Source of the DNA: Brasilonema sp. UFV-L1
Lineage (GTDB): Bacteria > Cyanobacteriota > Cyanobacteriia > Cyanobacteriales > Nostocaceae
DNA: 38,567 nt
Assembly (NCBI RefSeq): GCF_012912105.1
Contig: NZ_QMEA01000059.1
Location: 1 to 38,567 of the forward strand
Direction: 5' to 3'
Both the position numbers and the translations under genes were made by a program. Below, piece after piece: positions 1 to 38,567 of this stretch; position 1 is the stretch's first letter, and each line of letters starts with the position of its first letter. Under the pieces are notes generated by a model that saw only the letters and a program-made list of their open reading frames with translations, did no database searches and was not told the DNA's origin.

Positions 1-32
1 GTAAGGTATGAAGCGTCTTTAGAGAGTAGGAA

Positions 33-174
33 TGATATCAAGTTCGCTTAATCACTTATAAATCCCGAAATACCCCACCCGCCCTATCGGGCACCCTCCC
101 CGAGCTCGCGGGGAGGGTTGGGGAGGGGTAACACGAGGACTGCAATGATAACTAATCATCCGAACTTGATATGA
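33..174. repeat. MITE-like element with 12-bp terminal inverted repeats
   Basis: ATATCAAGTTCG at 35-46 is the exact inverse of CGAACTTGATAT at 161-172. Between the ends lies a GC-rich hairpin (CCCTCCCC at about 95-102 against GGGGAGGG at about 111-118). There is no coding capacity. A related element with ATATCATGTCCG ends lies at 7445-7545, so this is a dispersed cyanobacterial repeat family. Its function is unknown. Confidence 0.6.
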
Positions 175-196
175 GCCGCAGGGCACCGCATCTAGT

Positions 197-240
197 GGTG
201 CGTTACGCGTTGCTTTAACGCACCCTACAATTTAAGGTTT
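197..240. repeat. Dispersed hairpin repeat (GGTGCGTTA...TAACGCACC)
   Basis: GGTGCGTTA and TAACGCACC form a hairpin followed by CTACAATTTAAGGTTT. A close copy in the same orientation is at 7358-7400. The two copies bracket the precursor-to-parvulin cassette. This is a common type of dispersed repeat in cyanobacteria, so the bracketing may be chance. Confidence 0.6.
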
Positions 241-747
241 ACTTTATAAATCATCTCTTAGCTTGTAAACCCAAACAATTACCTGAAAAAGACAAAACTC
301 TTTGATTAATATCTGCTAAAGCTGTTATGAAAACTTGCTTTAGCTCAAAGCCTTCTAACTGTAGGAGATATGGTAGAGGTGGCATAATACCAATTCAAAA
401 TTCGCTGCCTACGGCACGCTACGCTAACATTCAATCCGGAAGAAAGCCTAAGATAACAAGGGTTTGGGAGTGTGTATCTGTCGCATTCTTTTTTCAAATT
501 GGCATAACTTATATTTAAATGTCCTCAACTAAAAACTTCAGACTGTTGGTATATTTATTTGTTGAACTTCTCACTTGTTGATGGGAATGCCTACGGCACT
601 TTCCGCAGTCCAGAAACCCGGTTTTTGCCAGAAACCGGGTTTCTCATTTTTCATTCGCGCAGCGGGCAAGGGAGGGCTTATGATTTAGGATTGCGATGTT
701 TGTGGAACTTCTCAATCTTTGACTGAATTTTAGAGACATAACACCTT
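241..747. other. Gene-free stretch upstream of the RiPP locus
   Basis: No convincing gene is seen. The 63-codon plus-strand frame at 327-518 has no ribosome-binding site and overlaps cyanobacterial filler repeats such as the CTACGGCACGCTACGCTAAC type. The only structure that stands out is the hairpin at 612-644. Confidence 0.5.
612..644. repeat. AGAAACCCGG / CCGGGTTTCT hairpin repeat
   Basis: The arms 612-621 and 635-644 are perfectly complementary (10 bp) around a 13-nt loop. Relatives of the same AGAAACCCGGTTTCT family occur at 21296-21310 and, degenerate, near 30790-30860. Confidence 0.6.
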
Positions 748-781
748 TAATTGTGCCTATAAAAGAGAGAAAAAAAGCTTG
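748..781 (+). promoter_or_regulatory. 34-bp conserved box, copy 1 (upstream of precursor 1)
   Basis: The box starts with TAATTGTGCC, has an A-rich middle and ends with AAAGCTTG. Copies of exactly the same length lie at 1833-1866 and, weaker, at 2885-2918. It ends 105 nt before the precursor 1 start codon. Position and conservation suggest a promoter or activator site; no factor can be named. Confidence 0.6.
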
Positions 782-886
782 AGTTTATGAGTTTTTTCAG
801 GAATGATATTATCAATGATTTCACCAGAAAGGTTTTATCATAGCCTGACTCAACCCACAATTTCTTTCGTTACGAGGACAAGAAAA

Positions 887-1120
887 ATGGCGATTATCAA
901 AATAGATGAACTGCGTCCCACTGGTGCTGAATTGTTCCAAGATTCTGAAAGCTTCCTCAATGAGTTAAGCGATTCGGAAATGTCAATTTTTGGAGGTAAG
1001 GACAAGGATAGTGATCCTACTGTTCTTAGTATAGACACCTATAGTATATCGATTTATTCGGAGAGTGTTATTACCAACTACTACGATGTAGATATTAAAA
1101 TTAAAGTGAAAAATAAATAA
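887..1120 (+). CDS. RiPP precursor peptide 1 (Ser/Thr-rich, Cys-free, double-glycine leader)
   Basis: Encodes a 77-residue peptide. The start at 887 is preferred over an in-frame ATG at 803 because GAGG lies 9 nt upstream and the resulting N terminus (MAIIKIDELRP) matches precursor 2. Leader residues 1-37 contain ELRPTGAELFQDSESFLNEL, probably the enzyme recognition region, and end in the exporter-type cleavage signal GG at 36-37. The 40-residue core has nine Ser/Thr and no Cys. Core residues 47-63 form the motif shared with precursors 2 and 3 (Ser/Thr at motif positions 2, 5, 7, 9, 12, 14 and 17). The C terminus is Lys/Asp rich. It is presumably phosphorylated and dehydrated by the products of the kinase and lyase genes downstream, then trimmed and exported by the C39 transporter. 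The modification is inferred; the peptide family resemblance is direct. Confidence 0.88.
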   Translation: MAIIKIDELRPTGAELFQDSESFLNELSDSEMSIFGGKDKDSDPTVLSIDTYSISIYSESVITNYYDVDIKIKVKNK

Positions 1121-1832
1121 AGCTTCTTCGCTGACATGAGAATACTTGTCATAGTTGTATTCTATGAAATAGTTAGATTTCAACTCCATTGTTGGCAGAC
1201 AATGCTGTTCAGTTAAAGTCTTTATTAAGATTGTCTGGATATAGAGACGCTTCAAATAGCTCGTCTCTACAAAGGCTATCGTTCTTAACAGTTATTTTAT
1301 CTGAACAGTATTGTTTTTATCGAGACATCATTTTCCCTGTATTACCATAAGGTAGAAATCGATTGTTTTGACGAGTCATTAAAATTTCATATCACCTGAT
1401 ATTGAGGTAGTCAAGAAATTTTTTTTAAAAATCTAATCTCTTTTGACTAAACGTAAACAAAGTAGAGACAATTCTTTAAGACTTACATAGAAACCAGGTT
1501 TTTCAAGTTTATCTGAAAAACCTGGCTATTGTTGTGTTTATATGTAAGTTTTCTTGTTGAATCATCTCTACTTTTTCTTTTTTGAATTTAAAAAGACAAA
1601 ATTTCTTCACTATAGTCTATTTCAGAGCTATGACTCAAACTTGCTTCCTGACTGAGATCTACAATTACATCAATAGATATCTCCACTTGAAGGTTTGCTC
1701 TCATTCATGAAACAGAAATATTCTAGTTCCACTGCCAAAACATCTTAAAATGTCATTTTGGTAAGTATTTTCAGCTTTTTTTTGATAAAAATTATTGTTA
1801 TCAAATATTTAAAATTGAAGACAAAATAACCA
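1121..1832. other. Intergenic region between precursors 1 and 2
   Basis: No further precursor was found on either strand; the 90-codon minus-strand frame at 983-1255 overlaps precursor 1 antisense and lacks family features. The region holds a short GTAGAGACG-type hairpin (1242-1249 with 1262-1269) and the large imperfect palindrome at 1459-1574. Confidence 0.5.
1459..1574. repeat. Imperfect 116-bp palindrome between precursors
   Basis: The outer arms AAAGTAGAGA (1459-1468) and TCTCTACTTT (1565-1574) are exact inverses. Nested inside, ACTTACATA pairs with TATGTAAGT, and CCAGGTTTTTCA (1494-1505) pairs perfectly with TGAAAAACCTGG (1514-1525). It is a foldback or MITE-like element, or a structured transcript region. 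Confidence 0.6.
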
Positions 1833-1866
1833 TAATTGTGCCAAAAAAGTAGATCAAAAAAGCTTG
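1833..1866 (+). promoter_or_regulatory. 34-bp conserved box, copy 2 (upstream of precursor 2)
   Basis: TAATTGTGCC at 1833-1842 and AAAAAAGCTTG ending at 1866 have the same spacing as copy 1 at 748-781. It ends 101 nt before the precursor 2 start codon, nearly the same distance as in copy 1. Confidence 0.6.
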
Positions 1867-1967
1867 TTTTTCTAACTGAAATCATTCATTATGAAATCAA
1901 GGATGAAACAAACAAATGTTAAATCCTTGCATCACCAAACACACTATTGTTTATCAGGAGAAAGAAC

Positions 1968-2201
1968 ATGGCTATTATCAAAATCTCTGAACTGCGTCCA
2001 GCTGGTTCTGAATTGTTCCAAGATTCTGAAAGCTACCTTAACGAATTGAACGAACAAGAAGTTTCCATGGCAATTGGTGGAGAAGGTGGAAGTGACGTTA
2101 CCAGTTCTGTGATCAGTATTAACTCTCAAACTGTATCACTTCAAACACAGAGCGTTATCACTCAAGTGAAAACAGATGTCACCAAAAACGTCACTTGGTA
2201 A
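1968..2201 (+). CDS. RiPP precursor peptide 2 (Ser/Thr-rich, Cys-free, double-glycine leader)
   Basis: Encodes a 77-residue peptide. The start at 1968 has a strong AGGAG site at 1956-1960; an in-frame ATG at 1947 is rejected because it lies upstream of that site. The leader (1-38) is almost identical to that of precursor 1 through ELFQDSESYLNEL and ends in IGG at 36-38. The 39-residue core has 14 Ser/Thr, no Cys, and ends in Val-Thr-Trp. Residues 49-65 carry the shared motif with Ser/Thr at positions 2, 5, 7, 9, 12, 14 and 17, and further Thr residues continue to the C terminus. Of the three it has the most dehydratable residues. It stands alone between two gene-poor stretches, so it probably has its own promoter (box at 1833-1866). 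Confidence 0.88.
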   Translation: MAIIKISELRPAGSELFQDSESYLNELNEQEVSMAIGGEGGSDVTSSVISINSQTVSLQTQSVITQVKTDVTKNVTW

Positions 2202-2444
2202 TCTATTTAGTATTTTTGAATGAGACATAGAGAGCAAGTAAATTAACTGTTTCATACATTTAAGTCTTGTTCTTCGCTGTTACTCACATTTGTACCTAAA
2301 TACAACATTGCACAAATTCGTAGCGTCATAGTTCGTAGTTGCGATGACTGCGCGCTCAGCGCAATTACAAAGCTTTATGGCGATACGAATTTATGAAATG
2401 CAGTACTAAGTTACTGGTACATATTAATGTGACTAGTCAAATAG
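2202..2444. other. Intergenic region after precursor 2
   Basis: No gene is seen. The sequence is AT-rich with one GC-rich patch (about 2345-2360) and leads to the hairpin at 2445-2469. Confidence 0.45.
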
Positions 2445-2469
2445 AATCGGAGCTGTTTCAGCTCCGATT
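2445..2469 (+). terminator. Hairpin between precursors 2 and 3
   Basis: AATCGGAGCTG (2445-2455) and CAGCTCCGATT (2459-2469) form an 11-bp perfect stem with a TTT loop. It is followed by ATTCTTAATAA rather than a clean U-tract, so it may be a partial terminator or an RNA-stabilising structure separating precursor 2 from precursor 3. Confidence 0.5.
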
Positions 2470-2556
2470 ATTCTTAATAATGAAGGATTTTAGTTCTCAG
2501 TCTGCAAATTAAATTATAGACAGTTCTTAAACCAAGTTCATGAAGAGAGGATTAGA

Positions 2557-2826
2557 ATGTCTAGCATTAAAATTTCTCAGTTACGTCGTCCAGTGGGTTC
2601 AGAACTATTCGAGGATACTGAAAGCTTTTTGCATGAGCTAACAAGCGAGGAGATTCGAGAGATTAAGGGAGGTTTGATAGTCAGTGTTGTTAGTGAAAGT
2701 ATGTCAATTTATACTCAATCACAAATAGTCATTCCGGTTAATGATCGTGCTATTTTTGCAGAAGATATTAGCCTAGATAACAAAACTGCTGCTCTGCTTC
2801 TAGAACAAAATATAAAGTTTATATAA
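2557..2826 (+). CDS. RiPP precursor peptide 3 (divergent, longer core, Cys-free)
   Basis: Encodes 89 residues; AGAGG lies 8 nt before the ATG. The leader keeps the family pattern (ISQLRRPVGSELFEDTESF, then HELTSEE) and ends in IKGG at 36-39. The 50-residue core has eight Ser/Thr and no Cys. Residues 42-58 match the motif of the other precursors, with all six fixed Ser/Thr positions kept (2, 5, 7, 9, 12, 14) and Val at position 17. Unlike the others, the core then continues for about 30 residues with acidic and aliphatic segments, so this member may have a C-terminal follower or a different product. It is the precursor closest to the modification operon. Confidence 0.82.
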   Translation: MSSIKISQLRRPVGSELFEDTESFLHELTSEEIREIKGGLIVSVVSESMSIYTQSQIVIPVNDRAIFAEDISLDNKTAALLLEQNIKFI

Positions 2827-2884
2827 AATCAACTGTAGTCTGATATTAAGAAGAGGGCAACTTGTTTTTTAGACACATCTGTGG

Positions 2885-2918
2885 GAATTATGTCTGAAAA
2901 ATAAATGCATAAAGCTTG
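2885..2918 (+). promoter_or_regulatory. 34-bp box, degenerate copy 3 (upstream of the kinase gene)
   Basis: AATTATGTC near the left end and AAAGCTTG at the right end have the same 34-bp spacing as the copies upstream of precursors 1 and 2. It ends 187 nt before the kinase start codon. It could coordinate the modification operon with the precursors. Confidence 0.45.
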
Positions 2919-3105
2919 ACTTGCTAGCTTCATTACCTTAAGGATAAAAGAAAGAGATAATCTCAAGCTTAGTAAAAGCTTTAGATTATATTTTTTTCAT
3001 AAAAATCTGTAAAAAACAGAAAGATTTTCCAATTTATACATTTTGGTGTTATCAAAAAATCAACACTAAAAAACCTGTTTTTGTATTTTTTGATAGTTTG
3101 AATTT

Positions 3106-4287
3106 ATGGCATTTGTATTAAGTTCTTTAAATGTTTTCGAGTATCTGATTAAGCAGGGACTCTGTTCTTCAGAAGCAGAGGCTCAGAGTAAAATAGAAAG
3201 AAAACACGCCAAAAACTTTAACTTGTTACTGAATTTGCCAGAGGGGCGTCAACTTCTTGTCAAGCAAGAACCTAGAGCTAAAGATGGTGAAACAGCAGGG
3301 GAGTTTTTACGAGAGTGGCGAATTCATGAATTTTTCAAAGAATTTCCAGAATTAAACGAGATTCGTGACTCAATTTCGGCTGCGCTCTATTTTGATGCCC
3401 AAGAGTCCATCATTGTTTTTAATTATTTGAATGATTACCGCGACTTAATCGATTTCTACGCCAAAGAAAATATCTTCCCGCCCGCAATTGCCACTGCCCT
3501 GGGTACTATTCTAGCCAAAATTCATCGCCTAACTTTTGAGCGTAAAGACTATCAAGAATTTTTCTCTGGAAAGCAAGAGGAAGTAACTGATGTCGCTCAT
3601 TTTTTGGTAAAAAGGTTGGAACGTATTGGTCCAGAAATGTTTGGTTTGGTTCCCGCTGATGGAATTAAATTCTTTGCTCTTTATCAACGTTATGACAGCT
3701 TGGGGCAAGCGATCGCAGAACTTGCTTCTTCTTTAAACTCCTGTTGTTTGACACACAATGACCTGAAGCTGAACAATATCTTATTGTCCACTCATTGGGA
3801 GCAGGCTGAATTTCAAGAGTCATCATCCGATAATAGCAAGCTGCGAATCATTGATTGGGAACGTTGCAGTTGGGGAGATCCAGCATTCGATTTAGGTTTT
3901 CTTATCGGTAGCTATTTACATATTTGGTTGGGCAGCTTGATGGCTGGTAAAGCGATGAGTATCGATGAATCTCTGCGCTTAGCAATAACTCCTCTAGAAC
4001 AATTGCAACCATCCCTGAGTGCTTTAGTGATTGCTTATTTGACCCACTTTGAAGAAATTTTAGATCGTCGCCCTGATTTCTTGCGACGAGTGGTGCAATT
4101 TTCGGGTTGGTCGTTGATTAGCATTATTCAAGCAACCCTTCAATACCAAAAATCCTTTGGCAATCGTGGGATTTGTATGCTTCAGGTGGCTAAGTCTTTA
4201 TTATGCCGTCCCGAACAATCCATCCCAACGATTTTTGGCAAGCAAGCATCAGAACTCACTCCCACAAGCTTCTCTCCACTCGCTTAA
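3106..4287 (+). CDS. APH-fold kinase, probable RiPP Ser/Thr kinase (LanK/TvaC-like)
   Basis: Encodes 393 residues with the aminoglycoside-phosphotransferase/choline-kinase fold. The N-lobe has a candidate ATP-binding Lys53 (LLVKQE). The C-lobe has the catalytic loop H217-N-D219 with N224, and the Mg-binding D250-W-E252 followed by GDPAFDLG. In class V lanthipeptide and thioamitide pathways a kinase of this fold phosphorylates core Ser/Thr and works with a HopA1-type lyase; the partner gene here begins at its stop codon (TAATG overlap at 4285-4289), which strongly suggests coupled translation and a complex. Substrates are inferred to be the three adjacent precursors. No strong ribosome-binding site is seen before the ATG. 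An antibiotic-resistance role is possible from fold alone but is unlikely in this context. Confidence 0.82.
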   Translation: MAFVLSSLNVFEYLIKQGLCSSEAEAQSKIERKHAKNFNLLLNLPEGRQLLVKQEPRAKDGETAGEFLREWRIHEFFKEFPELNEIRDSISAALYFDAQESIIVFNYLNDYRDLIDFYAKENIFPPAIATALGTILAKIHRLTFERKDYQEFFSGKQEEVTDVAHFLVKRLERIGPEMFGLVPADGIKFFALYQRYDSLGQAIAELASSLNSCCLTHNDLKLNNILLSTHWEQAEFQESSSDNSKLRIIDWERCSWGDPAFDLGFLIGSYLHIWLGSLMAGKAMSIDESLRLAITPLEQLQPSLSALVIAYLTHFEEILDRRPDFLRRVVQFSGWSLISIIQATLQYQKSFGNRGICMLQVAKSLLCRPEQSIPTIFGKQASELTPTSFSPLA

Positions 4288-5414
4288 TGACATACCAAGC
4301 ACCCATGCAACTATTAAATTCGCTGCAAACTCAACCACAAACTGCGCCTGATTTAGTGCAGACATCACTGCAAGATATCATAAATAAGCTGCAGATTGAA
4401 TCTCATGTGTGTATTCGTCATCCAGACTACAAACCCTTAGAGTTGCCATCTGAGGCTGTCGCGCGCTTTCAAAAATTGCCCTCTGATTTGCAGAATAAGT
4501 ATCTCAATGTGCAACTGCGTAATTTTCTTTACGGTACTTATTACAACGGTTCACTCAAACGTATCTTGGCATCAGATACAGATACAGATGATACGAATTT
4601 AGCACTGAACCAGAATTTAGAAGAGAATAACACTTTTTTAGGTGTAGATATAGCGTTTTATGACCGCTTGCATAAAAGCAATACCGGTGAAGGGTACTTT
4701 AGCCCCGGTTGGATAGTCGTAAAAGAAGAAACTGATGGGGCAATAGCGGTACAACATGGAGGATTGACACTGCATATCGAACGCGATCGCCATTTGCCAC
4801 CAGAAAACCAAACCGTAAATATAGGTGACGTGGTAGCCATCAAAATGCCCAAGAATTTGGTGCAAAGCGGCTTTTATATGGCAGTTAGCAATGCAGGATC
4901 CTATCGCGAAGCAAATATCGTACGCATTTACTTTAACTTAACAACTGAAGGCGCAGTTGCAGTCATGAATAGCTTAACTGCTGAACTGAACGCCATCCCA
5001 ATTCCCTTCAACTTTAAGGCGCTATACAACCCCCAAGATTATGGGCGTTACGACTCTGCGGTGCTTTATTTTGATAAAAACAAGTATGAAATTTTCCGTG
5101 CTGTACTAGAGAGAGTATACACACAAAATCAATCTCATTTTCAACCTGAAGTGCCTTTATTTACGAAGTTTCTTGCACCAGGATTAGCACTCGCTGAAGA
5201 ACCAGACCAAAAATTTGGAGAACAAGAAAGTTTTGGTATGAATCGTTGCCAAATAGTGGCGAATGCAATACTTGAAACTTGGCACCAAGGAGACAATTCT
5301 CCAGAAAGTCGGATGACATCAATTCAGCAACAATTCTCTTTGCTAAACATTGAATTGCAACGTCCTTATCTCAATGCCAGTTCTGAGGATATCTACACCC
5401 CGTTGAACTTATGA
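4287..5414 (+). CDS. HopA1-family protein, probable phospho-Ser/Thr lyase (LanY/TvaD-like)
   Basis: Encodes 375 residues. The start at 4287 overlaps the kinase stop by one base; an upstream in-frame ATG at 4203 would overlap the kinase by 85 bp and is rejected. Features fit the HopA1 effector family: RNFLYGTYYNGSL near 78-90, the segment with FYDRLHKSNTGEGYFSPGW (124-142), DVVAIKMPKN (181-190), FKALYN...YGRYD (243-256) and a late GMNRCQIVANA (317-327). Candidate catalytic residues by analogy with OspF/HopA1-type lyases are H129, K186/K189 and K244; this is inference. The expected reaction is elimination of phosphate from phospho-Ser/Thr to give dehydroalanine or dehydrobutyrine. It overlaps the next gene by 4 bp (ATGA). 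Confidence 0.78.
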   Translation: MTYQAPMQLLNSLQTQPQTAPDLVQTSLQDIINKLQIESHVCIRHPDYKPLELPSEAVARFQKLPSDLQNKYLNVQLRNFLYGTYYNGSLKRILASDTDTDDTNLALNQNLEENNTFLGVDIAFYDRLHKSNTGEGYFSPGWIVVKEETDGAIAVQHGGLTLHIERDRHLPPENQTVNIGDVVAIKMPKNLVQSGFYMAVSNAGSYREANIVRIYFNLTTEGAVAVMNSLTAELNAIPIPFNFKALYNPQDYGRYDSAVLYFDKNKYEIFRAVLERVYTQNQSHFQPEVPLFTKFLAPGLALAEEPDQKFGEQESFGMNRCQIVANAILETWHQGDNSPESRMTSIQQQFSLLNIELQRPYLNASSEDIYTPLNL

Positions 5415-6445
5415 AAATCACGAATCTTGTCCCCAATACTGAGCAAAAACCCGTCAACCAAGAGGATGAACTTGCCCTTGCTAACAGTAGATTCCCAAAG
5501 TCGGACTTACCTTTTTACCGCAAACTTGGGCGAACTGACTTAACGGTTAGTTGTTTGGGATTGGGTGGTGGTGGTCATATTTCCAGTGAAAATACCCTGT
5601 ACGCTTTTGATCAAGGAATTAATTACTTTTTCTATTCCAGTGATCTGCATCAATATCTATACAGTTCTATGCGAGAAGCACTCCGCAAATTATGCGGACG
5701 CGGTTCCTCGGTGCGCGAAAAGGTGGTTCTGGCAACTGTCACTTATATGATCAGAACTCCAGACACAGTAACCACTTATTTATTTGACCAGTTTGTAGAC
5801 TTGGGTATAGACTACGTTGATGTGTTTTTCTGGGGCTGGATTGATGAACATAATGCGAATTCTTTCGAGAAGTGCATCAGCGCCTCTAATGATATTCGGG
5901 GGCGTGATACGCTTTGTCAGCGAAACATAGAAAGAATGTTTGGCGTTTCAGAACGTTTGAAAAAAATGGGTGCTGTACGCTATATTGGTGCTTCTTTCCA
6001 CGACCACGATTTAGCACAGCAGTGGTTAAATAGTTCATTGTTAGATGTTGTCATGGTTAGGCATAACATTGCACATCGCACAGCTCAAAAAAAGGTTTTC
6101 TCTCATTTGGATGCGAAAGATCCACACCGCCCAGGTATCGTTACCTTTAAGTCAGCTGGTATGTTTAATGCATTATGGCATCCTCCAGCAGGCTTACCAT
6201 CTCAATGCTGGCAACCTTCAGTCCCAGATTTATATCGCTATTCCTTGAGTCAGAATTGTGTAGATGTGGCATTAGCTGGTTGGGAAAAGCGTGAACATAT
6301 AGACGCCGCGATTAAGGCTGTCCAAAAGGGTAAATTAACGCCTCAGGAAATAGAATACCTCAATTTATATGGCGACATGCATCGCAACCGCGTCAATATC
6401 CAAGAAGTTCCACCAGAAAAACTTTTTGTCCACAGTTCTAAATAG
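5411..6445 (+). CDS. Aldo/keto-reductase-fold protein lacking the catalytic tetrad
   Basis: Encodes 344 residues. The family is clear from FYRKLGRTDLTVSCLGLGGGG (35-55), RYIGASFHDHD (190-200) and GWEKREHIDAAI (290-301). The active site is not conserved. Where family members read GINFFDTA..Y, this protein reads GINYFFYSS (69-77), so the Asp is replaced by Phe. The Lys in the usual LATK is Val110 (VLATV). The His in the usual DLLYLH is Trp141 or Gly142 (DVFFWGW). It starts within the lyase stop codon (ATGA), so it is made together with the modification enzymes. It may be a structural partner, a cyclase-like scaffold, or a reductase with a rearranged site acting on dehydro residues. The function is unproven. 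Confidence 0.75.
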   Translation: MKITNLVPNTEQKPVNQEDELALANSRFPKSDLPFYRKLGRTDLTVSCLGLGGGGHISSENTLYAFDQGINYFFYSSDLHQYLYSSMREALRKLCGRGSSVREKVVLATVTYMIRTPDTVTTYLFDQFVDLGIDYVDVFFWGWIDEHNANSFEKCISASNDIRGRDTLCQRNIERMFGVSERLKKMGAVRYIGASFHDHDLAQQWLNSSLLDVVMVRHNIAHRTAQKKVFSHLDAKDPHRPGIVTFKSAGMFNALWHPPAGLPSQCWQPSVPDLYRYSLSQNCVDVALAGWEKREHIDAAIKAVQKGKLTPQEIEYLNLYGDMHRNRVNIQEVPPEKLFVHSSK

Positions 6446-6536
6446 CGCTGATCACTGATTCAAAAAAACCGGTTTTTTTTCTGATGTTAAAAACCCGAAT
6501 CGATAAATTTTACAATAAACACTCGTAAAAACCGCT

Positions 6537-7334
6537 ATGCACGATTTGGAAGAATCTTACAAAACAAAAGACCTTATTGCCCAATCGCAAAAAAATCAAG
6601 AATTTTCTTTACCAGAAATTCCTTCCGCAACAGAACAAGATGTGATTGCATATCTGCGTCGTTCTGCTAAATTTGCTGAAATGGCTGCTGCGACTGAACG
6701 GGATGCATTAATCTTATCCATTTGCGAAAAATTAGGAATTAATGTGTCCGAAGAAGAATGGCAAGAAGCTGGAGATGTTTTTCGCCAGAAACACAAGTTA
6801 TGGGGAATTGAAGAAACTTTGGCGTGGTTAAACCAGCAGCGTATTAGTGTAGAGGAATGGTCAGAAGGAATTAGAGTAGAACTTTTAGACAAAAAACTTA
6901 AAGAATATTTATTTGGTGCAGCTGTAGATGGTGAATATACCCTCAATCGCGATCGCTACGCAAGAGTAGCACTATCACAAATTCTAGTTCCTGATCTGGC
7001 AACTGCTTGGAAAATTGTTCAGATACTGCGCGAGGAACACACTTCTTTCTGTGCTTTAGCTTTGGAATACTCCAAGGGTAAAAAATCCCAAGAAAACGGT
7101 GGCTTTGTCGGTATTCGTTATGTAGTAGAACTCTTACCGGAAATTGCTGAAGCTATCAACAACGCGAAAGAAGGCGAAATCATTGGTCCGGTTCAAAGTT
7201 CATTAGGTTATCACGTTCTCAAAGTAGAAAAGTGGTTCCCCATTGAATTAAATCAAGAAGTCAGAGAGCAAATAATAAACGTATCATTTCAACTTTGGCT
7301 ACAAGCTTGGAAAGATACGAAACCTCTAGATTAG
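6537..7334 (+). CDS. Parvulin-type peptidyl-prolyl isomerase / foldase 1
   Basis: Encodes 265 residues. The N-terminal half is helical (about 30-135, SurA-like chaperone region). The C-terminal half is a PpiC rotamase domain (about 145-245) with NGGFVGIRYVVELLPEIAEAI, then EGEIIGPVQSSLGYHVLKVEKW. The first parvulin active-site His, normally in a HILV motif, is Gln here (SQILV), so isomerase activity may be weak and a chaperone or leader-binding role is possible. No signal peptide is seen, so it probably acts in the cytoplasm. It lies 91 bp after the AKR-like gene in the same direction. PpiC-like proteins next to HlyD and C39 exporters are a recurrent arrangement in cyanobacteria. Confidence 0.85.
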   Translation: MHDLEESYKTKDLIAQSQKNQEFSLPEIPSATEQDVIAYLRRSAKFAEMAAATERDALILSICEKLGINVSEEEWQEAGDVFRQKHKLWGIEETLAWLNQQRISVEEWSEGIRVELLDKKLKEYLFGAAVDGEYTLNRDRYARVALSQILVPDLATAWKIVQILREEHTSFCALALEYSKGKKSQENGGFVGIRYVVELLPEIAEAINNAKEGEIIGPVQSSLGYHVLKVEKWFPIELNQEVREQIINVSFQLWLQAWKDTKPLD

Positions 7335-7357
7335 ACAAGTGTATGTGTACAAATTAA

Positions 7358-7400
7358 GGTGTGTTACTATTCGATAACACACCTTACAATCTTAGGTTTT
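7358..7400. repeat. Second copy of GGTGYGTTA hairpin repeat
   Basis: GGTGTGTTA and TAACACACC form the arms, followed by TTACAATCTTAGGTTT, matching 197-240 in order and orientation. It lies in the convergent gap between the plus-strand and minus-strand RiPP genes, where the hairpin could also terminate transcription. Confidence 0.6.
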
Positions 7401-7444
7401 CTCTTTACTCGCGCTCACCTGCATAACAGCAATTGGTCTTGTCA

Positions 7445-7545
7445 TGATATCATGTCCGCCTAATGACAAATCAATTCAAAACTCTCCGCGTCCCGTGTCC
7501 GGTGTGTCATCCCTTATTACAAGTGTTCATCCGGACATGATATGA
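7445..7545. repeat. MITE-like element, relative of 33-174
   Basis: ATATCATGTCCG (7447-7458) is the exact inverse of CGGACATGATAT (7532-7543). The ends resemble those at 35-46 and 161-172, including the neighbouring CTAAT and TCATC. No coding sequence lies inside. Confidence 0.6.
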
Positions 7546-7565
7546 ATTAGTCTTCTCATGCTGCT

Positions 7566-8357
7566 TCACGCTGCATCCACTGATTGTGATTGTTCTGTTT
7601 TTGATTGAACATTGCTGTCTAAATTTAGCTGAGTCAGAATTTTAATTTCTGCAATTTGTTGCTTTAACCAATTTGCAAATAAATCCCCCAAAATCTTAAC
7701 ATATAATGGCTGATCTAATTGTGGTTGAATAATTTCCTCAACCCAAATGAGATGTGATCCTTTTTGTGTACTTATTGGCTTAAGGATTTGTGGAGGATTA
7801 GCAGCAAAAACCGCTGCAGCAATTTCTGGTCTAAAATCTGTGCGACGTTGGATTCCTTGATAACCACCTGCACGGCGAATATCTGGATTTTGAATATATT
7901 GCCGAACAATATCTTGGAATGTGATTTCTTTTTCTTCTACACAATCATACAATTCCATAGCTAAATCTTCATCATCTAAAATCACTTCATATGTGACTGC
8001 TCCCGTAAAATCAAGTATGTGTTCGTAAAAAAAGTGTTCGACTTTATCTGCAAATAGATGCATCGCCAATTTATTAGAGATGACATTGATTTGTGCTATT
8101 TCTTCAAAGTTATCTACTGAAAGATGATATTTTTCCAACCATGCCCAAGTATCCTCGGCTTTCAAGAGGTTATGTGCTAATCGCAAACTATCTGCCGATT
8201 GCTGAAGTTCTTCTTTTTCAGCTTTAATGCCAGCTTGGTTAGCAGCATCAAGAATAATTTTTCGAGTGGCAATACCTTCCAATAAAGTAGGAATTTGGCA
8301 AGAAATTTTGAGTTGATAAAAAATGTCTTCCTGGGATACGTTTAAAACTTGTAACAC
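7566..8357 (-). CDS. Parvulin-like peptidyl-prolyl isomerase / foldase 2
   Basis: Encodes 263 residues. It starts at a GTG with GAGGTGA just upstream. The N-terminal helical region (about 1-120) resembles foldase 1, including TWAWLEKYHLSVDNFEE against TLAWLNQQRISVEEWSE there. The PpiC-like part (about 125-225) has AGGYQGIQRRTDFRPEIAAAVF and KGSHLIWVEEI. The classical catalytic His/Cys set is not obvious, so chaperone function is as likely as isomerisation. It is the last gene of the minus-strand exporter cluster, 169 bp downstream of the HlyD gene. It may hold or deliver precursor peptides to the exporter. Confidence 0.8.
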   Translation of the reverse strand: MLQVLNVSQEDIFYQLKISCQIPTLLEGIATRKIILDAANQAGIKAEKEELQQSADSLRLAHNLLKAEDTWAWLEKYHLSVDNFEEIAQINVISNKLAMHLFADKVEHFFYEHILDFTGAVTYEVILDDEDLAMELYDCVEEKEITFQDIVRQYIQNPDIRRAGGYQGIQRRTDFRPEIAAAVFAANPPQILKPISTQKGSHLIWVEEIIQPQLDQPLYVKILGDLFANWLKQQIAEIKILTQLNLDSNVQSKTEQSQSVDAA

Positions 8358-8447
8358 TGTGTCACCTCGTCATTAATCTTGGTTGAAATCAAAAGTTAAG
8401 ATTTTTTAGCTAAAATTCTTAATTCATCACTCAAAGCTCTTGACAAA

Positions 8448-8518
8448 TCAGTTATCAGTTACCAGTTACCAGTTATCAGTTACCAGTTATTACTGTTCAC
8501 TGTTTATTGTTCATTGAT
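8448..8518. repeat. Heptamer tandem repeat (STRR type)
   Basis: Degenerate 7-bp units CAGTTAT/CAGTTAC, then ACTGTTC/ACTGTTT units. It fills the gap between the HlyD and foldase 2 genes. The same units occur at 23570-23658, 25706-25782 and 32610-32661. Confidence 0.8.
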
Positions 8519-8526
8519 CTTGAGTT

Positions 8527-10086
8527 TTACAAATCTAGACCTCCTTTTTGCAGTTTTTTAAACGGATCTAAAACATAGTCAATCACTCGGCGTTGGCGGA
8601 CAATAACCTCTGCTGTTGCTGTTTGACCGGGAGTCAAGAGAATGCGTTTGCTGCCATTTTGAATGTAAGATTGAGCTAAAGTAATTTCCACCTCAAAAAT
8701 CTCCATGTTGCCTTGCTTGGTTTCTACCACTTTGGAGTCTGGTGAAATTCGACTAACGTGTCCGAGTACAACTCCATAATCTTGGAAGGGATAGGCATCA
8801 AACTTGACTTTGACAGGGTTTCCCACTTGCAAAAAACCACTTTCTTGACTAGGTAATTGCGCTCTGATCACCAGAGGATCTCCCTTGGCTGCAATTTGGG
8901 CAATCATCTGACCGACTTGTACTACAGCTCCTGGCTTTTGAAAAGGAAATGCAAAAATGACACCGTCAATCGGCGATCGCACAATCCGTTGGTTCAACTG
9001 AATATTCAAGGATATTTCTTGGCTTTTTGTCTGATTGATTTCTGATTGCAGTGTTTTGATTTGTGTTTGCAATTGTTTGAGTTCTTCTTCTGTTTTCAGG
9101 TATGCTAATTGACCTGTATAAAGCTGAGTTTGGTAATTGCGTTGTTCTTGTTGCAAGCGGAGTTCGGCTTGTTGGATTTCAGATTGAGCTTGATGAAGCA
9201 TCTTTTGATAAGCACTTTGTTGCTCTTTAAGGCTTTCTTCCGTCTGAAAAGTGTCAGAACGAGCTTTTATAAGGCGTTCATGGTTTTCTTTCGCCAACTG
9301 ATCTGTTTCTAAGTAACGATCTTGAGACATGACACCATCCCTCCAAGCTTGTTCATAACGTGATACTCTTTCTTGAGAAGCTTGAAAACTCACTCCTGCG
9401 AGCTTTTCGGCTGCCTTGTTAGACTCAACAGCTCGCTGCATCTGATTGACTTTAGCCAGTTTTTCTTGTTTCTGTAAGTTGTAGACAGATTTAAGAGAAT
9501 TGAGATTCTGTTGCGCCTGTTCTATCCGAGAAAGTTGTGCTGACTGTTGAGCCTGGTTTTGTTGCTGTTGAGTGCGCATAGACAGCGTCAACTGTTTTTT
9601 GAGTAGTTCTAAATTCTCCAGTTTATTTTGCAGCCCTTCTAGCTTTTTTAAAACTTGTTCTAAATCAGTTTTTAAGACATTTGAGTCCAACTCTAATAGA
9701 ATCTGATCTGACTTGACGCTTTCACCTTCTTTAACGTTTACATGAGTCACACTCGCGCTGACTGGACTATCCAATTTTTGTGTTGCTTTTAGCGGTTCTA
9801 GACGCCCTCTCGCGCTTCCTATCTCATCTACTTTAGACAGTACCGCCCAAGGTAAGACGACTCCACTCAAGCTAAGTAGGAGATACATAACAGAACGCGG
9901 CCAAACTCGCGGTAAAGCATCTAACAATTCTTCAGTCGCGTAATACCAATCGCTCGCTTTACCTACTGTATCTGTCCCAAGTGTATCTGTCCCAAGTGTA
10001 TCTGTCTGATGGTGAAGCACCTCAGAAGTCTCAACCTTCTGAGGTGGGAGGAGTACAGATGATGAACTCTGAGATGAGTGTGGCAT
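8527..10086 (-). CDS. HlyD-family membrane fusion (adaptor) protein
   Basis: Encodes 519 residues. The cytoplasmic N terminus (1-60) carries the short tandem repeat TDTLGTDTLGTDTVG. One membrane helix lies at about 66-84. A biotinyl-lipoyl half-motif (SASVTHVNVKEGESV, about 109-123) precedes a long Gln/Lys-rich coiled coil (about 130-360). The second half-motif (RSPIDGVIFAFPFQKPGAVVQVGQMI) and the beta-barrel region follow. Such adaptors link an inner-membrane ABC exporter to an outer-membrane channel. The gene follows the C39 exporter by 83 bp and should form the secretion machine with it; an outer-membrane TolC-like partner is not in this window. Confidence 0.92.
   Translation of the reverse strand: MPHSSQSSSSVLLPPQKVETSEVLHHQTDTLGTDTLGTDTVGKASDWYYATEELLDALPRVWPRSVMYLLLSLSGVVLPWAVLSKVDEIGSARGRLEPLKATQKLDSPVSASVTHVNVKEGESVKSDQILLELDSNVLKTDLEQVLKKLEGLQNKLENLELLKKQLTLSMRTQQQQNQAQQSAQLSRIEQAQQNLNSLKSVYNLQKQEKLAKVNQMQRAVESNKAAEKLAGVSFQASQERVSRYEQAWRDGVMSQDRYLETDQLAKENHERLIKARSDTFQTEESLKEQQSAYQKMLHQAQSEIQQAELRLQQEQRNYQTQLYTGQLAYLKTEEELKQLQTQIKTLQSEINQTKSQEISLNIQLNQRIVRSPIDGVIFAFPFQKPGAVVQVGQMIAQIAAKGDPLVIRAQLPSQESGFLQVGNPVKVKFDAYPFQDYGVVLGHVSRISPDSKVVETKQGNMEIFEVEITLAQSYIQNGSKRILLTPGQTATAEVIVRQRRVIDYVLDPFKKLQKGGLDL
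9966..10005. repeat. 15-bp tandem repeat inside the HlyD gene
   Basis: Two nearly perfect copies and a partial copy of GTATCTGTCCCAAGT encode the TDTLG repeats. Slippage would change length by five residues without breaking the frame. Confidence 0.7.
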
Positions 10087-10169
10087 AGTTTTTTTTCCAA
10101 GATAGCAAGATGAACAGACAGCCTAAGTTCTAATTTCTGTACAGACAATTTTGAACTCAAATTTTGAAC

Positions 10170-13100
10170 TCAAACTGTTTGAGCTAACTGTTGCTGATTC
10201 AAGTAGAAGTAATGACCTTTTTTGGCGATTAATTCATTGTGGGTACCGCTTTCCACTAACACGCCTCGATCCAAAACCAAAATCAAATCCGCGTTGCGTA
10301 CAGTGGAAAGGCGATGGGCAATAATTAAGCTAGTACGACCTTGAAGAATGGTTTTAAGGTTTTTCTGAATAATGCGTTCTGATTCACTATCCAAATGACT
10401 AGTTGCTTCATCAAGAATTAAAAAGCGGGGATTACCCAACAATGCACGAGCGATCGCTAAGCGTTGGCGTTGTCCACCAGAAAGCATTCCGCCTCCTTCA
10501 CCAATTTGAGTTTCATAACCCATTGGTAGTCGCTGAATAAACTCATCTGCACCAGCCAAATGGGCGGCTGTGATAACTTCTTCAACAGAGGCTTCTGGGT
10601 GAGCGATGCTGATATTTTCCTGAATTGTACCACCAAATAGAAAGGTGTCTTGATCGACAACGCCAATTTGCTGTCGGAGCGATCGCAGGGAGATAGCAGT
10701 CAGATCGTGACCGTCAATTAACACCTTACCATCTGTAGGAAGATATAAACCTAACAACAGCTTGGAAAGAGTAGTTTTTCCAGAACCACTTCGCCCCACG
10801 ACTGCCACAGTTTGTTCGGGCTGAATTTCAAAACTGAGATTTTCCAGCACGTTGTTTTCACTTTCTGGGTGATAGCGGAAAGTGACACGCTCAAAGCGAA
10901 TTCTCCCTTGAAGCTTCGGCAATAATCGACGAGATGAAGATTGTAAATTTTCTTCTGGTTCTGCTTCCAACACATCGTTAATACGTTCGGTAGAAACGAG
11001 AACTTCTTGCAATTGGTTCCATAGTGTACTCAAACGCTGAAAAGGCTGAATAATATGGCCCAACAACATATTCAGAGCAACCAATTGCCCAATCGTGAGC
11101 TGCTGTTGAATCACAAGCCACGCCCCAAACCATAGCAATCCCGTGGTGACTAGCGATTCAATTGTAGAAGCAAAAATTTGCATTTGGTTGTTCACCAGCT
11201 GCCCGTGGAACATTTTTTTGATCAAGTTATTCAGCAATTCCTCCCAATGCCAGCGCACCGTCTGCTCAATAGCCATTGAGCGAATTGAGCGAATTCCTGT
11301 CAGAGATTGAATTAAATAACTATTCTCATCAGCGACAGCGTTAAAAATCTCACGGCTGATGCGGCGAAATAAAGGTGTAGCAATAAGTACTAGCAGAAAA
11401 AAGGGCGGCACAATTAACAGGACGAACAATGCCATTTGCCAGTTGTACCAGAACATTAACCCTACGTAAATAAACACTGTCAGTAAGTCCAGACAAATTG
11501 ACAGTGCCTCACCTGTCAGAAAACTCTGAATCTTCTGATTTTCTTGAACACGAGAAATAATGTCCCCAACATAACGCGATTCAAAGAATGAGAGAGGTAA
11601 TGCGAAAGTGTGTTTAATAAAACCCACCATCAATGCCATCCCGACTCGGTTTGCTGTGTGATCCAGCAGATATTGCCGCACTCCGTTCATCGCAATCCGG
11701 AACAAACTAAAAATCACCAAACCAAAGCCAACAGCGTTGAGTGTCAGGGTACTTCCTTGGACAATCACACGGTCTAACAACAGTTGAGTCAGTAAAGGCG
11801 TCACCAGTCCAAACACCTGAATTAACACTGAAGCGATGAACACTTCTAGCAGTATCCAAGCGTGTGGTGTGACTAACTCAAAAAACTTCCAGAAGGGTGT
11901 ACCCTCTTGTTGAGCGTCTTTGAGTTCTATTGTGGGTTGTAATAATAATGCATAACCCGTCCAACCAGCTTTGAATTCTGCCGTAGTCAGAGTCCGTTGA
12001 CCAATCGCGGGATCGCCAACAATCACTTGTTTGGGAGTGATTTCATAAACAACGATGAAGTGCTTTCCTTCCCAATGCGCGATCGCAGGCAGAGGTTGTT
12101 GTCCAAGTTTATCAAGACTAGCTTTTACCGGACGTGTAGAAAAACCAATGCTTTCTGCAGCTGCTGTCACACCTCGCAAAGATGCCCCACTACGACTGGT
12201 GTTAGCGACATCCCGCAATCTGTTGATACTAAAGCGTTTGCCCCAATAGCGACCAATCATGACTAAGCAGGCTGCACCACAGTCAGAAGCACTTTGTTGT
12301 TCAAAGAAAGGATACCGTTTGGTTAAGTGTCCCCACAGTTGACCGAAAGTTACCTTTGGGGTAGGAAAATATGCTCGTCGTACCTTTTGCTCTTGTTTTG
12401 GTAATGCATCTGATGGCGGAAATGGAATAACGTTGTTAATAACATTGTTAATAACATTGTTATTAGTTAATGGTTCTGCAAATGCTTTAGAAGTGGTCTG
12501 ATTGTTATTGATACTTGAAACAGAACTGGTGAATTCTGCTAATTGTGACCAGTGTTCTTGTGCTGGAGAAATCAGAGAATTCTTTAGAATGTAAACAATT
12601 GTTGGTTGCTTTACTTGCCAACTACCTGGCTTTAGATCCGCATAGATAATACCCGGTGTCAAATAGCTACCATCAGAATGCTGGACTTGACCCCGACGTA
12701 GTAGCCACAATTTGGCATCTTTTGGAACAGACAACTCACCTAGTGTCTCTATATTATGCCTCTCGAAGAGTGACAAGGCTTTGAGCATTTCTTCGGGAGA
12801 ACTCTTATTTTGTTGAGAATTCTTTTGATATAACAGCAGCAAATCCCACAGTTCTGCACGTCTAGTAAGGTTAGAGCGGATGTTAGGATATTTACCCATC
12901 AAAGCCTGTAATATCTCTGCCTTGAAATAGCAAAGCTTTAAGCCTGTAGAAGCTCTAGCAGCGTATTGCTCAAAACTATCTTCTCGAAACAGAGTAGTCT
13001 CTCCAAATGATGCTCCTACAGAAAGGGTGGTGATGCGGTTATTAGCGCTATCTAGCAGTCTGACTTTACCTGCAAGGACAATGTAGATACCAGAAACAGC

Positions 13101-13250
13101 ATCTGTTGCTTGCCAGAACACCTTTGCTACTGGTGGCTCGATGATTTCTACTGAGTCCAAGCAGCTTTGTAGTTCTTGTTGTGAAAGTGTCTCACTCAAA
13201 ATTGCAGTGAATTTTTCACCGAGAGTCGCTTGAGAAAAAACAGAAGTCAT
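10170..13250 (-). CDS. Peptidase-containing ABC exporter with cyclic-nucleotide-binding domain (HetC-like)
   Basis: Encodes 1026 residues. A cAMP/cGMP-binding fold lies at about 15-130 (GIYIVLAGKVRLLD, SFGETTLF). A second small regulatory-like region lies at about 150-225, then a linker with VINN repeats (265-275). The C39 peptidase domain at about 315-440 has C324 in SDCGAAC, H397 and D413, the catalytic triad for double-glycine leaders. The transmembrane domain is at about 445-740. The nucleotide-binding domain has GRSGSGKTTLSKLL, LSGGQRQRLAIARA and FLILDEATSHLD. It should cut the precursor leaders after GG and export the cores. The start is supported by GGAG overlapping the upstream stop. 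HetC, a heterocyst protein, has the same general architecture, but the RiPP context favours peptide export. Confidence 0.93.
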   Translation of the reverse strand: MTSVFSQATLGEKFTAILSETLSQQELQSCLDSVEIIEPPVAKVFWQATDAVSGIYIVLAGKVRLLDSANNRITTLSVGASFGETTLFREDSFEQYAARASTGLKLCYFKAEILQALMGKYPNIRSNLTRRAELWDLLLLYQKNSQQNKSSPEEMLKALSLFERHNIETLGELSVPKDAKLWLLRRGQVQHSDGSYLTPGIIYADLKPGSWQVKQPTIVYILKNSLISPAQEHWSQLAEFTSSVSSINNNQTTSKAFAEPLTNNNVINNVINNVIPFPPSDALPKQEQKVRRAYFPTPKVTFGQLWGHLTKRYPFFEQQSASDCGAACLVMIGRYWGKRFSINRLRDVANTSRSGASLRGVTAAAESIGFSTRPVKASLDKLGQQPLPAIAHWEGKHFIVVYEITPKQVIVGDPAIGQRTLTTAEFKAGWTGYALLLQPTIELKDAQQEGTPFWKFFELVTPHAWILLEVFIASVLIQVFGLVTPLLTQLLLDRVIVQGSTLTLNAVGFGLVIFSLFRIAMNGVRQYLLDHTANRVGMALMVGFIKHTFALPLSFFESRYVGDIISRVQENQKIQSFLTGEALSICLDLLTVFIYVGLMFWYNWQMALFVLLIVPPFFLLVLIATPLFRRISREIFNAVADENSYLIQSLTGIRSIRSMAIEQTVRWHWEELLNNLIKKMFHGQLVNNQMQIFASTIESLVTTGLLWFGAWLVIQQQLTIGQLVALNMLLGHIIQPFQRLSTLWNQLQEVLVSTERINDVLEAEPEENLQSSSRRLLPKLQGRIRFERVTFRYHPESENNVLENLSFEIQPEQTVAVVGRSGSGKTTLSKLLLGLYLPTDGKVLIDGHDLTAISLRSLRQQIGVVDQDTFLFGGTIQENISIAHPEASVEEVITAAHLAGADEFIQRLPMGYETQIGEGGGMLSGGQRQRLAIARALLGNPRFLILDEATSHLDSESERIIQKNLKTILQGRTSLIIAHRLSTVRNADLILVLDRGVLVESGTHNELIAKKGHYFYLNQQQLAQTV
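12428..12468. repeat. 12-bp tandem repeat encoding VINN units
   Basis: Three units of the AATAACATTGTT type lie in the linker between the nucleotide-binding domain and the C39 peptidase of the exporter gene. It is in frame and probably variable in length. Confidence 0.6.
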
Positions 13251-13254
13251 TTGC

Positions 13255-13896
13255 TTAGCTCCATTTTAAGAGCGAGTTACTCGTCGGCATGAAATGAAAT
13301 GACAACTGAAAATTATGCGCATCTGTGGATTGAAGATCATCAATTTTAATACCATCATCCTTCGTGTGGTTGGTGACTTGTTCGCGGTCTCTATTGCGTG
13401 TTTGTTTGGTAGAAAGCCCCATTTGTTTTAGCAAACGGTTGATGTGGCGATCGCTGATTTCAATACCAAATTCTTGTGCCAAATGTTTACTCAAACATTG
13501 GGCTGTCCAATAACCAAATGCATAGCCGTACTCTCGTGGACTGTCGCTGACTAATTCTTTTAACCGTTCGATGTATTGATCATTGACTGTCTTCGGTCTA
13601 CCGATAGGTCGTTCTAACCATTTGTCTGCCAGACCTGCTTGTGCTACAGCAATCCAATACCGTGCCATTTCCTGGGAACAACCCAATATTTGACAAATTT
13701 GGGTTTGAGTTTTCCCCATATCCGCTAGCAACATAATTTCCATTCGCCGACGGTATTCAGGTTGCAAATTCGCTTGCAAATTCTTCAGCAACACCTGACG
13801 TTGAAAAGGTGTTAAATATTTACCGACATTATTATAGTCGTAGTTTTCAAAAGCTCGCTCTACAAGAACTTGTTGTTTGCTGGAATGGTGTGTCAT
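13255..13896 (-). CDS. Helix-turn-helix protein resembling the N-terminal part of IS630-type transposases
   Basis: Encodes 213 residues. The first HTH is at about 58-88 (MGKTQTQICQILGCSQEMARYWI). RPIGRPKT follows, then a second winged-HTH region at about 105-165 ending in EISDRHINRLLKQMGLSTK. No DDE catalytic domain follows; the protein ends in a polar tail after residue 170. It lies 4 bp before the exporter start codon on the same strand, so it is probably cotranscribed and may regulate the exporter or RiPP genes. Alternatively it is a leftover transposase fragment, but the intact frame and tight operon spacing favour a domesticated regulator. Confidence 0.75.
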   Translation of the reverse strand: MTHHSSKQQVLVERAFENYDYNNVGKYLTPFQRQVLLKNLQANLQPEYRRRMEIMLLADMGKTQTQICQILGCSQEMARYWIAVAQAGLADKWLERPIGRPKTVNDQYIERLKELVSDSPREYGYAFGYWTAQCLSKHLAQEFGIEISDRHINRLLKQMGLSTKQTRNRDREQVTNHTKDDGIKIDDLQSTDAHNFQLSFHFMPTSNSLLKWS

Positions 13897-15518
13897 AATC
13901 TTTGCCAGTTGCTATCAAAATGTGAAACAAACGCACATGCGCTTGTCGCAGATGTTGAGTAAGATGGTGAATCCTCAGCGTTCATGGCTGCATCATCAAT
14001 GAGCCCTAGCAGGCTCATTGATGGCTTCTTTGAAGATATGCAACTAACCCGGAAGTGTCCTCCCTATTGGTTTGGCAGCCCAGGGAGGCCATATCTGGGG
14101 GAACTTACGCATTGTCAAAAAGTTGATGATGCGTATTCAGTCCAAGCTTCAGCTTTAGCCGTTGCAGGATGCATGACTTAGGCTTAACTAGAATCTTCAT
14201 GTTCAAAATAGATTTCAAAACTGAGGAATTGATGAGGAAGTCATAAAAACTTGGTAAATCCTTTTTAGGAAAAACCCGCTATGCTTGCAGTTTTGCAGAT
14301 GCATATCATCCTCTACTTGTATACTGTGTAAGTTCTATTTGAGTTCTCTAAAATTTCGCTTGCCAAATCTTCAACTTCAATCTGTCTTCTTTGTATATCA
14401 GAAAACAGTTAGGGGAAAATTGCCTGTACATCAACTTAACTTCTCCACCCAATCTAAATTTTTTTGTCAACCTAAATTTCTATTCTATTTTTTTGCTAGC
14501 CTAATATTAGGCTAATAACATCATGAGCAAATTTCAGGCATGTCAAACGCATCTAAAGTTAGTCTTGAGAAAAATCTTGACTAAGGTATCCACCAAAGGA
14601 TATTATTTACGATTTCAGTGATTTTTCTCTAGTTAAAACTAGCGCCGACATTTTTGTCAATAAGGAGGCAAAAATTAGGATGTTTTTTTCATTTGCTTGA
14701 AATTGAGATGTTCTTATTGACAATGTACGCTTGGTTTAGGATTTCGGAGGAAGGCTCTCGTGGTGTTTTAGCCACTAAACCCCACTCATCACCATTCATG
14801 AAATAGTGATAATCTCAAAACCATATAAGACCAGTGAATACATGAAATGTACCAACGCTATTTTTGCTATAGTGCATTAGAACCACACTTTCTTATTTAG
14901 ATACCTACAGCAATTCTTGTCAAGCTCTCTTCACAGAAATTTTAATTTCTACATAAATTTATTTCTAGATGGAGTTGTCAAGTATTTATTTTAACTAGTG
15001 GTGAATACAGAATTATTGGGTGTATCGCAATGCATACAAGAAGACAAGAAAAAGGAGAATGAATTCGCCAGTTATTATAGACTTTGTTGGTAAATTTCTG
15101 AAACCCTTATGAGTTTCCAGGTTAAGTAGAAGGAAGTCAAACCCAACATTTCCCAAGGTAACCGTTTTTTTGGAAGTTCTACATGTTAAGTCATATTTCG
15201 CTAACAGAATTGTTAATTATCGCTAATAAAGAGGGAGACGCATTCAAATGAGCTTGACAAAAACCTTGGTTAATGCAGAGACGCAAGAATCAGGATTTAT
15301 CGTTTGATGAATGTTCTCAGCGTGAAGGCTCACTGCCGAAGGCTCATGCGCTCGCGCTTTGCGCTCGTAAGGCAACAAGCGAAGCGATCGCATGAGCGCA
15401 AGCCTCTGCTGGGCTTACGCGTAGCTCTCACTGATGTCCTTTAGACATGCACTCGCACTCCAAATAGAGAAAAGACTTATCGGGGCGTATCGCCACGAAC
15501 GAAAACGCACCGTCTTTG
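13897..15518. other. 1.6-kb region without a convincing gene
   Basis: It contains a 12-bp-stem hairpin (13994-14023) and a CCTCCCT/AGGGAGG pair (14059-14065 with 14082-14088), both just upstream of the minus-strand HTH gene. The rest is AT-rich sequence with no protein-like frame. At 15248-15307 a 19-codon frame (MSLTKTLVNAETQESGFIV) follows a GAGGGAG site and may be a leader peptide or the stub of a lost gene. From 15320 to 15430 there are dispersed GCGATCGC/GCTCATGCG-type repeats. Confidence 0.5.
13994..14023. other. 12-bp stem hairpin upstream of the HTH gene
   Basis: CATCAATGAGCC and GGCTCATTGATG pair perfectly around a 6-nt loop. It lies about 100 bp upstream of the HTH start codon. It could be an operator-like palindrome, a transcript hairpin or the end of a small element. 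Confidence 0.5.
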
Positions 15519-16526
<1,008 letters not shown>

Positions 16527-16624
16527 TCACGCCCTGGTTGTTAGATGTCAATTTTCTGGAGCGAATGGCGACAATTAAGTAGGTTAACCAAAAAAAACAA
16601 AAAAAACGTAGTATGTGCCAAATA

Positions 16625-16663
16625 GAAAAAACCCCGCTAGAGCTTGAGGAACGCAACGGGGTT
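16625..16663 (-). terminator. Intrinsic terminator, minus strand
   Basis: AACCCCG (16630-16636) pairs with CGGGGTT (16657-16663). On the minus strand the stem is followed by TTTTTTCTATTT. It lies downstream of the small gene at 16747-16976. Confidence 0.75.
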
Positions 16664-16746
16664 AACTTGTGTTACATGTTTTGACAACGGAACAATTACA
16701 ATTCAACTTTCTGCAGGGCGACTACAACTATATAGGTTAAAAGTAA

Positions 16747-16976
16747 CTATTTCTTCATAGTGCTTCCAGTATGAGAGGCTTTGTGCTTGCCATGATGTTT
16801 TTGATGACCGACTAAAGTCGCTTTGTTACTAGTAACAGGTTTGGCAGCAACAGTTTGAGTTTTGGAAAGAGTAGCAGTTTTAGCTTGGACAGCAGCTGCA
16901 TTCAAGGCTGCAGGGGCAGCAAATACTACAACGACGAGTAAAACTTTTGCTAGCTTGTTAATTTGGGAATTTTCAT
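16747..16976 (-). pseudogene. Small secreted basic peptide gene, apparently frameshifted near its start
   Basis: A 68-codon frame ending at 16747 encodes NKLAKVLLVVVVFAAPAAL..., a typical signal peptide, followed by an Ala/Lys/Thr and His-rich mature part ending GHQKHHGKHKASHTGSTMKK. It has no ATG, GTG or TTG before the signal peptide; the plausible first codon in frame is ATT. An ATG at 16976-16974 opens MKIPKLT and would run into the signal peptide if one base were restored at 16954-16955 (ACAAGCTA instead of ACAAAGCTA). Either the gene is broken by a single-base deletion, or it uses an ATT start, or the base is an assembly error. A terminator follows at 16625-16663, which argues that it was a real transcription unit. 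The family is not recognised. Confidence 0.6.
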
Positions 16977-17230
16977 TTGAAAACCAACAATCTTACTATT
17001 TCAGAAAGTTGTGTCAGCCTTATGTTGTTGATGTGGAGTTTTTGTGTAGATTTCTGCAGACTTGACATATCAGATCCCCAAACTATGGTTACAACGAAAA
17101 GTTGCAAGCTGACAACATTTTTTCATCTCAGAATTCACAATCAGATCTCCTCAGCTTTGTGGTCACCACTATTTAATGTGTTCTACTTCTACTGCTAGGA
17201 CAATTCTCCAGTAAGATGTTATATTAAAGC

Positions 17231-17986
17231 TCAAGCCATCACAGCCATCAGTTGTTCTGACATATCAAAATTAGCAGTGACATTTTGTACATCATCTAGA
17301 CTTTCTAAAGTATCGATTAACTTTAGAAGAGAGCGTGCCTGTTCTGGATCAGTCACTTCTACATTGTTACTAGGAATCCAGCGTAGTTCGGCATCAGTGA
17401 CTTGAAAGCCCTTTTCTTTAAAAGTTTGACTCAAGTTCTCTAAATTAGTCACTTCAGTAAACACTTCAATCGTCTGCTCCTCAGTCATCTCATAAAATTC
17501 GGCACCGCCTTCTAGAGATGCTTCTAAAAGCTGTTCTTCATCAACGATTCCCTCAACAGTACAAACGCCTTTTTGAGAAAACATCCAGCTGACACAACCT
17601 GTTTCACCGAGATTACCGCCGTTTTTACTAAAAGCAACACGTAAGTCTGCAGCAGTACGATTACGATTATCACTCAAAGCTTCAATGAGGATAGCAACTC
17701 CTCCAGGACCGTAACCCTCGTATCGAATAGATTCAAAATTAGAAGCATCACCTGAGAGTGTACCTGCACCTTTGGCGATCGCCCTTTCTATGTTCTCATT
17801 CGGAAGACCCGCCGCCTTTGCTTTTTCAATTGCTGTACGCAGTTGAAAATTTCCCGCTGGATCTGGAACCCCACTTCTCGCCGCCACAATAATAGCACGC
17901 GACCACTGGGTAAAAGTCTTACCCTTTTTTGCATCCACGACCGCTTTTTGGCGTTTAATATTTGCCCATTTACTGTGTCCTGCCAT
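17231..17986 (-). CDS. YebC/PmpR-family protein
   Basis: Encodes 251 residues, full length. The N terminus [20 protein letters not shown] is the family signature. [17 protein letters not shown] and [19 protein letters not shown] follow, and the acidic second and third domains are complete. Members were described as DNA-binding regulators; recent work on relatives indicates a role in translation of difficult motifs such as polyproline. It stands alone between a small secreted-peptide gene and kdpD. Confidence 0.93.
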
Positions 17987-18147
17987 ATTCGGAAATTAAC
18001 AATACTATCTACTCACCAGATACGATATAGCTAGATTCTAGCTCTTGCGTACTCATTCTTTTTCCTAAAAACTGGGAACTTAGCAATCAAAGTTATCAAA
18101 CTTCCCATAACTCGTCTTTTGGTTAAAGGAAGTTTATGGAGTCTTGC

Positions 18148-19320
18148 TTATTTGTCGCTTGAGATGATATGAAGGTCGATGTGGGTGAGCGAACGCACGA
18201 GTTTATTAATCAAAGATCCACCAAGCAAAATTTCCCATCTTGAGCGACGAGTTTGACCTAACAGCACCTGAGTAATCCGGTAAGATTTGGCAACCTTGGC
18301 AACTTCTTCTGCTACATTACAACCGGATACTTGCAAGAACTCACTCTTATACTCTTGACAAATTTGCTTACAAGTTTCAATGTGTAGTGCTTCCAGTTTT
18401 GTCAGGAAATGGTCGGGGTTATTGACAAACAAAACGTAGAGTGGTGCGTTCATATAATCAGCAAGTATTGCTCCCCGTCGAATCAATCGCAGAGAGTTTG
18501 GTTCACAAGAAACACAAACTAGGATTCGTTCATGGATATTGCAGACGTTAGCGCTGTTAGCTTTACCGTTGCAGTTCAATCGGTTTGCTTCCTGGATTTC
18601 TTTTTTTTCTATATTGTCTGCAACTTGTCTGAGTGCTAATTCTCGCAGAGCAACCAGGTTGGAGCGAGTGAATAAATTTTCTAGAGGTTGCGAAATCTTT
18701 TCTATTGGATAAATCTTACCATCCAACAATCGTTCTTTTAGTGTTTCTGGTGTCACATCAACAACGAGGACTTGATCTGCCACTTCTAATAAACGATCAG
18801 GAATGCACTCATGCACAATAATCCCAGTCATTTGAGTGATCTGATTTCTGAGGCTTTCTAAGTGTTGTATATTAACTGTAGAGTAAACATCAATCCCTGC
18901 TGCCAGAATTGTCTCTACATCTTTATAGCGCTTGTTTCGCTCTTCTCCAGGAACGTTTGCATACGCTAGTTCATCCACCAAAACAAGTTGAGGTTGACGC
19001 TCAAGAATAGCATTTGTATCCATCTGAGTGAAACTTAACCCACCCCATTGTATCTTCTTTTGTGGAATCACCTCTAACCCAAGGGCTTTAGCAGCCGTTT
19101 CTGGGCGACCATAAGTTTCCAGCCATCCAATCACGACATCAATACCATCGCGTTTTAATCGGCTCGCTTCATCCAGCATCCTATAGGTTTTGCCCACACC
19201 GGGAGCCATGCCAATAAAAATCTTGTGTTTACCGCAACGAGCAGGACGAGTATAGGTAATGTTGGGTGAGAAAGCCAAGGAATCAGACATAATTTGCGTA
19301 TTAAAGTTGACAAAAGTCAT
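18148..19320 (-). CDS. kdpD: Truncated KdpD: N-terminal sensor half without kinase domain
   Basis: Encodes 390 residues, against roughly 900 in E. coli KdpD. It contains the KdpD domain with Walker A GMAPGVGKT (37-45) and LVLVDELAYANVPG, then a universal-stress-protein-like domain (about 255-388) with VLLGQTRRSRWEILLGGSLINKLVRS. The four membrane helices and the histidine kinase are absent and the frame ends cleanly. A short KdpD of this kind is known from Anabaena L-31, where fusion to the E. coli transmitter gave a working sensor, so this is the normal cyanobacterial form and not local damage. It ends the kdp operon. A partner kinase must exist if it signals by phosphorylation; one candidate is at 26155. 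Confidence 0.92.
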   Translation of the reverse strand: MTFVNFNTQIMSDSLAFSPNITYTRPARCGKHKIFIGMAPGVGKTYRMLDEASRLKRDGIDVVIGWLETYGRPETAAKALGLEVIPQKKIQWGGLSFTQMDTNAILERQPQLVLVDELAYANVPGEERNKRYKDVETILAAGIDVYSTVNIQHLESLRNQITQMTGIIVHECIPDRLLEVADQVLVVDVTPETLKERLLDGKIYPIEKISQPLENLFTRSNLVALRELALRQVADNIEKKEIQEANRLNCNGKANSANVCNIHERILVCVSCEPNSLRLIRRGAILADYMNAPLYVLFVNNPDHFLTKLEALHIETCKQICQEYKSEFLQVSGCNVAEEVAKVAKSYRITQVLLGQTRRSRWEILLGGSLINKLVRSLTHIDLHIISSDK

Positions 19321-19549
19321 CTTACTTTCGTCCTGTGCATAATGTTTACTAAAAAAGTCTCAACTTTTCAATATTTTCTCTAATTTTGAGGAGGTAACAC
19401 TCAAGTGTGATTGAACTTCTCAAGCAAGACAAGCGAACTTAGCTAAGTAAAAGGGCTATCAGCAATCACTATTGAGAACCTCCATTATTTCCTACTTTTT
19501 ATTTTATCAGCGAATTGCACAAGAGCGTTACTAGTACGGAGATTTTGCC

Positions 19550-20035
19550 TTAGGGCTTCATTTTCCATATCTTTTCTAAAATCTCAATCTGTTTTTTTCT
19601 TTGAGAATGAATCATCTCGTCATCCTCATATTTTCTCTCCCGTGTCTTTTTTAAGGTTTCAATTTCTTGGAGGATTTCCGCTGTTTTTTTAGCACGTTTA
19701 TGCTTATATTTTCTGTACTGAATCAAACATCCTAAGAAAAAACCAATAAACACGAAAATCAGGAAAAAACCGACAAGAAAACTTATATTCTCATCGGCTT
19801 GCCTATTTATATGTGATTGACTAGACTGAGTTGTCTGGGAAATGCTTGCAACTAAAAGAGATTGCATATTCTTAGCAGAGAGTATGCACATGATTTGCAT
19901 ATCAGTGTTAACAGAACTCATCTCAGTTTTGTCCTCAAGTTTTCTACTTTCGGTGGTAGTAGAAGTCAGGTGTGATTGAGTTTCTAAAATCAGGCAAGCA
20001 AGAGTACACAAGGCAACAGAGTTAGGATTAAGCAA
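19550..20035 (-). CDS. Hypothetical single-pass membrane protein with coiled coil
   Basis: Encodes up to 161 residues; Met39 or Met46 could be the true start, as no clear ribosome-binding site decides. One membrane helix lies at about 84-106 (ISFLVGFFLIFVFIGFFLGCLI). It is followed by a basic stretch and a charged coiled coil to the C terminus (EILQEIETLKKTRERKYEDDE). The first 80 residues are Ser/Thr/Gln rich. It lies between kdpC and kdpD on the same strand, 229 bp from kdpD and 163 bp from kdpC. The family is not recognised. Location suggests, but does not show, a link to potassium sensing. Confidence 0.6.
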   Translation of the reverse strand: MLNPNSVALCTLACLILETQSHLTSTTTESRKLEDKTEMSSVNTDMQIMCILSAKNMQSLLVASISQTTQSSQSHINRQADENISFLVGFFLIFVFIGFFLGCLIQYRKYKHKRAKKTAEILQEIETLKKTRERKYEDDEMIHSQRKKQIEILEKIWKMKP

Positions 20036-20042
20036 TTCAAAA

Positions 20043-20100
20043 TGGACCGGAGGCGGAGCGGCTCCGGCTCCGCTGCGTCCCGCTGCGCTAACAATCGGGG
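20043..20100. repeat. GC-rich dispersed repeat (GACCGGAGGCGGAGC)
   Basis: GACCGGAGGCGGAGC followed by GGCTCCGGCTCCGCTGCG makes a GC-rich foldback in the kdpC-orf gap. The same 15-mer start is found at 32729-32743. Confidence 0.6.
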
Positions 20101-20198
20101 ACTGCGTTCTTGCACTCTACGAAAATTCATAAGGTACGGCATCAAGAAAATTAATGTTAGCGTAGCGTACCGTAGGGAGCGAATGCGTGAATTGTTTA

Positions 20199-20843
20199 CT
20201 AACTTGCAGGTTTTAATGCATCCAAAGCCAGATTCAGCTTAAAGACGTTAATTCCTGGCTCACCAAAGATACCAAGAAAACGACCATCAGTGTTTTGCTG
20301 AATCAGGGTTTCCAACTGATTAGGCTGAAGTTCTCGTGTCTTTGCCACTCGTGCAATTTGTGCTTTAGCAGCTTCTGGAGTAATGTGAGGGTCAAGGCTG
20401 GAACCAGAGGTGTAAACCAAATCAGCAGTAGGCAGCACACCCGCACTTTTAAGACGATTCAAATCACCTTCAATGCGCTTGCTTGGATTGGGGTCATTTT
20501 TACCTTTAATACGTTCCAGCAACGCCGGATTACTAGGAGCTAAATTACTAGCTCCCGACACCCCTGTTTTCAAGATTTCCGCATCATCTTTTTTTGGATC
20601 TGCGGTGCTGTAGCTGGTAGTGCTGGGGCGACTATTGAAGTAGCGATCAGAAGTAAAAGGTTGACCAATCAAGGCAGAACCAACAACATTACCCTGAGCA
20701 TTTTTAATCAGACTACCATTTGCTTGAGACGGAAATAAAATCTGTCCAAAAGCAATCATTACAAAAGGATAAATTATAGCTGTAATGACCCAAAGTACGA
20801 TAGTAGAACGAACAGCTCTACTTGCATCACGTGCAAAACTCAT
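20199..20843 (-). CDS. kdpC: K+-transporting ATPase subunit C
   Basis: Encodes 214 residues from the chosen start (MSFARDASRAV). That ATG shares a base with the upstream stop (TGATG) and has GGAGAG 8 nt before it; a frame-extended start at 20927 is rejected. One N-terminal membrane helix (TIVLWVITAIIYPFVMIAFGQ) is followed by the KdpC soluble domain with SALIGQPFTSDRYFNSRPS, TSGSSLDPHITPEAA, ELQPNQLETLI and GEPGINVFKLNLAL. KdpC is the small subunit that stabilises the KdpAB complex and helps high-affinity ATP binding. Confidence 0.95.
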   Translation of the reverse strand: MSFARDASRAVRSTIVLWVITAIIYPFVMIAFGQILFPSQANGSLIKNAQGNVVGSALIGQPFTSDRYFNSRPSTTSYSTADPKKDDAEILKTGVSGASNLAPSNPALLERIKGKNDPNPSKRIEGDLNRLKSAGVLPTADLVYTSGSSLDPHITPEAAKAQIARVAKTRELQPNQLETLIQQNTDGRFLGIFGEPGINVFKLNLALDALKPAS

Positions 20844-21124
20844 CAGAATCTCTCCGGTACAAACATCACAAAAAAGAGATAGACAGAAAGACCAACAGTC
20901 ACTATTCCTAATAATCCTAATGCCCAAGATTGAGTGTGAGATAATTTTTGGTCAGCAGCTAAGACAAGAGGCGAAACCACTAGGTTAAAGCACATCGCCA
21001 GGAACAGATATAGTGGTAGCTTTTGTCTACGCCAAGCAGACCAAATTTCAGTCACTTCTTCAAGTACATTCATCCAGATTTTGGGTGTAAGGATAGTAGG
21101 TTGTACGCGACGAACAAGTTTCAT
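20843..21124 (-). CDS. kdpG: KdpG-like subunit with a KdpF-like C terminus
   Basis: Encodes 93 residues with two membrane helices (about 39-56 and 68-88). The tail, GLLGIVTVGLSVYLFFVMFVPERF, looks like the single-helix subunit KdpF, which typically ends in YLLYALLRPERF. The first half (residues 1-60) is an extra segment not found in E. coli KdpF. Anabaena kdp operons have a gene called kdpG at this place, between kdpB and kdpC. It probably stabilises the KdpABC complex as KdpF does (inference). It is translationally coupled to kdpC. Confidence 0.75.
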   Translation of the reverse strand: MKLVRRVQPTILTPKIWMNVLEEVTEIWSAWRRQKLPLYLFLAMCFNLVVSPLVLAADQKLSHTQSWALGLLGIVTVGLSVYLFFVMFVPERF

Positions 21125-21295
21125 GGTAGTTATTTGTTGTTAGTTTGTTGTTATATACAGCCTTCCTAAATAGGATGTGAACACCCTCCTCGCCTTCTCT
21201 TTCTTTTCTTTGCGCCCTTTGCGCCCTTTGCGGTTCGTTTTTTTGTTCACGACTTATCTAGGATTGCTCTAGCAGTCATAAATCAGTGAAAAATT

Positions 21296-21310
21296 AGAAA
21301 CCCGGTTTCT
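21296..21310. repeat. AGAAACCCGGTTTCT palindrome
   Basis: This compact palindromic copy of the repeat family seen at 612-644 lies in the 284-bp gap between kdpB and kdpG, an unusually large gap for a kdp operon. Confidence 0.6.
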
Positions 21311-21408
21311 GGACTCCAGCAATTTATGCGCTGCGCGCAGGCACTTTCACACAACTCATATACGATTGCCATAGTAGTATGAAAGGCTAATTGCTACCTA
21401 CTGACTGC

Positions 21409-23562
21409 TTATGATAACGGCAAAATAATATCGATGAGTTTGATAGCAATAAACGGAGCAATAATCCCACCAACACCATAAATAAGGATGTTGCGTCTAA
21501 GCAATTGATCTGCGGTTAGAGGACGGAACTTTACTCCTTTTAGTGCTAAAGGAATAAGTACCGGGATAATCAAAGCGTTGTAAATCAAAGCCGAGACAAT
21601 AGCAGATTGAGCACTTTTTAACCCCATAATGTTGAGTGCGCCAATTCCAGCAGCGGCAAAGATAGTAGGAATAATGGCAAAATACTTAGCGATATCATTA
21701 GCAACAGAGAATGTTGTCAATGCTCCACGAGTGATAAGCAATTGTTTTCCAATTGTCACCAAGTCAATCAGCTTAGTAGGATCAGAATCCAAATCCACCA
21801 TATTGGCGGCTTCTTTAGCAGCTTGCGTACCAGAGTTCATCGCCAAACCGACATTTGCTTGAGCTAAGGCTGGTGCGTCGTTGGTACCATCCCCAGTCAT
21901 TGCTACCAACTTACCCTGAGATTGTTCAGAGCGAATCACCTCAATCTTGTCTTCTGGGGTAGCTTCCGCGATAAAATCATCCACACCTGCCTCTTGAGCA
22001 ATGACTGAAGCTGTAATCCGGTTGTCACCTGTGAGCATGATAGTCTTAACTCCCATGCGGCGCAGTTGATCAAACCGTTCCCGTAAACCTGGTTTAACAA
22101 CATCTTTGAGGTAGATAACGCCATATATCTCGTTGTCGGAACAAACAGCTAATGGTGTACCTCCTAACCGAGAAACTCGTTCATAGGCGGCGTCTAGTTC
22201 ACTGGGAACTTTGCCATTACGAGAACGCACAAATCCTTTAATCGCGTCCACAGCTCCCTTGCGGACTTGTTTTCCATTAGGAAAATCGGTTCCACTCATG
22301 CGGGTTTTGGCGGAAAACTCCACACCTTCTGCTTTACTGGTGTCGAAGTCTACCCTTACTTGCTGCCTTTCTGCCAGTCCCACAATTGACTTGCCTTCAG
22401 GCGTATCATCGAAAACACTAGCAGCAAAGGACATCCGTGCAACATCTTCGACAGAATGACCATTTACAGGAATAAACTCATCAGCCATACGGTTACCTAA
22501 AGTGATAGTACCTGTTTTATCCAACACCAGGGAGTTGATATCACCACAAGCTTCTACCGCTCGTCCAGAAGTAGCTATCACATTAAACTGAGCAACTCTA
22601 TCCATCCCAGCGATACCAATAGCACTGAGCAAACCACCAATTGTGGTAGGAATTAACGCAACCAGCAGCGAAATCAGGATGGCAATACTTGCACCCGCGC
22701 GTAAACTGTTTCCTGCTTCTGCTCCGTAGATAGTGCTGATAAAGTTAGCGATGTAGCCAGCGAACGGCGGAATCGTTGAGACTACAATTAGGAAGACTTG
22801 CGTCAGGACTGCGAGCAGTACTGTTAACGCAATTTCGTTAGGAGTTTTACTACGTTCCGCTCCTTCTACTAAAGAAATCATACGATCAATAAAGCCCTGA
22901 CCAGGATCAGCAGTAATCCGAATAGTCAACTCGTCAGATAACAGCCGTGTCCCTCCCGTTACTGAACTGGCAATATCTGTACCAGGTTGCTTCAAAACAG
23001 GAGCAGATTCTCCAGTAATCGCAGACTCATCCACAGAGCCAATGCCTTGAGTCACTTCTCCATCAGCAGGAATCATGTCACCTGCAACCACTTTGACAAT
23101 ATCACCTCGTCGCAGCTGTGTAGAATTAATTTCCTCAATCGAACCATCAGCTTTAATTTTACGGGCAACGGTATCTGAGCGCGTTGAGCGAAGCGAATCT
23201 GCTTGTGCTTTTCCACGTCCTTCAGCAACGGCTTCTGCAAAATTCGCAAACACAACTGTGAAAAATAAAATTAAGGTAATCAACCCATTTAACAAGCGTT
23301 GCTGGTTAACATCTGCCTGTACTGTGCCAAATAAATTAGGGTCAACAGTTACTAAGAAAGTGACGATTGTCCCCACCCAAACGACAAACATCACTGGATT
23401 TCTAACGGCAATTCTTGGGTTGAGCTTGACAAATGACTCTTTAATCGCTCTCTGGTAAAGTCCCCGCATGTCTGCCTTGGGGGTATGCCTCCGTGAGTCA
23501 CGAGCTCCACTGGGAACACGAGGCGAACGGGAAGAAGAGGATTGCTCAGTAGTGGTTCGCAT
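21409..23562 (-). CDS. kdpB: K+-transporting P-type ATPase subunit B
   Basis: Encodes 717 residues, slightly longer than E. coli KdpB (682) because of a Ser/Arg-rich N-terminal extension of about 30 residues. It has the actuator motif TGES (183-186), the phosphorylation site D348-KTGT and the hinge MTGDGTNDAPALAQANVG. Membrane helices are at about 57-73 and 91-108 and in the central and C-terminal parts. It hydrolyses ATP to drive potassium entry through KdpA. It follows kdpA with a gap of about 100 bp filled with heptamer repeats. Confidence 0.97.
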   Translation of the reverse strand: MRTTTEQSSSSRSPRVPSGARDSRRHTPKADMRGLYQRAIKESFVKLNPRIAVRNPVMFVVWVGTIVTFLVTVDPNLFGTVQADVNQQRLLNGLITLILFFTVVFANFAEAVAEGRGKAQADSLRSTRSDTVARKIKADGSIEEINSTQLRRGDIVKVVAGDMIPADGEVTQGIGSVDESAITGESAPVLKQPGTDIASSVTGGTRLLSDELTIRITADPGQGFIDRMISLVEGAERSKTPNEIALTVLLAVLTQVFLIVVSTIPPFAGYIANFISTIYGAEAGNSLRAGASIAILISLLVALIPTTIGGLLSAIGIAGMDRVAQFNVIATSGRAVEACGDINSLVLDKTGTITLGNRMADEFIPVNGHSVEDVARMSFAASVFDDTPEGKSIVGLAERQQVRVDFDTSKAEGVEFSAKTRMSGTDFPNGKQVRKGAVDAIKGFVRSRNGKVPSELDAAYERVSRLGGTPLAVCSDNEIYGVIYLKDVVKPGLRERFDQLRRMGVKTIMLTGDNRITASVIAQEAGVDDFIAEATPEDKIEVIRSEQSQGKLVAMTGDGTNDAPALAQANVGLAMNSGTQAAKEAANMVDLDSDPTKLIDLVTIGKQLLITRGALTTFSVANDIAKYFAIIPTIFAAAGIGALNIMGLKSAQSAIVSALIYNALIIPVLIPLALKGVKFRPLTADQLLRRNILIYGVGGIIAPFIAIKLIDIILPLS

Positions 23563-23569
23563 ATATTAA

Positions 23570-23658
23570 TCAGTTATCAGTTATCAAGTATCAGTTATCA
23601 GTTGTCAGGTATTAGTTATCAGTTTTTGCTGTTTACTGATAAGTGTTCACTGATGACT
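23570..23658. repeat. Heptamer tandem repeat between kdpA and kdpB
   Basis: Units of the CAGTTAT/CAGTTGT/CAGGTAT type, then ACTGAT and TGTTCAC variants, fill the space between kdpA and kdpB. They are of the same family as 8448-8518. Confidence 0.8.
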
Positions 23659-23659
23659 G

Positions 23660-25405
23660 TTAGCCAATACCTTTGGCAATTTGGAAGGCTTCGCCAATTG
23701 GTCCCAAAGCTAGTACCGGGAAGAAAGTCAGTGCGCCTAAAATTAAAATCACACCTGCGGTGACGCCGGTAAATAATCCGGTATCGGTTCGTAATGTACC
23801 AGTTGTGAAGGGAACTGTTTGCTTGCGGGACATACTGTCTGCTAGTAGCAATAAACCTGTGATTGGGATGTACCGTCCTGCTATGAGACTGAAACAGGTG
23901 CTCAAGTTCCACCACAAAGCTGTTACAGTTGTTTTTGCACCAGTTGCGATCGCTATCGGAGATGGCTGTGAATCACCTAACCCTTCAAACCCAGAGCCGT
24001 TGTTAGCAGCAGCTGAGGCATATTCATAGATAACCTGAGAAAATCCGTGGAAGCCTGGATTGCTAATCCCTGCGAGTTGGTCGGGAAATGCCAAAGCAAT
24101 CCCCGCTGGAATTAAAATAGCGATTGGGTGAACCAGCAAAATCAAGAAACTGGCAAGTACAACCTCACGCTTTTCAATCTTGCGTCCCAAAAATTCCGGT
24201 GTGCGTCCTACCATCAGACCTGTGACAAATACTGCCAAAATCAGGTAAGCAAATAAATAAGCTGTTCCTGTTCCTTGTCCACCAAAGACAATTTGAAAGA
24301 ACATATTAGAAAGAGTTACGAAACCACCATTAGGCATAAATGAATCGTGCAAGCTATTGACGGCTCCGCACATAGTCGCAGTTGTAATCACAGCATATAA
24401 GGCAGATTGTGCCCAACCAAACCGGACTTCTTTTCCTTCTAAGTTTGGCTGCTCGCTTCCTAAAAGCGTGTTGATGGCAGGATTTCCGTTGTATTCTCCA
24501 ATTGCTGTTACAATAATGAAGCCTATTAAAATGGCAAACGGAATGCAATAGACTAACCATGCTTGCTTGATGTTATTGGCAAAAATGCCATAGGTGTAAA
24601 TCAGCGAGGTGGGTATTGAAAGAATTGCGACAAGTTGAATCAGATTAGTTAAGCCACTTGGATTTTCAAATGGATGTGCTGAATTGATGGCGAAGAAGCC
24701 GCCGCCGTTCTCGCCTAGTTCCTTGATGATTTCATAGTGAGCAACGGGACCACGAGCGATCGCCTGAGAGATACTAGGATTTTCTAATGTCGGAACCACC
24801 ACAGGACCTCCCAGAGTTTCTGGAACACCAGCCACAATCAGAACAATTGCCCCTACAATGCTGATAGGCAGCAAAATCCGCGTGATTGCTCGAATCAAGT
24901 CTACGTAAAAGTTGCCCAACGATCTACCAGTTAACCCGCGAATAAAGGCGATCGCCACCACTATACCTGTTGCAGCCGAGGTGAACATATGATAACCCAG
25001 CCCCCACATTTGGCTAGCGTAGCTCATATAAGTTTCACCGCTATAGTGCTGTTGGTTGGTATTGGTGATGAAGGAAATTGTCGTGTGCAAAGCTGTGTCC
25101 CAAGTTGGGGCACCTATCTTAGTAGGATTAAGAGGCAACCATCCCTGATTTAGAATGATGAAAAAAATCAGCAACCCCATCACGATATTGCTGTACACAA
25201 TTGCTCGCGCATATTGCCAGCCTGTCATGTCTTCTTTTCCCGAAACACCAATTAAGGAGTAAAGTACTCGCTCTATTCGGTTCAAAATTGGGTCAAGAAA
25301 AGTCTGCTGCTCCTGAAACACACGCGCCATGTATCGCCCAAAAAATGGAGTTATTGCTACCACAATCAGTAGCGTTAATGCTATTTGAATCCATCCTTGT
25401 ATCAT
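23660..25405 (-). CDS. kdpA: K+-transporting ATPase subunit A
   Basis: Encodes 581 residues with about ten membrane helices. The four selectivity-filter regions of the SKT superfamily are visible: [55 protein letters not shown] and [12 protein letters not shown]. It forms the K+ channel subunit of the high-affinity pump that is induced by potassium limitation. It is the first gene of the operon; the promoter should lie in the 25406-26154 region shared with the divergent kinase. Confidence 0.97.
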
Positions 25406-25705
25406 GAGCTTAATTTAACTCCGATATGAAGCAAATTGAATTCTATTTAAATGGTTTGAAATTCGGAATCCAAAAAATATACAGCAGAATTCAGCAAGTC
25501 CTGATTCAGAAGCGTTCCCCCTGCTTACTCCGGAACTGCAGTAAGAAGTAAAAAGAACTGTATGTCTGGCTTTTAGCTCTCAGCAATGTACTTGACACAC
25601 AAAACTTTGTGCTGTAAGTGTATGAACATCCTTTCCTTGCAAATAGTTTCTGGAATGTTTTGGAAATTGAGCAGACTCAAAGGCAAAGCCATAGAATGAC
25701 CGAAT

Positions 25706-25782
25706 TAGTTATCAGTTATCAGTTATCAGTTATCAGTTATCACTGTTCATTGTGTACTGTTTACTGTGTACTGTGTACTGTT
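25706..25782. repeat. Heptamer tandem repeat upstream of kdpA
   Basis: Five near-perfect CAGTTAT-type units are followed by ACTGTTC/ACTGTGT/ACTGTTT units. These are the clearest copies in the window. Confidence 0.85.
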
Positions 25783-25836
25783 AATACCAAATATAAATAG
25801 AGCCGCTGTTATAGCCGCTCTTTTATGATATGCTCA

Positions 25837-25861
25837 GGCTGAATTGAGCTTCAATTCAGCC
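25837..25861. terminator. Hairpin GGCTGAATTGA / TCAATTCAGCC
   Basis: An 11-bp perfect stem with a 3-nt loop in the kdpA-kinase divergent region. No gene runs into it on either strand and there is no clear T-tract, so it is more likely a regulatory palindrome or repeat than a terminator. Confidence 0.35.
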
Positions 25862-26154
25862 ACTTTGGAAAATTTTTATACATATTTTACCTTACGTTTT
25901 TGCCTTACTTTTAGGCGTTTATTTAACTTTTTATTATCAGACTTTTCTGAAGAAAATACAAGGTATAAATTGTCTTTTCTGAATTTTATATGTCAGAGGA
26001 TATATTTTGATAACTAAGAACGTTTAGTGAGTTTAGAGGATATATATATCTCTAAATATATATGCAAAATAAACAGCTATTTGGACTCAAAGTTAACTAG
26101 CTTTTGGAGGAATTGTTATATAATAGATAAACTCAGTATTTATTCAGTTTCCAG

Positions 26155-27297
26155 ATGTTACCACTCAAACTGACTACCCTTAAGAGTAACCCATGTTTGA
26201 GAACATTCTGGTTAATAGTAGGATTTTTTACAGTTGTCGTACTGTTGGAGTTCTCTAGTCCACCAGACTACGTGTTTGGTTACCTTTATATCGGTCCCAT
26301 TTTGTTAGCAAATCCTCGTTTGAGTCGAGTAGCAACAGTGCAAGTGACTGCATGTGCTTGTTTTCTAACGATTCTAAACATCTGGGTTCCAGAGTTTCAG
26401 GCAGTTAGGGCTTCTACAATAGCCAGCCGATTAATAGCCATTTTAGCAATGGTTGTGACAGGTGTTCTGTGCGATCGCAATCGCGTCTACCAAGAAGTTC
26501 TTTTGCAACAACAAGCAAGGCTTCATGCACACCAAAAACTCGCCAGCGTGCGTGAAGACTTCGCTTCTACTCTCACCCATGATTTAAAAACTCCTTTGTT
26601 AGGAGCAATTGAAACCTTACAAGCTTTTCAAAGAGAAAATTTTGGTTCTGTTGTTCCTGCCCAGAAAAAAGTTTTAGCGACTATGATTAAGAGTCATCAA
26701 ACGAGTTTACAAATAGTAGAAACGCTCTTGGATGTTTATCGCAATGATATAGAGGGGTTAAAGCTACAGTTAGCACCTGTTGATCTGGTTGAAGTTGCTC
26801 GTGATGTCGCTCTTGAGTTAACCGAATTAGCTTCCAATCGTCGCGTCTACATTTGTTTTAACTATGGTGAATCAGACTTTCGTAAGTTTATGTGGGTTTA
26901 TGGTGATGCTTTTCAACTCAAACGAGTTTTTGCCAATCTTTTGACTAATGCTATTAATCATTCTCCTCGAGGTGGTAAAGTAGAAGTTGTGTTGGAACCA
27001 GGTTCCTCCTATCAAACTGCCAAAGTTATGGATGCTGGAGCAGGAATTAGATCCGAAGAACTGCCACACTTATTTGAGCGATTTTATCAGGGACACAGCG
27101 ATCGCCAAGCAAAAGGCTCTGGATTAGGACTTTACCTATCTCGCCAAATTATTGAAGCGCATGGCGGTATAATTTGGGCAGAGAATAAACCACTCGCTCC
27201 CGATGCTGCATCTGATGCTCTTGGTGGAGCTATCTTTGGGTTTAAACTACCCGTTTACTGCTCCGAAAAACCTATGCAGAACTCGGCATACGCCTAG
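26155..27297 (+). CDS. Membrane sensor histidine kinase
   Basis: Encodes 380 residues. Hydrophobic helices lie at about 17-34, 42-55, 63-80 and 94-107. A short coiled linker leads to the HisKA domain with the phosphoacceptor H142 (STLTHDLKTPLLG). The ATPase domain has NLLTNAINHSP, DAGAGIRSEELPHLFERFY and GSGLGLYLSRQIIEAHGG. There is no large periplasmic sensor, so the signal is sensed in the membrane or by a partner. It diverges from the kdp operon, whose KdpD lacks exactly this kind of membrane-plus-kinase half. The response regulator at 27630 follows on the same strand. Confidence 0.92.
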   Translation: MLPLKLTTLKSNPCLRTFWLIVGFFTVVVLLEFSSPPDYVFGYLYIGPILLANPRLSRVATVQVTACACFLTILNIWVPEFQAVRASTIASRLIAILAMVVTGVLCDRNRVYQEVLLQQQARLHAHQKLASVREDFASTLTHDLKTPLLGAIETLQAFQRENFGSVVPAQKKVLATMIKSHQTSLQIVETLLDVYRNDIEGLKLQLAPVDLVEVARDVALELTELASNRRVYICFNYGESDFRKFMWVYGDAFQLKRVFANLLTNAINHSPRGGKVEVVLEPGSSYQTAKVMDAGAGIRSEELPHLFERFYQGHSDRQAKGSGLGLYLSRQIIEAHGGIIWAENKPLAPDAASDALGGAIFGFKLPVYCSEKPMQNSAYA

Positions 27298-27629
27298 GTA
27301 AATCTGTACAAAGTCGGAGCATGCAGACTAAGACTCTAAAAGTCTACGATTTTTGAGTCATGACACCTACAAGTGAACGCCAGCTTGTAGCCACCGAAGT
27401 TTGTTACGGAGGGAAACCCTCCTGACAACTTCTCACTGTCGAGAACGATTAAGTAATCAGCAAACAGGTTTATAGCTGTAGTGTCGTTTTCGTGACAAGC
27501 TCTCAAATCATTGTCGAGGCAAACATTACCCGTAAGGGTTGGCAGAGTATGCCGCATGTATCTAGGCAGAATTGTAATTCTGCTTAGATATATCCATAAA
27601 TTAAGTTACAGTTCCTCACCCCTTACCAG
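27298..27629. other. 332-bp gap between kinase and response regulator
   Basis: A 73-codon minus-strand frame (27336-27557) has no recognisable domain and no ribosome-binding site and is not called. GGAGGGAAACCCTCC near 27412-27426 and the long palindrome at 27559-27590 suggest a decayed insertion element or repeat that has separated an original kinase-regulator pair. Confidence 0.45.
27559..27590. repeat. 32-bp palindrome upstream of the response regulator
   Basis: TATCTA-G-GCAGAATT and AATTCTGC-T-TAGATA pair around a 2-nt centre; the only mismatch (G27565 with T27584) is a G-U pair in RNA. It lies 40 bp before the response-regulator start codon. It could be an operator, an element end or a transcript hairpin. 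Confidence 0.65.
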
Positions 27630-28316
27630 ATGCCCGATTGTAATCTAAAAATTCTCTTAGTAGAGGATGACGAACTCTTCCGCTTAGGGTTACGTGTGCG
27701 CTTACAACAAGAACCAGGGTTAGAGATAGTCGCAGAAGCGGAAGATGGAGAAACAGCAGTGGAGTTAGTCAACCGCCATCAGCTTGATATTGTACTGTTA
27801 GATGTGGGTTTACCTGGAATTGGGGGAATTGAGGCGTGTCGTCAAATTAAACAGCAATATCCGAGTCTACCAATATTAGTTCTGACTTCCCATTCACAAC
27901 AATCCATGATTGGGCGATTGATTGAAGTGGGTGCTCAAGGTTATTGTCTCAAAGGAATTGCAGTTGAAAAATTGGTGTTAGCACTTCGTTCTGTGGCTGC
28001 TGGTGCATCCTGGTGGGATGAAACTGCGACAAAAGAAATTCGTTCCACCTTTGCTGCGAATTCTATCCAGCCTCAGAGTACAAACCACTCCACACAATCC
28101 AATCCTCTAACTCAACGGGAACAGGAAATTCTATCGCTGTTGACTTCTGGTAAAACTAATCAACAAATTGCCGAGACATTACACATTTCACCGGGAACGG
28201 TTAGGGTTCATGTCCATGCAATTTTGAACAAGTTAGGAGTCAGCGATCGCACTCAAGCTGTGATTGTTGCTATACAAAAACGGTTGATCAAAAGTAATTT
28301 AATATTAGAAGAGTGA
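27630..28316 (+). CDS. NarL/FixJ-type response regulator
   Basis: Encodes 228 residues. The receiver domain has the acidic pair D13/D14, the phosphoacceptor D58 (VLLDVGLPG), T86 and K108. The LuxR-type HTH (about 158-215) has LTQREQEILSLLTSGKTNQQIAETL, with the recognition helix around ISPGTVRVHVHAILNKLGV. It is a DNA-binding regulator presumably phosphorylated by the kinase encoded upstream. It differs from KdpE, which has an OmpR-type output domain, so any link to kdp control is inference. Confidence 0.93.
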   Translation: MPDCNLKILLVEDDELFRLGLRVRLQQEPGLEIVAEAEDGETAVELVNRHQLDIVLLDVGLPGIGGIEACRQIKQQYPSLPILVLTSHSQQSMIGRLIEVGAQGYCLKGIAVEKLVLALRSVAAGASWWDETATKEIRSTFAANSIQPQSTNHSTQSNPLTQREQEILSLLTSGKTNQQIAETLHISPGTVRVHVHAILNKLGVSDRTQAVIVAIQKRLIKSNLILEE

Positions 28317-28355
28317 AGCAGCACAAAGTACTGCTGTTATTATTGTTTTGTTGAC

Positions 28356-28841
28356 TCAACCAATTCCATCTTTCATTGATGATATTGGTTGCTCGATCTT
28401 GTTGTCAGCTGTTAACCAATAACCGGCGATGGCGATCGCAATTGCTACAGCACCAATTGCGACATTTGGATAAATTGTAATTCCACCCAATTCTGGTTCA
28501 CGAATATTGCCGAGAACCGGATCGTTTAGAAACCCGTAGGAAGTCCCAGGCCAAAATCCTGCTGCGATCAGTCCAATCCAGAAAGCGGAACCGAGAAATG
28601 CTGCAAGACCCATTGAAAAGCGATCGCTTACCGGACGAACCTTTAAAATCGCTAATGCGGCACTTCCTAACGAGATAGCAGCAAAAAACGACATAGCGCA
28701 ATGCAGCTTAGCGTGGGGTAGCCACGCAGGATTGTTCATGTGACCGTTTCCCAGCAAGACTGCATCGACACCTATCGGAATGATAATTGTAGAAAGCGCG
28801 GCAGTTGTGAGAAGCCATTTGGCGACTTGTTCTCGACGCAT
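28356..28841 (-). CDS. Four-helix membrane protein of unknown function
   Basis: Encodes 161 residues. Four membrane helices lie at about 8-28, 46-66, 79-97 and 126-143. Conserved-looking polar residues sit in the loop between helices 1 and 2 (NGHMNNPAWLPHAKLHC) and before helix 4. The gene is convergent with the response regulator, with 39 bp between stops. The family is not recognised with confidence. Confidence 0.8.
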   Translation of the reverse strand: MRREQVAKWLLTTAALSTIIIPIGVDAVLLGNGHMNNPAWLPHAKLHCAMSFFAAISLGSAALAILKVRPVSDRFSMGLAAFLGSAFWIGLIAAGFWPGTSYGFLNDPVLGNIREPELGGITIYPNVAIGAVAIAIAIAGYWLTADNKIEQPISSMKDGIG

Positions 28842-28939
28842 GTTGATTTCCTTCGCTTCACCAAATATTAAAACATAATTTGATCACAACACATCCACAT
28901 TATTGTTGCTTAAGATATTGAGCGTACTAATTTGAGCCT

Positions 28940-29983
28940 TCACTGAATGGTATTGGGTGATAACCTTGTAGCACAAATCGCAGCACCTATGAGTCCCACT
29001 TCCTGATTGAGAATAACATACACAGGTATATCTTCAAGAAGAGGACGCATTCTGCCTTTTTGGGTGAAATTGAGCATGAATCTGTCTTGTTGAATTAAAG
29101 GCAGTATTTTAGGGGCAATTCCACCAGCTATGTATAAACCACCGTAAGGGAGAAGTTTGAGTGCAAGATTACCTGCTTCTGCACCGTAAACTTCTACAAA
29201 CAATTGCATCGTTTGTTCCGAAAGGCGATCGCTTTTCTCTAGTGCAGCTTTTCCAATCACAGCACCTGGATCTACACTTTTTTCTTGCCTTCCTGCTTCT
29301 TGTTCCCAGATTCTCACGATTTGGGCAATTTCTGGTGATTCAGCAGCAATTTTGCGGTCGCGTAGAAACTGGTAAATTGCGACAACTCCCATACCAGAAA
29401 CCACGCGTTCCACAGAAACCCGTTGGATATCGTGCTTATCTAGCAGGTACTTTAACAGCTGAAACTCTAACTCAGTCCGGGGTGCAAAATCAGTGTGTCC
29501 ACCTTCTGAAGGGAAGATTTGATAGCTATCTCCTTGCTTGATTAAAAATCCTTGTCCTAATCCAGTACCAGCCCCAATAATCGCAATCGGGGATTCAACA
29601 TTGAGTTTGCCAGGTTGCAAAGTCAGCACATCTTGCTTATCTAGCCCCAAAATGCCGTAGCCAACAGCGGTAAAGTCGTTAATCAGAGAAACTTGGGATA
29701 TACCTAGTTCCTGTTGTAGACGTTCAGCGTCAAGGAACCAAACTAAATTGGTCAGCTTAGCAGTATGATTTACCACAGGTCCTGCAATGGCAAAACAGGC
29801 TTTTTGTGGAGTTGGTGTGTTAGCTTTCAGCAAAAACTGCTGTACTATCGGTACCAAATCGAGAAAATCCCCACTTCGGTACCGTTCCTCATAGATAGTG
29901 CGTAATAAAGGCTTTTCTGATGCCTCAACCAGTCGTAAGATGGTTTTCGTGCCGCCTATGTCTCCTGCCAATAGTAATGTCAT
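28940..29983 (-). CDS. glk: Glucokinase
   Basis: Encodes 347 residues. The N-terminal phosphate-binding LAGDIGGTKT (5-14), the substrate-binding LINDFTAVGYGI, the GAGTGLGQGFLI loop, PSEGGHTDFAPR (Glk-family signature) and GGLYIAGGIAPKILP identify the bacterial Glk family rather than ROK. It phosphorylates glucose to glucose-6-phosphate in the cytoplasm, feeding glycogen or sugar catabolism. The gene starts 12 bp after the stop of the histidine phosphatase gene on the same strand, so the two probably form an operon. Confidence 0.95.
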   Translation of the reverse strand: MTLLLAGDIGGTKTILRLVEASEKPLLRTIYEERYRSGDFLDLVPIVQQFLLKANTPTPQKACFAIAGPVVNHTAKLTNLVWFLDAERLQQELGISQVSLINDFTAVGYGILGLDKQDVLTLQPGKLNVESPIAIIGAGTGLGQGFLIKQGDSYQIFPSEGGHTDFAPRTELEFQLLKYLLDKHDIQRVSVERVVSGMGVVAIYQFLRDRKIAAESPEIAQIVRIWEQEAGRQEKSVDPGAVIGKAALEKSDRLSEQTMQLFVEVYGAEAGNLALKLLPYGGLYIAGGIAPKILPLIQQDRFMLNFTQKGRMRPLLEDIPVYVILNQEVGLIGAAICATRLSPNTIQ

Positions 29984-29994
29984 GTGAGTTCTTG

Positions 29995-30642
29995 TTAATT
30001 AAACCGAATGACTTCTTCTACTTGAGTTAAATGGGAGGTATCTCCCTTGAGTTCAAGTAACCACTCTGGGTGTTGACGTACAACTTTTACTAAGCTACAT
30101 AGGGAAGCCTTCACTTCCGTTCTGGCAATTTCACCTACTAATCCTATTGTCGCTCCTAATACAGATGCACCGTGTCCCACTAAAAGAATATCCTCTGGGG
30201 AGAATTCTGTTGTTAGACATCTAGCAGTTTGTCCCGAACGTTGCTGCATTTGTTCATAAGTTTCTGGATAATTGACTGCGATGCGTGGAGTGTAGCTGGT
30301 GTCAATTCTGGGGAATAATTCTGCTAATGCGAAGGTTGAGAGTCGCTGTGGTTCTTCTGTCATCCAAACGGGGTTAAGCCATTCGCTTAAACCTATTTCT
30401 AGTTTTATTGGCAAATCAAGAACTTCTGCAACTGCGTTTGCTGTTTGCACCGTTCTCAGGAAGGGAGAAGCGAAAATATGAGCAATATTTTCTCCCTTAA
30501 GACGGTTGGCTAACTGCTGCGCCTGCACCATACCATCTTCAGAAAGCGGTGGATCGTAGCGTCGTTCTGCTGTGAGAAACCATTCAGGGTTGACAAAATC
30601 GAGGCGGTTGGCGTGTCTTGCGATCCAAACTATTTGATTCAT
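29995..30642 (-). CDS. Histidine phosphatase superfamily protein
   Basis: Encodes 215 residues. The catalytic motif is RHANRLDF with His10 (the usual RHG is RHA). The second Arg is in SPFLRTVQTA and the second His in LLVGHGASVLG. Glu in GLSEW is a likely acid. This is a branch-2-like phosphatase; candidate substrates are sugar phosphates or phosphorylated small molecules, given its place upstream of glk. The specificity is not determinable. Confidence 0.88.
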   Translation of the reverse strand: MNQIVWIARHANRLDFVNPEWFLTAERRYDPPLSEDGMVQAQQLANRLKGENIAHIFASPFLRTVQTANAVAEVLDLPIKLEIGLSEWLNPVWMTEEPQRLSTFALAELFPRIDTSYTPRIAVNYPETYEQMQQRSGQTARCLTTEFSPEDILLVGHGASVLGATIGLVGEIARTEVKASLCSLVKVVRQHPEWLLELKGDTSHLTQVEEVIRFN

Positions 30643-30779
30643 AGTACGATTTGATACTTTAATTTTGCAAGCTAAAGCCTGTGGCTCTACGTATGCACCC
30701 CATCAGCGTAGGCTGTTAGTTAAATAATATTACAGAGTGTGTAACTATTTGTAATAGGATAATTTATAGAACTTACGCA

Positions 30780-30917
30780 CTATCTGCTGCCAAACCGGTT
30801 TCTTCGTTTGTATTTGGTTGCGAAACAGAGATTTTTGGTAGAAACCGAGTTTGTTTGCCTAAGACGCAACGGTTCTGACAAAACATTAGTATCAAGCAGA
30901 AAACGGATGGTACTCAA
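30780..30917 (-). pseudogene. Truncated PIN-domain (VapC-like) toxin
   Basis: Starting from a TTG that overlaps the antitoxin stop (TTGA), the frame reads MSTIRFLLDTNVLSEPLR, the typical first strand of a PIN nuclease with its first catalytic Asp (D9). It then loses all similarity (RQTNSVSTKNLCFATKYK) and stops after 45 codons, where about 130 are expected. The unrelated tail coincides with sequence of the GAAACCGRGTTT repeat type, suggesting that insertion or rearrangement removed the rest. It is not a functional nuclease. Confidence 0.75.
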
Positions 30918-31201
30918 AAAATGACCTCTGTTCCAGGTGAGTTATCACGAACGTCCTTAAACACCTCATCCGGATTAATGTTAGCCTCCTCAACATTATA
31001 TTCTTGCCGGAATCGCTCTAATGCATGACCAAAACCTAGCTTTTCACGCAACAGAATATGATCTTCTGTTGCTGAGAGAATCACCGCTACCCGCTCTCCT
31101 TGTCGGATAAGTTGCATAGGAATTCCTTGTTCAACATCTTGAATGATTTGTTCAAGATGCTCCAAGACTTGTTCAATAGAATATTGATGAGCCATCATCA
31201 A
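30914..31201 (-). CDS. Phd/YefM-family antitoxin (partner toxin broken)
   Basis: Encodes 95 residues. The pattern YSIEQVLEHLEQIIQDVEQGIPMQLIRQGERVAVILS is the Phd/YefM N-terminal DNA-binding fold. The C-terminal part (LRE...FRQEY) would bind the toxin. It overlaps the start of a truncated PIN toxin at 30780-30917. MAHQYS (start 31195) is an equally good start. It may now be an orphan antitoxin that protects against related toxins elsewhere in the genome (inference). Confidence 0.82.
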   Translation of the reverse strand: MMMAHQYSIEQVLEHLEQIIQDVEQGIPMQLIRQGERVAVILSATEDHILLREKLGFGHALERFRQEYNVEEANINPDEVFKDVRDNSPGTEVIF

Positions 31202-31249
31202 GTCACCTTAATTTAACCTCTCGAATCTTAATTAGAATATGTTATTAAC

Positions 31250-31813
31250 TTACAGTTTCAACCATCCAAATAACTCCTCTACACTCAATTGAAAATCGCT
31301 TACTAAACGAGGGACTGGTAATATTTCTTGTTCTTTCTGTAAAATTTGTGGCTGTTGTTTAGGTGGATAAACTAACACTGCTTGCTCATCTGGATCAATT
31401 AGCCAACCTAAGCGACTACCATGCTCAAGGCAGTGTAATATATTACTTGTTACTTTCGTCTGGCTTTGGTCTGGAGAAAGAATTTCTATTGTCCAATCTG
31501 GAGCAGCTTCAAAAACATTCGCTACATCTCCACGGTTATCTAAGGGAATTCGCTCCCAAGAAAACACAGCCACATCTGGTATAATCGAACGTCTACCAAA
31601 AGTACACCGCAACTCTGGGAAAGCAAGAGCAATTTTCTGAGGCTTTGTGATAGCATTTATGGCGCTAACTAGTTCACCTTGAATGATACTATGCTTTCCT
31701 TGTGGCATCGGTTTTTGAATAATTTGACCATTAATATATTCACTTGCTGGCTTAGTTTCTGGCTGTTTAAGAAACTCCTCCAGAGTTAAGGTTTTGCTTG
31801 GTAACTGTACCAT
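31250..31813 (-). CDS. Uma2-family PD-(D/E)XK nuclease-fold protein
   Basis: Encodes 187 residues. It shows the DUF820/Uma2 pattern common in cyanobacteria: TLEEFLKQPETKPASEYINGQI, a PDVAVFSWERIP strand with Asp, DWTIEILSPDQSQTKVTSNILHCLEHG and LGWLIDPDEQAVLVYPP. The nuclease-like core residues (Glu in S-E-Y, Asp in PDVAV, Glu in TIEILS) are present. Biological roles of the family are largely unknown; these genes are highly multiplied in cyanobacteria. Confidence 0.88.
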   Translation of the reverse strand: MVQLPSKTLTLEEFLKQPETKPASEYINGQIIQKPMPQGKHSIIQGELVSAINAITKPQKIALAFPELRCTFGRRSIIPDVAVFSWERIPLDNRGDVANVFEAAPDWTIEILSPDQSQTKVTSNILHCLEHGSRLGWLIDPDEQAVLVYPPKQQPQILQKEQEILPVPRLVSDFQLSVEELFGWLKL

Positions 31814-31853
31814 CTACGATGCCTCCCAAGTCTCTACTGAAACAATAACTTTA

Positions 31854-32594
31854 TCATCCTAAATAAGCTTTTTTCACTCGTTCATCACTCATCAATTTCG
31901 ATGCTTCACCTGATAGGGTAATACAACCAGCTTCTAATACATAACCACGGTCTGCAATTTGCAGGGCAAGGTTAGCGTTTTGTTCAACTAGAACGATAGT
32001 AACGCCTGTCGCACGTAGATTCTGAATAATACTGAAAATCTCACGAACAATTGTAGGTGCTAAACCTAAACTAGGCTCATCTAAAAGCAAAAGTTTCGGT
32101 CTACTCATTAAAGCACGAGCTATAGCTAACATTTGCTGTTCACCACCACTGAGGGTTCCTGCAAGTTGATTGCGTCTTTGTGCTAAACGTGGGAACCTCT
32201 CAAATTGGTGCTGAATATCATTTCTGATTTCTGTTTGATTAGAGCGAATATAAGCACCCAATAGTAAATTATCTAAAACAGTTTGCCGAGCTAATACTCT
32301 TCTTCCCTCAGGACAGTGGGCAATACCTAATTGTACAACTTCATGAGATTGGCGGCGCGTAATATTGCGTCCATTGTACATAATTTTGCCATGACGAGGA
32401 TTAATGATTTTGGAGATAGCTCGCAGAGTCGTTGTTTTGCCTGCACCATTAGCACCTATTAGGGTAACAACCTCACCATTGTTCACAAATAAATTAATAT
32501 TTTGTAGAGCTTCGATACCTCCGTAGTTAACACAAAGGTCTTTAATTTCTAAAATTTGAAAATCCTGTTTATTATTTAATATATCTGTGTTCAT
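31854..32594 (-). CDS. livF: Branched-chain/neutral amino-acid ABC transporter ATPase, LivF type
   Basis: Encodes 246 residues. Walker A is GANGAGKTT, the signature LSGGEQQMLAIARAL and Walker B LLLLDEPSLGLAP, with the short LivF-type C terminus. It pairs with the LivG ATPase to power the permeases. Cyanobacterial counterparts are named NatE. It is the last gene of the transporter set, separated from livG by 240 bp of repeats, so it may have its own promoter or have been pushed apart by repeats. Confidence 0.93.
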   Translation of the reverse strand: MNTDILNNKQDFQILEIKDLCVNYGGIEALQNINLFVNNGEVVTLIGANGAGKTTTLRAISKIINPRHGKIMYNGRNITRRQSHEVVQLGIAHCPEGRRVLARQTVLDNLLLGAYIRSNQTEIRNDIQHQFERFPRLAQRRNQLAGTLSGGEQQMLAIARALMSRPKLLLLDEPSLGLAPTIVREIFSIIQNLRATGVTIVLVEQNANLALQIADRGYVLEAGCITLSGEASKLMSDERVKKAYLG

Positions 32595-32609
32595 CTGTGT
32601 GCATCTGTG

Positions 32610-32834
32610 GTTATCAGTTATCAGTTATCAGTTATCAGTTATCAGTTACCAGTTACCAGTTTGAAGAAGTATTCAGTATTGCTGAATCCAGAATTCAGAA
32701 TAGAAGAATCAATTAACTCTTTTATTCTGACCGGAGGCGGAGCTTTCCTTGCTCCGCTCCTGACTCCTGACTCCTGACTCCTTCACTGTGTACTGTTCAC
32801 TGCTCACTGTTCCTTGTTCACTGATTGAATATTC
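32610..32834. repeat. Repeat-filled gap between livG and livF
   Basis: It contains CAGTTAT heptamers (32610-32661), the GACCGGAGGCGGAGC repeat (32729-32743) and CTGACTC/ACTGTTC heptamers (about 32757-32823). There is no gene. It shows that an operon junction can absorb several repeat families. Confidence 0.8.
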
Positions 32835-33632
32835 TTAATCGTTACCTAAATATGCTTCAACAACAGCTGGATCATTTCTGACAATAGATGGTTCTCCCAA
32901 AGCAATCAACTGACCAAAATCTAAGACAGCAATACGGTCACATAAACCCATAACCAAGGGGACATGATGCTCAATAAGAATTATCGTCAAGTTGTATTGG
33001 TCACGAAGGTTACGGATAAATTTACTCAGTTGTTGCTTTTCACTGGGATTCATACCCGCAGCCGGTTCATCTAATAGTAAAATTTGCGGTTCTAAAGCAA
33101 GAGCACGAGCAATTTCTAGTCGTCTCTGGTCGCCATAGGAGAAGTTTTTAGCTTTTTCATGGATACGTTCACCCAAACCGATAAGTTCTAGTAATTCTAA
33201 TGCTTTTTGTCTACTGTTTTGTTCTTCTCTAGGAGCAGGAGGTAGTCCTAAGATACCTTTTATTATGTTATTATTAATATGGCTGTGACGCGCTATAATC
33301 ACATTTTCTAACGCGGATAAATCAGCAAATAAACGAAGATTTTGGAATGTCCGGGCAATACCCAATCTTGCAATATTATGAGAATGTAATTGGGAAATAT
33401 CGGTACCTTGATAAAGCAATTGCCCACTAGAAGGTGTGATGAAGCCTGTCATCAAATTAAACAGAGTTGTCTTACCAGCACCGTTGGGACCAATTAATCC
33501 AAAGATTTCATACTGTGTGATTGTAAAAGAGACATCATTTACCGCCACTAACCCCCCAAAGCGGCGAGTGAGATTTTTAGCTTCTAAGATAGGTAATCCA
33601 AATAGATTTTTTGTGGAATGTTCCTGAATCAT
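32835..33632 (-). CDS. livG: Branched-chain/neutral amino-acid ABC transporter ATPase, LivG type
   Basis: Encodes 265 residues from the chosen start (MIQEHSTKNLFG), which lies 5 bp after the livM stop; a start at 33782 would overlap livM by 145 bp and is rejected. Walker A is GPNGAGKTT, the signature FSYGDQRRLEIARAL and Walker B ILLLDEPAAGMNP, the last typical of LivG. Cyanobacterial counterparts are named NatA. Confidence 0.93.
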   Translation of the reverse strand: MIQEHSTKNLFGLPILEAKNLTRRFGGLVAVNDVSFTITQYEIFGLIGPNGAGKTTLFNLMTGFITPSSGQLLYQGTDISQLHSHNIARLGIARTFQNLRLFADLSALENVIIARHSHINNNIIKGILGLPPAPREEQNSRQKALELLELIGLGERIHEKAKNFSYGDQRRLEIARALALEPQILLLDEPAAGMNPSEKQQLSKFIRNLRDQYNLTIILIEHHVPLVMGLCDRIAVLDFGQLIALGEPSIVRNDPAVVEAYLGND

Positions 33633-33637
33633 TTTAG

Positions 33638-34576
33638 TTATTTCAAGACATTTTTTTTGCGTGTTTTGCGTTTTTGAAACAAATCTGGAGTCACAAGACC
33701 TTGAGGAAAAAATATTGTCCCAATAACTATAAGTAATCCAAAGATAATTAATCGACCATCTCGCAGAAATTGCGCTAACCAAGAAGGTAAACCGCCTGTA
33801 TCTGCTATTGCTCTCAAGACTTCTGGTAAAGCCGTAAATACCATACCTCCAACGACCGAACCGAGAAAAGTTCTGGAACCACCAATTAACACAAAAGTTA
33901 AGTAGATAATGCTGGCATCAAAAGTGCCTTGACGTGCATTCCAAGTGTTGAGAAAATGGGCGCTAATTGCACCAACAACTCCTGCCAGAATACATCCTAG
34001 CGTGAATGCTAAAACTTTATAGTAAGTTGGATTAATTCCCATCGCACCTGCTGCTAATTCATCCTCACGGATAGCGATGAGTGCTCTTCCGATGCGGATG
34101 CGTTCTAAACGGTAAATGAATATAATACTAAGCAGGAGCAATGGCAAGGCAATCCACAAATATTCGATTGGTGTTTGAAAAGGTTGAGGAATGCCAAAAA
34201 TGCCAACAGCACCACCTGTAATATCTAAATTTAAAGATATAACTCGCAGGACTTCCACAAAAGCAATAGTGGCGATCGCCAAATAAATCCCCCGCAACCG
34301 CAACGCCGGAATTCCCACCGCTACACCTAATAAACCAGAAACAACTGCAGCAATCAACATCTCCAGCAATAATATTGGAATCGGAAATGAACCAGTTGTG
34401 GAAGCGAAAACAGTTGTGGAGAGAATTGCAGCAATATAACCACCCAAAGCGTAAAAACCAGGACTTGCCAAAGATAATTGTCCAGCCATGAGTGGTAAGT
34501 ATAGCGATAGCCCCAGCAACGCCCCTAATACCATAGAGACGATAAGTGAACCGTAAGTAGCAATAAATTCAGCCAT
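33638..34576 (-). CDS. livM: Branched-chain amino-acid ABC transporter permease, LivM type
   Basis: Encodes 312 residues with about eight to nine membrane helices. The family motifs are SLASPGFYALGGYIAAIL, GIPALRLRGIYLAIATIAFVEVLR (with RLRG, coupling region) and REDELAAGAMGINPTYYKVLAF (the EAA-like loop contacting the ATPase). It forms the membrane pore with LivH. In this operon it is separated from livH by a toxin-antitoxin pair. Confidence 0.94.
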   Translation of the reverse strand: MAEFIATYGSLIVSMVLGALLGLSLYLPLMAGQLSLASPGFYALGGYIAAILSTTVFASTTGSFPIPILLLEMLIAAVVSGLLGVAVGIPALRLRGIYLAIATIAFVEVLRVISLNLDITGGAVGIFGIPQPFQTPIEYLWIALPLLLLSIIFIYRLERIRIGRALIAIREDELAAGAMGINPTYYKVLAFTLGCILAGVVGAISAHFLNTWNARQGTFDASIIYLTFVLIGGSRTFLGSVVGGMVFTALPEVLRAIADTGGLPSWLAQFLRDGRLIIFGLLIVIGTIFFPQGLVTPDLFQKRKTRKKNVLK

Positions 34577-34617
34577 TTTAATATAGTTTTAACTCAGTGG
34601 TGTAACACACCTTTTGG

Positions 34618-34881
34618 TTATGAGAAAAAACTCTCATAATCATCATGATTGCCAATCCAAAACCATGTCACTGTATCACCCTCCAAAATGCCAATAGCCC
34701 GATAGCTACGAGTTATCCTTACCGACCAGATACTTTCTTTTGCATTAATACACTTAAAGTGCAAAGAGGGGTGAAAAGGATTTTTTGTCCACAAACGATA
34801 GGCTTTTCTAGCTCCGCGCTTGATGTTATCATCCAACAGATTGTATGTCGCCCAAAAAGAAGGTAAAGTGGCAGAGTTCAT
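34618..34881 (-). CDS. RelE/ParE-superfamily toxin (HigB-like)
   Basis: Encodes 87 residues. RKAYRLWTKNPFHPSLHFKCI, SIWSVRITRSYRAIGILEGDTVTWFWIGNHDDYESFF is the typical small RelE-fold toxin with the arginine-rich strand and the terminal HDxYE/F motif. It overlaps the antitoxin stop by 4 bp (ATGA). Many relatives cut mRNA at the ribosome. It lies between livH and livM, all on the same strand. Confidence 0.85.
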   Translation of the reverse strand: MNSATLPSFWATYNLLDDNIKRGARKAYRLWTKNPFHPSLHFKCINAKESIWSVRITRSYRAIGILEGDTVTWFWIGNHDDYESFFS

Positions 34882-35123
34882 AACTGGTTGTAGTCCAGTG
34901 GTTTCGCTTTTCCTTCTGCAATTTCCTGTTTAGCTTTTTGCGCCGCAGCTACAAGCTGTTGTTGAGTCCTCTGAAATGATATATCCCATTGCAACTCGTC
35001 TCGTAAGTCTTCTAGATACTCTCGTAAATGTTCGACAACTTGATCTTGCACAGCTTCGGGTAATGACTCCATCATTTTAATGACAGTGGCGATTGCTGCA
35101 GATGACATAACCAAACTCTCCAT
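34878..35123 (-). CDS. Antitoxin partner of the RelE-like toxin
   Basis: Encodes 81 residues, or 76 if MSSAAIATVIKM is the start. It is helical, with SLPEAVQDQVVEHLREYLEDLRDELQWDISF and a charged C terminus (AAQKAKQEIAEGKAKPLDY). This is the pattern of small cyanobacterial antitoxins placed before HigB/RelE toxins. It begins 3 bp after the livH stop, so it is probably transcribed with the transporter operon. Confidence 0.8.
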   Translation of the reverse strand: MESLVMSSAAIATVIKMMESLPEAVQDQVVEHLREYLEDLRDELQWDISFQRTQQQLVAAAQKAKQEIAEGKAKPLDYNQL

Positions 35124-35126
35124 TAA

Positions 35127-36074
35127 CTAAACTTTCTGGACAAACCGACGTCCAAGTAAACCTTGAGGTCGAACTAACAACATAATAAACAAGATGCCAA
35201 AGGAAACAGCATCTTTGTAGCCTGAATATTCTCCAGGGACAAACGCCTCCACCAGTCCAATAACCAAACCTCCTAGTACTGCACCAGGAATGCTACCCAA
35301 ACCACCTAATACAATGACTGATAAACCCCTCAACCCAAAACCAATCCCAAAATAAGGTCCAGCAATGCTAACACTAGAGGCGACTAAAGTTCCCGCCACT
35401 CCTGCGAGAAAACTGCTGATGAAAAATGTCAGCACAATATAGCGATCGCTGTTAATTCCTAACAAACTTGCAGTTGTTGCATCTTCTGCGATCGCCTGCA
35501 TTGCTTTACCATGTTTTGTGTAATTAATAAAGCAAGTCAGCATTGCGACAATCACGACAGATATCGCAAAAATCACTATTTGAACAGTGCGAATCGGAAT
35601 CGGGTTTTCTGGAGTGCCAAAATTGATAGATGGTGGTAAATCCCCGTAAGTACCTATAGGGTACGTATAACTTTCTGCCCCAACCAAGTACTGGATTAAG
35701 TTAACAATAACCACTCCAACACCCAAACTAGAGACAACGGTTAGCAAAGGATCAGAACCTCGCTGTCGCAAAGGTAGAAAAGCAATGCGTTCAATCAACA
35801 CTCCAACTAACCCCGCTATACTACTACCCAAAATCAAGGCAACAGCAAACGGTAATTGTATAGGTAGCGATGCATTAGCCAGTACTCCATTACCAAAAGT
35901 ACCGCTCATAAGTGCATATGTAAAATATGCACCTAAAGTAAAAACCGCACCATGAGCTAAATTAATGATGCCTAGGATAGAGTAAACCAAAGTGTATCCT
36001 AAGGCAAATATCGCGTAAACACTGCCAATCGATAATCCATTCAAGAATTTTTGCAAAAATATAGATATATCCAT
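35127..36074 (-). CDS. livH: Branched-chain amino-acid ABC transporter permease, LivH type
   Basis: Encodes 315 residues with about eight membrane helices. GLSIGSVYAIFALGYTLVYSILGIINLAHGAVF is the LivH signature, with KAMQAIAEDATTASLLGIN as the ATPase-contact loop and GLRGLSVIVLGGLGSIPGAVLGGL. It is the first permease gene, 7 bp after the binding-protein gene. Confidence 0.94.
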   Translation of the reverse strand: MDISIFLQKFLNGLSIGSVYAIFALGYTLVYSILGIINLAHGAVFTLGAYFTYALMSGTFGNGVLANASLPIQLPFAVALILGSSIAGLVGVLIERIAFLPLRQRGSDPLLTVVSSLGVGVVIVNLIQYLVGAESYTYPIGTYGDLPPSINFGTPENPIPIRTVQIVIFAISVVIVAMLTCFINYTKHGKAMQAIAEDATTASLLGINSDRYIVLTFFISSFLAGVAGTLVASSVSIAGPYFGIGFGLRGLSVIVLGGLGSIPGAVLGGLVIGLVEAFVPGEYSGYKDAVSFGILFIMLLVRPQGLLGRRFVQKV

Positions 36075-36081
36075 GTTGCCA

Positions 36082-37329
36082 CTATTTTAGAACTACAAAT
36101 TTAGTTTTCTTGCTGTCTTTATCTATTTTAATTTGGGCAACATAAAACTCTTTTTGAATGACATCGCCGACAGGTGTGAAAGCAATTTCACCCAGAGGGG
36201 TATTATACTTTCCTGTCAGAAGTTGCTTATTCAATTCTGTACGTAATTGATTGAGAGGTACTTGACTAATTTTAGACTTTTTATCTAAAGCTTTCAAAGC
36301 TTCTACATAAACCTGCACGGCAGCAAAAGCTTGACCGCTAAACTGAGGTGGCTCTTCTTGATATTGTTTTAAATATGCCGCCCGGAATTCCTTATTCACT
36401 TCTCCCGGTTGCTCAGAATTGTAAGCTTGGGCAATAATGACACCCTCGCACGCTTGCTGACAGACTGCGAAGACTTTTGCCGTATTCAAACCATTCCCCG
36501 CAACAATAACGCCTTTGTAACCAAGTTCTCGTAATTGTCGTACTAAGTTACCACCATCAGCAGCTAAGCCAGAAATGACTATCAAATCTGGTTTTAAATT
36601 AAGAGCATTCGTGGCTTGAGACTGAAAGTCAGTATCGCTTGTTTGGTACTTTTGCACTGTGACTATTTCTAGTCCTTGTTCCTTAATCGTTTTTTGAAAA
36701 ATTTCTGTTTCTGACTTGCTATACACATCATTTTGAGCAAAGAAAACCGCAACTTTTTTAATATTAGGATTTTGCTTCAGTGCAGCTTTTATTGAAAGAG
36801 GCGCAACGGTAGAAACGGGTGCGGAGACACGCGCTACATAATCTCCAATTTCTGGAATTCCTTTAGCGGTATTGGATGCGCCAATCACAGGAACTTTTGC
36901 TCTTTCTGCAATCGGGTCAGCGCTAAAAGCTTGCTGTGATAAAGTAGGACCAACAATACCAACAACTTTATCTTTATTAATTAAACTTTGAAAAGCGTTA
37001 ATAGCTCCTGCTTCATCACCACTAGTATCTTGAAACACCAATTTAATCGGAGTGCCATTCACACCGCCTTTATCATTAAAATATTTCTCAGCAATCTTTA
37101 CCCCAGCAACTCCCTCTTGACCTAATAATGCCACGTTGCTAGTTTGTGCAAAAGCAATACCGATAGGAATAGAACCAGATGTACTTGTTGTCGATGCGGT
37201 GTTAGTTGCAGAATTTGGGGTAGAGTTAGTTCCAGGATTTGTACTACTGTTAGTGCCACCACCGCAAGCCGTTAGCAGCATAGCACAAGTCGCAAATATC
37301 GCAGTTGTAAGAGTAGTAGGTTGTTTCAT
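36082..37329 (-). CDS. Amino-acid ABC transporter substrate-binding lipoprotein (LivK/NatB-like)
   Basis: Encodes 415 residues from MKQPTTLTTAIF; a frame-extended start at 37458 is rejected because this Met begins a proper lipoprotein signal (MLLTACGGG, lipobox Cys about 23). A Ser/Thr/Asn-rich linker follows, then a periplasmic-binding fold type I: IPIGIAFAQTSNVALLGQEGVAGVKIAEKYFND, GIVGPTLSQQAFSADPIAERAKVPVIGASNT. The protein captures amino acids in the periplasm and delivers them to LivHM. In cyanobacteria this system (Nat) takes up neutral amino acids and recovers leaked ones. The exact ligand is not determinable. Confidence 0.93.
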   Translation of the reverse strand: MKQPTTLTTAIFATCAMLLTACGGGTNSSTNPGTNSTPNSATNTASTTSTSGSIPIGIAFAQTSNVALLGQEGVAGVKIAEKYFNDKGGVNGTPIKLVFQDTSGDEAGAINAFQSLINKDKVVGIVGPTLSQQAFSADPIAERAKVPVIGASNTAKGIPEIGDYVARVSAPVSTVAPLSIKAALKQNPNIKKVAVFFAQNDVYSKSETEIFQKTIKEQGLEIVTVQKYQTSDTDFQSQATNALNLKPDLIVISGLAADGGNLVRQLRELGYKGVIVAGNGLNTAKVFAVCQQACEGVIIAQAYNSEQPGEVNKEFRAAYLKQYQEEPPQFSGQAFAAVQVYVEALKALDKKSKISQVPLNQLRTELNKQLLTGKYNTPLGEIAFTPVGDVIQKEFYVAQIKIDKDSKKTKFVVLK

Positions 37330-37711
37330 GGTCGAGTGGTCTTCACAAGAAGTAAAGTATATAAAGAGGTTTACAGTTTCAGACTGTTTTTGTGCAAGCA
37401 TTGTACCCATTAAAAGTACTTTTGTAAGAATTTGTATGAAATCATTTTTATTTCTCAATCAAAAGCGAAGCCTCAATTGCGCGCTGGAAGCTTCAGCCTC
37501 CCCAGTCAAAAAACTTTACTGAGAGTCAGCACCATTTTCAATCAGAGGCGGATCCTCGATTTCTTGTTCCCAGGCTGAACCTGCGAACGAATGCTGAGAG
37601 GCGGAGGCTTCCTCAGTAACAGCTAACAAACAGACAAATTATGCAATAATTTAGTTCTCTATAAACTAAAGAAAAAAACTTGGGATACAATCCAAAGCTA
37701 TTTGTGCGATC

Positions 37712-38494
37712 GTGAACAACCTGAAATTGCCTTCTTTGCCGGACATGGCAAATATTTGGCAGGAAACTCTCCATTGGACTCCTACTGTCCAACAGCAAGC
37801 GCAATTCCAACAGCTTTACGAATTCATTCTAGAGGGTAACAGCCAGCTTAATCTCACTCGCATCACAGACCCCCAAGAGTTTTGGGAAAAGCATCTTTGG
37901 GATTCTTTGCGAGGAATTGCCACATTGCTGAAAGATGAAACAATGGGGGAAGAAATGACTTCCTCATCTCCCTTCTCTTCCTCATCCCCCTTATCTTTCA
38001 TTGACATCGGTACAGGTGCGGGTTTTCCGGGAATTCCAGTCGCCATTGCTGTAGCTAATTGTACTGTTACTCTCCTTGATTCTACCCGAAAAAAGATTGC
38101 ATTTCTTGAACAAACAAGAACTGCACTTAATCTAACTAACGTTAAAACTTTGACAGGCAGAGCCGAAGAAGTCGGTCAACAACGCCAGCACAGACAAACT
38201 TACGATGTTGTCCTAATTCGCGCTGTAGGGACAGCCTCTGTGTGTGCTGAATATGCCCTACCATTACTTAAGCAAGGTGGTTTAGCTGTAATCTACCGTG
38301 GCAATTGGACAGAAGAAGAAACAAAGATTCTAGAAAATGTCGTTAACCAGTTGGGTGGCGTCATTGAATTAGTTGAAAAATTTACAACTCCCTTAAGTGG
38401 AAGTATTCGTCACTGCCTTTACTTACGAAAGGTAGCAGTTACACCTGTCCACTTTCCTCGTCCTGTTGGTGTACCAACTCAAAAACCACTTTAG
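37712..38494 (+). CDS. rsmG: 16S rRNA (guanine527-N7)-methyltransferase
   Basis: Encodes 260 residues from a GTG start. LTRITDPQEFWEKHLWDSL is the family N-terminal motif and FIDIGTGAGFPGIPVAI the SAM-binding motif. DVVLIRAVGTASVCAEYALPLLKQGG follows. A low-complexity insertion, GEEMTSSSPFSSSSPL (about 79-94), lies between the first domain and the SAM motif where most homologues are shorter. RsmG methylates G527 of 16S rRNA. The gene is transcribed away from the nat/liv operon. Confidence 0.95.
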   Translation: MNNLKLPSLPDMANIWQETLHWTPTVQQQAQFQQLYEFILEGNSQLNLTRITDPQEFWEKHLWDSLRGIATLLKDETMGEEMTSSSPFSSSSPLSFIDIGTGAGFPGIPVAIAVANCTVTLLDSTRKKIAFLEQTRTALNLTNVKTLTGRAEEVGQQRQHRQTYDVVLIRAVGTASVCAEYALPLLKQGGLAVIYRGNWTEEETKILENVVNQLGGVIELVEKFTTPLSGSIRHCLYLRKVAVTPVHFPRPVGVPTQKPL

Positions 38495-38567
38495 CAAGAG
38501 TGAAGGAGATGGGGAACTCGAGGTCCCCACTCCTTGGGGATTAGGGGCAATGGGGAGATGGGGAGAT
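38495..38567. repeat. GGGGAGATGGGG-type low-complexity repeat at window end
   Basis: GGAGATGGGG units recur after the rsmG stop and continue to the window edge. They are related in composition to the CTCATCTCCC insertion inside rsmG. Confidence 0.6.

What the first reader, a model, noticed from the sequence alone, without database searches (positions are those of the whole stretch)
887..6445. Candidate new RiPP subclass: class V-type kinase and lyase acting on cysteine-free precursors
The sequence shows three precursors with double-glycine leaders next to a coupled APH-fold kinase and HopA1-type protein. In known class V lanthipeptide and thioamitide pathways this pair dehydrates Ser/Thr and cysteines then form thioether rings. 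None of the three precursors here has a single Cys, so lanthionine cannot form within them. The product would be a linear or otherwise crosslinked peptide rich in dehydroalanine and dehydrobutyrine. No methyltransferase, YcaO or decarboxylase gene of the usual companions is present in the window.
Basis: partly seen in the sequence, partly recalled or inferred. Interest (0 to 1): 0.88.

Follow-up and report, generated by a model that had tools for sequence, protein, structure and literature searches.

The report
Cysteine-free dehydrated peptide gene cluster
A cyanobacterial gene cluster carries the enzymes that normally prepare small peptides for sulfur-bridged rings, but its peptides lack the cysteine that such rings need, and an odd reductase-like partner protein hints that the activated residues are turned into something else.

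Summary
In detail: three Cys-free double-glycine precursors, then a coupled APH-type kinase, HopA1-type lyase and aldo-keto-reductase (AKR)-fold protein. The lyase model best matches LxmY of the lexapeptide dehydratase; catalytic residues of kinase and lyase are kept. Three Cys-free precursors alone prove little (chance 0.09), but in the window's lyase clade 122 of 123 cores lack Cys (32 loci). The group is already described (Eyles 2021, Family 1A: no conserved Cys), so it is not a new class. New here: window-type cores keep seven Ser/Thr positions with S/T interchange; adjacent Ser/Thr are about threefold depleted in AKR-associated Cys-free cores, not in Cys-containing ones; the AKR has lost the usual AKR Asp, Lys and His. 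In 74 of 74 cyanobacterial loci found with it, the AKR lies by a Ser/Thr dehydratase, whole or partial: kinase/HopA1 (68) or the unrelated LanM (6). By the AKR, 8 of 11 LanMs have lost zinc ligands of the lanthionine cyclase, against 2 of 40 controls. Best reading: a dehydratase making thioether-free peptides, with the AKR-fold protein acting on the dehydro residues; reduction to D-amino acids is the boldest open reading. New variant of a known kind.

The parts
887..1120 (+). precursor peptide 1 (77 aa, GG leader, no Cys)
   Evidence: leader model E 7e-19
1968..2201 (+). precursor peptide 2 (77 aa, GG leader, no Cys)
   Evidence: leader model E 8e-20
2557..2826 (+). precursor peptide 3 (89 aa, GG leader, no Cys)
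   Evidence: leader model E 6e-16
3106..4287 (+). APH-fold Ser/Thr kinase (LanK-like)
   Evidence: K53, H217, D219, N224 and D250 kept in 159-160 of 160 homologues
4287..5414 (+). HopA1-type phospho-Ser/Thr lyase (LanY-like), 375 aa
   Evidence: PF17914 4.4e-62; R213, K244, R254, Y261 match the CaoY catalytic set; model best matches LxmY 9dk1-3
5411..6445 (+). AKR-fold protein without the usual catalytic Asp, Lys and His
6537..7334 (+). PpiC-type peptidyl-prolyl isomerase; weak match to the TIGR04500 peptide-maturation family, below cut-off
7566..8357 (-). second PpiC-type protein
8527..10086 (-). HlyD-type adaptor of the exporter
10170..13250 (-). C39 peptidase-containing ABC exporter (PCAT) with N-terminal cNMP-binding domain; expected to cut after GG
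13255..13896 (-). IS630-like HTH protein next to the exporter, possible regulator
   Evidence: relatives in 31 AKR-bearing loci

Best explanation
A RiPP cluster whose kinase phosphorylates Ser/Thr of the precursor cores and whose HopA1-type lyase eliminates the phosphate, giving dehydroalanine/dehydrobutyrine as in class V lanthipeptides. The cores have no Cys and the cluster has no cyclase, so no thioether rings form within them. The AKR-fold protein then acts on the dehydrated peptide, and the C39 exporter cuts after Gly-Gly and secretes the product. Shown by sequence: gene set, coupling, catalytic residues, Cys-freeness, the Ser/Thr pattern, and the AKR's partnership with two unrelated dehydratases. 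Inferred: dehydration of these precursors, export, and any action of the AKR. The chemical fate of the dehydro residues (kept or reduced) is not shown.
For: Lyase fold and catalytic set equal to LxmY/CaoY; kinase motifs kept; in some relatives kinase and HopA1 are one fused protein. Leader profile finds only these three precursors in the whole genome. Window clade: 122 of 123 cores Cys-free. Seven Ser/Thr columns kept in 18-22 of 22 hand-picked window-type cores with S/T interchange, and no S/T in ten of eleven filled columns between. Adjacent S/T depleted in AKR+ Cys-free cores (62 seen, 199.5 expected), not in AKR+ Cys-bearing cores (69, 72.6) or the AKR-less sister cores (31, 28.4). The lyase set is intact in 82 of 82 AKR+ rows (72 after merging identical ones). 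The AKR accompanies kinase/HopA1 (68 of 74) or LanM (6 of 74); LanMs by the AKR lost cyclase zinc ligands in 8 of 11, controls in 2 of 40.
Against: No biochemistry. AKR+ loci are not all Cys-free: 70 of 239 precursors have Cys, mostly one, so some relatives could form a ring. Three of 11 AKR-linked LanMs keep all zinc ligands, one of them (L160) among Cys-free precursors. 24 of 53 lyases of AKR-less loci with leader precursors do not show the full catalytic set (distant, alignment less sure). The S/T contrast compares core families that also differ in other ways. Family 1A as published was not compared directly.
Confidence: 0.72

Rival explanations
1. Dehydroalanine/dehydrobutyrine stay in the product; the AKR-fold protein is a non-catalytic scaffold or leader-binding partner.
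For: The AKR has lost the Asp, Lys and His of the tetrad although its fold is kept; AKR-less sister loci still carry Cys-free precursors.
Against: Strong conservation of the putative pocket (FF[YF]SSDLH, WGW, RHN, TFK) over 84 sequences, and pairing with two unrelated dehydratases, look like a chemical role rather than docking to one enzyme or leader.
Confidence: 0.32
2. Dehydro residues are attacked by side chains other than Cys (Lys, His, Tyr), giving e.g. lysinoalanine crosslinks.
For: All 61 cores of the AKR-less part of the window's clade (32 loci in the whole clade) contain Lys.
Against: In the AKR+ part of that clade 27 of 61 cores have no Cys, Lys or His, and 22 of 61 also no Tyr or Trp, so this cannot be the common chemistry there.
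Confidence: 0.1
3. An ordinary class V lanthipeptide cluster whose Cys-bearing precursor was overlooked.
For: The enzymes are class V type; many relatives have one Cys.
Against: The leader profile finds only three precursors in the genome; no LanD, LanX or LanC by the cluster; LanC domains in the genome lie in LanM-sized frames on other contigs.
Confidence: 0.04
4. The AKR-fold protein reduces an N-terminal keto cap formed from an N-terminal dehydro residue, as carbonyl reductases do in some lantibiotics (recalled).
For: AKRs reduce carbonyls.
Against: The first core residue is Ser/Thr in 22 of 237 AKR+ cores, and the carbonyl-reducing residues are lost.
Confidence: 0.04

Closest known systems
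Family 1A HopA1/phosphotransferase clusters of Cyanobacteria (Eyles et al. 2021, PMC8153245)
   Same: HopA1 plus phosphotransferase, cyanobacterial, several non-identical double-glycine precursors, variable cores without conserved Cys
   Different: The section read does not mention an AKR, a Cys-free clade or a Ser/Thr pattern; the authors' data files were not seen
Class V lanthipeptide dehydratases LxmKY, CaoKY (PMC9486802 sections 6-7 and passages; PDB 9dk1-3)
   Same: Kinase and HopA1-type lyase with the same catalytic residues and fold
   Different: Their substrates carry Cys and their clusters carry LanD/LanX or LanC; none here
Type B linaridins such as corynaridin and legonaridin (PMC9927463, passages)
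   Same: Linear dehydrated peptides without a C-terminal Cys; a short-chain oxidoreductase gene is typical
   Different: PxxxTP cleavage site and other enzymes; here a GG leader with kinase/HopA1
LanJ dehydro-residue reductases (LanJA, LanJB, LanJC; PMC11519912, passages) and bicereucin (structure recalled)
   Same: They would do what is proposed for the AKR: reduce Dha/Dhb to D-Ala/D-Abu after dehydration
   Different: LanJ are zinc/NADPH, flavin or F420H2 enzymes; none has the AKR fold

Membership tests
Class V lanthipeptide (Va) | LanK (PF01636) and LanY (PF17914) dehydratase pair | tested here: met
Class V lanthipeptide (Va) | LanD cysteine decarboxylase and LanX kinase-like cyclase (passages of PMC12291118) | tested here: not met
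   not among 30 window proteins scanned; the genome's two PF02441 flavoproteins lie on other contigs; one kinase only at the locus
Class V lanthipeptide (Vb) | LanC cyclase with the pair | tested here: not met
   two LANC_like domains in the genome, both in LanM-sized frames on other contigs
Lanthipeptide (any class) | Cys in the core for (Me)Lan | tested here: not met
Lanthipeptide (any class) | (Me)Lan in the product | not testable with these tools
   needs mass spectrometry or NMR
Eyles Family 1A | HopA1 beside a phosphotransferase in a cyanobacterium, several double-glycine precursors | tested here: met
Eyles Family 1A | sequence clustering with the published 570 peptides | not tested
   the peptide data set was not held
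Type B linaridin | PxxxTP leader cleavage site | tested here: not met
   GG leaders
Thioamitide | YcaO/TfuA pair | tested here: not met
   no YcaO or TfuA among 30 window proteins
Active aldo-keto reductase | Asp-Tyr-Lys-His catalytic tetrad (recalled) | tested here: not met
   Asp position F/Y, Lys position V (84 of 84), His position G (84 of 84); a Tyr (Y84) is invariant and could be the catalytic one
LanJ-like dehydro-residue reductase | NAD(P)H- or flavin-dependent reduction of Dha/Dhb | not testable with these tools
   genomic context only

The most novel reading that the evidence does not exclude
The AKR-fold protein is a new family of dehydroamino-acid reductase with a rebuilt active site. 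Paired with kinase/HopA1 here and with cyclase-dead LanM elsewhere, it turns Ser/Thr-derived dehydro residues into D-Ala/D-Abu, giving ring-free ribosomal peptides rich in D-residues. In relatives with strictly alternating cores (L113, L114, L132) the product would be an alternating D/L peptide of the gramicidin type. In the window's own clade the Ser/Thr spacing (3 and 5 favoured) does not fit strict D/L alternation.
Probability: 0.4. Interest if true: 0.87.

Novelty: new variant of a known kind. Interest (0 to 1): 0.7.

Why it matters
Kinase/HopA1 clusters tend to be filed as class V lanthipeptides. This group shows that dehydration can be uncoupled from thioether formation across a large cyanobacterial clade, and that one AKR-fold protein accompanies two unrelated dehydratases, one of them with its cyclase decayed. 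If the AKR reduces dehydro residues, it would be a genetically encoded way to place many D-amino acids in ribosomal peptides, and it can be tested by coexpression in E. coli.

Tried and rejected
Polytheonamide/gramicidin-like D/L alternation for the window itself: rejected for its clade, since spacings of 3 and 5 are favoured (z 4.4 and 8.0) and 2 is not (z -0.2); it remains open for L113, L114 and L132.

'Cys-free is rare and therefore new': rejected, 135 of 171 leader-bearing precursors lack Cys. 'The AKR is specific to Cys-free precursors': rejected, 70 of 239 precursors of AKR-bearing loci have Cys. Because I raised the odds of the reductase reading from about 0.15 to 0.4.

'HopA1 fused to LanC' for the roughly 800-aa HopA1 proteins: two tested are kinase-HopA1 fusions. 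PHROGs gave nothing for the lyase. In one search most canonical AKRs were extracted wrongly (longest ORF picked); only L177 and L182 are usable there. Dropped before counts: two cores with masked letters, ten loci that duplicate others (judged by eye from identical core lists), and identical lyase rows in the tree (153 rows kept). Some leader hits are chance (e.g. L166 at 316). The pattern used for LanM-type precursors is imperfect: it missed the one precursor of L162, whose tail holds a Cys. The 22 cores were picked by hand. Of the 40 LanM controls, 20 came from the middle and 20 from the lower part of the listed ranking.

Full report
Anatomy. Three precursors (77, 77 and 89 aa) share a leader of the form MAIIKISELRPAGSELFQDSESFLNEL...GG and have no Cys. 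A kinase gene (3106-4287) overlaps a HopA1 gene (4287-5414) by one base (TAATG), which overlaps an AKR-fold gene (5411-6445) by ATGA. Downstream lie two PpiC-type foldases, an HlyD adaptor, a C39-peptidase ABC exporter and an IS630-like HTH protein. The whole genome (8.3 Mb) holds no further precursor with this leader profile (3 hits, all here).

Enzymes. The lyase model (mean pLDDT 75) best matches chain B of the lexapeptide dehydratase LxmKY (9dk2/1/3, E 2e-14 to 5e-14), followed by two Pseudomonas syringae effector structures. The catalytic residues reported for CaoY (Arg187, Lys219, Arg229, Tyr236; PMC9486802 section 6) correspond to R213, K244, R254 and Y261. The kinase keeps K53, H217, D219, N224 and D250 (159-160 of 160 homologues).

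Cys-freeness. For the window alone it is weak evidence (P = 0.09). In a sample of 388 genomes of the same class, 68 carry HopA1; 96 stretches were fetched. With the window, 97 loci gave 171 leader-bearing precursors in 69 loci; 36 precursors have Cys and 46 loci are wholly Cys-free. An AKR search of named genomes gave 75 loci, 74 cyanobacterial, with 218 precursors, 65 with Cys. In the lyase tree the window lies in a clade of 33 rows (SH-aLRT 97, quick method, many branches open); 32 of these loci have leader precursors, 123 cores, one with Cys; a wider set of 50 rows has 167 cores, four with Cys.

Ser/Thr pattern. Aligning 22 hand-picked window-type cores gives seven columns with Ser/Thr in 18-22 of 22 rows, Ser and Thr interchanging, while ten of the eleven filled columns between have none; the exception holds Ser/Thr in three rows, the window's own, whose spacing there differs slightly. 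In cores made non-redundant, adjacent Ser/Thr are depleted in AKR+ Cys-free cores (62 seen, 199.5 expected, z -13), not in AKR+ Cys-bearing cores (69, 72.6) or AKR-less cores of the window clade (31, 28.4); segments of ordinary proteins give 314 against 343. This suits isolated modification sites, but core families differ in other ways too. In the AKR+ part of the clade 27 of 61 cores have no Cys, Lys or His, which argues against side-chain crosslinking as a general fate.

The AKR-fold protein. Its model (mean pLDDT 83) matches AKRs (best 7svq, E 4.5e-14). Among 84 sequences (duplicates included) the Asp position is F/Y, the Lys position V (84 of 84) and the His position G (84 of 84), while FF[YF]SSDLH, WGW and RHN are nearly invariant. 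One Tyr (Y84) is invariant and could be the catalytic Tyr; cofactor binding is undetermined. It is the weakest PF00248 match of 12 in the genome. The AKR loci always hold a dehydratase: of 74 cyanobacterial loci, 68 have HopA1 at least in part (65 with a near lyase and kinase; three are cut, broken or rearranged) and six have none. The six (L155 and L156 are two contigs of one strain) hold a class II LanM (DUF4135 + LANC_like) near the AKR (L156 was read as a copy of L155, not scanned). In the eight distinct LanM-AKR loci, 8 of 11 LanMs lack at least one of the three cyclase zinc-ligand positions (SWC and LC[C/H]G motifs, recalled), against 2 of 40 LanMs away from the AKR (one-sided Fisher 1e-5; related rows are not independent; AKR absence is for 20 controls and by the coordinates listed for the rest). 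Their precursors are mostly Cys-free (by eye, by pattern: 4 of 46 with Cys, the pattern missing some). Against this, three of the 11 keep all ligands, and L160 keeps one intact LanM although none of nine precursors found there has Cys.

Reading. The same AKR-fold protein goes with two unrelated ways of dehydrating Ser/Thr, and in the LanM loci the ring-closing half decays. The simplest account is that it acts on dehydro residues instead of Cys. Reduction to D-Ala/D-Abu is the closest known precedent (LanJ types A, B and C, passages of PMC11519912), but the residue losses also allow a scaffold.

Literature. Eyles 2021 Family 1A (PMC8153245, passages and section 16) covers this group. Liang 2022 (PMC9486802, passages and sections 6-7) collected only Cys-bearing ORFs for the alignment in which type B is cyanobacterial. 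The class Va/Vb definitions are from passages of PMC12291118. Ten searches listed no paper on an AKR in such clusters; only listings were seen, and subscription papers are mostly not held.

Noticed in passing
L061 (second HopA1 locus of the same genome) and 21 further loci: A HopA1 clade in which the catalytic Lys is replaced, mostly by Gln, still paired with a kinase but with no leader precursor, lies among phylloquinone/menaquinone genes (MenE, MenC, MenF, MenA and a thioesterase near a varying part of them). Its role is unknown.
   Followed up: partly
L078:9658-12096, L081:7779-10229; similar lengths in L072, L074, L079, L088, L089: Roughly 800-aa proteins fuse the kinase (N-terminal) and HopA1 (C-terminal); two were scanned. 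Nearby precursors have Arg-rich, Cys-free cores.
   Followed up: partly
L113, L114, L132: Cores with strict every-second-residue Thr/Ser, runs of 7-13, several ending in alternating Trp, reminiscent of gramicidin.
   Followed up: partly
L128, L158, L160, L193, L195, L196: LanM proteins without cyclase zinc ligands beside Nif11/NHLP-type, mostly Cys-free precursors and the AKR-fold gene.
   Followed up: partly
L100, L106, L120-L122, L125, L129 and others (15 loci): A nif11-class radical SAM maturase (TIGR04103) with Nif11 precursors and a small partner protein lies near the AKR cluster, spliceotide-like by recall; not in the window.
   Followed up: partly
window 13255-13896: IS630-like HTH protein next to the exporter; relatives in 31 AKR-bearing loci, so possibly a domesticated regulator.
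   Followed up: partly
L259 (G252:C3:2951300-2970400): A LanM with intact zinc ligands lies near a kinase/HopA1 pair without the AKR; the precursor there has four Cys (L069).
   Followed up: no
G393:C201:34212-34622, G395:C1:251952-252356, G398:C73:8718-9125: A second, distant AKR-like family of about 270 aa matches the C-terminal half of the AKR profile at about 67 bits.
   Followed up: no
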